From assembly GCA_004565275.1 (NCBI GenBank), contig SDOX01000019.1:11136-75135 (forward strand): a stretch of DNA of 64,000 nt, read 5' to 3'. Origin of the DNA: Nannochloropsis salina CCMP1776 (lineage: Eukaryota > Sar > Eustigmatophyceae > Eustigmatales > Monodopsidaceae). The notes beneath the pieces are model-generated. The model was not told the origin of the DNA. It saw only the letters and a list, made by a program, of their open reading frames with translations, and did not search any database. Of this stretch, positions 1 to 64,000 are shown one piece after another; the stretch's first letter is position 1, and each line of letters starts with the position of its first letter. Both the position numbers and the translations under genes were made by a program.

Positions 1-1360
1 CTGCCGGTAGACGAGGGAGGGAGGGAGGGAGGGAGGGAGAGAGGAAGAGGCTTCGGCCTGTGCATCTTTTGTGCACCTCGTATTTTGGGAGGACACGAGA
101 GGATTTGAAGGCAGGGTTACCCATCATATCTTATATTTAAGCGTTCCCTCCCTCCCCTCCATCCTCCACCTCCCCATCCTCACGGTCTCTCTCCTTCCCC
201 CCTCCCTAATTTCCTCCCTCCCTTCCTCGTCCCCCCCTTTCCGTGTCTGGTAGATGGACTACGACTTCACGGACTCCCACTGTCTCCGGCAGCAGCTCCT
301 CTTTACCTCTTCCCCTCTGTCTGCCGACCTGGAGGTGAGCAAAGCGTACCCTTTCCCTACACTTCCTCCTCCTTCATCCATCCCCTCCTTCCCGCCCTCC
401 CCCCCTCCCTCCCTTTCCCTTCTAGATCACCGGCTTTCCGCTTGCTACCCTCCTCGTCTCCTCCTCCCAGCCGGACGCCGCCCTCTTCCTCTTCCTCCTC
501 TGTGTTGATACGCAAGGAAAGGCCCATTACATCACGGAAGCCTGCCTGCGCGTCAGCAGCCGTGCCACCCTCCCTCCCTCCACCCCTCCCTCCCCCTCGT
601 CCTCCCTCGGGCCCTCGGTGTTGTGCTACCCGGGCCTGCCCCGCCATTCCTTCCGTCGCGCGGACGTGAAATTCCTGACGCCCGACGTCCCTGTCCGAGT
701 CGAGATAGTCTTTCAACCCACCAGGTGGGGAAGATGATGGGAAAGGAGGAGGGGCACGGGAGGAGGAAGGGAGGAAAGGAGGAAGGGCACGGGGGGAGGG
801 GGGGAGGAAAGAGCGAAAGGCCAGAGGAGTAGTAGGAGGGAAGAAAAAAGGGCATCTCCATAGGGAAAGGAGGAAGATAGAACGGTCGTGTGTCTCTTAG
901 ATAGGGGGCCTCGGCTCGGTCCACAAAGGAAGGTGGAGGAACAGGACGGGAGGAGGGAGGGAGGGAGGGAGGGAGGGAGGGAGGTCAAGGGGAGCAAGGG
1001 GGTGCTTTTGCCTCGTGCTGCCGGCGTCCCGCCCGCTCGCGATGCCGTCATCCAGGCTCTCTCACAATCGTTTTCCTGCGCCCTGGTTACGGAGCAGCAT
1101 GTGGACCTCATTACTCATGCACAATGTCTGCCCTACTTTTCCACAGTTACCGCGTTCTTCGAGGACAGTCGATCCGCCTGGCCGTGGCTGGCAGCAACCC
1201 TCGCGATTTCTTGCCGATCCCACTCGGAGAAGGGGTGGATTTCTACGATTTGACCCTCCATGTGGACGGAGGGAAGGATGAGAGGGCAGGAATTGAAAGG
1301 AGAATGGAAGAATCGAATGCGGAACTGGGTCGTTGCCGCCTTGTGCTACCCGTGGTGTAA
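1..1360 (+). CDS. CocE/NonD-family (X-Pro dipeptidyl-peptidase-like) hydrolase, C-terminal part
   Basis: Only the 3' end of this gene lies in the window. Three exons read in one frame: 254-334, 426-724 and 1147-1360 (stop). The first six bases, followed by a gtagac donor, are probably the end of an earlier exon. The joined protein has LLFTSSPLSADLEITGF, then PDAALFLFLL and YITEACLRVSSR, then YRVLRGQSIRLAVAGSN. This is the jelly-roll domain (PepX_C type) that follows the alpha/beta-hydrolase core in cocaine-esterase and X-Pro dipeptidyl-peptidase relatives. The catalytic core lies upstream of the window, so substrate and localisation cannot be judged. A proline/serine-rich insert (about 565-620) interrupts the domain. 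The intron at 725-1146 starts G-rich, like others here, but a C-rich 3' end is not obvious. The stretch 1010-1130 inside it is open in one frame and could be a further exon. Confidence 0.72.
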
Positions 1361-3332
1361 AGAGAGCGAAGACGAAATCAGGGGTTTAGAAACGGGGCAG
1401 ATTGGTCTCAAGTACCAGGGTCAAGAGAAAGTGCATGAAGTGAAGATGACATAGCCATATTGACTGACCACGAAGAGAGAAGGACACAGGCAAGGAACCT
1501 CATGTAAATGCAGGACGGATCAATTTGGGTCTCTTTTGTCGCTGTCCTTGGTAATGTTCTTAAACTCTGTGCGGTGCTTTTCACCCATTGCTAGATGGAG
1601 TTATCCTACCATCTTACATGCTGCACTCAATCGCACAGGCTGTGCTCTTACATGGTTGTTTTTCCGCCGGGGAAGGCTCCTTATCTTCTAGATTTCGCCT
1701 TCATAAACGAATGACTCTGGCTATTTTTTTTAATTCAAGATTATATCTCATGTTCTACAATTTTTAGATGCACCTATATTATATCTAGCTTTTCCAACTC
1801 TCTACCAGGCTATTTACAGCAAGGAAAGAAACGGCATGGGCAGCCATTTCACGCCTTCCAATCCAGAGAAAGACACCTTTTAACAAAGCGGAAAATATAC
1901 CTAGGCTAGAGGCTCACTTAGAAAAACGAGAATCTACTTCAAAATGTAATCTGTCGTCGATATTATCCTCTTCATGGTTTCAGACGCATTAAACCGAGAT
2001 TTTGGATGGATCTCCTTTAGGGTTTCGCGCCCCCCAACGAGGCCGCCAGTCGGAGAAAAATCGGGAAAAAAAGTTACTTTCCAGACACATGCCTTCAGAC
2101 CACTCCAATAATCTGGCCACACTGCTAAACGTTGCGAGAGTCCTGCCTGACAATGCGGTCGGGGCGTGCGTACGAGGGGGAATGGTGGTACATACCCCTT
2201 TTTTTTTCTGCTCTTCTGTCGGGCGGAACCGATCGCGAGAAAAACGGACAAAATTTCAGAATTTCCCCCAGAGATGACACACTTCCGTGACCACAACGTA
2301 CGCCTTTCGGTATCACAACCGAGTTCCCTGCCTCCCAAATCTTGGGGCAACGCATTTGTCCCCGACTGAAGTCCAGTGGATGGCATCGGCGCGTTTCTAT
2401 CTATGCCGATGGTCATCCCCCTTCGTTTGTGGTCTTTCTGACGCGTGCATTTCCCCCCCTGTATGTCTCTGCTTAAATATAAGACGTATTCCCATCCCGC
2501 CTGTCACACGGCGGTCGCTGACAGAGGTGCTGGCGTCGCTTGCCCATTCCAACTTCACACCATTCGTGACCCGAACGGGATGACCGTCCTCTAGTCACTT
2601 TTTAAAGCAATTTCGAGACATTGACATACGACGTGGTGTTAACAGTCGGCACAAAGCCGTTCAATTAGCTAATGATTCGGTGCCACCCCGCAGTCTTTTT
2701 CTTCCAACCTCATGAAGGCTCTGACCCTTCGACTCGCAATAACCGCCCTCGTCACAGGTGAAGCACGCTGCGTGCTTTATAACCCCTTCCGCTGGCATCA
2801 GCCCGGCGTTTCGTCCGTGCAAACGGACACTACCACTCCTTTTCAGCAGTGGTCCTGTCAGTGCAGCCTGGTGCTCTTTCTTACAGGGCATGGCTTCGCC
2901 AGCCTCGTTAATCCCGAACCAAGCAAGTGGCAGCTCGCGTAATGACGCCGTCAGAGGCGACTGGGTGGACGCATGCAGTCATATTAAAGCAGAATGCGAT
3001 CATGATGAAATGGGAGGAAGACACGGAGGCGACGCAGCTTCCTTGCTGTCTCTCCCCACGCACCAGGCCTTTCCAGCCTCAGCATTGCCTCCTGAATCGA
3101 CACCCAACAAGGTGCGTCGCTGGGCTGAATATATACACACATACATATCTATCTATGTATAGGTTCAGTCGGGCATGCTAGCAATGACCTTTTGTTTTTC
3201 TTATCCCGATGAGCGGGTAACGGGGCCGAATCGTGGCAGATGCGATCGATGCCCCTCCTTCCTCTTTGTCCGCCCCCGCAACAGGCACTACGAGAGGAAG
3301 GAAGAAACATCGGATTCAGGAACGGAGACGCC
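1361..3332. other. Intergenic region between two plus-strand genes
   Basis: No recognisable gene. An open frame on the minus strand (1934-2416, 160 codons) and short plus-strand frames at 2712-3162 resemble no family I know. The sequence is less GC-rich than the flanking genes and free of long GGGA arrays. The part after about 2700 may hold the promoter or 5' untranslated exons of the next gene. Confidence 0.5.
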
Positions 3333-5919
3333 ATGGTAAAAAGAGAGGGCACGCAGTCCTGCGAAGGGAGCTCAGGCGCGGGTAGTGGAGGAAACGAAAA
3401 TGGGGACGGAGCAAGCAGCAGTGGAGTGGGTTCTGAGAGGGACGTGGAGGCGTTGAAAGCGCTGGCGGCGTCGCGCGTAGCGACGGGAGGGAAATGGCGG
3501 CGCGGAAAGTGGACTCCGGAGGAGGAAGTGTACGTGAACTGCGTCACCGAGGCCTTCCATGTGCGTGCAGGAGGGAGGGAGGGAGGGAGGGAGGGAGGGA
3601 GGGGAAGAAGAAGGGGGAGGGGCGACTGCCGAGTGGTAGCGGTTGGGCCGGGGTGGGGGGGAGGGAGGGGGGGAAGGGAGGGGAGGAAGGGAGGAGGAAG
3701 AAGGGATGGCTTGGCGAACGCCTGGGAAAGGCGAAAGGCGAGGGGAAAATAGTGTGAAAGGCTAACTCTCTCTCTCTCTATATATATATATAGAATTCCA
3801 AATATTCCCCCCCCCTTGATTGTAACCCTCCTTCGCACTCACGCTCTCTTTCTCCCACCACATGGCCCGGCTCGTCTCCCCCTTCCTCTTCCTCCCATCA
3901 TTTCCCAGCAAGGATTCCTTCCCCTCGCGGCAGGGACCACGCTGCGCTCGTACTTGGCAGACAAATTGAACTGTGACCCCATGCGTATCACCAAGAAGTT
4001 CTCGGGCGGTGCGTGACATTTGGTTGCATGGTGTATCTCCTTTCTTCTGCCTGCATGCCTCTTCCTCCATCCTTTTCGATGCGCCGCGGGTGATGGAGAC
4101 GAGCTGTGGCACTGCTCTTCTTTCCCTCCCTCCTTCCGTCCCTCTTTCCCCTCCTTGCCCTTGTCGCCTCTCCTCCTCCTCCTTCACCCTCCTGTGACAA
4201 CCAGGTATCCACAAGGCGATAGCCAAGCTCATCCCCCCCCCCCCCGCCGGCCTCTCCCTTCCTCCCTCCCTCCCTGTCCGCAGTGGGCTCGATCGGCAAA
4301 TGCATCTTCCATCCCTGCGTGCCACCGCAACCACTGAAGATGGCGGAAGCGATGATAGAGCTCGATCGGCTGGAGGTCGGGAGGGAGGGCGGAAGGGAGG
4401 GAAGCTGCGTGTTATTCCTATTGCTATTTGCCATTGGAGGGAGGGTAGCACGCAGACTCCTTCAGTCGTTGACATAGACGAGGAGGGGCCCTGCTGGGGT
4501 TATAGCGGTACAAAGGCGATCTAAACGGCATTTGTTCTGATTCCCTCCCTCCCTCCATCCTCCCTCCCTCCCTCCCTCCCTCCTTCCTTCCTTCCGTCCT
4601 TGTCCCTGCGGTTTCCTCTCAGGCAATCTGGAGACGCCGCCTCGAAGAGATCCGAGCTGTCGAGTATGAATTCCAGCAGAGCGCCTCCCTCTCCTCGCAG
4701 GGATCCGCCACCTCGCCGTCCTTCCCGCCCTCCCTCGGCCCCTCCTTGCCCCATCCATTCTACCAGCAGCACTACCCTCCCCAACAGTACCCTCAGCACC
4801 ATCCACCGTACCCATGCCACCCGCAACACCACCCACGCGGGCCTTTTCCACCTGCAGCCGGCGTTCCTCCTTCCTCTTACCCGGATCCGTGTGGAGCCTG
4901 GCAAGGGCCTCCCTCCCTCCCTCCCGCCCCACCCCTCCCGCCCTCCTCCCTCCCTTCGGAGCCGACCTCGTCTTCCGTCCTGTCCCTTCCTCCCGGGCTA
5001 CCCTCTGGTGCCCCCGCTCCTGGCAGCAGGCCATCGCAACGTGTCGTGGCGGTAGGTTCCTTATGCGTCATTTGTATCCCTCCCCCATTCCTCCCCCCCT
5101 CTTTAAATGCGCCGGGGAGGTGGCCCCCTCTTTCCTCCTAGTAACGTCGGGCTTGTTGTCGTACCTCCCCACGCAAAACTGACGTTTCTCTCCCTCTCTT
5201 TCCCGCCTTCCCTCCCGCCCTCCCTCCCTCCCTTGCTTCAGACGCGTGCGTGGCTCGATCGCTCCCACGGGCTCCTCGCCTCTCCTCCCACCGCCGCCTG
5301 CTTGCAGGACCTAGACGTCCTGATCGAGGAAGGGGAAGGCCTGGTTGCCCTCCCTCCCTCCCTCCCTCCCTCCCTCCCTCCCTCATTTCCTCCATCCCTC
5401 CCTGAAAACCTGGCCGGGACCGGTTTTGGCAGAATTAAGGTGGAGGACCGAGGGGCCAAGCGAGCGCGGGAGGAAATGGCAGAGGGCGGGGGAGAGGAAG
5501 GGGAGAGGGTCAGGAAAGGAAGAGGAGAGGAAGGAGAAGGTTATGAGAGGGAGAGCGGGCCGGGAGAGGAGGGAGGGGAAGAAGGGGACGGAAAGCCGTC
5601 AAGAGCCCTCCCTGCCTCTTCCGCATTCAGCACCTCCTCGTCCTCCTCCTCGACGTCCAGCATGACCGTGGTCGCGACGGAGATGGAAGGGGAGGAGGGG
5701 GAGGAGGGGGGGACGGCGGACAGCCGGCTCGCCAAGCGGGAAGGGAGGGAAGGGAGGAGGGAGACACGGAGGGCGCTGGACAAGGAAGATGAAGGGGCAG
5801 AAGGGCTGTTGATGTTGAAATTTTTGCGGGAGAAAGTGGATGTCCCACCCCAGGGAAGAGGACGAGCGAAAGAGGGAGACAGGAGTCCAGCTGCACCAGC
5901 CGCCGGGAGCATGTCATGA
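3333..5919 (+). CDS. Stramenopile-specific protein with WTPEEE...LNCDPMRITKKF conserved region
   Basis: Five exons splice cleanly: 3333-3560, 3909-4008, 4284-4375, 4623-5051 and 5242-5919, giving 508 residues. Residues about 55-145 carry a conserved block: KWTPEEEVYVNCVTEAFHQG, then LPLAAGTTLRSYLADKLNCD, PMRITKKFSG, SIGKCIFHPC and a helical AIWRRRLEEIRA. I know this arrangement from many uncharacterised proteins of diatoms and other stramenopiles; its function is unknown. The rest is low complexity: a Pro/His/Tyr-rich stretch (4740-4900), an in-frame CCCT-derived PSLP repeat (5348-5384), then acidic Glu/Gly-rich and Ser-rich parts ending near LLMLKFLREK. The composition suggests a nuclear or regulatory role, which is inference. 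The start is the first ATG in an open exon, and an earlier 5' exon is possible. Introns show the GGGA-start/CCCT-end pattern. Confidence 0.72.
3571..3604. repeat. (GGGA)n tetranucleotide array in intron 1
   Basis: About eight uninterrupted GGGA units starting roughly ten bases after the GT donor at 3561. The same intron also holds a G-rich stretch near 3650-3690 and a CT/TA microsatellite near 3765-3792. Confidence 0.9.
3765..3792. repeat. (CT)n(TA)n compound microsatellite
   Basis: A run of CT dinucleotides passes directly into a run of TA dinucleotides inside intron 1 of the stramenopile-specific gene. It is a simple sequence repeat with no other feature. Confidence 0.85.
4543..4594. repeat. 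(CCCT)n array near an intron 3' end
   Basis: CCCT units with a few CCTT and CCAT variants lie just upstream of the acceptor at 4622 in the stramenopile-specific gene. They make up most of the polypyrimidine tract of that intron. Confidence 0.85.
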
Positions 5920-7593
5920 CTCACTTCAAGCAATCTGACGGGGAAGTTGGATGAATGCTGTGAAATCTCATTCGAAAAGCGGGTGGAACAGATTTGAATT
6001 GCACAGCGTTTTGGTTGGAGGGGGGGGGGGAGGATAGTCGGGCTTGTGAACGCTTTCAAACCATGTTTATTTTTTTAGAAAAGACAGGGATATTTCCTTC
6101 TGTTGCAGTCAAATGTACAAAGACACCGTTGCCTGGCTTAGGCGTGGAGACGCACGCGAAATTGAGCCGGAGCACACGTAGTTAGACGGCTTCATTAAAT
6201 TCTTGCAGACCCAAACTTGTTTTTTGGCGGGCATGGACTGCTAAGGGCTTCAATGGGTGGAGGATGGGTATCGCCAGGAGCCATGGGAACAATGCCGCCA
6301 CATTACCATGCATCGGTAGCGGCAAGAGTAGCGATTCAACCTGTTTTATGCTGATGTTGTTTTTTTAAATAGCCATATTTTTTCACAATGAACCGTGCTT
6401 CAATGCAAGGAAGATGCGAAGGCATGAGGTGGGCGAGAAGAAATCAGTAGGCATCGACAGGGGTATAGATTAAGAGTATAAGACGAGATGTACAGCATGA
6501 AAAGTGTGTTTGGGTGAAGGATGGTTAAGTGAGAAAGCGAGATGTATGCGACGGCTATTGAGGGGCATGCCGGCTGCATTTGTACGGCGGCCACACACAT
6601 TAGGAGCTTCCCTCCCATTTCTGCACCTTGGCTATAGCCTGAATACCCGGGTGATGTGTAGCGGTCACAAAGACCGTGTTTATCGATTGTTAATTTGTTG
6701 AATAATTTCCGCACTTTTTGCTTTCAAAGAAACATGAAACGATTAAATTTGACGGGGATGTATTCAGATCGTTGGGCCGTGATTTTTCCTTATCTGGCAT
6801 GTCGAACGGTGGGTCGATGTCCGAATCAAGGCGAGCAAATGTTATGGCTCAGAAGGAAGAATCATCAAAAGAGCATACAACTGACCCTGCCTCGGTTAAA
6901 AAAAGACGTATGCTCCACAACTGCGCACCTTAGCACATAAATTACTGAGAAACCCCCTAAAATAGACTTAGAAAAACACGTATCTCAAAAATCTTCCTAT
7001 ACAATCCAAACACTGTTCACGGTACAATATGGGCTTGCAAAGTTTCGCAAAGGACATAAGCAGGACGATCGGAAGAGACGAATTTGAATTCTAAAATTTG
7101 AGATTTCAAAAAGTGGTTGAGTCTGACGACTTCGTGTCGGTGTTGGCGTCGACCTATTCTTTCAAGGTATAGATGCAATTATGAGACACTACTCATTAAT
7201 ATCTTTCGATTAAATCAATTTAAGAATATTCACTGCCGTAGCGGTGAAATTCTTTGCTGGAACGACGGTCCATTTACCCTTTCTTGACCTATTCGAATTC
7301 CGAGGTGTATTTGCTTCTTCCCCAGGGACCTATCCGTCGATTTGATTTTGATTTTCGTACTGTACTTCCTCCTTATCATTTTCATGCCCCGCCAAGTTTC
7401 AATCTTATTTTAGAGTAATGAAACGCACGCATACAAGCCTACGTGTTATCCCAGATCACACATACAGAGAAGCAATGTTCAGTGCGAGAGGTACAGACGA
7501 CAGCACAGGAATGTAGTAATTATACGCTCGGCCCCATCTCATTTGCTTGTTCCTCTCTCCTCGATTTTCTGCTATTTGGTAATAGCATCAGAC
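5920..7593. other. Intergenic region
   Basis: About 1.7 kb between two plus-strand genes, with no open frame that resembles a known protein. The base composition is close to balanced and AT-richer than the genes, with short A/T runs (6360-6370, 6960-7100). It presumably holds the 3' end of the upstream gene and the promoter of the next. I see no RNA gene. Confidence 0.5.
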
Positions 7594-10500
7594 ATGAAAC
7601 CAACGATTGAAGAACCTCATAATCATCCCGCTCCACCAACTGGGGCCTCTGTTGGAATGGACGCTTCAACAATATCATCGTCATCTCCTTCCTCCTTTTT
7701 GGTGTCCTCCACTGCGTCCTCTGCGTCGTCCACATCCTCGCCATCTTCATCCTCACCGTTGGAGCTCTCGCTTGAGTTTCCGACGCTCTTGGACAACATG
7801 GATGTCATGTTCCAACGTGCGCATGACGGCGCAAAGACATGTAAGGCGTTCTCCACATTCTTGCAACAAAGCGCCGTTCTGGAGGAGGGATATGGAAGCT
7901 CAATTGTCAAGGTAGGCACTATGACTCAATCGAAATGCGCCAACTAGGTGCAAAAAACGAAATGGAAGGCAAAGGAAGCGGGAAAATATGACAGGAACAT
8001 TGAATAATCCTTGGCATACCAAGTATGTTATTCACTCCCGGCTTCGCTTCGCGCTTATGTCCCGCTATCCATATATCTGTCAAGATTTTCACTCCCTCTT
8101 TATCCCTTATTCGCTTTTACTTGTCCTTGGCTCTCCCTATCCTCAGGTCGGGGAGGCTTTCGCGGGCATTCAAGAATCCAATGCCCCGTCAGTGGTGGCG
8201 GCAACCGCAGGAGCCAGTGCGTCCATTCAAGCCCTCGGTCGGCAGCATGTGGGTCTGGCCAACACACTCTCTCAAGACGTCTGCAAAAGCTTGGGTGCCT
8301 ACGTGGATCAGCAGTCTGCGATGCTTCGAGGGATGATCCAGGAAGTGCACGCCCTGGTGGAGGATCTGGAGAAAGAAAAAGCGGCCCATAAAAAGATCCG
8401 AGACAAGCACAAAAAAGCTTGCAAGGAGGCTGAAGGCGTCTTGAAAAAAGGAGGGGCCTTGCCTTTGCCCCCGGTGCCTCCCCCTTCGTCGCAACTCCCG
8501 GACGCGATCGATGTCGCGGTCGCGGCCCCTCCTTCGCTCCCTCCCTCCCTCCCTCCCTCCCTCCCTCCCTCGACCGCGGCGGACCCAATCAGTGGCCCCG
8601 ACCACAGCGACGCCACGTCCTCTCCCATCCCTCCTTCTGCCCCGCCCTCGGTCCCAGCCGTGTCGAGCTCCGTGTTGCGCCTCCAGGATCGGGCGCAGGA
8701 GGCTTTGTTCGATTTGCGCGCCATGGAAAAGGAGTACCAGACCTCCAAGAACAGGATGGAAGGGAAAGAGGGGGCCTTTCGTCGCGCCTTGCAAGAGCAT
8801 TTGGGCCGCTTCCAGGTGGGAATAAGCAGGAACAAAGGAGGGAGGGGAGAAGGGCGGGAGAAAAGTGAGAAGGAAAGACGTGAGAGACCGAGCTAGCCTT
8901 CTGTAGAGAAATCGTTGCCGCTGTAACCGCGATGCCCCTCCCTCCCTCCGTTCCTCCTCCCCTTCTTCCCCCTCTACCAGGTTCAGGAGGAAGCCCGCGC
9001 TCTTTTCGTCAAACAGCAATTGCAGCGGGTAGGGGCTGCCCGAGGGGCCATGCTCACCCTGTTTGAAAAGACCCTGCACGCCCTCCAGGAACAGATCGAC
9101 GCCATCGACCCCGCCGCCGACATGGCGGCTCACTCGCGGCAGGTTTTGGCCCTTTCCCCCCCCTCCGCTATCCCCGTCCCGCCCTCGGTCCTGGAGCTGG
9201 AGGAGGATGGGGCATTGGCGTTGAAACGTCGCGTGGCTCCCGGGGTGCAGCACGTGGAAAAATGCATCAAAAATTTGCGGGCCTTGTGCCAGGCGTTTTC
9301 TGCCTTGGCTGCCGCGGAAGAGGTACGTCTTTCTGCCTCCTGGTGGAATCCTGAGGGTGGCAGGCCCCTTTCTATTTTCCCCGCAATTTCCTCGTTTCTT
9401 TTCTCGGTTTTGTGGGCCCCTGCGACTCTGGGATCCCCCCCGGCCCTCCCTCTCGGAAAGCGGCTGGATCATTCTTCCTACCCAGCACTGACTCCCTCTC
9501 CCCTTCCCCTTTCTCCCCTTCTTCCCCTCTTTCCCTCTTTCCCTCTTTCCCTCCCTAACTCTCTCCCTCCCTCAAGAGCTACGCCAAAGCCACCCTGAAA
9601 CTCGTGAAGAAATCCGGGTATTCCCTCCTCCCTCCCTCTTCCCTTCCTTCCCACTACGGCGCCTGCCGTCGAAGCCTCCAGAAAGAGGGCCCCAGCCTCC
9701 AGGCTGGCTGGCACCAATACATGCGGGGAATGGATGCGGTGGCAAACGCTCACCTTCTCGCCGCGTCCCGCATCTCGCAGTCCGTCTGCGTCACCCTCGC
9801 GCAGACTCAGGACGAACTTGCTGGAGCCCGCCAGGAGATTTTGGTCACCCAAGCCGCCTCCCACAAGGCGTTGGCTGTCACCCGCACCGCCTACCTGAAA
9901 GCGAAGGGAAAGCAGGAAGGGAAAGCGAAGGAGTTGAAAGAAGCTTGGGCGAAGGCGGGCGGGTTAGGGATGGACTTGGAGAACCGAGAATCCGAGCAGG
10001 GAGGGAGGGAGGGAGGGAGGGAGGGAGGGGGGGAAGGCGAGGCGGGGGTACCGAAGGGGAAGGGGCTCTCCCGTCCATCTTGTCATTTGCGAAACCACCA
10101 GGGAAGGAGAAACAGCGGTGGGAGCAGAAACTAACGCACCTGAGGGACGAGCACGCGGCCTTGCAAGCAGCCTTCGAGGAGGCCAAAGATGCATTCACGC
10201 GGCAGCTAGCCTGCTTGGCGCGCCAGGTCCAAATTGTCCTGGAAGCGTTGTCGACGCGGGAGGAAGAGCGGGTGGGCCGGTGGAAGCTGGCCTTGGAGGG
10301 TTTTCACCACGCGGAAAGCGCGCTGTGGGAGAGCACACGGCGGGAGGAAAAGGCGACCCAGGAGACGGTGGATGGCATCGACGTGGGGGGAGATTTGAAG
10401 GAACTGGTCGGGCGAGAGCTGAAGGGACGGACGCAGGAAGGGAGGGATGGAGGGAGGGAGGGCGGGAGGATGGGACAGACGTGGTACGGACAAGACTTGG

Positions 10501-13500
10501 CCGAGCGCCTGGCGGCATTGGTGGGGACGGGAGCGGCGCAGGAAAACGATGGCAGGAACGCTCGCCGGAGCTCTTTTTTACCGCTCACCTCTTTCGTCCT
10601 ACCTGTCTCGATCTGCACCGCGTCCTCCCCCGCGCCCTCCTCCACGCCCTCCCTCACGCCCACCCTCCCTCCCTCCTCCACGGAGCCCTGCCAGCCACGT
10701 CCGAGCGACGTCGAGACGGACCAGGCGGCCTTCCCTTCCTCCCTCCCTCCTCCCTCCCCCTCTTTCTCCGCCCAATCCTCTCCCCTTTCCCCCTCCCAAA
10801 AAGAGGGAGAGAATCGGCTTTCTGCCTACTTCTCCTGCCGCTACCCACACGGCCTTTCACCTTCCTCCCTCCCTCCCTCCCTCCCATCTTCCCTAATGGC
10901 AAGGGAAGCCCTAGAGGAGGGCAGGGAGGAGGACGAGGTAGAGGGGGGGGCAGGGGGGGAGGTCGGGAAGGCAAGCAACGGGCGCCTTGAAGGGCCAAAT
11001 AGGCGCTCGAGGACAAGATCGGGACACTGCATCGACACCGGCTTGAGCCCGATGAGAAGCACGGCGTCGATAGACAGGGACCGAGAAAGGGCGAATTCCA
11101 CCGAGTCTACCTGCTGCGTCCCTCCCTCCACCCCTCTCCTCTTGAGCTCCTGTCTGGAAAGCTCTTCGATGGAAGCAGCCCTGGATTCGGACGAGGACAG
11201 GGTGGAGGAAGGGGAGGGAGGATGGGAGGCTGGAAGAGACAACACGGAGGAAGAGGAGGAGGAGGAAGAGGAGGGGTGGGAGGGAGAGCTGTCTTCGGAG
11301 GAAGAGGAAGGCATGGAAGTAAAACGGGGCAACGGGCGACGCAGACGACATCGAGCGCGGCGACGCTCGAATGGAAGGGGGGGAAGCAGGGAGAGAGGGA
11401 GGGAGGGAGGGAGCCCGGTTCCCCTATACACGACCACCCGCTTGCCTCAGTCCATGTCGCCGCGTCCCGTGGGAGAGGATTCGGCTTTCTCTCCCAGAGC
11501 CGGACTTTCTTGGCAGGTCCACGGAGGCAGCAGCGGCTTGGGAGAGGACGGAGTGTGTTTCCCTTTGCCCGACCGGTGGGAGGGAGGGAAAGAGGAAGGG
11601 GAAGAGGGGAGGGAGGAGGAGTTCCTGATGATGACGACGGCCATGCTCCCTCCCACCCCGTCCGCGGTCTCGGCCGTCGCTGCGGCCTCTCGATTCCTCC
11701 ATCGCCGGGAAGAAATGCAAGAGGGAGGGAGCGAGGGAGGGAGGGAGGGAGGGAGGGGTCTGGACGACACCATGGCCTTGGAGGCAGTCCGGGAGGAGCT
11801 CTCAGTGAAAGCCCTCGTCTCCTCGGCGGGGACCCCTCGAAAAGGGGAGGACTTTCCGGCGGAAGAGGAGGAGCTTTCCACGTTTCTTCCTCCCTCGGGA
11901 CTGAAGGAAGGGGAGGACGAGGGAGGGGGAGAGGACGCGGGGGAGGCAGTCCGGGAGGGAGGGGAGGAGGAAGGGAAGGAGGAAGATCTTTCGAGTGTGG
12001 AAGAAATTAAACCTTTCAACCTCCCTGCCGGCGAACGACTCCTCAAGTCCTATTCCTGCGCGCTTTTGCCCAACAATTTGCTGATCCACGGGCGGCTGTA
12101 CGTGACGCCGCATTATTTATGTTTTGGGTCATGGGGAAGCACCCGGATCGTCTTGGCCATGCGCGAAGTCTCCTTCATCGAAAAGGTACGTCATTGGAGG
12201 GAGGGAGGGAGAAAGGGAGGGAAAGAAGGAGGGAGGGAGGAAAGTAAATGGGGTAGTCGCCCATGTCAGGGTCCAACTTCCTCCCCCCTCCGCTTCCAGA
12301 GCCCGCGAAATTTCCCGCACCATATTCCTCACTCCCTCCCTCCCTCCTTTTTTCCCCCCCTTCGTGCAGGCCAACACAATGGGTTTCGTGCCCAACGCCC
12401 TGTGGGTAGTTATGCGGGAAACGGGCGACCGTTACTTCTTCTCCTCTTTCATTTACCGGGACGACTGCTTCGACACGATCTTCTCTCTCCTCACCAAACG
12501 CCTGGTGGGATTGGAAGCGCCCCTGGGTGGGACGCCGGCCGCCTTGCTCGAGCACGGAAAGAAGAAGAAAAAGAAGAAAATGGCGCGAATGACGCCCAGC
12601 CTCGGAAAGAACGTCAGATGGGGGCCGGAGGTGAGGCACGAGGGGGTGGACGCGGGCAGGCGCGAACAAGAGGGTGCAAGGGAGGGAGGCGAGGAGGCGA
12701 CTACCAAGAAGGTCAAACCTGTGCTCAGCACCCTGGCTACGCAAGAGAAAAATGCAGACTCTCTCCTTTCCATTCCTGACGGGGATGGCGCCTGTGCGGT
12801 AAAACCGCCACCGGCAATGGCAGCCGTCGCTATTTCTCGGCAACCGTTACCACCGCTTACGCTTGAAGATGACGCCATTATCCAACGGATGACGATCTTG
12901 ACGGACGAGGAACTGGCATGCGGCGTGTCGAAATTTTTAGCCAGTTTTTGGGGGGCAGGGAGGGAGGGGGGCAGGGAGGGAGGGAGGGAGGGAGGGAGGG
13001 GGGATTTCTACCAGAGCTACCTGGAGGCCCGCGGGGACAACGAAGTGCGGGTCGGAGGGTGGGAAGGGAGGGAAGAACAGGATGCGTACAGCGGGGAGAG
13101 TTTCGTGCACGTTCGGGACGTGTTTTACAGCCGCGTCCGCGACGGACGAGGGATTGGCCCCAAGACGGTGCCTACCCGGGAATGCCAGATGTATCGGGTG
13201 GAGGGGGAGGGCGGGGGCGATGGTGGGGGGGAAGGACGGGAGGAGGATCGCGTCTTTTTAAGCACCGCGTTGACTTTCACGGGGGTGCCGTATGGGGAGT
13301 ATTTTCACGTACAGACGCGGTGGGTGGTGACGCGGGTTGGCGTGCACGGCGACCGCTGCCGTTTGCAAATCGGTGTGGAGGTAGTCTTTCGGCAAACAGT
13401 GTTTTTGAAGGCGGCGATCCAGGCGGCGACCATCGCCGAGACGAAAAAAACGTTGCAAGATTGGTTGGCACGTGCCAAGGCCCGTGTGCAGGAGATGAAA

Positions 13501-13977
13501 GGCGAGGCCACCAGGGACGCCAAATTAATGCGGGGTGGAAAGGGTGGGAAGGAAGGAGAAAGCGAAGGCGGGAAGGAGGATGGAGGGAAAGAAATTGAAC
13601 GTACGCTGGCAGAGCGGAAAGCCACGGGGGCGGGGGAGGTGGAATCAGCTTTATTGGAGGATCAGCGTGGAGAAGAGGAGACGATGAGGCCGTCTCCTCG
13701 GCAACACACGCCGCGGGAGGAGGAGGAGGAGGAGGGGAGAAAACCGAGTCTAGAACATGGCAGTTGTCAGTCCTGTTTCTTCTGCCGCCTGGCACCATCT
13801 CTGACCTTCAAGGGACTGCCCGCGCTTCTCTTCCTTGTCCTCCTCGTTGTCCTTCTGCTCCTCTTGGTGGCCCTTGTCCTCCTCATTTTCCAGGTCCAAC
13901 GCCTGAGCAATCGACTCGAGAGCCTCCAGGATGCTGTTAGTGCCATGCTGACGGCTTCGCATGCGCAGCCAGTGTGA
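7594..13977 (+). CDS. Tandem F-BAR / GRAM / VASt protein with C-terminal membrane helix (LAM/Aster-like lipid transfer protein)
   Basis: Supported exons: 7594-7911, 8147-8815, 8981-9322, 9577 to about 9960, about 10100-12185 and about 12370-13977, giving some 1,800 residues. The first F-BAR-like helix bundle runs from LLDNMDVMFQRAHDGAK and VLEEGYGSSIVK through KIRDKHKKACKEAE to about 9130. A second begins at 9235 with VEKCIKNLRALCQAF and EESYAKATLKLVKKSG and continues to about 10380. A long low-complexity acidic and Gly/Arg-rich linker follows. The GRAM domain (about 12010-12500) has NNLLIHGRLYVTPHYLCF and is split by an intron. The VASt domain (about 13000-13500) contains RVFLSTALTF-like and HVQTRWVVTR strands. 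One hydrophobic helix (13815-13895) sits near the C terminus. Yeast Lam and animal GRAMD1/Aster proteins with GRAM-VASt-TM sit in the ER at contact sites and move sterols. That role is inferred here. Confidence 0.82.
8539..8571. repeat. Exonic (CCCT)n array encoding a PSLP peptide repeat
   Basis: The array lies inside an exon of the F-BAR/GRAM/VASt gene and is read as a Pro-Ser-Leu-Pro repeat in the loop between helices of the first F-BAR-like domain. It contains neither GT nor AG, so it cannot itself be cut by splicing. Confidence 0.85.
12960..13003. repeat. Exonic (GGGA)n array encoding a GREG peptide repeat
   Basis: The array is translated as Gly-Arg-Glu-Gly repeats between the start of the VASt region (FLASFWG) and its DFYQSYLEARG segment. 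No GT donor lies within or just beside it, so it looks exonic. Confidence 0.8.
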
Positions 13978-14854
13978 GAGAAATATTCATATTGTTATCA
14001 GGTCTCGAAAGACTCGTGCGTGTACAAAGAACGCGCTTATCTGCACGTATGTTTCCGTAAAATAAAACTCAATCTATTTAATGTTTGATGTCTTGAAGTA
14101 AGAAACGGTTTCCGGCCACTCAGGAAAATTGATCTCTTCATACAATAACGGTATTTTCCCTGTAAATGACACGTCGAGTCAAAAGAAAAGCGATAACGCA
14201 CCAAACCCGCCCCAAATCGAGTACATCTTGCTTGCATCGCATCCCCTCGCCTTGACGTCTTCTTCCTGATGCCATTATAATCCTGATAGCATACGTTTCG
14301 CACCTAGTAGTCATTTCTTTGTGCATTACTGTGCTTGATGAGATCGAGCGAAGGGATCATTAACGCCCACACTTTCGTAAGCAATCCAATTTTTCTTCCC
14401 GATGATGCTTGCTTTTCTATCGATTGAATTTCCATTTATTTACTCGATTCAAGCCTGTACATATGTCATTCACGTGCGGATGAGTTTTCCCTTAGAATTG
14501 TGGACTAGATAAGGTAAATAGGCAAGCGCTTCACGCTAACTATCCATTCATAACCGAACTTCTCCGCGCAAGCATTGGGAAGCCGATGAGATCAAGGATG
14601 AATACATCATGGGCAAAATTTCAAAATGAGAATGGCAAACGGAACGTTATAAATTGAGCAGGTGTGCGGTAGTTGTCATAGGTAGGTCTTCCTTCGATCA
14701 TTTCCACGCAACCGAAAGCTTTTCAGGCGTTCAAACCCATCGAGTGAAAGCTCCAAGTGGCAGCGTCCGTCCCGATGCCTTTGAGCCCCCGAGACGCCAC
14801 TCCGCTGGACACTCCACACACTGATACACGCGACGATGAACACTTTAAACACCC
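13978..14854. other. Intergenic region between convergent genes
   Basis: 877 bases between the stops of the F-BAR/GRAM/VASt gene and COG3, holding both 3' ends. The sequence is AT-richer than the genes and carries no open frame with recognisable similarity. An AATAAA-like hexamer (aaaataaaac) lies near 14060, about 80 bases past the plus-strand stop, and may be a polyadenylation signal. Confidence 0.5.
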
Positions 14855-17800
14855 CTATATCCCGCTCTCTCCCACGTCCGACGGTCGAATTCGGGTGGGA
14901 GAATTGGCAGCGCTGGTGCTCCGACTTCCGCTCCCATCCATCCAATGCTCCAGCTCTCCTTCAAAGACTTTGTTGATGCTCTGTGTCATGCCCGTCAACA
15001 GTCCCTCGATCGCTTCCGGCAATCCCCTTTCCTCCTTTTCAGCCTCCACTCTTCCCTCCGCCCCCCCTTCTTTTCCGCCCTCAATTTTGACCACATCTGT
15101 AGAAGTGTGGAAAAGCAGCCCCAACAAATCACGGAGCTGCTGCAGAAGCGTCAAGATACGCTGCCGCACAGGTCGAAACAAAATGGCTTTGGTGTTGTTG
15201 TTATGATCCAGATAAAGTGACAGAAGGTGGGATAGTGCTGGCAGGGCAGTAAGCAAACCCTCGTGAGCTTCCAAGAGAGTCGCCTCCAGGCGTGCGGGTT
15301 GAAGAAAGGCTTGTACGGAGAGGGTTTGAAGGGTGGTGGGGTCGATGAAGGGTAGAGAGGAGGAAGGAGGGGAGGGATTGGAGGAGGACGTGGGTAAGAA
15401 AGCACGGGCTTTCTGTAAAAGGGTGGCGATCGGCTCGGCAAGGTGGCTGGTTGCGTGGAGTATGAAAGCATTGCATGCGCTCTTGAGGGAGGCCTCTAGC
15501 TCCTTCCTGGTATCCACCTGAGGGGGCGACACAGGAGGAGAGAGAGGAAGGGGGGAAGGGGATAAGGCACGGCGTTGATAATTTGTCCGCGAAGCGAGAC
15601 CGCAATCAGGGATGCCAAAATTTCGCCGCTGTTTCAAGGCCATATCCCTCCCCACGACATCCAGGCAGCCCTCAAAAGCTGCTGCATTACCTCTTCCTCA
15701 TTGACGGTGGGTACCGAGCCCAAGGCGAGGGAAAGGAGGGCATTGTCCGTACCAATGCGGAAGAGGTTGTGCCTGTCCACAAAGAAACGGGTCAAGGCAC
15801 CTGAGGGAAGCAGGAGCGACGAAAGGGAGGTAGATGAGTACGAGGAATTGCGTGTATGGGATATTCCTGTCCAATATATATCCCATATATTCCTGGAGTC
15901 GTGGGAAGTCTGCTTCTCCGTCTGTTGCGCCCTTCTCAGCCCACGTCTCCCCAATCCTCATTCCCCTTGCCCCGCCCTCCCTTCCCCCTTCCTTCCATGG
16001 CCCCTGTTTTTTGTTTCATCATTACCTCGCGTGGAATTGAAATCAAGCCTCTTTTCAATGGCCGCAAACTCGATGTCAAAGGGCACCAGCTGCTCTCGGA
16101 GGACGAGGAGGTGCTTGACCTTTTGAGAGCGGGCGAAGGGGAAGGGAAGGGAAAGAGTCACAAGAGCACTTCGACCCCATTCGCATGCGGCGGGGCAAGG
16201 ACGGCAATGCAGTCCAAACCGACAGCGTCGACAGCAATGAATGATACAGCAGCACTCGTGCAGTCTCTCCCGTCCCAGAGAGACACCCCAAAGGGGCCAT
16301 CCCCACGCCCTCCGAGCAGGGAGGACCCACCGCGCCAAGGCACGTACCAGGGAACAAATCGGCGTCCATATCCCCCTTCTGCTCCCGCAAGACCTTTGCG
16401 GCGGCCAAAAACGAATAAGTACAAGCGGCCAATGCCTGTGAGCGGTAACATTTTGGGTGGTGTGCGATCCGCGTCAGGGTGCTTGGCAAAGGGAATATCA
16501 TGCCCGACAGTGGCCTTGCGCCGGGCGAGCCCCCTGTGACTTGCCGTCAATTCACTGCCCTCCCACGCAAAAGGGCCACAATCTCCCCTCTTTTCCCCCT
16601 CCTTCCTACCTGCTGGGCCATTTCTTGGAAGACATGGATCTCCACCGCCCGATAAATTTTGCTCAAGAGGGAGAGAGTCATCTGCAGCGTTGGGAACCAC
16701 GTTGCGTACACTGGCAGGACCTCGCCCATGCTGTAGCAGAAGGGAGGGTGGGATGGAGGGGGGGATGGAGGGATGAGAGGAGGATAGTGTTGACCTTGCC
16801 CCCTTGATAAGATGGAAAGACAGCTCTCTTCCCTTTCAACTCCGTAATTTCACCCTCTCCCTCGTCCATCTCGCCCTCCCTTGTGCCTTTTTTGCTTTCT
16901 GAACTCCTTTCTGGTTGTATTCCGCCTTTCCCTCCCTCCCTCCCTCCCTCCCTCCCTCCCTCCCTCCCTCCCTCCCTCCCTCCCTCCCTCCCTCCCTCCC
17001 TCCCTCCCTCCCTCAACTAACCCGCCGCTCGACAGGGCCTCCATCCCTTCCTCCGCCTCAGCCCCTCCTTTCCCTTCCTTCCCTGCGGTCCCTTCCTCCT
17101 CCCCTTCCTCTTTCCCTTCCTGGCTTCCACCCTCCTGTCCCCTCCGCTTGGCTTCCCAGTAGGCTTCCAGCTTCCCGGGGTACTCCAAATCCGCCGGGGT
17201 AGGCCGGAAGCCCTCCACCTCCACCCTCAGGACCTGAACAGGGAGGGAAGAGCGTCAGGCAACAAGACAAGGAAGCAAAAGATCTGCAGCAACTTCGTTT
17301 AATCCACTCTACCATTCCCTCTCTCCCTGTCGTCCCTCCTTCCTTTGGGCCTCTCTTTCGGACTGGCGCCCTACCCGCTCCGCCACGTAGATGAGCCGTT
17401 CTTGGGCGTCCTCCGCGATACGTTCCAGCACATCGCGTAAGGGGGAAAGGTTCATGTCATCTGAGAGGGACAAAGGGGGAGCGTGAAGACCAAGGAAAAG
17501 ATGTGTGTGAGCAAGGAGAGGAGGGGGAAAACACGGCACTTGGAAAGCAATCAAGATGTGCAGGGAGAACCACACACACGCAGAGGAGAATGCACAGCTC
17601 AAGCGGGGAATGTGGAAGGGACTTTCAGGAACAGGAACCAAGTCCAGACGAAAAACCTGAAGCCAAAATGCGTGATACATGGTGACTGAGCGCCAATACG
17701 CCGGGTTTCGTCCATCGAATTGCCCATCTTCAATCTATTCCTTCCTTTCTCCCTTCCTCCCTCCCTCCCTCCCTCTCTTTACCTCGCAAGGGCATTTGAC

Positions 17801-20800
17801 CTTGGATAACATCTTCTCGCGCCACGTGAATGAGCGTGCACAGATTATCTAGGTCACCCTGCACGAGCGCGGCAAGGGGGAGGGAGGGAGGGAGGGAGGG
17901 AGGGAGGGAGGGTGACAGATGAGAAGGTGGAGGAAGGTGAGAGGAAGCGAGGGAAGGTGGGGATATCGCGACAAAGGTCGATGGAAAAGGCGCGAAGCCG
18001 CGTTCACTGGAGGGAACGAGGGGAGGGAGGAGAGAGTCGAACTGGCCGGTATGGCTAGAACACCGAAGAGCGAAAGGGACCTTTCTAAGGAGAAGTGAGG
18101 GGAGGAAGCAAGAAAGGGAGGGCGGGAAGGAGGGCGGGAAGGGAGGGGGGGAGGAAAGCGGGGACACGAGACCTCTTGAATGACCAACGGTCGCAACGTT
18201 TCGTGCAAATAGAGGCAAAGCCCTCGCAAGAGCTGGGGGAGGGCGCCACTTTCGTAGTATTCTTGGGAAGAGGCACGGTAGGGACGGTGCGCGGGGGGGA
18301 AAGAGGAGGAGGGAGGAAGGCCGTGAAGGGATATGGCCTCACCCTCCTCCTCGGTGACCCGCATGGGAGGGCCGAAAAAATCGTTGTAGAGCTGGAGGGG
18401 GGGAAGGAGGGAGGGGGGAAGGGGGAGGGAGGGACGTGAAGAGTGTGAGGAGGCGAAAGGGACGAATGGGGCCGTCGAAGGAGGAAGGAAAGGAGGGGAG
18501 GAAGGAGGGAGGGAGGGGAGGAAAGGAGGGGAGGAAGGGAAGGAGGGGAGGGAGGAAAGGAGGGAGGGGAGGGAGGGAGGGGAGGGAGGAAGGGAAGGGA
18601 GGGAGGAAAGGAGGGGAGGTCACCTGCGACTCCAAATGACAGACGCGGGCCAAAAAGGAGGCACCGGAGCTGGCGACGTCCGCCGCGCTTCCCCGGCCCG
18701 TCCCTCCCTCCCCTCCTCCCCCCCGTCCTCGTCGAGAAGGGGAGGTGGGGGCAGTGTCCAGGTGCGCTCGGAGGAAAGGTTTGAGGAGGGTCCACCGTTT
18801 GAAGGCATAGTCCTTGGGAAAAACGACAGGGGATGCGGTAAAGGATGAGAGGGGGAAACGGTGAATGGACAGGGGAGGCAGGGAGCGAAGGACGGGAAAT
18901 GCTTGGAAAGAAGAAGCATTGGCGGGAGGCAGGTTGTACCTTGCGACAGTCGTCCAGGAGCTCCTCCAGGCGTGCGTCGTGCTCCACGTCCTCCTCCCTC
19001 CCTCCCTCCCTCCCTCCCTCCCTCCCTCCCACGCGGGCGTCGATCAATTGCACCAAATCTCGCACTCGGACCGAAAGAGAGCTGAACCGCAGAAGAGAGG
19101 GAAAAGGGCAAAGGGCAAAACAGAAATAAAAGATTAATTTTTATGGCGCCAGACAGCTTGGTCAACGAAATGGAAAGGAAGCACGGGCCGCCGGGCCACA
19201 GAATGGGGACCGACCGGGGCAGGGAGGGAAGGGGGGGGAGGACACTGACCGGAAGTGCGAGTAAAGGGCCGCAGTTTCCAAGAGCTCGGGGCCGGCGTGC
19301 TTGTTCCGCTTCCGCTGCGACGCCGTGGCCCTACAGCAGACAAAGGAGAGGGGAAATGACCATGGGGCGTACATGAGCCATACAAGCAAGGCAAAGAGGC
19401 CATGACTCCTCTTCTCCCCCCTCCCCCCCCCCTTCTTTCCTGCCTCCCACCCTACTTGTTCGCCCCCGCCTGCAGCAGGTGCAGGATTTGTGTTTTCACG
19501 AGGCTGAGGCCCCGGTACAGCAAGTCGTGCATCTTCTCCAGGTACACCCTGCTGTCTTGGTACTAGAAAAATGGCACGCGCGAAAGTGGGGATGGGGGGG
19601 CGGGGGGAATGACGAGAACGTATGATTGTGGGCATGATAGGTTTCGTTGTGGGAACGCCGCACTTGTCAAGCATCAATGGCGCAGGCGCGTCCCTGTCCG
19701 TCGTCTATCGCACGCGCTTAGCGAAGGAGTCTACCCTACCCTCTACCATACGCCCTCCTCCTAAGTCACCACAAGCCTACCTGCGGGTGGCTTTGGAAAA
19801 AAATGATTGCCTGGTCGATCCGATTCAGGACCTCGGCAAATTCCGCGCTCCCAGGCGCCGCCCGGGAAGTGAAGAGCAAACCTCCTCCACCACCCCCGGC
19901 AACAATGGCATGGGGTAGGGAGGCAGGGGGGCCTAAGGGGGACGACGGAGAAGGAAGAGGGAGGGGGAAGAAAGAGGATGGGTGGGAAGGAGGGAGGGAG
20001 GGAGGGGGGGGGGAAGGCCCGTCAGGGAGACAAGCCCTACTAAGACCAGACCCTTCTATCCCAACTCCAAGCGGTCCTTTTATCTCATGAAAGGATTCAG
20101 ATGCCTTGAAAGCCTTTGTCCACGCATGGCCAAGGCCACACTTCCCCCTCTTCTTCCACTCCACCCCCTAACCCTCCCTCCCGCCCTCCCCTCCGTCCTG
20201 GTCCCTACCTCCCACCCTTCCTCCCATCCGCGAAAAAAATCCTTTGCCCTCCCCCGTGGCTGCACGCGGCACATCTTTCGCACTCAAGAGGCTGCCTCCT
20301 ACCCCCAAAAGGGGCCCAAGGCGCTCCAACTCGTCGAAAAATTCCATCGGCCCGGCCAAAAGGGACTTGCGTTGCTCGAGCGACCGCTGAGGAGGGAGGG
20401 AGGGAGGGAGGGAGGGAGGGAGGGAGGGAGGGAAGGAGGGAAAGAAGGAGGGAGGGTTCAATTTCACACCAGGGCCGGATCGGGCACGTCCCGCGCGAGG
20501 AAATTTCTTTTGACCGGCCCCAGCCCCCTGCTCGGGCGGGGCGAGAGGTGAAGGTTTGAGACGTCGCTGGCCTCCTACCCGGATGTACCACGCCCAAGGA
20601 AGGTGCCTCGCCGACACGAGCACTCCACCCAATTGTTTATTTTTTTTAAAAAAAATTATCCAGGCCTTCGTCTCCTCCCTCGACGCCCCTCTTGTTCGAC
20701 CCCGTCCATCGCGACCCGATCGATGCCCCCTGCCCCCCACCCGCCCTCCCTCCCGCCCTCCCTCCCGCCCTCCCTCCCGACCTGCTCAGCCGTCAAAGCC

Positions 20801-21601
20801 TGGCATGTCTCGTGCAAGGATTCTGCCCGCTGGGCCACCCCGTGGTAACGAGCCTCCACGTCGTCGAGGACCCCTAGCGCACCTTCCACCTAGGAAAAGC
20901 GGAGGCGGGGGGGGGAGGGAGGGAGTGAGGAAGGGCGAGAGAGAGGGCGGGGAGGAGGCTCTCCCCTCAACCGCCTTTGGACGAGCTCTCTGTTGACAGA
21001 AGGGAGGGCGGGTGGGCGCGCAGTCTCTTCTCTTTACCCCCCCGCTTGCCCTCGTACCTTCTCTTGCACCTTCCCCAACGCCTCATCGTACGCCTGCAAG
21101 GAGAGCATGTAATGACGCGCGGCCGCCTCTATCCCGTGTTGCCGACCCTCCACTCCCCCCTCTTCCTCCTCGAGCCTGTGAGTTGCGGATTGTACGGTCC
21201 GTATCCTGTGAGACACACGCTTTAGCAAGGCATCACAGCCCTTTCTATCAAAAAACAAGTAAAATCCTTTCTGAGGCTGACCTCTCCATGCCTATTCTCT
21301 GCCTCCTCGTTGACGAGCCATGCCACAACAGTAGAACCCCGTACCTCCTCAACAGCCCTCCGATCCCGTCGTGGTCGGCACTCGTCCGACTCGCAGAAAT
21401 CGACTCGCTTCTTGCTCGGGGAGTTGATTGGGAAAGGGTGGACGCTTGCTTATCCTCGTCTTCTTCGTTGTCCATCAAGGAGATGGACTTTACGTAAGCA
21501 TCGATCTCACTCAAACGCTGCAATTGTGAGTCCGACGACGGCAGAGCGGCTTCCCACAACGACGACGATGAAGGAGAAGAGGAGCGTGGGGGAGAGGCCA
21601 T
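14855..21601 (-). CDS. COG3: Conserved oligomeric Golgi complex subunit 3 (COG3/Sec34)
   Basis: COG3 is a subunit of the eight-protein COG tether that captures vesicles for retrograde traffic within the Golgi. The coding strand runs right to left from ATG 21599-21601 through about 15-19 short exons. Landmarks in order: ESLHETCQALTAEQ (20889-20777), MEFFDELERLGPLL (about 20390-20320), EVLNRIDQAIIFFQSHP (19860-19790), YQDSRVYLEKMHDLLYRGLS (19564-19457), ASFLARVCHLESQ then LYNDFFGPPM (18650-18350), LCLYLHETLRPLVIQE (18265-18175), a DLEYPGKLEAYWEAK block (about 17200), TLSLLSKIYRAVEIHVFQEM (16735-16612), VKHLLVLREQLVPFD (16118-16020) and LFRIGTDNALLSLALGSVP (15760-15700). The last exon, beginning near DTRKELEASLKSACNAF, ends at 14855. 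Order and spacing match Sec34/COG3. A GGGA-coded GREG insert lies at 18993-19030. Exact exon limits are not all resolved. Confidence 0.88.
16930..17014. repeat. Longest CCCT/GGGA array in the window (about 21 units)
   Basis: An 85-base perfect tetranucleotide array. On the COG3 coding strand it reads (GGGA)n and starts just after a gttagt donor at about 17025. The 3' end of the same intron, near 16740-16780, is CCCT-rich on the coding strand. Confidence 0.95.
17875..17912. repeat. (GGGA)n array in a COG3 intron
   Basis: On the COG3 coding strand this is a CCCT tract lying shortly upstream of the acceptor of the exon around 17858-17784, so it serves as polypyrimidine tract. Confidence 0.88.
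18993..19030. repeat. Exonic GGGA/CCCT array in COG3
   Basis: Read on the coding strand as a GREG repeat between DLVQLIDARV and EEDVEHDARLEELLDDCRK. No donor lies within it, so it appears to be translated. Confidence 0.78.
20392..20440. repeat. (GGGA)n array at a COG3 intron 3' end
   Basis: On the coding strand the array is CCCT-rich and ends in ctcag directly before the exon that encodes SLEQRKSLLAGPMEFF. It is a clear case of the array forming the polypyrimidine tract. Confidence 0.9.
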
Positions 21602-22237
21602 CCTCGTCGTACAGTCCAGATCACGTAGCCGGGTTAAGGAGGTGCTTTAATTTTTTGTTCAAAGTGCTGGTAACCAGCTGCCCTAGTTTCTCTGACTGTC
21701 CCTTATATTGTCCCTTCCCGAGAAGAATGGCCCCCAGGTACGACCTCAAATGATATGTGGAAGAAGAATGTGCAAGTTTGCCGTCTTGTAGCGAGATACA
21801 CGGGCAAGTCGCAACTGATGTTGCAATGAAGGATGTTCTGACTTCCTTCATATTAAGAGCCGAAGCTCCGGAGAGCCCTTATAACAAGCGAAAGACCAAA
21901 ACAAATACGAAATTCGGAACACCAAACGCCGGATTTTGACACTCTATTATCAGACGAACGACAAGACCGGACTATCCGGACATGCGTTGTGTTTCAAGGC
22001 GCTTTATATGTACCTGTACAGAAACGGTTTGGAAGGGCGTCGCTGTCGAATTTAGCGACTTGACCACCACAATCCCCCCGCATCAAAATGGACGATAAAA
22101 TATCAAATGCCGCCTCTTACCGGTCGCTCTTTCTAACTAGACTACGCTAACCTTGACAGGACGTCTGTCCCTGCTTTTTTCCGACTCCCACGACGGCCTC
22201 GACGCGCTTTTTAAATCTCCTCCTTTTCCTCTGTGTA
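21602..22237. other. Divergent intergenic region between COG3 and phosphoserine phosphatase
   Basis: About 640 bases separate the two start codons, so both promoters must lie here or in 5' untranslated sequence. The region is AT-richer than the coding parts and lacks GGGA arrays. I see no convincing TATA element or known operator. Confidence 0.5.
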
Positions 22238-24427
22238 GTGATGATGAGAGCTGGCCAAGCGGTCGGAACCCTCACAAAGCAAGCATGGCAAACAACAAGA
22301 GGCACTTCACTCAAGATGACGGTCTCTTTAGCCTTTATTCCTGCATTCAATATCCATGTGGGGGCTTTCTCTCGCGTGAGGTACTCGAGTCGTCCTATAA
22401 AAGTAGGTGACAGTTTTGACATCCTACAGGGAACGTACCTTTCTCAAAGAGTAATCAATACTTGCTAAGTCTGCTTCTTTCCACGTAATGCGCACTTTTT
22501 TCGTCCGACATGATTTGTAGGCTGGTTTCTCTACCTACGAAGGTCTTGATCCGGACAGAGCCAAAGATGTGCTCAAAAAGGCGCAGGTGAGTGCACGGAT
22601 AACGAAGCGATGGATGAGGGGGCGAATGCAAGTAGGGGGTAGGCTGTGTATGATCTCATTTTATCCCCTTTTTCATTTTCTTTTCCTGGAACGTAGGCAG
22701 TTTGTTTCGACGTAGACTCCACCGTCTGTGCAGAAGAGGGCATCGACGTCCTCGCGGCATTCCTCGGGCAGGGGCAGGCGGTAGCGGATTTGACCGCGAA
22801 GTAGGGAGAGGGAAAGCAGGGAGACCAGGACGTTCCCTTGTGATATATACTGCAGCCATTCTATTTTTCTTATGGCATTTCGGAACGTCGAAAATTGGAG
22901 GTCCTTCCTCGCTCGATCCTCACGGTTCCCTCTCCCCTCTCCCTTCTTTTCTCTCTCTTCCCCTCCCACTCCCCCACGTCTGTCCCCCACCTAAGGGCCA
23001 TGGGCGGCTCCGTGCTATTCCAAGACGCGTTGAAAGGCCGCTTGGACTTGATCAAACCCTCACGCGCCGACATTCAGAACTGTCTGCTTCGACGCCCGGC
23101 GACCCTCTCCCCAGGGTGAGCCTCCCCCCTGCTCTCCCCTCCTCCCTCCCCTCCCTTTTCAGCCGTCACTCCTCCTTCCCTCCCTCCTACTAGAGTAAAG
23201 GAATTTGTTGGTCGTCTTCAAGCGCGGGGCACAGCGGTCTATTTGGTCTCGGGCGGCTTTCGACTGGTGCGTTAGGGAGGAGGGAGGGAGGGAGGGAGAG
23301 AGAGAAAGGGAGGGATGTGGGGAGGGAGGAACGGGCGGGAGGGAGGTAGCGAGGGAGGGAAGGTCCTCGCATCAATTACGCGTCTTCAGATTATTCTTAT
23401 TTGTCCTTTTCCCTCCCCGCACTCGTTGACCGAGCGCCTGTCTCACGCTCCTCAATCATATGTCCTCCTGTTCCTCCCTCCCTCCCTCCCTCCCTCCCTC
23501 CCTCCTCCCCCCCACCCATCGCCCCTCTTTCAGATGATCGAGCCCGTTGCTGACCGGCTCCTGGTGCCCCGGGACCGCATATACGCCAACACCCTCCTCT
23601 TCGCAGAGAATGGTAGCTACAAGGACTTCGACCCCAACGAGCCTACCTCACGTAAGGAGGGAGGGAGGGAGGGGCGGCAAGGGGAAGTAGGAAAGATGTG
23701 AGAGGGAAAGGGGTCGAGACGAGGGAGATTCCATCCGGGGGTACACTTAGTCCTGAACTGTAAGGAACTTGCCAGAATGATAATTGCCTCGCCATCTTGT
23801 CCGGGCATTCGAATACTCCCAAATCGCTCCTTCCCTCCCGTACGTCGTCGATCCCTCCCTTCCCACCCACGCATACCCCTCCTTCCTCCTCCTCCTCCCA
23901 CCTCTGCATGTGTAGGCGACGGTGGCAAAGCGGCCGTGGTCAAATCCCTGAAGGAGAAGCACGGCTACCAAGATGTCCTTATGGTGGGCGATGGGGCCAC
24001 TGATATGCAGGTAGGGAGGGAGGAAGCAAGGGCAGGAGAGAGGAAGGGTGGGAGGAGGAGGTAACGGAGGCTCAAAAAGAGGCCCAGCCTGTCGTCCTTG
24101 TTGTAATTGGCGCTTCGCGACATGGAATTGATGCGGTGCCTGTCGTGATGGACTTCTAAGATCCCTTCCTCCTGACCTCGTTCTTCTTTCCCTCCGAATC
24201 CGGCGCCTGGCAGGCCCGACCCCCCGCGGACGCCTTCATTGGGTATGGCGGGGTGGTGGTCCGAGACCCGGTCTTGCAAGGCGCCGATTGGTTCGTGCGT
24301 TCTTTTCAGGTTAGCAGAATGGAAGGGAAGGCAAGGAGGGTGGTTTTCAGATTGCTTTATTGTACGGCAGGATGGTTCATGCGACCTCTGGCCTCCACAG
24401 GAACTGATCGACGTCATCGAGGCTTGA
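22238..24427 (+). CDS. PSPH: Phosphoserine phosphatase
   Basis: Catalyses the last step of serine synthesis from 3-phosphoglycerate: phosphoserine to serine plus phosphate. Nine exons splice in frame: 22238-22402, 22521-22586, 22697-22800, 22996-23115, 23194-23266, 23534-23651, 23916-24010, 24214-24309 and 24401-24427, giving 287 residues. HAD motifs are all present: FDVDSTVC with the two catalytic Asp (motif I), the PSP block KAMGGSVLFQDALKGRLDLI, YLVSGGF (motif II), GGKAAVVKSLKEK with the motif III Lys, and VGDGATDM (motif IV). About 55 residues precede the conserved AGFSTYEGLDPDRAK start. Beginning at the internal Met at 22316, this leader resembles a heterokont signal-plus-transit peptide ending in VGAF followed by a basic Ser/Arg stretch, so plastid import is plausible but unproven. 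Confidence 0.93.
23474..23506. repeat. (CCCT)n array before an acceptor in the phosphatase gene
   Basis: Lies in the intron 23267-23533, which begins G-rich (gtgcgttagggagg, then GGGA units to about 23360) and ends with this CCCT array before ttcag. It is the clearest example of complementary repeats at the two ends of one intron. Confidence 0.92.
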
Positions 24428-25201
24428 ACCCATGAGGCGTGCGCCTTCAATTTTGGTGAGTATGCACGTACTTCACTGTTGAGAAACTCGGGTGATTTTT
24501 TTTAAGTAGAGGAGCCGTGGACGCGTGAAGCAGAAAGTATTGGTAACGGATTCTGTCGTGCCATACTCCGCACAACTCGTTCGGAAAGATCGTTGCTTTC
24601 CTTCGCCGCCGCTGCTGGCCATCACTATATGAAAATCTGATTTGCGTTTTCCGGAGGCTCTTCATTTCTTAGCCCTTTTGCTGTCAGTTTTAACGACCTC
24701 GATTTACATATATGAATGGCCCATATACTGATCAGAATTCCCAGGCATCTGCTCCTTGACTATATTGAAGTCGGACAGCAAATTCCACGTGCCATTGTGT
24801 ACAAAAGCAAATTCTGCCGCGTCATAAACATAAACCACGAAGAGATTTTCTCGCCACGCGTCTCCATCTTCAGTCCTCTGTTCATCTTCTTGTTCTTGCG
24901 CTCGGCCGCCCCTTTCAACCTCCCCACCCCCCTTCAGCCTCCCTAAGGACCACGTACTCACACTGACGCATGCCACACTGTCTTTCTGCACGCGAATGGC
25001 GCCGGGCGGACCGGGTCTCGCTCTGCGCCCACAGAGCGGCTCATTCGACGCGATGGAAGCACGTGCATTGGTGTGCATCAAATTGCCCTTCATCTTTCAC
25101 ATGGCACAGGTGGATAGCAAGAAAACGTGACTTTCAGTTTCCTTCTCGGCGGGCGGAACACATAAATCAGCGACGCTGCCAACTTCCTTGCGGCGGCTAC
25201 C
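24428..25201. other. Intergenic region before the BTB gene
   Basis: About 770 bases between two plus-strand genes. No open frame here resembles a known protein, and no GGGA array is present. Expected to hold the 3' end of the phosphatase gene and the promoter of the BTB gene. Confidence 0.5.
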
Positions 25202-27385
25202 ATGGCACACGACCCACAGCCCACTTCGTCCACTCCAAAGGCACAGCAGGACGCAATGGATGGAGATACCGTGGTTCGCTTTAATGTAGGCGGGGAGGTG
25301 TTCATGACGACCAGGTGAGTTCAGTGACACCACTGCTGACATCACTCATGTTCAAGGATCAGCGAGGCCTGGCACATGCCATAGGATGTCGTCCTCACAA
25401 GTGTGATACTTGGCGCATATTCAAAGAAATGCTTATCTCAACATCACTTCTTTTGCATGGTATCCAAAAGTGCACGGAAAGCAATCTCCTCCCGTATGCT
25501 CGCGTTCTCTGCTTTTCTCTCTTGCCATTGTCCTCTGACTGTGCACCCGTGCAATATCGAATATTTTTCCTCCCTTGCGTTTATGTCTTGATCCAGCTCT
25601 TACGACCTTGAATCGCGGGATCAGGTTTGGAGAGAGTAAGGGTTTGAAATCATTGCACACGCCCCTCCCCTTCTACCAGTGAAAGCGAGGCACATCCTAC
25701 GTTCCATCTCGACCCTTCGATTCTGCTGCCTTTGACATCGTTGCGAATGAACTCGATAGAGCCATCGTGCCGTGTGGACGTGCCATACAAATAATAGATG
25801 CTTTATAGCCGTCTAATGCATTCTCAACCGTCCCCCCTTCTCCCTCCTCCACAGGGCTACCTTCACACGCACGCTTCCCCCCTCGTCCGTCTCCGTCTTC
25901 TTCCGTCGCCTTTGTTCCGGTTCAGAGGACGAACGGGGGCTCCCCTTTTTAGATGCAGACCCTGCCTGCATGCGTCACCTCCTCACCTCCCTCCGCGCCC
26001 GTCGCTACCTCCCTCCATCCACCCGCCTGGGGGCTTCCGCCTCTTCTTTGCCATGCTCCCCCGTCCCGCACCTGCTTCCCCTTCCTCTCCCTTCCTCTCT
26101 CTCCCCTACCGCCTGGTCGGCTTTCCTGGCTCACACAGGTCTGGACGCTCTCCTCCCTCCCACGCACACCGCGGCCTGTCCCCACGTGGGGCTTCCCCGT
26201 TTCGACGTGGCCTCCTCGGGAGTATGTTGTGCCCCAGGGGGCCAGACGGCCTTTATGGTGTACTGCCCTCAGCTCTACGGCTTCGCCGCCTGCTCCTCTC
26301 CGCTCCCAGCCTCGGCCGGTGCGCACTTTTTTACTGCTTTGATTTTCTTCCTCTTGTCTTCCCTTGCTCCCTCCCTCCCTCCCTCCCTCCCTCCCTCCCT
26401 CCTTCCCTCCCTCCCTCCCTCTTTCCTTTTCTCGCCCCTTCCTTTCCTTTGTTTTAGACGGTCGCTCCCGTTGCTTGCTCGACATGCCGCGTCCTGATGA
26501 TACGGTTCAGCACCAACCTTGTCCTCCCCCCTCCCCCTCTCTGATCGTTGCCTCCCTCCCTCCCTCCCTCGCCCCCTCCATTTCAACCTCAGCCTTGCGT
26601 CTCCGGGTGACCCTGGCCTCTCCCAACCCCTCTCTCGCCGTGGCGATCGGCCTCATCGACAGCCTAGGGCGGGCAGCAGCACGGGCGTACCCTACCCTTG
26701 GCATCTCCAGTACCCCCGCGGGAGGCTTCGTTCACTGGTAAGGAGAGGGAAAGAGAGGGAGGGAGGGAGGGAGGGAGGAAGGGAGGGGCGGGAGGTTGGA
26801 GACAGGCCCTCGACGCGGCCCAAGTCCTGATGTGATCTCTCCTATTCTCCAACCGTTGCCAGGGCACCTCCTTGTGCGCGATCCGCCCACGCGCCCGCGT
26901 CAATGGCGAGCCCTGGGGGGCAGGAAGGTGGAGAGGGAGGGGGAGGAGGAGGCGGCGGCGCAGCGGACGGGGGCAGAGAGGGAAGGAGGCAATGGCAGGG
27001 GCTCATTGATGGCAAAAGGGTGGTAGGAGGGGCGGGAGGGGAAAGGGAAGGCGGGAGGGAGACGTTGTCATCTGAGAGCCGGCATACCCCGCCTTCCGTG
27101 GGGGAGGAGGGGGAGGAGGACGAGGGTCGCTGGGGCGGGGTGCAGGACAAGGACGAGGTCTTTTTCCGGTTGAATGAAGGGGAGGGGCGTTTGTCCATAG
27201 CGACGTGGCGGGAGGGCGGGCGGGAAGCGTTGTTCTCGCTGCCCTTGCCCCCGGCACAGGTGGGGAGGGAGGGAGGGGAGGAGGAAGGGGAGAGGCGATG
27301 GCATTTTTGTGTTTACCTCTCGAACGGGGTGGGCGTAGATTTGCTGCCGGTCACAGAGTGGAAGATGAGAGAAGTGTTTGGATGA
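25202..27385 (+). CDS. KCTD-like BTB/POZ (T1-type) domain protein
   Basis: Four exons (25202-25314, 25855-26318, 26458-26737, 26863-27385) give 459 residues. The N terminus DGDTVVRFNVGGEVFMTTRA, then TFTRTLPPSSVSVFFRR, is a T1-type BTB domain as in KCTD proteins, split by intron 1 inside the second strand. KCTD relatives form oligomers and often serve as CUL3 ubiquitin-ligase adaptors; that role is inferred. After the BTB comes a Pro/Ser-rich part with TAFMVYCPQLYGF, a segment with LRLRVTLASPNPSLAVAIGL, a Gly/Glu-rich linker derived from GGGA sequence, and a final stretch with VFFRLNEGEGRLSIATW and WHFCVYLSNGVGVDLLPV. That last part looks like beta strands and distantly recalls SPRY/NHR-type sandwiches, but I cannot assign it. 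The stop is followed by G-rich sequence. Confidence 0.75.
26368..26421. repeat. (CCCT)n array in BTB gene intron 2
   Basis: Fills most of the intron 26319-26457 and lies upstream of the tttag acceptor. It contains no AG, so the first AG after it is the one used. Confidence 0.9.
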
Positions 27386-29124
27386 AGGAAGAAGGGAGCA
27401 ATGAAGGGGGGGGGAAGGGGGGGAAGGCGGGAAGGAGACGGGGAGCACGGTCCAGGAGGATTTACATTGGCTGGCGGTGTCCGGGGCCCTTCTCCGTTGC
27501 ATCTGCATGAACCACGTTACTGTGGAGGCAGAGAGATGCGGGAGGAAAGGGAGTGAGAGGCGGAGGGTACGAAGGAGGCGTTGGCCGGTGGGATTGTTCC
27601 AGGAGAGTCTGGGGGGACCAGAGTGGATTTATGTGTGTTTTTTGATTCATCAGAGAATGCCGGGGAGTCGAGGTCCTCATGGAAGGAGCAGGATACGAAG
27701 AACGAGGTGCACTGCTACGAACGCATGACAGGGGACCCAAAAGCGTGTAAGCAAGTAATGAATTGAGGTGTGTACAGAATGATGACCTTGCCGACCTAGC
27801 GGGCATTGGGCGAGGTGGAAGAGAAATATAGTGGTGTCACCAAAGGCAAATCATGCCATCTTCGGTGTGTGTCAGGACAAATGTTAACCTCAAAAAGACC
27901 AAATATGCGAGATGGATCATGCCATATCCACGCAGGCCACCGCAAGGACACATATCAAAGGAGAGCGAAGATGCGTCGAAAAGCATTCAGGAAGCCGAGT
28001 CATGGCAGTGCGTGGATCAAATGAAACAAGTCACAGACGAAGTGAGGGTAAAAGATAACGTGAGAGGATATTTTTGGGTGTGGAACGCCAGAGCGTAACG
28101 AGTCAAGAACGGTGGGCTCGGTGCGCACAAGTAAGAAGCGGAGGCAAAAAGCGCGATGGCGATGGCAAGAATGAGATATGAGAAGCAGTTTGTGGCCTGC
28201 AAATATAAATGACATCTAAAGCTTACGTAATACTATCAAAGCACGTCCATGATTCCCGCGGAAGGTATTTCAGGGATGACGACGTCCGAAGGAGAAATGA
28301 AATGGAAAACAAAATACAGTAACATTGTGGAGCATTGAATCATGTCAAATTTATCATCGGACGTTATGTTGTCGCTGAAGAAATTGTAAGGAATGTCGAG
28401 CCATGGTAGGGCAAGCATGGCCAAGGCATGCGCGTGCCTCTACGATCCTGTATTTGATGAATGTGTTTGCTCCTTGTTCCCCTTGCTTCTGCTTTGATTC
28501 TATTTTGGCAGAAACGACAAATGAATGTGCACCACTCGCAACCATAGTGTGCATAACGCTATTCGTTAGATTTTTGTGCGTTTGTATCGTACACAACGCT
28601 GTTTCATCAAACCCACAATAACCTTCAGATAGGCCACAAAAGTGCTGTCAATGAGAAGGAAAGTGCGTTCCTGCCATCGAGCTCTGTCGAGGCAATGTAA
28701 ATTGTATCAATATTCATCTCAGACATGTATTATTAGGTCTAAGTTCGTCTTTTGTGGCACGTCCGCTTTATTGTTTTACATATTATTTATTTTTGGTGTC
28801 AAATTTATTTCATTTTAACCTCCTCCCTCGTCGCTCTTCCCGCCTGCAAGATCCGGGCGAGGGGACTGGCGTCTTGACTTCATGTGATGCGGTAATGACA
28901 CCACCCGGAAAGCCAAGGGACATGCCTCAAAAACACTTAATAAGATGCCTGCGGTCTGGTAGCCCTTCAAGGAGTTTTTGTTTTATAGCACGCGTGACTT
29001 CGTCCCTTAGAGTAATAGAGTATCCGTGCAGGCAACAGGGACAAGCTTTCTCCTATATCATCATCAAATCCGTGACACCTATCCTTCCCTGATCTACAGG
29101 ACTTTTCCCCCTGAATGCGACTGA
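27386..29124. other. Intergenic region before DIS3
   Basis: About 1.7 kb. The first 80 bases are G-rich; the rest is nearly balanced in composition with scattered A/T runs. Short open frames on both strands resemble nothing I know. An upstream DIS3 exon could lie in the last few hundred bases, because the DIS3 start is not certain. Confidence 0.45.
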
Positions 29125-32100
29125 ATGCCATCCTACTGTTCTTTCGACTTCAGCCTGCCGTCTTTTCTTTGCTCGTCGGAGTTCAGGCGTCTGCACTTTA
29201 GTGTTCAGGGTTCCTCCTCGCCCATTTCGACCTCCTCCGAGAGCTGGGAGCTCCGGCAAAAGCAAGAGCGACAGCGTCGACAGGAGTGGCAGGAGCGGGA
29301 AGAACGAGCCCTACGGAAAGATAAAGAGGAAGGGGACGACGGCAGCAAGACCTTTTTATTTTTAAAAGGTCGGAATAAAGAGTAAGGCGAACAGAACCAG
29401 ACGCAGTGAGCAACTACATCGACTTCTAGCGACGTCGAGAAAACAAATTAAAAACATGATCCGATCAAAGACATTTTTCAAACGAACAAGACGGGGCAAG
29501 GTATATTAAAGCATCATCATATTTGGGGCTGTTCGTGAAATTTATGTTTTTTTTGGAAAACTCTGATGCCTCTTAATTATTTTTCTTTTCCCCCCTCTTC
29601 TCTCTCCCTCTGTCGACTCCTCGAAAGGTCATGCGCATTCTGGAGGAACACTATCTACGTGATGATATCGGTCTGGGCACGCTTCATGGTTCCGAATGCT
29701 CTGCTTTGACGCCCGAAGAGCTCGTTCAGCTCATGGAGGGACGGATGGAGGGAGGGCTGAAGGAAGGGGAAGAGGGAGGGCAGGAGGGAGGGGTCAAGAA
29801 AAAGACGCCTACCTTATCCATCCTGGACACTAACGTGGCATTGGAGCAGATTGATTTCTTGGAAAACGCGGAGGTAGGTCAGCCAGGTGGGGAGGAGGAA
29901 GGAGAAGGATGGGGCCCGCAAAGGCGAGGGAGAAAGAGACAGAACCGCCCACGATGGAAATTCATGCGTGATGGGCACCTACAGGCCTCAGAAGCAGTCC
30001 TAGGGGTCGTAGTTCTTCTACAGACCGTGCTGGAGGAAGTCAAGGGGAACAGCCTGTCCGTGTACCGGTGAGCCCTCCTTCCCTCCCTCTTTCCCGTCTT
30101 CGGCTCCTCCCTGCCTCCCATCCCTCTCTTTCCTCCAAGCTTGTGCTTTCTATCGCTCCGCTTCGCACACGATGTCAATTCAATCTAATCTGCATATCGC
30201 TGGAAGAAGAAAAACTTACGTCGCTCTTTCTTTCCCTCCTTCTCTCGGCTTGCCCTTTCCCTTCTTTCCCCGCTGGGGTCAAGGCGCCTTCACAAACTCC
30301 TCCTTGATGACAGTCGGGCCATTGTTTTTTTTGCCAATGAGCACGCGGCCGAGGCCTACAGGTAAGGGAGGGGAAGGTGGGGGACGTGGAGAGGGAGGGA
30401 GGGAGGAAAGAGGGGAGGAAGAGGAGGGAGGAGGGAGGGCCGGAGGACAGGGGAGGTAGTGAGGCAAACGGGAGGAAGGGAGATAAGAGTGGAGGAAGAG
30501 AGGGGAAAAGTGAGGGAGGGAGGGAGGAAGGGAGAGAGTGTAATTTTCGGGTCGGAGGGGACTCCATGCCGCGGAATACGACGCTTTTCCCTCTCTTTTC
30601 CTCAAAGCGCTTTCTCTGCCTGGGCTTTCTGGTCCATTGGTTTTCCCTCCCTCCCTCCCTCCCTCCCTCCCTCTTTTCCTTCCTTCCTCAGCGACCGCCT
30701 CCCCGAGGAGACGGTGAACGACTACAAGGACCGTCTGATCCGCCTAGCTGGTGCCTTCTACACGCGACAGTTGGGGGAGGAAGCAGGGAGGAATGGAGGG
30801 AGGGAGGGAGGGAGGGAGGGAGGGAGGATCGTCTTGGTCTCCTACGACAAGGAAAATCTGCGAAAAGCCAAGGAGGAGGACGTTGAGGTACCTTCTCGTC
30901 CGTTTCGCACTACTNNNNNNNNNNNNNNNNNNNNNNNNNNNNNNNNNNNNNNNNNNNNNNNNNNNNNNNNNNNNNNNNNNNNNNNNNNNNNNNNNNNNNN
31001 NNNNNNNNNNNNNNCCCTCCCTCCCTCCCTCCCTCCTTCTCTTCCTCCCTTTCTCGTTGCCATTCCTCCTTCTCTCTCTCTCTTTTGCTTCTCCCTCTCC
31101 CCACCCCTCCTTCTTGCACAACCGCCTCCTCCCTCCTCTCCCTCCCATCGTTCACCGGCCTCACTCCGTCGCCCATCCTCCCGCCCTTCCTCCCTCCCTT
31201 CCTCCTTCCCGCCCTCTCCTACAGGGGACTTTCCGGGTGGAGGGACGCTGCTGGCACGAGGGTTACGTGTCCGTGCGGGGAATTGGGCTGGGAAGAGGAG
31301 GGGCTGAGGGAGAGAGGGAGGGGGGGAAAGACGGGAGTGGACGCGCGTCGGTCCTGGTAAGTGGCGGGCGGATGGCTGAGAAAGAGGGAGCGGCACGGGT
31401 ATCCCTCCCTCTCTTACTCCGTCCCTGTTTTCCCTTGACCTCCATGCCCTGTGTGCCCTGTCTTCTTCCGCCTCGCATGAATCGGATCGGAGTCGAATCT
31501 CAGAGATTCCGATTTTCGAATCTCAGCGGAGCCGAATCTCTCTTTCCATTCTTCCTTCGTGCCCGCACCTGACTTCTTTCTCCCCGTCCTCCCTCCCTCC
31601 CTCCCTACTTCCCTCCCTCCCTCGCTCGGGACGGATATTTTTTCCCCCTTTTGGACCGTTGTCAGGTCCGCGGCATCCCACACGTGAATCGGGCCTTGGA
31701 TGGGGACGTGGTGGCGCTGGAAATACTGCCCAAAGACGAGTGGTTGACAGGACAGGAAGAGGTGGGGCCGAGGGAGGGAGGGAGGGAGGGAGGGAGGGAG
31801 GGAGGGAGGGAAAAGGAGGGAGGGAGGGAGGGAGGGAGGGAAAAGGAGGGAGGGAAGGAGAGGGAGGAAGGAGAGAGGGTGCGGAGTGTTGCTTTCTCTT
31901 CCCTCTATTCGCATCGCTCCTTTGGGCTCGCCCTGTCCTTCCTTTACATATTCCTTGCATACTCCTTAACATCTTCCTCGCATTTTCTTGCTCTTCTTTC
32001 TCTCCTGCCACTTCCCTCAGACGACGCTGTTGGAAGACGAGGAGGCAGGACAGGCGTCGAGGGAGGGGGAGGTCCAGGGGGAGGGCGGGGGCGGGGAAGA

Positions 32101-35100
32101 CGACATGCCTGTCAACTACGAAAACCTCATACCTGCGCCGGTGCTTGACACCCCTGCCTCTATCTCGCCCCCAACCTCCTCTTTGTCGGCGCGTCGAAAG
32201 CCGACGGGGAGGGTGGTGGGGGTCATCAAGAGGTAGGGTGCTCGCCCTGCGCCCTTTCCTCCCCTTCCTCTACCTCTCCTTCCCTCCCATCCTCCATCCC
32301 TTTCCATAAAAAAATCGTCTTCCTCTCTGTGGAAGGTCGACAGTCATCGTCCTCCCTCCCTCCTTCCCTCCCTCCCTCCCTCCTTTCCTCCCTGTAGGAA
32401 CTGGCGAGCGTACTGTGGGTCCTTGCAAGCCAGCGCGGACCGCGTTGGGGGGGGAGGTAGCACCGTCTCTGCCCTCTTTGTCCCGGTCGACAGGCGGCTA
32501 CCGAAGGTGAGTATCCTTTCCCCCCCCCCTCCCCCCCTCTCTATCGGTTCCTCGTCCACTCCACCCCCTCCTCCTTCTTCCCCCCCCCTTCCCCTTCCAT
32601 TCTTCTTCCATTCGGGCGCGCGCACTCATTCTGTACAAGTCATCCCATTTACCTTTCTGCCTCTCTTTCCCTACCTATCTCCCTCCCTCCCTCCCTCCCT
32701 TCCTATCCATCAGATCCGGATCCAGACGCGCCAGCGGGATGTCCTGCAGGACAAGCGCATTCTTGTCGCCGTGGACGGTGGGCGCGATTTTCTTTTCCCT
32801 TTCCTTGTCCTCGTTCCACCCTTCTTTCCTTCTTCCTTCCCGTGCTCCGATGCTCTCACTCTTCGGGAATGACGCTCATCCCTCCCTGCTCCTCCCCTTC
32901 GGGTCCTCCTCCCCCTCTTCCTCCCTTCCTTTCCCCAGCCTGGCCGGCAGACTCGCGATATCCCGCCGGTCATTACATCAAAACGCTAGGGTCTGCGGGG
33001 GATAAGGAGGTGGAGACGGAGGTAAGGGGGGGAGACGGCGGGAGGGGGAGGGACATGGCGAGGAAGGGCAGCGAAAAGAGGGTTTGGAAGCCACCGTGTG
33101 AATCCTTGAATTGCAGAGAACTTTTAGGTGGAGAAAATCCAAGGGTTTGGCAGCTTATCTTCTTCCTTGGTTCGCCCAGGTGCTTTTGCACGAGTACGAC
33201 ATCCCCTGGGAGCCTTTTTCAGAAAAGGTGGGTTCTTTCCCCTCCTTTCTTCCTCCCTCCTTCCCTTCCTCCTTCCCTCCTTCCCTTCCTCCTTCATTCC
33301 TTCCTTTTTTTCTTCCTTCATTTCTTCCTCTGTCAACCTCTGTTTTCTCTATTTTGTATCCTTTCTTCCTCTTTAAGCCTCTTCATATAGATGGTTTTCC
33401 CCACCCTCTTCCTCGGTTTTTCTTGAGAAAAAATGCATATCTATATATTCAAGTATACCCTCCCTCCCCTTGGCAGGTGATGGCTTGCCTCCCTCCCTCC
33501 GATTGGAGCATGACACCTGAGAATACCAAAGGGAGGGTCGACCTCCGGAAGATTTCTGTCATGAGCATCGATCCACCGGTAAGGAGGGAGGAAGGGGTAG
33601 AGCGAGGGACAGAACGATGGGGCAGACGGTATAATCCGTTGGCCACTGGGGGAAGCGGAGGAACGGGAGTAGGACAGGGGGAGGGGGGAGACGGGAAGAA
33701 AGGCTGTAAAAGAGCTTTAGGGAAAGACGGACGATCTCAAGCAAGGGGAAGCCGCCCTAAACGCTGGGCGCTGGAGCCAAGCCTTCCAATCGCAAGGAGG
33801 GCAGCAGGTCTTCCCCGTCTTGGAGGGGGAGTGGCTTGCTCGGCCAGCGGCATAAAGGCAAAGGGTACGAGGACAAGTCTGAGTACCGTCCAATTCACGC
33901 GTGTGCCCACTGCATGTACCCGTCCACAGGGATGCAAGGACATCGACGACGCTCTCCATTGCACGCCCTTGCCCAATGGCAATTTCGGTCCGTGCCTTCC
34001 AATTTTCCTTTCTCTCTTACCCACCCTCTTGCCATACCTTGTATTCTTTTATCCTGCTTTTCCTCCCATTATTTTCCTCCTCGATTATAGGCTGCTCCTC
34101 CCAAGCGAATAGCTCACTCACTCACCCTGCCCCCGCTTCCCCTTCCCTTTGTCTCCCTCCGCTCAGCGGTCGGGGTCCACATCGCCGACGTTTCCTACTT
34201 TGTCCAGCCAGGGAGTGCGTTGGACGAGGAGGCCGCAAACCGCTCGACGAGGCAAGGAAGGGAGGGAGGGAGGGAGGGAGGGAGGGAAGGAGGAGAAGGC
34301 GGGAGGACGTGGATGTCGAGGGTGGCGTGACTCTGATTCTCCAAATGTTTCCTCCCTCCGGGCTCTCCCCTTTCTTCTCCCTTGTGCAGCACGTACCTGG
34401 TTCAAAGACGCTTGGACATGCTGCCCAAACTCCTGACTGAGACGCTGTGCTCTTTGACAAGTACCTCCGATCATTTTGCCTTCAGGTGGGAGGGAGAGGG
34501 AAGGGAGGGCGTAAGGGGGGAAAGGAGGCGGCCAGCCTGGAGCGTGGCTGGCATGATCCTGTGCACTACGTTTGTGTATGGAAAAAGCCTTACTGAGGCT
34601 TATCCACAGATTCGTAACTGTATTTTTTCACTGCCATTCCTCCCCTTGTCCCACCTAGTGTCCTCTGGGAGCTGACTCCAAACGCAGACATCGTCTCTGT
34701 AGAATTCTGCAAAAGCATCATTCGGTCCGTCGCGTCGCTGTCGTATCAAGAAGCCCAGAACATCCACGACGATCCCCATGCCCAGGATGCTGTTGCACAG
34801 GTAGGTGGAAAAGAAGGGAACGCAGGCGGAGATGGAGGGTCGATCAGAATGTGCTGGTTTTGGCGGTCGGTGGATGGAGGGGTCTGGGATGCCCAAGGAA
34901 GCACGCGAATGTAGTGCTGACTTTACGGAGACCGCTCCTCAGACTCAAGCAACTCTCTACATCGATGGGGCTTAAGAGGTCTGACCGCTATCCATGAATA
35001 CGCTGTGGTCGAAAAGGAGGACGAGAAATCTTGCGGCTCACCGCAGAAGCCATGTCCTTTGTCCTCACATTCTTTCAGGGTATTAGAGGGTTGAACAGTC

Positions 35101-37766
35101 TGGCTAAAAAGCTTCGAGCGAAAAGGATGGAGGCAGGGGCGCTCATGTTAGCCTCCACAGAAGTGAAGTTTGTCTTGGATGCGGATAGCTCCGATCCGTT
35201 GGATGTACAGGTAGGGCAAGGTTGGTTGCAGGCGAGTGGGTTGTGGAGAGGCGATTGCGGTTTATTATCGTGGACACTCGCTCCGTGCCGAATCCTCGAA
35301 GGCTGGGGTGGGTGATAGTGTTCCTGGCAGATCCTCCTGGTGCAGATATACCTGGTTTGGGATTACTGAGAAGTCTGTATGCTGTAGTTCGTGGGCTACG
35401 TCTTGCCGACGGACCATTCCCTCGGATGTAGTGACTGAAAGTGGTTTTTGGAATTTTTGGAAGGCCTTTTTCTGTTCATTTCTGTTTTGGGGAAGTTTTT
35501 TTTTCCCGAATACCGATATGTTCCGAGTATTTCTACCGTGTCGAGCAGGAGAAAGGCATTGAACCTCACCCTCTCCAAATTTTTCTCGCTCATTCTTCCC
35601 TCCCTCTCTGCTCCCATTATTGCGTCCCCAGATGTACCAGCTTAAAGAGACGCATGCACTCGTGGAAGAATTCATGCTTTTGGCTAACATCACGGTCGGG
35701 AAGAAAATTCTTCGGCATTATCCTACATTGAGGTGATCTCCCCTCATCCCTCACTCCCATTATCGATCCTGTGTTTCAAGCTCTGTCTCTTGCACACTTA
35801 AGCGGTTTTCCCATTGATTTGATTCACGACCTTTAGATGCTGTGTCGTCAGTTTTTTTTCTTCCTCCTCCCTTGTCCTCCTCTCTGCTCATCTACCTCCT
35901 CCCCTCCCTTCCTCTCTCCCTCCCGCAGCCTGCTCCGCCGGCATCCGTCCCCCTCCCGAGAACGTTTCGAGTCCCTCATTGCTGCCGCGGCGTCTCGAGG
36001 CTTCTCGCTCTGTGTTGATGACAGCAGTGCACTCCAGCAATCGCTGGACGCATCCGTGGACAAGGACGACCCGAACATCAACAAAATCATCCGCATTCTC
36101 GCCACCCGGTGCGTGGGAAGCCTCTTTGCTTTTCCCTCCGTCCTCACTATTCGTGGCGTGGCTTGTCATGTTGGTGCCCTTTCTGACCTACTTGTTTCAC
36201 GTACACGTGTTGTGTTTCCAATGACGTCGCCTGTTCTCATGGAGACAGTAAGGCTCCCAAACGGCCGTTCTCCAAATGCTCTCTTTGCTTTCCCCTTCTA
36301 ATCCCATTCCGTCCCTACTGCCCGTTGCAGGTGCATGTTTCCTGCCCAATACTTCTGCTCAGGCGAGTGCTCACAAGATGAATGGCACCACTATGGCCTC
36401 GCCGCACCGATCTACACACATTTCACAAGTCCCATTCGCCGGTAATGGGTTTGGGAAGAGGAAATTGAACATCGAGAAGGGGGGATATTTTTGCGTAACC
36501 ATAAAGAGATGCTCCATCCTTTGCAAAATTTGTTTCCTTGCAGACGCTAAGTCGGTCAAGCGATGTTCTTGTATCCTCTCAGTAACCGGAGAGTATCGGA
36601 AGGCATTTCTCATTTATGCTCTCCCCCCCCGTTGCCTCTCCCATCCTCTTCCATCCTCCCTCCTTATCCTTTCCTCCTCGCCCTCGCAGCTATGCGGACA
36701 TTGTGGTCCATCGTCTCTTGGCGGCCTCAATTGGAGTTGCACCGTTGCCAGAGGCCCTTCTGGATAAGGGGGGAATGCATGACCTCGCTGAGAACATGAA
36801 TCGCAGGCACAAGGCGGCACAGGTGGGTTAGAGGGGGAGGGAGAGGGAGGGAAAGAGGGATAGGCATTCAATCGGACGTCGATTAGGCACAAAATGTCGA
36901 AAGGCAGGGAAAGTTGAAAACCGTCAAAGAGGAGTGTGGATTGAAAGAAAAGAGGGAAAGGGATTGTTTTCGTATTGTTGCCTTGATTCCACCTTGTTTG
37001 TCTCCCCCCCCGCTTCTCAACCCTCCATTAGAACGCAGGACGTGGCTCAACGGCGTTTCACACGGTCCTGTTTTTCAAAGAGAATCCCGTCGAGGCGGAA
37101 GACGCGTATATTCTGCGCATCTTGGAGACACGGTTGATTGTGCTGGTGCCTCGCTTTGGGATCGAGGTAGGGAGAGGGAGAGGGGAGGATGTCGAGAGGG
37201 ATAGAGAAGGGACAATTCGCCCCATGCACGTATCATAAGGGGTTCGACAAGCCGGAAGCGCTGTCGTGGTTCGAGCTGCACACCTGCAATCACATTGGTC
37301 CCCTTCCACTTCCCTCCTCTCCTTTCTCCCTTTTTGTCTTCCTCTCTTTCTCTGACTTGCCCCCGCCTATCCCCCACGTGCAGGGTACAATTGATCTGAA
37401 GGGGCTGGCCGACCAAGGCTTGTTAAATCGACATGCGGACGGGCATCGAATCACGTGTCCAGGTATACCCAAGTCTGTTTCCCTCTCCACCCCTTTCTGT
37501 ATTTTTCAGGATACAAGCACATCCTAGCATTTATATCGTCGCCACCTCCCGCTTTGATTTTTACAGGGAAAGTTGAGCTCAAGGTGTTCGACAAAATCCG
37601 TGTAGGTATCCGTGTGGCGGAAGGGAAAGCTGCACACCGTGACGCGGTGGTTTATACGCTGCAGTCTCCTCGCATCCCAGGCCTAGACGTGGAAAGAGAA
37701 GAAGGGGCAAGAAATGTGGAGGGAGGAGGGAAAAAGAGGAAAAGTGCGGATGCCAAGAAAAAATAA
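29125..37766 (+). CDS. DIS3: Exosome 3'-5' exoribonuclease / PIN endonuclease DIS3 (RRP44)
   Basis: DIS3 is the catalytic subunit of the eukaryotic RNA exosome. About 24 exons are recognisable. Order: N-terminal [12 protein letters not shown] and [12 protein letters not shown] (29345-29700); PIN domain with [14 protein letters not shown] (about 29825-29873), [17 protein letters not shown] (29985-30067), [16 protein letters not shown] (30284-30361) and [18 protein letters not shown] (ending 30887); then an assembly gap. Cold-shock domains follow: [16 protein letters not shown] (31226), [20 protein letters not shown] (31666), [19 protein letters not shown] (32200-32420) and [13 protein letters not shown]. 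The RNB catalytic domain has [16 protein letters not shown] (33930-33975) with the metal-binding Asp cluster, [32 protein letters not shown] (36400) and [15 protein letters not shown]. The S1 end finishes [10 protein letters not shown]. One intron (34252-34389) uses a GC donor. The start at 29125 and the splice 29381/29628 are uncertain. Confidence 0.93.
30796..30828. repeat. Exonic (GGGA)n array in the DIS3 PIN domain
   Basis: Lies inside exon 30692-30887 and is read as a GREG repeat between [14 protein letters not shown] and [12 protein letters not shown]. No GT occurs across the array, so it should be translated. In human DIS3 the same place is a surface loop before a core strand. Confidence 0.82.
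30915..31014. other. Assembly gap (100 N) inside DIS3
   Basis: Exactly 100 N, a conventional placeholder for a gap of unknown length. It follows the last PIN-domain exon and abuts a CCCT array on the right. Part of the protein between the PIN domain and the first cold-shock domain, present in other DIS3 proteins, is not visible and probably lies in the missing sequence. Confidence 0.97.
31771..31863. repeat. Composite GGGA array with AAAAGGA interruptions
   Basis: Begins about ten bases after a GT donor in DIS3. Blocks of GGGA units are separated twice by the same AAAAGGA interruption, which suggests duplication of a block larger than the basic unit. Confidence 0.9.
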
Positions 37767-38245
37767 ATGGAAAAGAAAAGGCAGGGAGGTAGGGGGGAAC
37801 GAATGTGGCTTGAGGATGGGAAGACGGATGAGACACGATAGAGAGATCCAGTGTGTATGACTTGATATGGGAAGGCAGGGGTTGAAATTCCTACTATACA
37901 ATTGGTGGTACGCTTTCTGCTTGAGTTGACTCCCAAGCCACTTTTGTTTTCCCCTGGCCTTGAATTTCCAACGTGCTATCTTTCTTCATGGCGTGGATTT
38001 TATACTAAAGTTAACATGATGTCGCTCGACGGGCGTGCATTGCTCTACTCCTTTCTTTCTTTCCTCCCTCTTTTCGTCGTTTTTACATACTTTAGCTTTT
38101 TACTCAAAGAGAAACGTCAAGATCGTTCGGGGCCGCGATAGTGCCTTGCATGCTCCTCCTTCCCTAATGCTTCAGCTTGATTCATGCATTTTTTGGTAAG
38201 CTAGCACTCAACGTACATGCTCAATCTTACTCTTTTGCCATAGCT
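37767..38245. other. Intergenic region between convergent DIS3 and TAP42
   Basis: About 480 bases containing both 3' ends. An AATAAA overlaps the DIS3 stop region (37760-37770) and may act in polyadenylation. No other structure was seen. Confidence 0.5.
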
Positions 38246-39682
38246 TCAAAACCTTTTCCCCAATTTGTTACCACTGCCTCGAGGATGTGCATCTTTCCAA
38301 TCATCCCAGGTTCGATCCTGATAAGCAGCTTCTTCTACGAGCCTCGCGTCATCTTCCTTCCCTTCCTCTTCCAACTGCGCGTATCTCCGGGGTTCGCTTG
38401 AATTCCCTACCCTTCTTTCCTCCATTGCCTTTCGTTCCTGCGCGGCTGCCAGCTCTTGCGCGGCGAATTCTTCCAAAGACACGGTTGGAAGGGTATAGCC
38501 AGGCTGAAAAACTCGGTCACGCAAATCTTCTTGACGGATGCGAAGCTGCCCACCCGGTCCCGTCTTGTCAATGTGTGTGACTTGCACACCATCGCGAGCT
38601 GAACTCCCTCGAATCCCCCTTTCTTCCTTGCGGCGTTCCCCACCCTGGGTTCCCATCATGGCGAGGATCTCTTGCTCTTGTTTCAGCATCGTCCATTCAT
38701 CTAGAACTTTCCATATGCCCATCTTGATCCACAACTTGCTCCGTTCCCTCTCAAGTTCCTCCTCTTCGCCACTCGCTTCCTCTCGATCCTTGCCTTGCTC
38801 CTCAACCCCAGCTTTCTTGGTGCTGTCTTTTACCTTGACCAGCAGATGATTCAGGACACGAAGACGCTCCCTCGCCGTCTTCAACTTCCGAAAGCGTTCG
38901 ATCTTCTGCGTCCGTTGGACGTTCACATTTCCACTCGAGACCCCGATTTTCTGCGTGGGTAGTACTGCGCGGCGTCTCTGGTCGTCGTCGTGGCCGTCCG
39001 CGCCCCCTTCTTCTTCCTCCTGTGACCGAGCACCGGCCCACGCCTGTTGGTCCTCCCCTTTCAGCAACCCGAGTTGCTCACACCGCTGCATGTATGTCTC
39101 GAAGAAGGTCAAGGCCTTACCAATTCCTATCTGTCTTTTCCCCATGTCTCCTTTTTCGCCTCCATCCAGGGGCACTTGACTGTGTAAGATACCGAAGTAA
39201 AAATCCACCAGGACATACTTGAGATCAGCCGTTGCCACGTCATCTAGCTCCTCGTTGGAAGACAGAAGACCCAAAGAGTGCACCCTTCGAGAAATGTCGT
39301 TGAACAAGGTTAGACCCTGTCGTACGTCGTTTCCCGCACGCGCCGACGCTTCAAGTGGACTTGGTGACGGATTGGACGGACCACCTTCGCGCGTTAGCCT
39401 TTCGACAAGAGCTTGTCCTTCTTGAAACAGAGTCCAGAGGGGCCTTTCCAGAAGTGAGTCTTGAACATGGACTGATGCTGTCGATGCGGTGTACTTCGGG
39501 TCTAACGAAAGGGCAGCAAGCTTTGCATCCATCCTGAGAAGTTGCGAAACGGTCAGGACACCCTGCGAAAACAGGAAAGATGCTTCGCTGGTGTGAAGAG
39601 GGGACGATAGAGATGAAGACAAGAAATGTGTGATTGTTGTAAAACGTGCGCTTTGCCATTCACATGTCAACAGCTTTGACAC
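38246..39682 (-). CDS. TAP42: TAP42/IGBP1 (alpha-4) family PP2A-associated protein
   Basis: TAP42/alpha-4 proteins bind the free catalytic subunits of PP2A, PP4 and PP6, stabilise them, and link them to TOR signalling. A single exon encodes up to 478 residues. The N-terminal helical repeat part has LKYVLVDFYFGILHSQVP and ALTFFETYMQRCEQLGLL, then KIERFRKLKTARERLRVLN. The acidic C-terminal part has RDRVFQPGYTLPTVSLEEFA and the family signature RTWDDWKDAHPRGSGNKLG. A TTTTCGCAG acceptor-like sequence precedes MDAKLAALSLDPKY, so translation may start at Met 39530-39532 (428 residues), with the first 50 codons being 5' untranslated or intronic sequence. The N-terminal part before MDAK is not family-like. 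No GGGA array occurs in the gene. Confidence 0.92.
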   Translation of the reverse strand: MSKLLTCEWQSARFTTITHFLSSSLSSPLHTSEASFLFSQGVLTVSQLLRMDAKLAALSLDPKYTASTASVHVQDSLLERPLWTLFQEGQALVERLTREGGPSNPSPSPLEASARAGNDVRQGLTLFNDISRRVHSLGLLSSNEELDDVATADLKYVLVDFYFGILHSQVPLDGGEKGDMGKRQIGIGKALTFFETYMQRCEQLGLLKGEDQQAWAGARSQEEEEGGADGHDDDQRRRAVLPTQKIGVSSGNVNVQRTQKIERFRKLKTARERLRVLNHLLVKVKDSTKKAGVEEQGKDREEASGEEEELERERSKLWIKMGIWKVLDEWTMLKQEQEILAMMGTQGGERRKEERGIRGSSARDGVQVTHIDKTGPGGQLRIRQEDLRDRVFQPGYTLPTVSLEEFAAQELAAAQERKAMEERRVGNSSEPRRYAQLEEEGKEDDARLVEEAAYQDRTWDDWKDAHPRGSGNKLGKRF

Positions 39683-40630
39683 TCATGTCTCCTGAGCGGC
39701 TTTCCTGATCACACTATCAACCTCCTCCCCTTGTGCATTTTTCACGCGACATAAATCGAGACTCGATAGAGAGCGAACAATCGAGCGAATTTTCACTCCA
39801 ATAGATCAAATTGTAACAGATTGTGTCGAGGCTATGAATGCGTAGGCTTTTAAAGTTTTGTCCGAGAGGAGCGTCGAAGGAGAACGCTCAGACTATTCCC
39901 TTATAGCACGAGGGGCCCGGCGCCACCAGGATACCGTACTTGAAATGCCAAAAACCAAGAAAACACGCATTGGGAAAAATTATTGTATGGACACAAGGTT
40001 TAATTCTCCCACAGGAGGTGTGAACTCCAAAAATTGAACACTTGGCGTGTTACAGTCACCCAAAATGACGCCAAATACTAGTGTTTCACAGGGAGGTGGC
40101 TCTGCGTCTCTCGTACGTCGTTTCCTAGCATCTAAAATTTGCACGTCGAGTGCCAGTCTTTTATTTTCCACATTTGGATGATGTTGACGAGATAAAAATC
40201 CAACATCCTGGTCATGGAAAGAGGCGTTGCAAGCACGTGGATGGCTTCTCTGTGATCTGTTAGTTTTCCTCAGACTCGCCCGAACTTTCAGACCCTCCCA
40301 GTATCCGCCGACCACATTGTGGCTTGTGGTCATGTATCGTGCGCAAATGTCGCATCTTTAGGCCCATTATTCTCATTGCTGGACGATGGTAGGACTTGTC
40401 GACCTTTAATGCAGAGCTTTCTGGTCGGACGTGATTTTTCCCCCTCCTAGCTGCGTACTTGAAGAGCCTGCCTGACATATTTTCGTCTTCGCTGCTGCAC
40501 CTCCCGCCCTGCCGCCCGACTGGACATATGGTGCCAATTACTTGCCAAAGATCCACTCACGTATAGATACAACCAAAAAACTCAACAACAGCCCCTTCGT
40601 GCGAACACCTGAAAGTCGGCACTGCATGGG
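39683..40630. other. Divergent intergenic region
   Basis: About 950 bases between the TAP42 start and the PA-domain gene. Two overlapping minus-strand open frames (39980-40333 and 40260-40556, 117 and 98 codons) have no similarity I recognise. They might be a short two-exon gene or chance. Both neighbouring promoters should lie here. Confidence 0.45.
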
Positions 40631-43600
40631 ATGAGATTCCGGTTGGGAGAAAAAGCTCTACCTCCCACCACAGGGACAATGCGCCGGATGCCACACAAGG
40701 TCCTCCGCCCTCTGCTGGCTCCCGCATTTTGTTCCATTTTCTGCACCATCGTATTTCCCTTGGTACTGGCCCAGCAACCATCTTATGCTGACTCGCGGAC
40801 AAAGCTGCCGTCTGGGGCTCGCACGGCACCAGAAGCCAGCCCGGCCGTGGCATCCCCCCCCTTCCTAACGCCAAGCACCACAGCGGCCCCCGGTTTTCAA
40901 GTCTTCCGGAGATTTCTGCCTCCAAACACGTCCACGTGGCGGGATGGACATTTTAGCGGACAGGGCGAGGAGGCCTGGATGCCTTTCAGGCCCCTTCCTC
41001 CGTTGGCTCTGCGGACGACCCGGGACACGACATGGCAATTTTTGCCACAAGACAGCTCCAAGTCCGTGCTTTTCGTGCCCGTGGAACACTCTCTCAAATT
41101 TTTTCGCACCTTTGGGTGGGAAGAGACCTTCACTGGCCTCTCTCCCTGGTCAAGTCGGCCTGATTTGGAGATGGTCTTTGTGCCCATGACAGAGAGCACG
41201 GACGCCGCCGCCCTGGTTCGAGAAGCGGAGACAGCCTTGGCCGCCATCCCCCGAGATGCCGAGTTCTGGCTCCCTCGCATGCATTTCTCCCTCGACACGG
41301 TGGAAAGCCTCCGGGAGAAGCATTCCTGGTTCGCCGATTGCGTGGACGCGTGGAGCATGCCCGCCACCACGGTCGGGGTCGTGTGGAACTCACCTGAGCG
41401 AGCAGGGCAGGCGGAAACTGCGACATCTTTGAGCTTGTTCGACGCTACCCCGCCGATTTCGGGCCTGGCAATGCCGGGGCCAGGGGTGCTGGGGGGATGC
41501 GGGGACGAGATTGCGGGCGGGACGTGTGGGCATCTGGCTTTCTTTGGGAGCGCCTGTCTCGTCCAGGGGGGCGCGGGGCTAGCGGTTCCCCCCTTGCCTG
41601 TGCAGGATGTGGAGGGGAAAGTGGCTTTGGTCGCTCGTGGGGGGTGCTCCTTTGCGGAGAAGGTCCGTGTCGTTAAAGGGGCAGGGGCGATCGCGGCCAT
41701 TATTTACAGCGACGAGCACCCCCGGACAGCCTGGCTGGCCACCGAAGAGGAAGGGGGCGAGGCGAAGGTCCCCTCGATGATCACTCCCGAGCCCTTTCCT
41801 TTGGCATTGATCGACCAGGCGCCCGGTCAGTGGTTGCGCGACACTTTGGTCGACTCGCAGGGAGGCAGGAATATGAGTGTGGCCCTGTTCGAACGGACTA
41901 GCGCCCCGTGGGCCTTCGCCGCCGACGGGAGCGGTCATTTTCGGCGACTGGTTCGTGGGGACGCGTCTTTGGCAGCCGCCATCTTGGAAGCGACAAAATT
42001 TGAATACGAAGCGCTAGTGTCAAAGAGCAATCCTCCCGCGGCCGAACTGGGCCTGGGGGCCACGACGGTGACGGTCCCTGTGATGACGGGAGAGCAGATT
42101 GTGGGCGAGAAAGCGACCCGGATGTTGGCGAAAGAGGTGGAGATTCCGTCGTACGTCACAGAGCGTCCCAACAGCGGTTTGCATCTGCGGGTGCACTTGA
42201 TGTGCCCGGCGCGGGCGGAGGAGAATTGTCCGAGCCTGTCGTCTTTTGTCAAGCTGTATGCCTGTGAGGCTTCGGGGGGTACCGGCCCCTCCCATCGCCG
42301 CGTCCTGGATGGAGCTCCAGGATCAGAGGAAGAAAATGGGGCCAGGGGAAGGCGTGTGCCAAGACCTGATGGGTTCGCTCCTGACGTGGGCAAGGCACAG
42401 GACGTGGCGCCCCCACCGATTGACACCAGCGGGGGTGATGGCAACGTCGGGCACGTCCGTGCGTCCTCCCTCCCGACCTCCCCCTCCCCCTCTGCTTCCC
42501 GCCCTCCTTTCCCTGCCGCCGTCGCCGCAACTCCGTCCTCTCCAACGAGCCTTCGTACCCCACCCATGGGCACCTCTCCTTTGAAAGCCACCCCGACAGG
42601 CCTCGGAGACTCTCATGGAAAGGGCCAGGACGCTAGGGTCTGGGAAGGCTGTGCGGGGGAAGTGGTTGAGCTGGGTCGTCTGGTGGCTCCAGCAGGACGA
42701 GAAATGCTGACGGTGGTGGAGGCATCGCCTTTCTTGGCGGCCTTGCCCCTGAAGGGAGACTACCGGCGGGGGGGAAAGAGCGAAGAATATTCGCCACACC
42801 GGCCCGTGGTAAAGGTCTTTGTGCTCGGGGCAGACGGGTACAATGTCAGCCTCTCCCTGCTTTTCACCGCGGCCAGTCCCGGAGACCTGGTGCCTTTTCA
42901 AACCTTTCGGATCGACACGAGCGACCCGGGAACGACGCAGACACGCCAAGGAGACAGCCAGTCAACCGCAGCTTCAAATTCAAATTTCAAAATTGTGTCG
43001 TTACCCAAGGGCGTCCCTTCCTATTCGTTGGTAGCCAGCATAACCGCCGAGGGGATTCCTCCCGGTAGTGACCTTCCCTCGGCAACACACACCTTCCAAG
43101 TCCAAGAACTAGCACCAAGCCTCACCTCTTCTTCCCCCCCTCCCTCCCCCCTTACCTGGGACGTGCCCCTCCTCCTCCAAAGCCAGCCTTTCGGGTGCTC
43201 GAACCTGACGCTGACGCGTGCGGGCGTCATCCCCAACCAGCTAGGGGACTGGTACTCCTCCCAGCCAGGGTTCTGCCCGGGCTCTCCCGTGGCCTTGAAG
43301 CAGTTCGCAGTGACGCGGCCGACGGCGCCCGAAGAAGGGGAGATCAAGGTGGTTTATCTCCAGGGGAGGGAGTCGCCAAGGCAGGGTAGGGGCGATGGGG
43401 AGGCATTGTCCGCCTCCGGAGGGAAAGGACTGGTCGACTTGGAGGCCTACGTGGTCACTTACGCTTTCCTGCCGCCGACACCTCAAGTCTCTTCGGTGCA
43501 CTTTGTCAACGTCAGCAACCCCTTTCCTCCGTCCACGGACCCTCCGCTCCCGCCCAAGGTATCCTCCCCCACCTTGAACGAGGCCAGCGTCAGCAGCCAG

Positions 43601-44685
43601 GCGGGTCGCACGACCCTGACCCTCCGCTTGCCAGGGCCTTCGTTCGCCGACAGCCAGGACGCGCATATCCTCTTCCCGTCCCCGACCGCGGACTCCCAGC
43701 TCCGCATGCCCATTGACCTGTACCGAGTCACCCTCTCCGAGAGGGTCTCGGGCGACACCTTCGTCTATACCTTTCCCGTGGCCGCGCCGCCCGACCTGGG
43801 AGTGACCAGCGAGGGCGAGGTGCCCGTGTCGGTGGCTCCTCCCAACAGCCAAGCGGTGCAAGTGGAGGTGGCAAACACCACGGCGGCCATACCCACCCTA
43901 CCGACGGAGGAGGAAGGCGGCAAGGACGTTGAGGAGAAGGGGGGGGCGCGCGGCTTGCAAGGAGGCCGTCGTCGGCTCCCAGTGGGATCCCAAACGGAAG
44001 GACAAGGGGCATCCTCCGCCCCCCCCTCCCTCCCTCCCTCCCCCCCCTCCAATTGGTCCTGCGAAATCTCCAACCTCGCACCGATTACTTGGTCAAAATC
44101 GCCCCCGTCTCTCCCGCGGGGCCGGGGCGGGCGGCTGTCCTGACGGTGAACGTGCCTGGAAGCTCGACCTCTGCCCCTTCCACAGCCTTGCGAGACGGCA
44201 GCCCGGGGAGGGGACCGGGAGGCAAAGGCGGGAAGGGAGATGGGCGGTCGCCAGGCACCACGATAGGCTTGGCCATGGGCCTACTGGGGGTGGTGGCTTT
44301 GATAGGAGTGCTGGCCGTCGTTGTGTGGAGGCGTGCTTCCCCAGGACGCTTTGTCGGCATGGGAAGCCCAGGGGAAGAGGAAGGGGAGGACAACGGTGGG
44401 GGTCTGGGACAGGGGGGAGGTCGATTGGGACCGAGGGACGGCCAAGGAAACAGGAACGAGGAACATGAATATTACGTGGGCAGTTTGCAACCGGAGGAAG
44501 GGATCGAGGGAAGGAGGGGGGGAGAGAGGCCTTTTCCGCCTCGATTGGACAGGCAAGGAAATCTGTGCCGGTCGAGCAGTGGGAATGGGGAAGGGGATGG
44601 AGAGAGGAAGGGGGAAAGGGAGGGAAGGAGGGAGGGAACAAAGGGGGAGGAAGAGGAAGAGCCCCCGACATTTGAATTGGTATGA
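40631..44685 (+). CDS. PA-domain type I membrane protein with a possible PNGase F-like module
   Basis: A signal peptide (best from Met 40679, hydrophobic IFCTIVFPLVLAQQ) leads a large ectodomain. A protease-associated domain (about 41600-41730) has VEGKVALVARGGCSFAEKVR and GAGAIAAIIYSDE. Further on, VELGRLVAPAGREMLTVVEA, NVSLSLLFTAASPGD, and NQLGDWYSSQPGFCPGSPV resemble parts of the two jelly-roll domains of peptide-N-glycosidase F relatives (compare their GTW...R.GWCPG motif). This is a weak, by-eye match and catalytic residues were not assigned. A fibronectin-III-like end (LRNLQPRTDYLVKIAPVSPA) precedes one transmembrane helix, TIGLAMGLLGVVALIGVLAV (about 44260-44325), and a Gly/Glu-rich cytoplasmic tail. 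The reading frame changes between 43935 and 44052, next to G and C homopolymers, from the frame ending at 44143 to the one ending at 44685. No intron with an acceptor explains it well, so it may be a base-calling error. Confidence 0.62.
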
Positions 44686-45684
44686 GGGGAAAGGAAGAGC
44701 GGGTGTGCAGTATATGGGATACGGTGGCACTGGCGGAGATTGTCAGGGTTGAAAGGGCAGGGACAAGAAGAGCAAAGCTAAGAAGACTGCGAGGGGAAGA
44801 ACATGTGTTTGGACCGTTGACCTCGCGTTCTCCTCTCTTCTCTTGGGTGGGAAGAGGATGAATGGAGATAGAAATCATTGAAAACGGAGTATGAGAGGCC
44901 CCGGGGCTCCATGTGCTTCTTCTTGTCGATGTGTATCTATTCAACCTTATTGTATGTATCCAGGGACGTGTGTCGCTAGAATGGGGAATGAACCGTAAGG
45001 ATAGTAAGTGTGTGAAGGGGGAGAGGAGGAGGGATAATGAAAGGAAAAGAGCAAGAGGAGTGTAGTGGTTCATGAAGGCAAAGGCCCTTCACATCGCGTG
45101 CGCTCAGGGCCTCGGGCGAAATTGAGAACTTGGGGGTTCATGAAAGGGAAATTGAGCTTCAAGGTGAAGGAAGTGAAACGAGTGGCCATAAGGGTGGTTC
45201 TACCAGATGTTAAATGGTGACAAACACATCACCAAAAATCAAAGGGATGTTGTAATTCTGGAGGCCCAGGTTCACCGCTCCCACCCCCTGATGGGAGCCT
45301 GTGTTTCCTTTTTTTGGGACAGACTTCCACCAGAGGTATCGTATACCATGCTGATTTAATTGCTCTTAAACAGAGATGGTAAATGGATACAAGAAAACCA
45401 GCCCCTCTTTCATTACATTAATCGCTGTTATTGTCGTCAAAAGCAAGAGCGTAAGCATCACATTCCCTGGATCTACAGCCCCGATAGCACGCTTTTCATG
45501 CAAAAGATTGGAATGCCTTATTCTCGCCAGTTTGTGTTGATACAGAGTATTTATTTTCCTTCTCTTTTCCCACTTCAACGATGTTTCTCTTCGTTGTTCC
45601 TTTTCACATCATTGGCATGATAACCTCATAGACTTCCACGAGCAGCTCGCTCTCAAAAAAGGCAATACTTTGATACCTCCATTT
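44686..45684. other. Intergenic region between convergent genes
   Basis: About 1 kb between the stops of the PA-domain gene and the P5A ATPase. Small open frames (45360-45620) show no similarity. Composition is AT-richer than the flanking genes. Confidence 0.5.
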
Positions 45685-48600
45685 TTAGGTTGCTATGTCG
45701 TCCTCCTTTCCTTCCCGCGCTTCTTCACCTCCCTCTTCTTCTTCTGTGCCATGCTCCTCTCCTCCAAGCGCCATTTCCATCATCATCTCGGCCGGATCCA
45801 TGCTCAGTTTCGCCACAAGCCCCTCCCATGGCACAATGTTTCCCAATATCAAAGCCCAGGCTAGCAAGGCCGTGCCAATATTTTTCCCGCCTTCCAACCC
45901 TCCATCGGTCCCTCTTTTCCGCCATCGAGCCTTTCCAACTTCCGGGGCGAAGATGTAAAGCATGGCGGTGTCCCACGCGACAGGCAAGAAAAACTGTAGG
46001 AGTAGATTTGATGCGATCGCCCGCCTTCGCTTCCCATCTTCTTCCCCGCCTTCTTCCTCTCCCCATTTTCCCACTTGCAAGCGCCGATTACAGCCGTCCA
46101 CGTCCACTTCCAACGCGATCCAGACGGGAAGCAGGAGGAGACCGACGAGGGCAAAGACCAAGGATGGACTCTCGAAAATGCCGGTGGAAAACGGGTAGCC
46201 TTTGACGGAGACGACGCACCCAACAGCCGTCTCCACGAGTTGGGAGAGGAACATCAAAGACCCCGCCGGGTCTGCCATCCCTTCCTTCCCGCCCTTTCTC
46301 TCCCCCTCGCCCTCGCCTTCGCCTTCGCCTACGACCTTCCTCTCGCCCCCCTCCGCCACCTGGAGCAAACCGTATGTCAACCACGTCTGCAGGAGGCATT
46401 GCCCCACCACGCTTAGGAGCGACGACGGGTGTAAGACGGACTGGGGGAGACGCACAGGTTCAATACCGGGCAAGGGCACGATGTTCCGCATGCCGACTTC
46501 CAGCACCGATCCCAGTAAGCCCGTGACCACCAATTGCCGTCGGCCCATTCTGGCCCCGCGGGCGGCCAAGGTGAAATGGTAGAGGAGGTTCGCGAGAGAA
46601 AAGGAGAGCCCTTGCTGGGACTGTTGTTGGACACGTGCGAGGGAGGCACGCCCTTGACGGATCAATTCAGGGACGCACATGATGGACGGATTTTTGGAAG
46701 TGAACGGGGCCGCCAAAGAGGCATCGCCCAGTTTCAAGTTCAACCCTTGGTTGTCTTCCACCCCTTCCTCCCCCCCGTCCCACCGCCACGCTCCTCTGGC
46801 CGCCGCGCCTGCAACGCCAGGCGCTCCGAACACCTCCTGAGAGGCCTGCTTATACGCCCGGTAGAACATTCTTAGGTACGCCCAGGCAGTGGTCGGCTTC
46901 TCTTTGATTTGCGCACGCGCCAGAGCTTCCTTCAAAACCTTTTGAAATTTTTCCTGGGCCTGCTTCCTACGTGAATTCTCCCGCTTCTTCACCGCGGCGG
47001 CTGAGACTGTCGCCTGTTTCTTCCCTCCCATGTGCCCTTTTCCTTGGCTTCCCTCCCTTCCTCCTTGCTTCGTGTTCATTTCTCCAAACCCCGTTAACAG
47101 AGCCACCCCGCAATCCGCGGCTTTCAACGCCCCCACGTCATTCGCACCATCCCCACACATCAGCACCTTCCTTTTTCCGTCCCTCCTCATCATCTTCACC
47201 ACCTGCTCTTTCATGTCCGGCGTGGCCCGAGCCAAAACGCGGAAACAATGCAAATATCTCCCCAGCGTCTCTCCCGCCTCGTCCTCCTTCCAGGCCTCCG
47301 CCAACGCCTTCCCGCCTCCGCACAGGTCGTACTTGAGGGCAAGGCGAGGGATGGTTCTTGGATCAAAGGCCATGTAACGACGGAGCTTCTTCTGCAATAA
47401 TCCAGGGGGGATGCTTCCTGTCTTGGCACCGGGGGACGAGGGGGCGAGGTCGGGGGCGAGAAACCATGCTAGGCGACTTTTCGGCTTCTTCTTTTTCCCC
47501 TTCTTTCCACGCGCCTTTCGTCCCTTCCGGAAGTCGTCGTTTCCCTCCCTCCCTTCCTCCACCCCTGCTATCCCCTCCCATTCCAAGACGAGCGTCCCTT
47601 TTCTCCCCCCTTCCTTCCCTTGCAGGATCCCCACCTCCCTCGCCACTGCCATGCTCGTCAGCAGGGAGTCCCCGCTCAAAACACACAGGTCCATCCCGGC
47701 GTTTTTCAATTCCTGGATCACTTTACTCGTGTCCGCCCGCACCGGAGTGCGAAAGGCGGCCAAACCCGCAAATACCAACCCCTCCTCCACGTCCTCCCTC
47801 CCGCCCTCCCGTCCTCCCTCCTGCCCTCCCTCCAAGTCCTTGTAACCCAGTGCCAGGACTCGAGCCCCCTGCGAGGCCAGGGAGTGAAAAGCCTGCTCGT
47901 AGGAGGGAGGCAGGGAAGACGGGAGAAAGAGGGGTTTCATGGCCTCTGGAGATCCTTTGACCAGCACCACACGTCGCGACTCCTCCATTCCCTTCCTTTC
48001 CACCTGCTCCTCCTCCTTTCCCGCTCCCGCGTCGTCCACTTCATTGTGGCCTTCTTTTTCCTGTAAGACCTTCACGCCTGCCTGCGTGATCATCACGTCT
48101 TTTTTCTTCTTCTTATTGGGTCTTTGCTCCTTTTGGCGTGGTCTCGGCTTCGGCGACGCCCCCTTTGTGTCCTGCCCGTCCTCTGGAACGAGACTCGGAC
48201 AAACCGGTTCCACCCGGACGACCACGCTCATCCGCTGGAGGGACGCGGAGAAGGGAAAGCGTTTCTCTATCACCAGTACCTCCCTCCCTCCTTCCCTCCC
48301 TCCTTCCTTCCCTCCCTCCTTCGCCCGGCTTAGCACCCCTTTCCTTCCGTCGAACGACCATGCCTTCCCGCAGCCACGGAGGGCGCTCAGCTCGAGGCTA
48401 TCCCCCCTCAGCTCTCCTTCCACATCTATCAGGGAGTGACAGGCCACTAGGACGTGTTGAGTGCGAAGGGGGGTTGCCGTGGGAGGGGAGAGGAGGACAG
48501 CGGGTGTAATGGTGGAGGGGGAGGAAGGGGAGGAGGAGGGAGGCTTGTCCCGCCTCTCATTCTCACAGGCAGGGTCGGGGGGGCGGCCGGGGGGGAGAAA

Positions 48601-50416
48601 GATCCCTTGGAGGGTCAAATGTTCGGAGGTCAACGTCCCCGTCTTGTCGAACACACAGGTGTCGACGTTGCCTGCCAGCGGGATACGAAAGGGTTCCGTG
48701 CACAGCATTTGAGCAGGGCCCCGGGCCAAGGCCAAGACGGCGCCCGCCACCGTGTCATTCAGCATGTCCAAGAGCCAGAAAGGCATGCCCCTTGCCACCA
48801 GCCGGGCCGCCCGGAGGAGCAACCAGCCCGCCTGGTCTCCTCCGCCGCCCTTCGCTCCCCCATCTCCCCCTCCTTTTATGTCTCGGTGTCCTTGCCAAAG
48901 GACCCCCCCCGCCGCCACGAGGGAGAGCGTTCCCAAGCCCGCGAACATGACCAACGTGTCCGGCGAATCCGCATCCAAACGCGCCTGCTCCTGCTGCGAA
49001 CCCACTACCCGCAAGAGCTCTCCTTGGGTGGAATAGTACCCTGTGCGCAGGACGCGGGCCAGAATCCGGGGGCCTTCGATCCGGAGCACGGCCGTCCCGC
49101 TGTAGAGGACGTGGAGCTGGTGGGCGTGACCCATGTCCAGCCGCTCTTCCCCACCTCCCGGGGATTTCCCCACCGCGGGCGGGGTTTTCAATTGCGGTAA
49201 GGATTCCCCTGTCAATATTGCCTCGTCCACCACCACCTGCCCATCAAGCACCAACATGTCTGCTGGTACTTCTCTTCGCCGCCCCCTTCCCCCAACCCTA
49301 CCGCCTGCTCTTCCTTGTCTTTGGGTCTCATTCTCCCTCCCTACCCCGCTTTCGTCCCCAGGGATCTCCACGATGTCGCCCGGTAGCAAAGCTTTGGCCG
49401 TTACTTCCACCCACGCCTCCTCCCTCAAGACCCGCATCTTTGTCTCCCCTCGCCCACCCTCGTTCTCGTCCTCCCGCACCACTTCTTCCCTCAATCTTCT
49501 CAGGTTCGATCGGACCGTGTGCGCACAGCGGTATCGAAAGGCAATGAATTGACAGGCACTCATCAACAAGACAGAAGGTGGCCCGCGGTCGAGCGCCGAA
49601 AGAATCAGATCCAAGACTTTCAGAACCGTCACCGGAGAGAAGGCTTCTTTGACCAACAATTCCCGCAAGGTGGGAATGCTCACGTCCAGGGCATTGGGGC
49701 CGTACACTCTCGTCGCACGGGCGGCCCGGCCTCGCCCCCCCCGGGCCCGTGTAGGGACCGACCGGGTAGGAAGAAGGGGGGGAGGGAAGGAGGGAGGGGA
49801 GGAGGGGTAGGTGCGTGAAGGGGCGGCGCGGGCGGAAGGCAACGGAGGGGGCAGTGGAAGAGGAGGGCGGGAGGGAGGACAAGATGTAGGTGCGATGCTG
49901 GTAAGTGAAGGCCAATTGCCGCCGAGCTGGTTCGACGGTCCCGCCCTTGCCCGTCCTCCCTCGCTTTCTTTTCCCTTCCCTGCCTGTCTCCCGGTAGCCA
50001 TCCAGACCCTCACCTCCCTTCCATTCGTCCTCCTCCAGCCGTGTTTCTGCGAGAGCTCGGGCGCCACGGTGTGGTCGCGGTTGAACCAAGGCCATTTGGG
50101 CTTCCGAAGGCATCGACGTGTGCTTGAAATTCACCCATACGTGGAAGGACAAGGACCAGCGTTGCACGAGGAAAAAGAGAACGTTGACCACGACCGCAAG
50201 GACCACAAAGAGCATAGGCAGGAGTCCAGAAAGTGGGGAGACGACGGAGGAGGAGGAAGGAAGGAACGGAGGGACGCCAAAGGAGGAAAAGGCGAGGAGG
50301 AGGAGACTAAGAAGGAAGCTTCGTAAGGCCCAGGACGAAGAGGGTCGAAGGAGGGTGACAGAAGCAAGCATTTCATCGTCATCCACGGGGAAAGAGGTAA
50401 CGGATTGCCGAGGCAT
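45685..50416 (-). CDS. P5A-type P-type ATPase (ATP13A1/Spf1-like), divergent M4 motif
   Basis: P5A ATPases sit in the ER and remove mis-inserted transmembrane helices. About 1,577 codons from Met 50414-50416. N-terminal membrane segments (LPMLFVVLAVVVNVLFFLVQ) precede YGPNALDVSIPTLRELLVKE, the P5A entry motif. Core motifs: LTGES actuator (49201-49212 region), CTEPFRIPLAGNVDTCVFDK then TGTLTSEHL (about 48630-48720; phosphorylated Asp present), FSASLQRMSVVVRVE, VKGSPEAMK, ARATPDMKEQVV and CGDGANDVGALKAADCGVAL (47120-47160). CTEPFRIP identifies the P5A subgroup. In M4 the usual PPELP reads P-F-W-L-L (48755-48790). The C terminus is acidic (EEEEGGEEAREGKEDD). The frame of the N-terminal part (49743 to 50416) differs from the main frame (45685-49735). 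The switch lies at or near a run of eight C at 49735-49742 and may be a sequence error. Confidence 0.85.
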
Positions 50417-51464
50417 TTTGTGTTTTGTCGCTCCACCGCGTTGGCGTATCACCGAGCTGAAGGATGGGGGTGAGGAGGTCGACAATGTCGCTTTCGTATT
50501 GGGGAGTTGTCCATTGCCAAGAACAGAAACGCTGGAAGCTGCGCATGAAGTGGATGCTGTGCCAATGGCATGGCTCGCTACACAGATGAAGAGATAACAC
50601 AGGCCAAGTCTCGGGCGGATGCAGAAGTGGTACCTGAGAGAGGAAGGACGCAGGACCGTACACTCGTTCATGGCTTCCACGTCCTTACGCTGCGCGATTA
50701 AATGACGTCCATCCAATGTGGAAGGCCAAAGGGACACATCGCCACCTCTGCCCGTGCCTGTCAAGGTAGTACAGGAGGGTCGTTATTCTATATCGTAACA
50801 TAAAATTTGCTAATATGCTCCATCGCTCCCGCGTCGCCGAGGGCTATCAGCTACACGACGCGTACATTAAGAGCCAGTTATGGCGAAGGAAAAGATAAAG
50901 CCGCATTTGGTCCAGGGTAGCGCGTAGGAAAGTTTCGTCAGAGGAATTTACCTGTGCATGATGTGTCGCAGTAGTAGTGGGTGCATAGTTTGTCGAGTGT
51001 GAGTCTGTGCAGTAGGTTTGATCTACAATACTACAGGGTCAATCAAAGTCTCGTCGTTTGGCATGTTGCAACAAGTTCCCGCAGGTCCAGTGCCTTTATC
51101 TCCCTTTTCAGCCGCGTCGGGTGTGCGAAAAGTATGATGTGACATGCATACGCGCATAGTGTCCTTTACAATAGGCACAGTCGTCCAGATAATCCGAATT
51201 TTTTTATTTTGGTGCATGTCTTTTTCCTGCTCCTCTACTCAAATAGCTGCAAGGAAAACAATTGCTTGTCCTTCCTTCAAGAATTTTTCACGAGTGGTGA
51301 AATATCTTGCGCTGGAGAAGACGAGCATTTTAAATCAAACATACCTTTCAACCCGTACACGCACAGGTAAAGGGCGGAGGAGGGAGACTTCAGGCGTCGA
51401 GTGCAAGCTCCCGAGCGCCCTCTTTCTTGTAAATCTTCAGCCATCGCGTCAAGGACTGTGATCA
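50417..51464. other. Divergent intergenic region
   Basis: About 1 kb between the P5A ATPase start and the FAD oxidoreductase start. The P5A frame stays open to 50764, so part of this may be 5' coding or untranslated sequence. No other feature was recognised. Confidence 0.45.
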
Positions 51465-54020
51465 TGAGACATGTCGGTGGGAAAGGGAGGAGAAGAGAGC
51501 TTTCTCCTTTGATGGCAGCCCTTTTTTTTCTATTCCTTTATTCTCACCGTGTGGTGGAGGCTCATGCGTCGTGGGGGCCGACCCCTGAGGCTCATGCGTG
51601 GGCTAAAGTGGAGGGCCTCGCGACGCAAATAACGGCTGCACGCACCCATGGACAAGTCCCTTTGGCGCTAGCTCCGCGGAAAGGCAGTGCGTCGTACCAA
51701 TTAAGCGGGACCAACTACAAACGCAACGCCACTTTGTTGTCGGTGACAGGACACGACCGCATCGTGCGCGTCGATCCAGTACGACGCGTGATTCATGCCG
51801 AAGCCGGCGTCACCATGGAGACACTCGTCAGAGCCGCCCGTGAACACGGACTAGTCCCAAAGGTTGTGGCACCTTTTCGGGAGGCCACCGTGGGGGGTTC
51901 GGTACGTCAACAGCCACGCCCAAGGCAGGCAAAGGGGTCGTCTTGACCCCTCCCTCACTCCCTCCCTCCCTCCCTCACTCCCTCTCTCCCTCCCTTCCTC
52001 CCGCCTTCCCTCCCATTCCTTTTCTCCAGATCGCAGCATCGGCGTTTTCCAGTGCTTCCCATCGGCACGGCTCTTTCCACGACACGTGCACGTACCTGAC
52101 CGTCGTGCTGGGGAACAGCACCATCGTCACCTGCTCGCCCACCGAATACCCGGAGCTCTTTCAGTCCTTCGCAGGCTCGCACGGGACCTTGGGGGTCGTT
52201 GCCCTGGCAGGCGTGGAGTGCGACGAAGCAGGTGCGTTCCGGGGGGGTTTGGGGGGAAGAGAGCAAGGAGCGATGATGCCGGTCATGTGGTCATGGGCCC
52301 GACGTTTCTGTCTGACGAGAGCCTTCGAACACCCCAATTTTTTCGATTCTCCGTCATTTTCTTACACATCCTACTCAGCGCCCACAGTTCGCATCACTTA
52401 CACGCGACAAAACTCCATCGAGGAAGGCGTGGCTACCCTCAAACGGGCTTGCAAGTACCCACGACCTCCACCGGTCCCTTCCTCCCTGCCTGGTCCCAAA
52501 GAAATCCCCGACTCCGCTCCTCATTTTGTGGACGCTGTGCTCTACCGAGAGAAGAGTAGGGCTGTGGGTGATATATCACGGGCTTCCCAGGTGCGGAAGG
52601 GAGGGAGGGAGGGAAAGAGGGAGAATGATGAAGAGATTGGAAAAAAGCCACGAGGAAGAGAGGGGCGGGGGGGTATTTCACGCACGAAGCAGAGATGTCA
52701 TCCATGCTCTTACCAGCCCTGATGCATCCTATTTCCCCTTCGATTCCTTCCTCGATGCTTCCTGCTGCTTCCACCGTAGTTGACCGCCGAGGCGTCCTTC
52801 GACGCGGTAGGGAGGGATGCGGCACCCCCGCCCGTCCCCACGGCAGCACCAGGAGACGTTGGGCACATGGAAAGGGTTGCTTCCTCTCCTCTCCCGCAGG
52901 ATTCCACAGGCCCTACCCACCCTGCATCCCTCCCTCCCTCCCTCCCTCCCTGTCCCCTTCCCTTCTACACGGGGGGGCGCGGGTCTTCCGACCTGTTCTA
53001 TTCCGAGCATTTGGAGGATATTCACGCCCTTCTAGAACGATCCAACGCGGACTCGTACGTGGAAAGCATGGATCTCGAAGATTACCTATTCCGATACGAT
53101 CGGGGAGTGTTCTGGCTGGCCCAGGTAAATGGAGGGAAGAGAAGGAGGGAAGAGGGGAGGAAGAAGTCAGGAGGTAGAAAGGAAAATTGAGGGGGACGGG
53201 GCTGGTTATACACGAAGCGAAAGCCAGATCTCTGCACATGTAGACCGAAGCCAATGTTGTATAAGAATTGTGGTGGTCAGAGCGTACAACCCGCTCCTAA
53301 ACGGGGCACCCACCCTTGGACGATGGCTCCCTTTCCTTCCCCTCTTTCTGTCCTCCCTCCCTCCAGACCTCCGCTGCCTCCATTCCCGTCTTCCCTTTCC
53401 TCCAAGGCTGGTATTTCGCGCGCGGATCTCGCTCTTTCCTCTCTCGGGTCTGTTGGCGTTGGCTTTTTTCGTCCTCTTTCCTCTTCTCCCTCCTGCACGC
53501 CGCCACGCCCGACCTACTGGCCTCCCGCCTCCTCCTCCTTGCTCCTTGCCTCCCCGTCAACCAGGCCCCCGCCCTCCTCGCATTCCTTCACACCACCCTT
53601 CCCCTCCCTCCCCCGGCCCCTCTCTACCTCCTTCCCCAGCGGGGATCCTCGGTGCGTCAGCCTTTTGCCTCCCATGGTCACATCCACACGCTATTTTTGT
53701 CGGTGTATGTCTACGCCCGTTTGGGGAAAGGGGAGGCGCAGGGACACACGCAACGTGTCGAGGCCTGGGTAGGCAAAAAAGGGGGACGAACAGGTCTGTG
53801 CACGATGAATTACTGGGACAAGTCCGTGTTTTGGAGCGGGTATCCCCTGTACGATTGGCGGGAATACGTGTACCTCCGGCACAAATATGGCGCCGAGGGT
53901 GTTTTCCCTTCCCTGGAGGAGAAGGTGTGTTGGGAAGGAGAAAAAGCAAAAAGCGGAAAAGGATGGATAGAGCGTTACTGGGAAGGAAGGCGGAGGAAAT
54001 TCTTGGGCATCCTGGTCTGA
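51465..54020 (+). CDS. DHCR24-like FAD-dependent oxidoreductase (sterol C24 reductase family)
   Basis: Resembles delta24-sterol reductase (DHCR24/DWF1), which reduces the sterol side-chain double bond in the ER. Exons: 51465-51901, 52030-52231, about 52380-52590, about 52783-53122 and about 53367-54020. An N-terminal hydrophobic segment (LMAALFFLFLYSHRVVEAHA) could anchor it in the ER. The FAD-binding fold follows: RIVRVDPVRRVIHAEAGVTM, PFREATVGGS spliced to a SSASHRHGSFHDT segment, and GTLGVVALAGVE, equal in order to the DHCR24 blocks. Later come DLEDYLFRYDRGVFWLAQ (compare the HYYHRHTRSIFWELQ region of DHCR24), HTLFLSVYVYARLG, and VYLRHKYGAEGVFPSLEEKV near the C terminus. An SLPPSLPP insert lies at about 52920-52960. 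Eustigmatophytes make much cholesterol, so a C24 reductase fits, but substrate is inferred. Confidence 0.75.
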
Positions 54021-54353
54021 GAGAAGATGAAGTATAGGAGAGAATAGATAGGCTAGTGAGAAGGGGGAAGGCCAAGAGGAATCGAAGAAGAGTTTTATAA
54101 AGCAAGTAATGGCTACTAAAGCACGTGGGAGACATAAACGGTTGTAAAGTGTTTTCAGTCAAATAGGACCTTATCAGCACCCTGTGAGGGGGCGTCCACG
54201 GCATTGGCTTGAGGGATTATTAGAGGTCGCGGTCTTTCTCCTCCGTTTGTCCCTCCTTTTCTATCCATATTTTTCTCTTTTCCGTACAACACTTGTCTTC
54301 ACTGCATCGCTTTCACCAGATTCCCCCCGTCACCATGTGATTTAAAGGCCCTG
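54021..54353. other. Intergenic region between convergent genes
   Basis: About 330 bases holding both 3' ends. No open frame or repeat of note. Confidence 0.5.
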
Positions 54354-55421
54354 TCACGTTCCTGTCCTCCGCTTTTTTTTCTTCCCTCCTAATCTCTTCT
54401 CGTCCTTTTTTTCACCCTTTTCTCCTTCTCCATCCGTGGAAGATGTCTTCCCTTCTTCCCCTCGTTCCTCCCTGACTACCCCTGTCCCTTTTGGGGCCAT
54501 GATCAGCTTCTCGTGAATGAACTTCCATTCCTCCTCCCGGACTGGCTGCACGCTCAGCCGGGACCCTTTCTGTAGCAAAGCCATCCCCGCCAAGGGGCTC
54601 CCTGGCTTCAGCGCCTCCTCCCTCAAGACCTCCAGGGGGACTTTCTCTTCCAATCGTTCTTGAAGTGTAATGTCCACCATCCACCATCGTGGGGCTTCCC
54701 GGTCGCTGCCAGCATCATAATACTTGCTGCCTTTGTCCCATTGAAAATGGTCCGGGTAGGCAGCACGACTCACCTCCATGATCCCCACAATGCCTGGAAC
54801 TTTGCAAGAAGAGTGGTAGAAAAAGGCCTGGTCTCCCACGTGCATATGGTCACGCATCAGATTCCTTGCCTGGTAATTGCGGACACCTTCCCAGCAACCG
54901 GTTTGATTGGGTTGCGCTGCCAGATCATCCACACTGAACACGTCGGGTTCGCTTTTCATCAAAAAATACCGTCGAGTCGAAGAAACCTTGGATCCTTTTG
55001 AAGTGGTTTCGGGAGGGAGGGGTGCCGTGGAAAGCGCTCCAGCTGCCTTGTGGAGCTTTCGTGATTGAGGCGCAGTGTTGTCCGAGTCCTTGTTGGGAGA
55101 AGAGCAGATGGACATTGTGCCTCCTTTTCTTTCGCTGTTAGCGGCAGATAAATCGGTCCTAGCTTCACTCGAGCCCGCGATGCTTTTGGCTTTACGCTTG
55201 GGAGGCATCCCGCAGAAGGTGATACCAGGGGGGAAGAACAGCACTCTCGTCGAGGAGAGAGTTACAGTGTGGCCAATACTCCGAGAATTGCGTATGCAAG
55301 GTCTTCGACTAGAACCTGCCACACCCACGGCTAGCTGTATCAGCAACAGAGACAAACAAATGGTGACGGTGACAGTAAAAAAACGAAAAATGTTTTTTGG
55401 TTGAGTGGCAATCGCCTGCAA
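54354..55421 (-). CDS. THYN1: EVE-domain protein, thymocyte nuclear protein 1 (THYN1)-like
   Basis: EVE domains are PUA-fold modules that bind modified bases in DNA or RNA; THYN1 is the eukaryotic form. A single exon of 355 codons. The EVE domain spans about 54990-54500: RRYFLMKSEPDVFSVDDLAA, CWEGVRNYQARNLMRD, VGDQAFFYHSSCKVPGIVGI and KFIHEKLIM. The C-terminal tail is Lys/Glu-rich with GGKKKKRR. Two starts are possible. Met at 55206-55208 gives MPPKRKAKS, basic and suited to a nuclear protein. The longer start at 55421 adds 71 residues with a hydrophobic TVTICLSLLLIQLAVGVAG segment followed by a Ser/Arg-rich stretch, which looks like a signal or organelle leader. The long form stays open with no stop, but this alone does not prove use. 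Confidence 0.88.
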   Translation of the reverse strand: MQAIATQPKNIFRFFTVTVTICLSLLLIQLAVGVAGSSRRPCIRNSRSIGHTVTLSSTRVLFFPPGITFCGMPPKRKAKSIAGSSEARTDLSAANSERKGGTMSICSSPNKDSDNTAPQSRKLHKAAGALSTAPLPPETTSKGSKVSSTRRYFLMKSEPDVFSVDDLAAQPNQTGCWEGVRNYQARNLMRDHMHVGDQAFFYHSSCKVPGIVGIMEVSRAAYPDHFQWDKGSKYYDAGSDREAPRWWMVDITLQERLEEKVPLEVLREEALKPGSPLAGMALLQKGSRLSVQPVREEEWKFIHEKLIMAPKGTGVVREERGEEGKTSSTDGEGEKGEKKDEKRLGGKKKKRRTGT

Positions 55422-56145
55422 CTTCCAGTCAGTCGTGAAGACGTCACCCTGTATTAGCCTTTCCGTGCGTGTGCATCTACACGTACAATAATAATCGATT
55501 CTTCGATAGAAATTCTAGTCGAATGTCCTCTCCTCGTAAGCCTTTGTATATTATATGTGGATATAATATGTTGCATGTGCCGTTAGCAATTGTCGACACC
55601 AGATTGCGGTGTTGAGTGGAAGTATTCCCGCTACGTAGGGTACGAAGCAAATAAAGGACACAACACATTTATCAACAAGCCAACTCATAATAAGCAGCAC
55701 AGCGACCAAGAAAAAAGGAGCCAGGAAAGGCTTGCACGGCAAGGGCAGGTCCGGGGCAGGAGGTCAAAAAGGTAGTTTACGTGTATGTGTCCGAAAAATG
55801 CGAATATATACTTTGTGTGGAAAACCGCTCCTGGCCACCCACTCGCCCGTGTCCTTCCCATTGCCCTTGCAACACCACCTTTCAGGATGGATACCCAAGT
55901 ACGAAGGTGTTGTGGCGTGATACACGTATGTCTCTATGCACATTTCGTATGGGAGAGAGGCAGAGCGTCCCCGTGGCTGTGTTTTTTTTTTCCTTAGACA
56001 TCCTGCTTGTAGCTCGCTGTCGCCCGGCCCCACTGGAATGGACACGCAAGTGTATCTACCCTGGCACTTTACCCTCCCAGTTGCCCTTGTTACGGCGTCC
56101 TTCTAACCGACCATCAACCATTTTGATAACCCACACAAGTTCAGG
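55422..56145. other. Divergent intergenic region
   Basis: About 720 bases between the THYN1-like gene (longest form) and uL15, containing both promoters. Apart from the AT-rich inverted repeat at 55548-55569 I see nothing definite. Confidence 0.5.
55548..55569. repeat. Perfect AT-rich inverted repeat with GTGG loop
   Basis: Nine bases ATATTATAT and their exact reverse complement flank a four-base GTGG loop. It lies upstream of both the THYN1-like gene and the uL15 gene and could be a promoter-associated AT element or chance. Confidence 0.6.
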
Positions 56146-57499
56146 ATGGGTGGCCGACGCATTCTTGTGGCCCTCGCGGTTATTCCTGCTGTTGCAGGTA
56201 AGCTTTATAAAGTCGAGCCAGGGGCAAGGGATGGCAGGGAAAGATTTTAGGGCCGGTCGACTTGTACGCCATCTGATCGTTTTTCCAATTACTGGTTACG
56301 CGTGTATGGTTTCTTGATGTGTGTGTGATTTTTATGAGTATTTAAGGTTTCAGGCATGTTGTAATATTGTTGAGTGGCTAACAGATGGACGCGTAGTCGA
56401 AAGTCGTCAGCTCCCTGAAGAGGCTCTTGAGCCGGGGTTTACTGCACCATCTTTCTTCTGGATGACTGTAATATGTATCCCACAAATGGGTCTAATTACT
56501 CTAAAATAGATATTTGGAACGAGGATACAGCTCTCCTAATATAGACTAAATTGAGGCCTTTTCAATCGCAAGGTTACCATTTGGCGGACGACAACTTACC
56601 CTTCTTTCCTCCCATTTCACGCCTTTCTCGTGCAACCAATAGGATTCATGCTCTCGGGTAGTTTCAAGGGCCAACAAACTCAGTCTCTGCTCCGTCCCTC
56701 CATCCAAGCACACCGTGCTGGCGCGGGATCACTGACGATGCGCCTTTTCGACCACAAGCGTCGAGACATGAAGTTCATTGAAGACATTATGGGGCATCCT
56801 GGCGTGGGAGACGAGGGACACAAGGAACCTAGCGTGACAAATCTTCGCCCTTTCCCAGGAAACTACCCCAAGAAACACCGAAAGGGCCGCGGGAACGCCG
56901 GGGGCGGAGGTGGCTCGAGTGGCTACGGAATGCGCGGGCAAAATTCTCGTGGGGGGGTCCGCCCTGGTTTCGAGGGAGGTCAGACGCCGTTGTACCGACG
57001 CACGCCCAAGTGGCCCGGTCGCCCGATGGGCCCGGGACACAAACGAACCCGCTATGCCTTGGTGCAGGTGGAACACCTGAACGAGGCCGCCGATTATTTC
57101 CCCAGTCGGACTATTATTGACCCCGGTTTCCTCCTCGATCAGTGCGTGCTTACCAAGCAAAAATTGGATCTCTTCAAGGTGGTGGGTGGTGACGTGCCTT
57201 TGACCCGCCCGTTGACAGTTCTGGCCCACGGTTTTACGGCTTCGGCCGCCGCCGCCATCGAGGCGGCCGGAGGGAAGTGCGTGTTGCTGTCGCCGACGAC
57301 CAACGAGGTGGTGGAAATGGAGGGCTTGAATGTGGACGAGATTCTGGCGCAACTGGACAAAGAAGAGGCAGCGACAGAAGCGGAGGAGGCGGAAGGCAAA
57401 TACGTGGATGTGCCCCGACCTGGGGGCGCGCGCGAACGGATCCGTGCTGAAATCAGACAGGAGGATAAAGAGGCTTATGCTCGGCTAAGCAACGCATAG
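56146..57499 (+). CDS. RPL15: Bacterial-type 50S ribosomal protein uL15, probably plastid-targeted
   Basis: Two exons, 56146-56197 and 56643-57499, splice to 302 residues. The short first exon encodes a hydrophobic leader, MGGRRILVALAVIPAVAG, joined to FMLSGSF, which looks like the signal peptide and the aromatic +1 position of heterokont plastid pre-proteins. Mature uL15 follows: VTNLRPFPGNYPKKHRKGRG, the Gly-rich loop GGGGGSSGYGMRGQNSRGG and FEGGQTPLYRRTPKWP, typical of bacterial L15. The C-terminal domain has LTVLAHGFTASAAAAIEAAG and GGKCVLL. A tail of about 60 residues extends past the bacterial length. uL15 sits near the peptidyl-transferase centre side of the large subunit and is a late-assembly protein. 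A mitochondrial copy is the alternative; the signal peptide favours the plastid. Confidence 0.9.
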
Positions 57500-58103
57500 G
57501 AGCCGTGAAGACAGTGAACCAAGGGCTGATTAGAGGGTGGGTCCTTGGCCGAAAGAAAAGGAGGGGGTGGCGTGGAAGTTTCTTCTATACATACGACGAC
57601 AAAATTGTGGAAAGGCTGGGAGCATGCGCTCTTGGTCGACGTCCCCACAGATGATAATTCAAGGTCCGATTGGCTGATACTCCTCACGGACATGCGTGAA
57701 AAAGCGGAAGGCTGGTGTCTCTGATGACCTGAAATGGTGACAGAGTGATGCAAAAGGTGCTGTGGTGATTGCACAGCACGCATTGGAGGACAAGCATAGT
57801 CATTCATACAAGAGGAATCTTTCGATCCAAGTTTAGTGGGATGTCTATGTTGAGGGCAGATCTAAAGAAGTACACAAGACTCGAACGGAGCGCGAGAGTC
57901 GAAAACGTTTGTTACTACCTGTCACAGTGTCTTAACTCCCGATGAACATGCTCCTCGAAATGTGGTATTGAGTATCCTCCCCTTATCCAAAACTTTTCAG
58001 ATCTATTCCCTTTTAAGCTCCTTACTCCACTTGCCGCTGCGACAAGGATCCTCCCCTCCCGTCTTGCACTCCTCTTGACACGCCGTCTTCACCTCTGCTG
58101 GTC
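57500..58103. other. Intergenic region between convergent genes
   Basis: About 600 bases with the 3' ends of uL15 and the dynein gene. No recognisable gene. Confidence 0.5.
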
Positions 58104-61100
58104 TCAGTCATCACTCTGCATCAACAAGGCTGTCCCTGTTAGAACCCATTTCGATACGGGTTCCACGGTTTTAAGCGTAGCCAAGAAGATGTAGGTGGCT
58201 CCGCGGGCGGATGTGAGATAAACGGGGCATTCGTATACGTCTGGTTGATTTCTTAAGTATCCCACGGATGACGGCTCCCACGTCGGCTGAACAGGGACTG
58301 CTCGGATGTACAGCACTGGCAAGGGGGAAAGGAGTTCTTTTAGCTTGCTGTCTGTCAAGTTTCCTCCTACTAATGTGTTTCCTACGACAGAGACCGTCTC
58401 TGCAGCCTCCTCAGGGGGGGTCCATCTCGCCCCTTCGATGTAAAGTCCATGAACATAAGCCCCCTCGTGGGGAGGAGGGATATCATTGCCAAGCTGCTCA
58501 GGAGAGGCAAACGTAGTGACATGCGTCTCAATCGTCATATTATCCAATGGATACCCTGTCTGACGGGCTGTCACCTGCATAATTGCTGTCAAATACGCTG
58601 TGGGGTTGAAAAGTCCTGGAAGCCATAGACAAGCGGGAAGATTGCCCAAATCCTCCACCCACGCCTGTAACTGTCGAACGCGTCGAAGCATATTCCTATA
58701 CTGCGATTCCAGGCTCTTTTTGGACGGCCACGCGAGTTCTTCCCACGTACATTGCGAGAACGGATTTCGGCCCGGCCATTCATTCGATAAGAGTGCCCGG
58801 CTTAAATCCTCCATGGTGGGCGACATGTTCAACTGCCCCTTGAATCCCTTGTCCAGATCTTGCAAGGATCTTCGAATTTCTCCCAGCAACGTGTTCATGC
58901 GTGCACACTCCTGGAGAGCCACTATAACGAAAGGTCCATTTTTGGATCGCAGCCATGGTTTTGCTTTCTCCTCTAGGAGAGCTAGCACAAAATCCTGTGG
59001 CAGGCGATCGAGCAAATCCTTCATGATGTGTCGTACAGTGGAAGTAGAGTTGCTGATCGGGCTCGGTACAATACTATTTCCTACATCCCCTGTCCTTCCT
59101 TCAGATGTCGAAGGCGACTTATCTGTCGCCCGAGCACCAGGCATGCTTCCTGCTATGGACTGCACCGTATCTAATAATGAAGATGCCGAACTGGTCAAAT
59201 AACCTATCTCAGCATTCCTGTGAAGCCCAAATTGTGGTGGAGCTTCGAAAGGAATATGTGCTTCGATATAGTCTAAGTAGCCTTTATGAGTCATCAACTC
59301 GGGAATGGGAGAACGAAAGTGAGGGCTCAGTTCCATCTGCTTGAAAACTCCAGGGCCCAAAAGCACTTTCAAATACGTGTTACACAGGCGGCGATCCCAC
59401 GCATCCGTTATATGACCTCCGTACATGACTTCGCCTAGAATGTACCTAAGGTCAGCCCACGGCACTGTACCCGAGGGTGCCGCCTCGATGTAGGCCTGGA
59501 GAACATTAGAGCAAATCGTCAAATCCCCCATATTGAAACTGTAAGCTCGAGACCAGCCTTGCGGGCCAAAGCGCCTGCGACCCAATATCAACGAGTGGAA
59601 CCAACACAGCGCAAACAGGCAAGCTTGGAATGTATGTTTCTTCTCCGCTTGTGTGCTTGGTTGCTGCATTCCCACAAGGTCTATCCGCTCTTGGGAAAAA
59701 TTAGACCATGCCCGGACCATATTAGACTTGATGTCGGCGGGCGCTTCGTTCGCTACCTTTATTGCTCCCTGCATCAAAGACTCGGGCATGTTCCTCAAAT
59801 TTGCCAGTGGGGGCGGCTCAGCTGAAATGAAACAGCGAAAGGATGGGTGAGGCCCTATGTTCATAGCGCCTTCGCTTATATTGCTTGTGGCACTTGCAGT
59901 CACAACTTCCAAGAGCCGCTCCAATTTTGGTAACCAAGATTGCATCAAATGGCAATTTTGGAGCATTACCCATCCTCCACATTTGGCGAAACGTTCTATC
60001 ACGGCCTCTGCGAGCGCTTCTTGGCCCTGACCCATGGAAATATTCACAAAGGTGCCTTGCTCCAGCGACATACCCATCGTTCTGCCCAAGCTTTCCACCC
60101 ACGGCGTAGGGTCCACCCCAGGAAATAGGACGAAAAACATGGGAGTGCTCGGTGTGGTCTCCTGAAAAGCTTGCGTCATGTCAAACGGCCGCTGAGAAAT
60201 GTAGTCATTACCAAGTGATTGAGATATCCATATCTTTATAGCTGTAATTAGCCGATCAGGTCTGAAAGCACGGAGTAGAATCAGACGAGCCAATGGAGGC
60301 AAAACCCTCTCGTACTCGGATGGTAATTTGGCAATTTCGGGCTGTTCGTGGTCGAACCAGTCGTGCCATTCGTCCGGACTGCTTTGAAGGGCATCGCCTA
60401 GGTGATTAAAATATTTTTTCAAGCCCTCCAAAGCTTTGACGCGCTGCCAAACATTGGACGGTAGCCATTCCACCAACGAACCCATCGGACTGGGATCAGC
60501 TGTTGTCTTCGAGGTGGTCAGGTACTCCAGCTCTTCTATTGATATTCGACCTTCGTGTACCATAATTCTTAAAGCGAGGAGAAAAGCTACGGTTACTTTG
60601 TCCTTATCGAAGAGGCCTCTGCACACATACTTGAAAGTCGTAATAGTGATGGCTTCGATTAGCTGGGAGCACCTATTATGCAGTTCCTCGTCAGTCATAT
60701 CAACGACGTTTGAATTCTCCATGTCATCCATGGCGCCGGTGCTAGCACTTCTGTTGAAATCTAGATTAAGACTGGATTGGGAGTGTTGCACTTCCATGTC
60801 TGCCAAAGAATCTTGTCCCTCCATGTGCGCGTGTGTTACACCATCTCCTTGTTCCTCATCCATGCTCGATTCCACCCTTTTTGATGGCACTGGTATGCTG
60901 TCCATTCCACAATTAAATACCAGTATAAATGCTGCCAGCGAATACACATAATACGTGTGAATTGTTTCCAGATCTTTCAATAGGAAAAATAACAAAGCCG
61001 CCCGTCTCGCCACGGGACGATACTTATCACTTGTAGACTTTATCCGCTCTTGCGTGACATGTGCCAAAGCGGCTTTGGCCGCTATGTCGGAAGCGACACG

Positions 61101-64000
61101 TTTGGTTTCTTCGAGACCTTCAATAAGTTCCACATCCTCTGTAATATCCCCCTGTGCCATTGCAAGCTTGGACAAGATTATGTCCTCTAACTCCTTCATC
61201 TTTATCTTAAATCCATTCTGTTGTTCGACGAATTGGTCGCTCAGCTCAGCCAGATCACGCCGTTCTTTTTGCACCACCAACGTTAAAAGCTGATCCTCCA
61301 GGCCCTTTTCTGTTACTGTAAAATTCACTAAAGTCGTTTCAGCTTGGATTTCGGGGGGGAAGTGAGGATTTGACATCTTCGTGTGTAGATACAAGCGGAA
61401 ATCGGGATGCCATTCAACGTCGATATCTCCTACTTTGAGAAATTGTTTTTTGCCCTTTTTGATTCCCGCACGCCGGATGACAGGTGCTAGCACTGCATCT
61501 ATCGTTTCACCCATGTTCTCTATTAAGAGGGACCATCCATTCTCTAATGCGGCTCGAAGTTTTTCCAGTAGGAGCTTTTGGCCCAAGCGTACAACTTGAA
61601 GGTTGCGACCTCTTTCCTTCTCCCGAATCCACTTAATGCCTTGAAGCTGTGGGTCGATCAGCAACGGCCAACGAACTGAGCTTGTAAGTATCACTCCATT
61701 CTCCGCGCTGACCGCATCGGCAGGCAAGCCTTCAGTATTCCAAGCCGCTATTTGTGCTTCCGTGACCAGTAGCTGCACAGGTGTCTTTGTTGGTGGAGCG
61801 TGGACTTGATTTCCGTCATTTTCATTCCCTATATTGCAGGTGACGGGAGCAAAGGACAAAGGTACAGTCCCTACCGCCGTTTGAAGCTCTTTGACCAAAA
61901 ATGGTACAAAATGTTGGTAAAGTAGCTCATCCCGATAAGGTTTTGTAAAGGGTCCTAGATAAGAAATAAAGGCGGCACTGAGCAGTACATCTCCGATAAG
62001 CAAGTCTTTATCCTCTGTCATTTGCTGAATTCGGGCTGTCCATCGATCATTTTCAGATGATAAGGCATGCGTCAAACGTTGAGCCAAATTTAATTTTTGC
62101 TCTCCCTTGGCCACAGAATCAAGGGCTTCCTGTTTCTCCCTGTTCGCCAAGGTATACTCCGTGTTAAGAGTATCAAGTTTTTCTTGTAGTTCGGCTACTT
62201 TCGTAAGGACTTGTGCCAGCCTGCTATTGGCCGCAGCTAATTGATCATCAGCTTGCTTGAGGGCAAGGCGCTTGGGCTCAACCGTAACAACAATATCGTA
62301 GTACTTGACGATGTTAATTACAAACGAACACAATCCAGCTGCGGCAGAGTTTTTGGACATTATTATTTCGCTGGTAAAGTGCTCCATTGCCAGATATTTA
62401 CGGACTTCTTTCCAATTGATTGCAGGTACCTTACTGTTGTCCACATTTACCTTCATTTCTTTTAGCATGTCAATGTATTCCTGAATATTGCCCAGCAGAG
62501 CTTTCTTGCAAGCATCCCAGGACGTGTCCTTGACTTTTCCCGTCTTTACATTGACCGAAATGTGTGGATGTATACCAGCCAGCAAAATCATGGTGGCAGC
62601 AAAAACATCATCTACCCCTGCGGGGGGCTTAGCCATCGTCTTGCATTCTGCTAGATCCTTCTTGTTGAGTGTATCCAATGCCGCCATTGCACTCACTACT
62701 GCAGGCTCAGCCCTGGCAAGGTCCATCTCTGTGTCTTTCTGTTTAGCAGCCACCTGGAGTTGGATTTTCGTAACTTCTTCTTTCTCTTCTCGGGCCTTTT
62801 CAGTCTCAATCTCGACTACAGCTTTCTCGCGTGCCACTGACTCGGCAATGCTTTCCGCAACAGATTTCTTCTTCTCAGCTTTCTCAAGTTTTATTTTCAA
62901 ATCTTCCTCGATTTTTGTTACTGCCTCTGCCGTTTCATCTAGTTTCGTTAGCCCATTTGCAAGTCGCTTTATATCATTGTCTGATTCTGCGCGCTTTTGC
63001 TTGAGGATCAATCCAAATAATTTGAGCAACTCCAAATATGATTTAGGCGTCGTGTATACGAATCGACGCTCAAGTCGTAGAAATTTTTTCGCCACTTCAT
63101 TTACCACAAGAAAGCTGTACGGCAAAAAACGCTCTATCACCCCTCGAAACGCTCTCGCGGCACCTACATTGCCTGTCACTCTCATGCTCGATGCTGGAGT
63201 CCCTAGATCAGATTTCGTCGAGGTCACTGCGTCTCCGTTTCCTCCTAAATCGATTTGTGCCAGATAATTTCTCCCCACGCTGTACAGAGCTTCCTTTGGC
63301 CAAGCGTGGAACCAGTTGATGACAGTACAATTGACCAGTGCTGGAAATTTCCGCGCGCGAGTCCGTAATGTATCGCCAACTGGAGAAAACGCCAAAACCA
63401 CATGCAAGTATTTGCGGACCCTCCCAATAAAGAATTTCCAGCAGGTCCTTTTATTAGTTGCGACTCCTGCAGCTTTAGCTTTGGGTGCTATCGAGCTGCT
63501 TATAGACTCCTGCTCCTCGGTAGTAAAGAGGTCAGGGATGTGACCGGAGGCCAATAAGTCATTCACGTATACCAGGAAGTGCTCATTGGTTATCTGATTG
63601 TCAGCTAAAAGGAACACGACCCCTTCCTCTCGCAATCCCGCCTTTTGGTACGCAGCTTTGAGATCTTCCTTAAAATCTGTAACCCCATACGTAGCCGATA
63701 TGACGATTTGTTTCACTGAGTAGCCGCACACGTGAGCTGCTAATCGAGCTAAGGATTGTTTACCGCTCCCTCCAACACCGATAAGCAGTGCATGGCCACC
63801 CTCATTCAAGATGATGCGAGATATCCGCGTAACATGCTTGAGCGCATCATCGAAGAGGACCAGGTCCATAGCAGGATTACTCTCGTTGTATTCCTTCAAT
63901 GTCTCCTCTAATGTATATGAAAGCCTATCCAGGGACCCCGCTTGGTCATAAGATCTACTTTGGGTGGTTTCTGTGAAATGACAAAAGACTAAGGGGGCAG
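58104..64000 (-). CDS. Axonemal-type dynein heavy chain, C-terminal motor part (5' end outside window)
   Basis: Dynein heavy chains are AAA+ microtubule motors. The frame is open from the right window edge to the stop at 58104, with no intron in 5.9 kb, giving about 1,965 residues of a protein usually over 4,000. Visible parts in order: LVFCHFTE before AAA4; AAA4 with P-loop GVGGSGKQSL (63752-63781); stalk coiled coil from about 62990 (AVTKIEEDLKIKLEKAEKKK) to 62050 with the microtubule-binding tip between (EVRKYLAMEHFTSEIIMSKN); AAA5 with FISYLGPFTKPYRDELL, QLQGIKWIREKERGRNLQVV and FRLYLHTKMSNPHFPPEIQA; AAA6 and the C-terminal domain with PVLYIRAVPV and CPVYLTSARGATYIFLATL. The AAA5 blocks resemble outer-arm beta-type chains (DNAH9/11/17), but subtype is tentative. 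A Ser/acidic insert of about 60 residues lies near 60715-60895. Base composition is visibly less GC-rich than the genes to the left. Confidence 0.92.
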   Translation of the reverse strand, partial: APLVFCHFTETTQSRSYDQAGSLDRLSYTLEETLKEYNESNPAMDLVLFDDALKHVTRISRIILNEGGHALLIGVGGSGKQSLARLAAHVCGYSVKQIVISATYGVTDFKEDLKAAYQKAGLREEGVVFLLADNQITNEHFLVYVNDLLASGHIPDLFTTEEQESISSSIAPKAKAAGVATNKRTCWKFFIGRVRKYLHVVLAFSPVGDTLRTRARKFPALVNCTVINWFHAWPKEALYSVGRNYLAQIDLGGNGDAVTSTKSDLGTPASSMRVTGNVGAARAFRGVIERFLPYSFLVVNEVAKKFLRLERRFVYTTPKSYLELLKLFGLILKQKRAESDNDIKRLANGLTKLDETAEAVTKIEEDLKIKLEKAEKKKSVAESIAESVAREKAVVEIETEKAREEKEEVTKIQLQVAAKQKDTEMDLARAEPAVVSAMAALDTLNKKDLAECKTMAKPPAGVDDVFAATMILLAGIHPHISVNVKTGKVKDTSWDACKKALLGNIQEYIDMLKEMKVNVDNSKVPAINWKEVRKYLAMEHFTSEIIMSKNSAAAGLCSFVINIVKYYDIVVTVEPKRLALKQADDQLAAANSRLAQVLTKVAELQEKLDTLNTEYTLANREKQEALDSVAKGEQKLNLAQRLTHALSSENDRWTARIQQMTEDKDLLIGDVLLSAAFISYLGPFTKPYRDELLYQHFVPFLVKELQTAVGTVPLSFAPVTCNIGNENDGNQVHAPPTKTPVQLLVTEAQIAAWNTEGLPADAVSAENGVILTSSVRWPLLIDPQLQGIKWIREKERGRNLQVVRLGQKLLLEKLRAALENGWSLLIENMGETIDAVLAPVIRRAGIKKGKKQFLKVGDIDVEWHPDFRLYLHTKMSNPHFPPEIQAETTLVNFTVTEKGLEDQLLTLVVQKERRDLAELSDQFVEQQNGFKIKMKELEDIILSKLAMAQGDITEDVELIEGLEETKRVASDIAAKAALAHVTQERIKSTSDKYRPVARRAALLFFLLKDLETIHTYYVYSLAAFILVFNCGMDSIPVPSKRVESSMDEEQGDGVTHAHMEGQDSLADMEVQHSQSSLNLDFNRSASTGAMDDMENSNVVDMTDEELHNRCSQLIEAITITTFKYVCRGLFDKDKVTVAFLLALRIMVHEGRISIEELEYLTTSKTTADPSPMGSLVEWLPSNVWQRVKALEGLKKYFNHLGDALQSSPDEWHDWFDHEQPEIAKLPSEYERVLPPLARLILLRAFRPDRLITAIKIWISQSLGNDYISQRPFDMTQAFQETTPSTPMFFVLFPGVDPTPWVESLGRTMGMSLEQGTFVNISMGQGQEALAEAVIERFAKCGGWVMLQNCHLMQSWLPKLERLLEVVTASATSNISEGAMNIGPHPSFRCFISAEPPPLANLRNMPESLMQGAIKVANEAPADIKSNMVRAWSNFSQERIDLVGMQQPSTQAEKKHTFQACLFALCWFHSLILGRRRFGPQGWSRAYSFNMGDLTICSNVLQAYIEAAPSGTVPWADLRYILGEVMYGGHITDAWDRRLCNTYLKVLLGPGVFKQMELSPHFRSPIPELMTHKGYLDYIEAHIPFEAPPQFGLHRNAEIGYLTSSASSLLDTVQSIAGSMPGARATDKSPSTSEGRTGDVGNSIVPSPISNSTSTVRHIMKDLLDRLPQDFVLALLEEKAKPWLRSKNGPFVIVALQECARMNTLLGEIRRSLQDLDKGFKGQLNMSPTMEDLSRALLSNEWPGRNPFSQCTWEELAWPSKKSLESQYRNMLRRVRQLQAWVEDLGNLPACLWLPGLFNPTAYLTAIMQVTARQTGYPLDNMTIETHVTTFASPEQLGNDIPPPHEGAYVHGLYIEGARWTPPEEAAETVSVVGNTLVGGNLTDSKLKELLSPLPVLYIRAVPVQPTWEPSSVGYLRNQPDVYECPVYLTSARGATYIFLATLKTVEPVSKWVLTGTALLMQSDD

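Follow-up and report, generated by a model that had tools for sequence, protein, structure and literature searches.

The window analysed here, a stretch of 64,000 nucleotides from Nannochloropsis salina with a GC content of 55.4%, carries on its forward strand a gene for phosphoserine phosphatase, several introns of which contain tandem copies of one tetranucleotide, read as GGGA behind the donor or as CCCT (TCCC) ahead of the acceptor. Both orientations are present in the intron at 23267..23533, which opens with GTGCGTTAGGGAGGAGGGAGGG and closes with a CCCT array and then ...CTTTCAG; according to TRF, the donor is followed by an AGGG array (23274..23360, 21.2 copies, 70% match) and the acceptor is preceded by one of CCTC (23473..23517, 11.5 copies, 90% match). 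The coordinates that the initial annotation gave to this intron are borne out by the protein, which, once it and the neighbouring introns are spliced out, aligns without gaps to 1l8l over 215 residues. A GGGA array followed by a CCCT array is found again at 23652..23915, an intron placed by spliced alignment and by all six settings of our gene finder, and the intron at 22801..22995 (spliced alignment; acceptor apparently AAG) has GGGA words that form no array and then a CCCT array. The remaining introns of the gene depart from this arrangement to various degrees: that at 24011..24213 (spliced alignment and all six settings) has a donor-side GGGA array without a CCCT array; the short intron at 23116..23193 (spliced alignment) is a counter-example, with TCCC at both ends; and those at 22587..22696 and 24310..24400, missed by the spliced aligner and placed by eye from the reading frames, lack arrays, the latter having a single GGGA after the donor.

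The same polarity had been claimed for four introns of other genes, and it is present in each of them. The DIS3 gene, the identity of which is upheld by matches to RRP44, contains such an intron at 30362..30691 (forward strand; spliced alignment to human RRP44, all six settings), a putative F-BAR gene on the same strand contains two, at 12186..12369 (all six settings) and at 8816..8980 (gene finder; the acceptor is 8980 or 8986 depending on the setting), and the COG3 gene, recognized by its COG3 domains in Pfam, has on the reverse strand an intron at 16731..17021 (all six settings) whose donor, at 17021, precedes a long GGGA array and whose acceptor side is C-rich. Counted as words, GGGA/TCCC number 13/0 in the 5' half and 0/10 in the 3' half of 23267-23533, 7/0 and 0/6 in 12186-12369, 4/0 and 0/4 in 8816-8980, 16/0 and 2/8 in 30362-30691, and 22/0 and 2/4 in the COG3 intron, so that all five have 4 to 22 GGGA and 0 TCCC in the 5' half and more TCCC than GGGA in the 3' half. 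These five introns all belong to one class, GGGA first and CCCT last. Other forward-strand DIS3 introns of the homology set described below behave differently: those at 32233..32397 and 32507..32713 are counter-examples with TCCC at both ends, that at 33022..33179 has a donor-side GGGA array and 0 TCCC in its last 60 nt, and that at 34486..34658 has a donor-side GGGA array without a CCCT array.

The genome is compact (26.5 Mb in 103 contigs), with a median predicted intron of 207 nt, and in size, GC content and intron length it resembles that of Nannochloropsis oceanica, for which PMC3499364 gives 28.7 Mb, 53.8% GC, a mean intron of 230 bp and 8.7% simple or low-complexity sequence. Introns were inferred in two ways, independently of any annotation, with an HMM gene finder and with a protein-to-genome spliced aligner. 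The non-coding background of the HMM is of order 4 and strand-symmetric, so that the intron model itself is unable to favour GGGA over TCCC; its coding part is asymmetric. The first settings were dropped for yielding too many introns (1787-1887 from the second iteration onward), and further ones for a poor splice consensus or for apparently reading GGGA stretches as coding; an intermediate model gave 143 introns. The set retained comprises 204 introns of 70-700 nt, 64 in the window, 66 in the C2 piece, 49 in the C1 piece and 25 in mid-contig pieces. Six gene-finder settings together produced 531 distinct introns, of which 71 were common to all, making the boundaries uncertain; stricter subsets of 115, 66 and 54 introns were considered alongside. 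The 66-intron set, consisting of introns found by all six settings, may itself be biased, because the coding model favours GGGA and could render GGGA donors unstable between settings.

GT and AG are all that the spliced aligner requires, apart from a minor tie-break favouring G, AG and YAG at the junctions; it was run with PDB relatives of PSPH, DIS3, PGK, SEC23, DapF, prohibitin, a ubiquitin-conjugating E2 and RRP46 as queries; RRP46 and the last DIS3 piece yielded no intron, and one predicted protein, which we presume to be ATP11-like, had no PDB match. The resulting 34 introns and the two phosphatase introns placed by eye make 36, from which six poorly aligned ones, the ends of which were already known before the exclusion, were removed (29878-30003 and 31762-32071 in the window, one in prohibitin and three in SEC23). 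The 30 kept introns form the homology set, to which all array-orientation counts for homology introns refer. The chosen HMM setting reproduces 18 of these 30 exactly, recovering 24 donors and 18 acceptors.

In both collections, the asymmetry of GGGA and TCCC relative to donor and acceptor is evident. Within 60 nt after the donor, the 204 HMM introns contain 312 GGGA and 148 TCCC words (GGGA prevails in 86 introns and TCCC in 44, with 74 ties; sign p 3e-4); over the 60 nt preceding the acceptor, the two words number 89 and 356 (40 vs 105 introns, 59 ties; p 6e-8). The acceptor side of the 30 homology introns has one GGGA word and 96 TCCC words, and their donor side 57 and 39 (16 vs 9 introns, p 0.23), with GGG exceeding CCC in 21 introns vs 8 (p 0.024). 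When all 36 aligned introns are included, the donor tallies become 21 vs 10 for GGGA against TCCC (p 0.071) and 27 vs 8 for GGG against CCC (p 0.0019), and the acceptor tally 3 vs 23 (p 9e-5). The 66-intron set gives 123 vs 74 words at the donor (29 vs 23 introns, p 0.49) and 20 vs 155 at the acceptor, and the 54-intron set 22 vs 19 introns at the donor (p 0.76). The donor-side half is the weaker part of the pattern: the excess of sense-strand G-runs is there, and for GGGA counted per intron it is not significant in the 66-, 54- and 30-intron sets.

What had been put forward as a rule, GGGA after the donor and CCCT before the acceptor, survives as a tendency only, given the classes of exceptions. 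CCCT is in the majority at both ends of 31 of the 204 HMM introns and 9 of the 30 homology introns, and GGGA is in the majority on the acceptor side of 40 and 1, respectively, the latter disparity suggesting that many HMM boundaries are probably wrong. At any one end, the two words seldom mix: at least two GGGA together with at least two TCCC occur in a single 60-nt donor zone (9.6 expected) and in no acceptor zone (5.5 expected) of the 204 introns. Regionally, the window and the C2 piece show a strong polarity and the array-poor C1 piece a weaker one (GGGA vs TCCC 13.1 vs 4.7 per kb at donors, 6.8 vs 12.6 at acceptors); from the 25 mid-contig introns it is nearly absent (5.0 vs 2.9 and 5.6 vs 6.3). 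The 96 introns without two-unit arrays also retain it in weaker form (GGG vs CCC 25.6 vs 10.9 per kb at donors, 12.0 vs 30.9 at acceptors), and the reading we offer is that the microsatellite exaggerates a general tendency for G-runs to come first and pyrimidines last. Predicted intergenic DNA (81.6 kb) has 4.2 GGGA and 5.4 TCCC per kb.

Genome-wide, GGGAGG has 311 placements 4-34 nt after CAGGTRAG, compared with 50 for CCTCCC there and 109 for GGGAGG before the motif, figures in which overlapping placements count tandem arrays several times and some CAGGTRAG sites may not be donors. Two-unit arrays before TNCAGG number 942 for TCCC and 521 for GGGA; the acceptor pattern TTGCAG is uninformative (469 vs 502 placements). 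Across the 204 introns, G-runs are not linked to donor weakness (their correlation with the donor score has rho 0.18, p 0.012, and that with the U1 match 0.11, p 0.11), and the sign of this correlation is opposite to that of weak-donor enhancement.

The arrays themselves are concentrated in introns. The window has 54 arrays of at least three units, the C2 piece 63 and the C1 piece 7; of these, 42, 48 and 5, respectively, fall within predicted introns, 10, 9 and 2 within predicted exons, and 2, 6 and 0 within predicted intergenic DNA, the extent of which is similar or greater. Per base, the density in introns exceeds the intergenic density more than tenfold in the window and in the C2 piece, with the C2 piece partly covered and the gene models imperfect. 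A family of introner elements, that is, introns similar beyond their simple repeats, was considered and rejected: among 238 introns, there were 19 dust-filtered cross matches, 16 of them of 20-41 bases and the others of 51, 58 and 64.

Within introns, the orientation of the arrays changes with position. The 30 homology introns hold 58 arrays, and within 100 nt of the acceptor the ratio of purine (GA) to pyrimidine (CT) orientation is 1:28, compared with 24:5 farther upstream. Tallied per intron, the last 100 nt give 0 vs 19 with one tie, and the region upstream gives 12 vs 3 (p 0.035), the cut at 100 nt having been picked when the table was already known and the upstream p values at 60, 80 and 120 nt being 0.14, 0.08 and 0.022. 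For the 286 arrays of the 204 HMM introns, orientation is predicted by distance from the donor (-0.69, interval -1.05 to -0.30) as well as from the acceptor (0.48, 0.13 to 0.92), and when arrays in the last 100 nt are set aside, the GA:CT ratio is 56:25 for those up to 60 nt from the donor and 40:42 for the others. Donor distance has no effect in the homology set when acceptor distance is taken into account (0.42, -1.05 to 4.36; 15:4 in the 60 nt next to the donor, 9:1 deeper in), and the purine part may therefore mark the body of the intron rather than the donor. The concentration of the repeat in introns and its switch of strand some 100 nt ahead of the acceptor are the least expected aspects of these observations.

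It appears somewhat better than an even bet, at a probability of roughly 0.55, that one microsatellite, (GGGA)n.(TCCC)n, residing mainly in introns, supplies two independent splicing signals according to its orientation. Sense-strand GGGA tracts in the 5' part would serve as G-runs that help to define the donor or the intron body, read by an hnRNP H/F-like protein, by U1 or by way of an RNA quadruplex; over the last 100 nt, CCCT tracts would provide a C-rich polypyrimidine tract for the U2AF pathway; and purine tracts would be purged from the 3' end, with pyrimidine tracts tolerated near the donor. So understood, the pattern is a variant of known splicing signals. G triplets near donors are intronic splicing enhancers bound by hnRNP H/F, and the likeness to them lies in sense-strand G-runs that occupy the first tens of nucleotides past the donor and are fewer before the acceptor; the difference is that here the runs often come as tandem GGGA tetranucleotides, in what is probably an algal genome. 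The 5' half of the pattern is, judging from its sequence, most simply read as such an intronic G-run signal, and the G-runs would, we infer, promote splicing through one of the readers named above.

The acceptor half calls for nothing beyond known parts, a C-rich polypyrimidine tract and an encoded U2AF large subunit, a homologue of which lies at C12:223186 (362.6 bits against a cut-off of 310.3). As in U2AF-dependent introns, the last 20-100 nt are rich in pyrimidines and, in the 30 homology introns, positions -3 to -23 are free of AG, the distinction being that the tract is C-rich, not U-rich, and often made of CCCT repeats. The simpler cause proposed at the outset, namely that GGGA near an acceptor would offer competing AGs, may account for the last 20 nt and no further. 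Between -3 and -23 of the homology introns, AG occurs at 0 per kb, GA at 10, GG at 22 and AA at 5, with CC, CT, TC and TT dominant; from -23 to -103, AG (18-54 per kb) and GA (23-56) are similarly low; and GGGG, GGGT and GGGC, too, are rarer at acceptors than at donors. The HMM set, with AG at 37 and GA at 44 per kb in the last 20 nt, lacks the exclusion of AG. Farther upstream, pyrimidines would have to be preferred more broadly, which agrees with the account that PMC10946897 gives of polypyrimidine tracts in Drosophila, where selection acts jointly against AG and in favour of pyrimidines.

A bolder version of this account is conceivable, and we hold it only tentatively, as a possibility on the unlikely side: the microsatellite might have been recruited, for the most part within introns, as a two-letter code of intron polarity, its GGGA form (acting through G-runs or RNA quadruplexes) marking the 5' part and its CCCT form the last 100 nt, with slippage itself making or strengthening the splice-site context. 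Were that right, microsatellite slippage would supply splicing signals wholesale, the orientation of a simple repeat would predict its place within an intron, and the use of quadruplexes on the donor side would extend far beyond mammals and birds, to which PMC9065059 restricts, among the eukaryotes it compares, the enrichment of G4 motifs at splice sites. Such introns would also offer a natural test bed for effects of G-runs or quadruplexes near donors outside vertebrates. Our literature search for prior reports, which took in parts of PMC9977717, PMC12702839, PMC5766209 and PMC3499364, did not come upon the pattern in the texts covered, which does not imply its absence elsewhere.

The alternative that fares best against two signals is that only one exists: the repeat would be neutral, only in the 3' part would selection favour pyrimidines and disfavour AG and purine runs, and the 5' mixture would be purine-rich merely by contrast. 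This is unlikely, and yet several of the results given above lean its way, including the stronger and more reproducible acceptor half (20 vs 155 words in the 66-intron set, 1 vs 96 in the homology set), the frequency of introns with CCCT-majority donors (9 of 30), the sole importance of acceptor distance in the homology set and the Drosophila precedent of joint selection (PMC10946897). Purging at the acceptor, however, predicts a 1:1 ratio of orientations away from it, whereas the homology arrays stand at 24:5; the HMM arrays within 60 nt of donors are likewise skewed, at 56:25, although elsewhere they stand at 40:42; and GGGAGG outnumbers CCTCCC about sixfold after CAGGTRAG in raw placements, to which non-donor sites and repeat counting could contribute.

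Within the two-signal reading, the active element at the 5' end might be an RNA quadruplex of (GGGA)n as opposed to linear G-runs, which we consider improbable. Motifs of four G-runs within 100 nt of the donor occur on the sense strand of 38 and the antisense strand of 20 of the 204 introns, and at acceptors the counts are 7 and 47; the homology set has 10 vs 5 at donors and 0 vs 9 at acceptors, and the stricter sets have, at donors, 24 vs 14 (115 introns), 12 vs 11 (66) and 10 vs 7 (54). From such counts, a role for quadruplexes appears possible, and a connection between HNRNPH and quadruplexes is treated in PMC13001508. There is also a human precedent, G4 motifs having been described at 5' splice sites on the non-template strand (PMC9065059), and the motifs counted here would share with those of mammals and birds both the strand and the proximity to donors. 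The species comparison in that report covers eleven species, none of them an alga, with yeast left out; in it, frog and zebrafish are depleted of such motifs, and fruit fly, worm and Arabidopsis are enriched minimally or not at all. Against a quadruplex, four runs are present in a minority of the introns only, those without arrays keep the polarity of G-runs, and the excess all but disappears in the 66-intron set; sequence alone cannot separate quadruplexes from linear G-runs.

The explanation first attached to the pattern was that the donor-side GGGA and the acceptor-side UCCC base-pair, looping the intron out and drawing the splice sites toward each other. It is unsupported and seems quite improbable to us, even though the asymmetry it was meant to explain is confirmed in the introns sampled. 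Arrays are present at both ends of 19 of the 204 introns, compared with 19.4 expected when the count is stratified by region (z -0.13); in the 115-, 66- and 54-intron sets, z is 0.73, 0.32 and -0.61, and the homology introns give 7 vs 6.8 expected (30) and 7 vs 6.6 (36). A count made at first with a less stringent motif and no stratification, which merged array-rich with array-poor regions, had given 37 vs 30.4 (p 0.051) and 31 vs 26.2 (p 0.10). The odds ratio of co-occurrence among the 130 introns of the two array-rich regions is 0.92 (95% CI 0.41-2.04), an interval that leaves room for a two-fold effect. Asymmetry without excess co-occurrence, the outcome that the initial annotation had itself set against pairing, is what we observe in this sample, as distinct from the entire genome.

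The richness of the 5' end in GGGA is not significantly related to that of the 3' end in CCCT (rho 0.09 and 0.10). The duplex between an intron's own ends is slightly stronger than that between randomly swapped ends (P 0.10, z -1.3 for 112 introns; P 0.041, z -1.7 for all 147), a slight advantage in favour of pairing that is not seen over the ends of introns on the same strand up to 8 kb away (p 0.78 and 0.90). Against pairing, TCCC-majority acceptors accompany all 9 TCCC donors of the homology set and 11 of its 16 GGGA donors. Wherever both arrays are present, a long duplex is indeed predicted: the fold of 23267-23533 (MFE -140.6) joins the first and last 40% of the intron by 64 of its 89 pairs, and the corresponding numbers are 78 of 111 for 30362-30691 and 60 of 85 for 23652-23915. 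Compared with region-preserving shuffles, folding is exceptional in three of seven introns (z below -2.5) and ordinary in the other four (z -0.75 to -0.08). Introns with both arrays would, according to these models, form long duplexes, and such structure may exist in some of them, without a sign of selection. The chance level of co-occurrence argues for two separate splicing signals derived from simple repeats, not for a selected hairpin.

It is instructive to compare bridging introns, a mark of which is that they are spliced independently of U2AF2. The AC/GT introns of zebrafish, which Lin and colleagues are said to have described in Genome Research in 2016, reportedly carry complementary repeats that co-occur in the same intron. 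The Nannochloropsis introns resemble them in having complementary simple repeats at opposite ends that are foldable into a bridge, and they differ in that co-occurrence here is at the level of chance. If the two-signal account is right, complementary intron ends need not reflect selection for pairing, and two ideas that are commonly merged would be separated. Finally, a strand bias stemming from transcription or R-loops instead of splicing, for which the excess of GGGA over TCCC on the sense strand of predicted coding sequence (12.2 vs 6.6 per kb) might speak, was rejected as highly implausible because the bias flips within the intron, where TCCC exceeds GGGA by 15.4 to 11.2 per kb in the middle and by 33.7 to 7.9 at the acceptor.

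Among the first 100 places listed for (GGGA)4 on contig 1 of G000, the assembly that holds the window, which extend to 963.5 kb of this 1073-kb contig, arrays are concentrated near the contig ends. Grouping these places gave 36 clusters, with a 490-kb stretch devoid of (GGGA)4 at 264.6-754.6 kb; a gap of this size arose in none of 20000 uniform simulations. The 64-kb window has 54 arrays of three or more units; C2:100001-200000 has 63 and C1:100001-200000 has 7, compared with 0 and 2 in two mid-contig samples of 20 kb each.

In predicted exons of the window (7594-13977 and 29631-37766), GGGA arrays lack stop codons in all frames, some encoding in-frame Glu-Gly-Gly-Arg repeats; some TCCC arrays encode Pro-Pro-Ser-Leu. 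Some of these array-bearing exons may be unrecognised introns.

The window also contains a second, pyrimidine-rich class of introns with TCCC at both ends, for example, 23116-23193 (+) in the phosphoserine phosphatase gene and 32233-32397 (+) in DIS3. Among the 30 introns placed mainly by protein homology, TCCC-donor introns are shorter than GGGA-donor introns (medians 161 vs 218, p = 0.034); the 204 gene-finder introns display no such difference (200.5 vs 216, p = 0.48). Another phosphatase intron, 22801-22995 (+), apparently uses an AAG acceptor, a type disallowed in all but the earliest versions of the gene finder.

For the U2AF large subunit, one match scored above the cut-off in a single open frame (L029, G000:C12:223186-224757). 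A second (L030, G000:C6:710908-711501), at 118 bits, falls under it and possibly represents a related RRM splicing factor.
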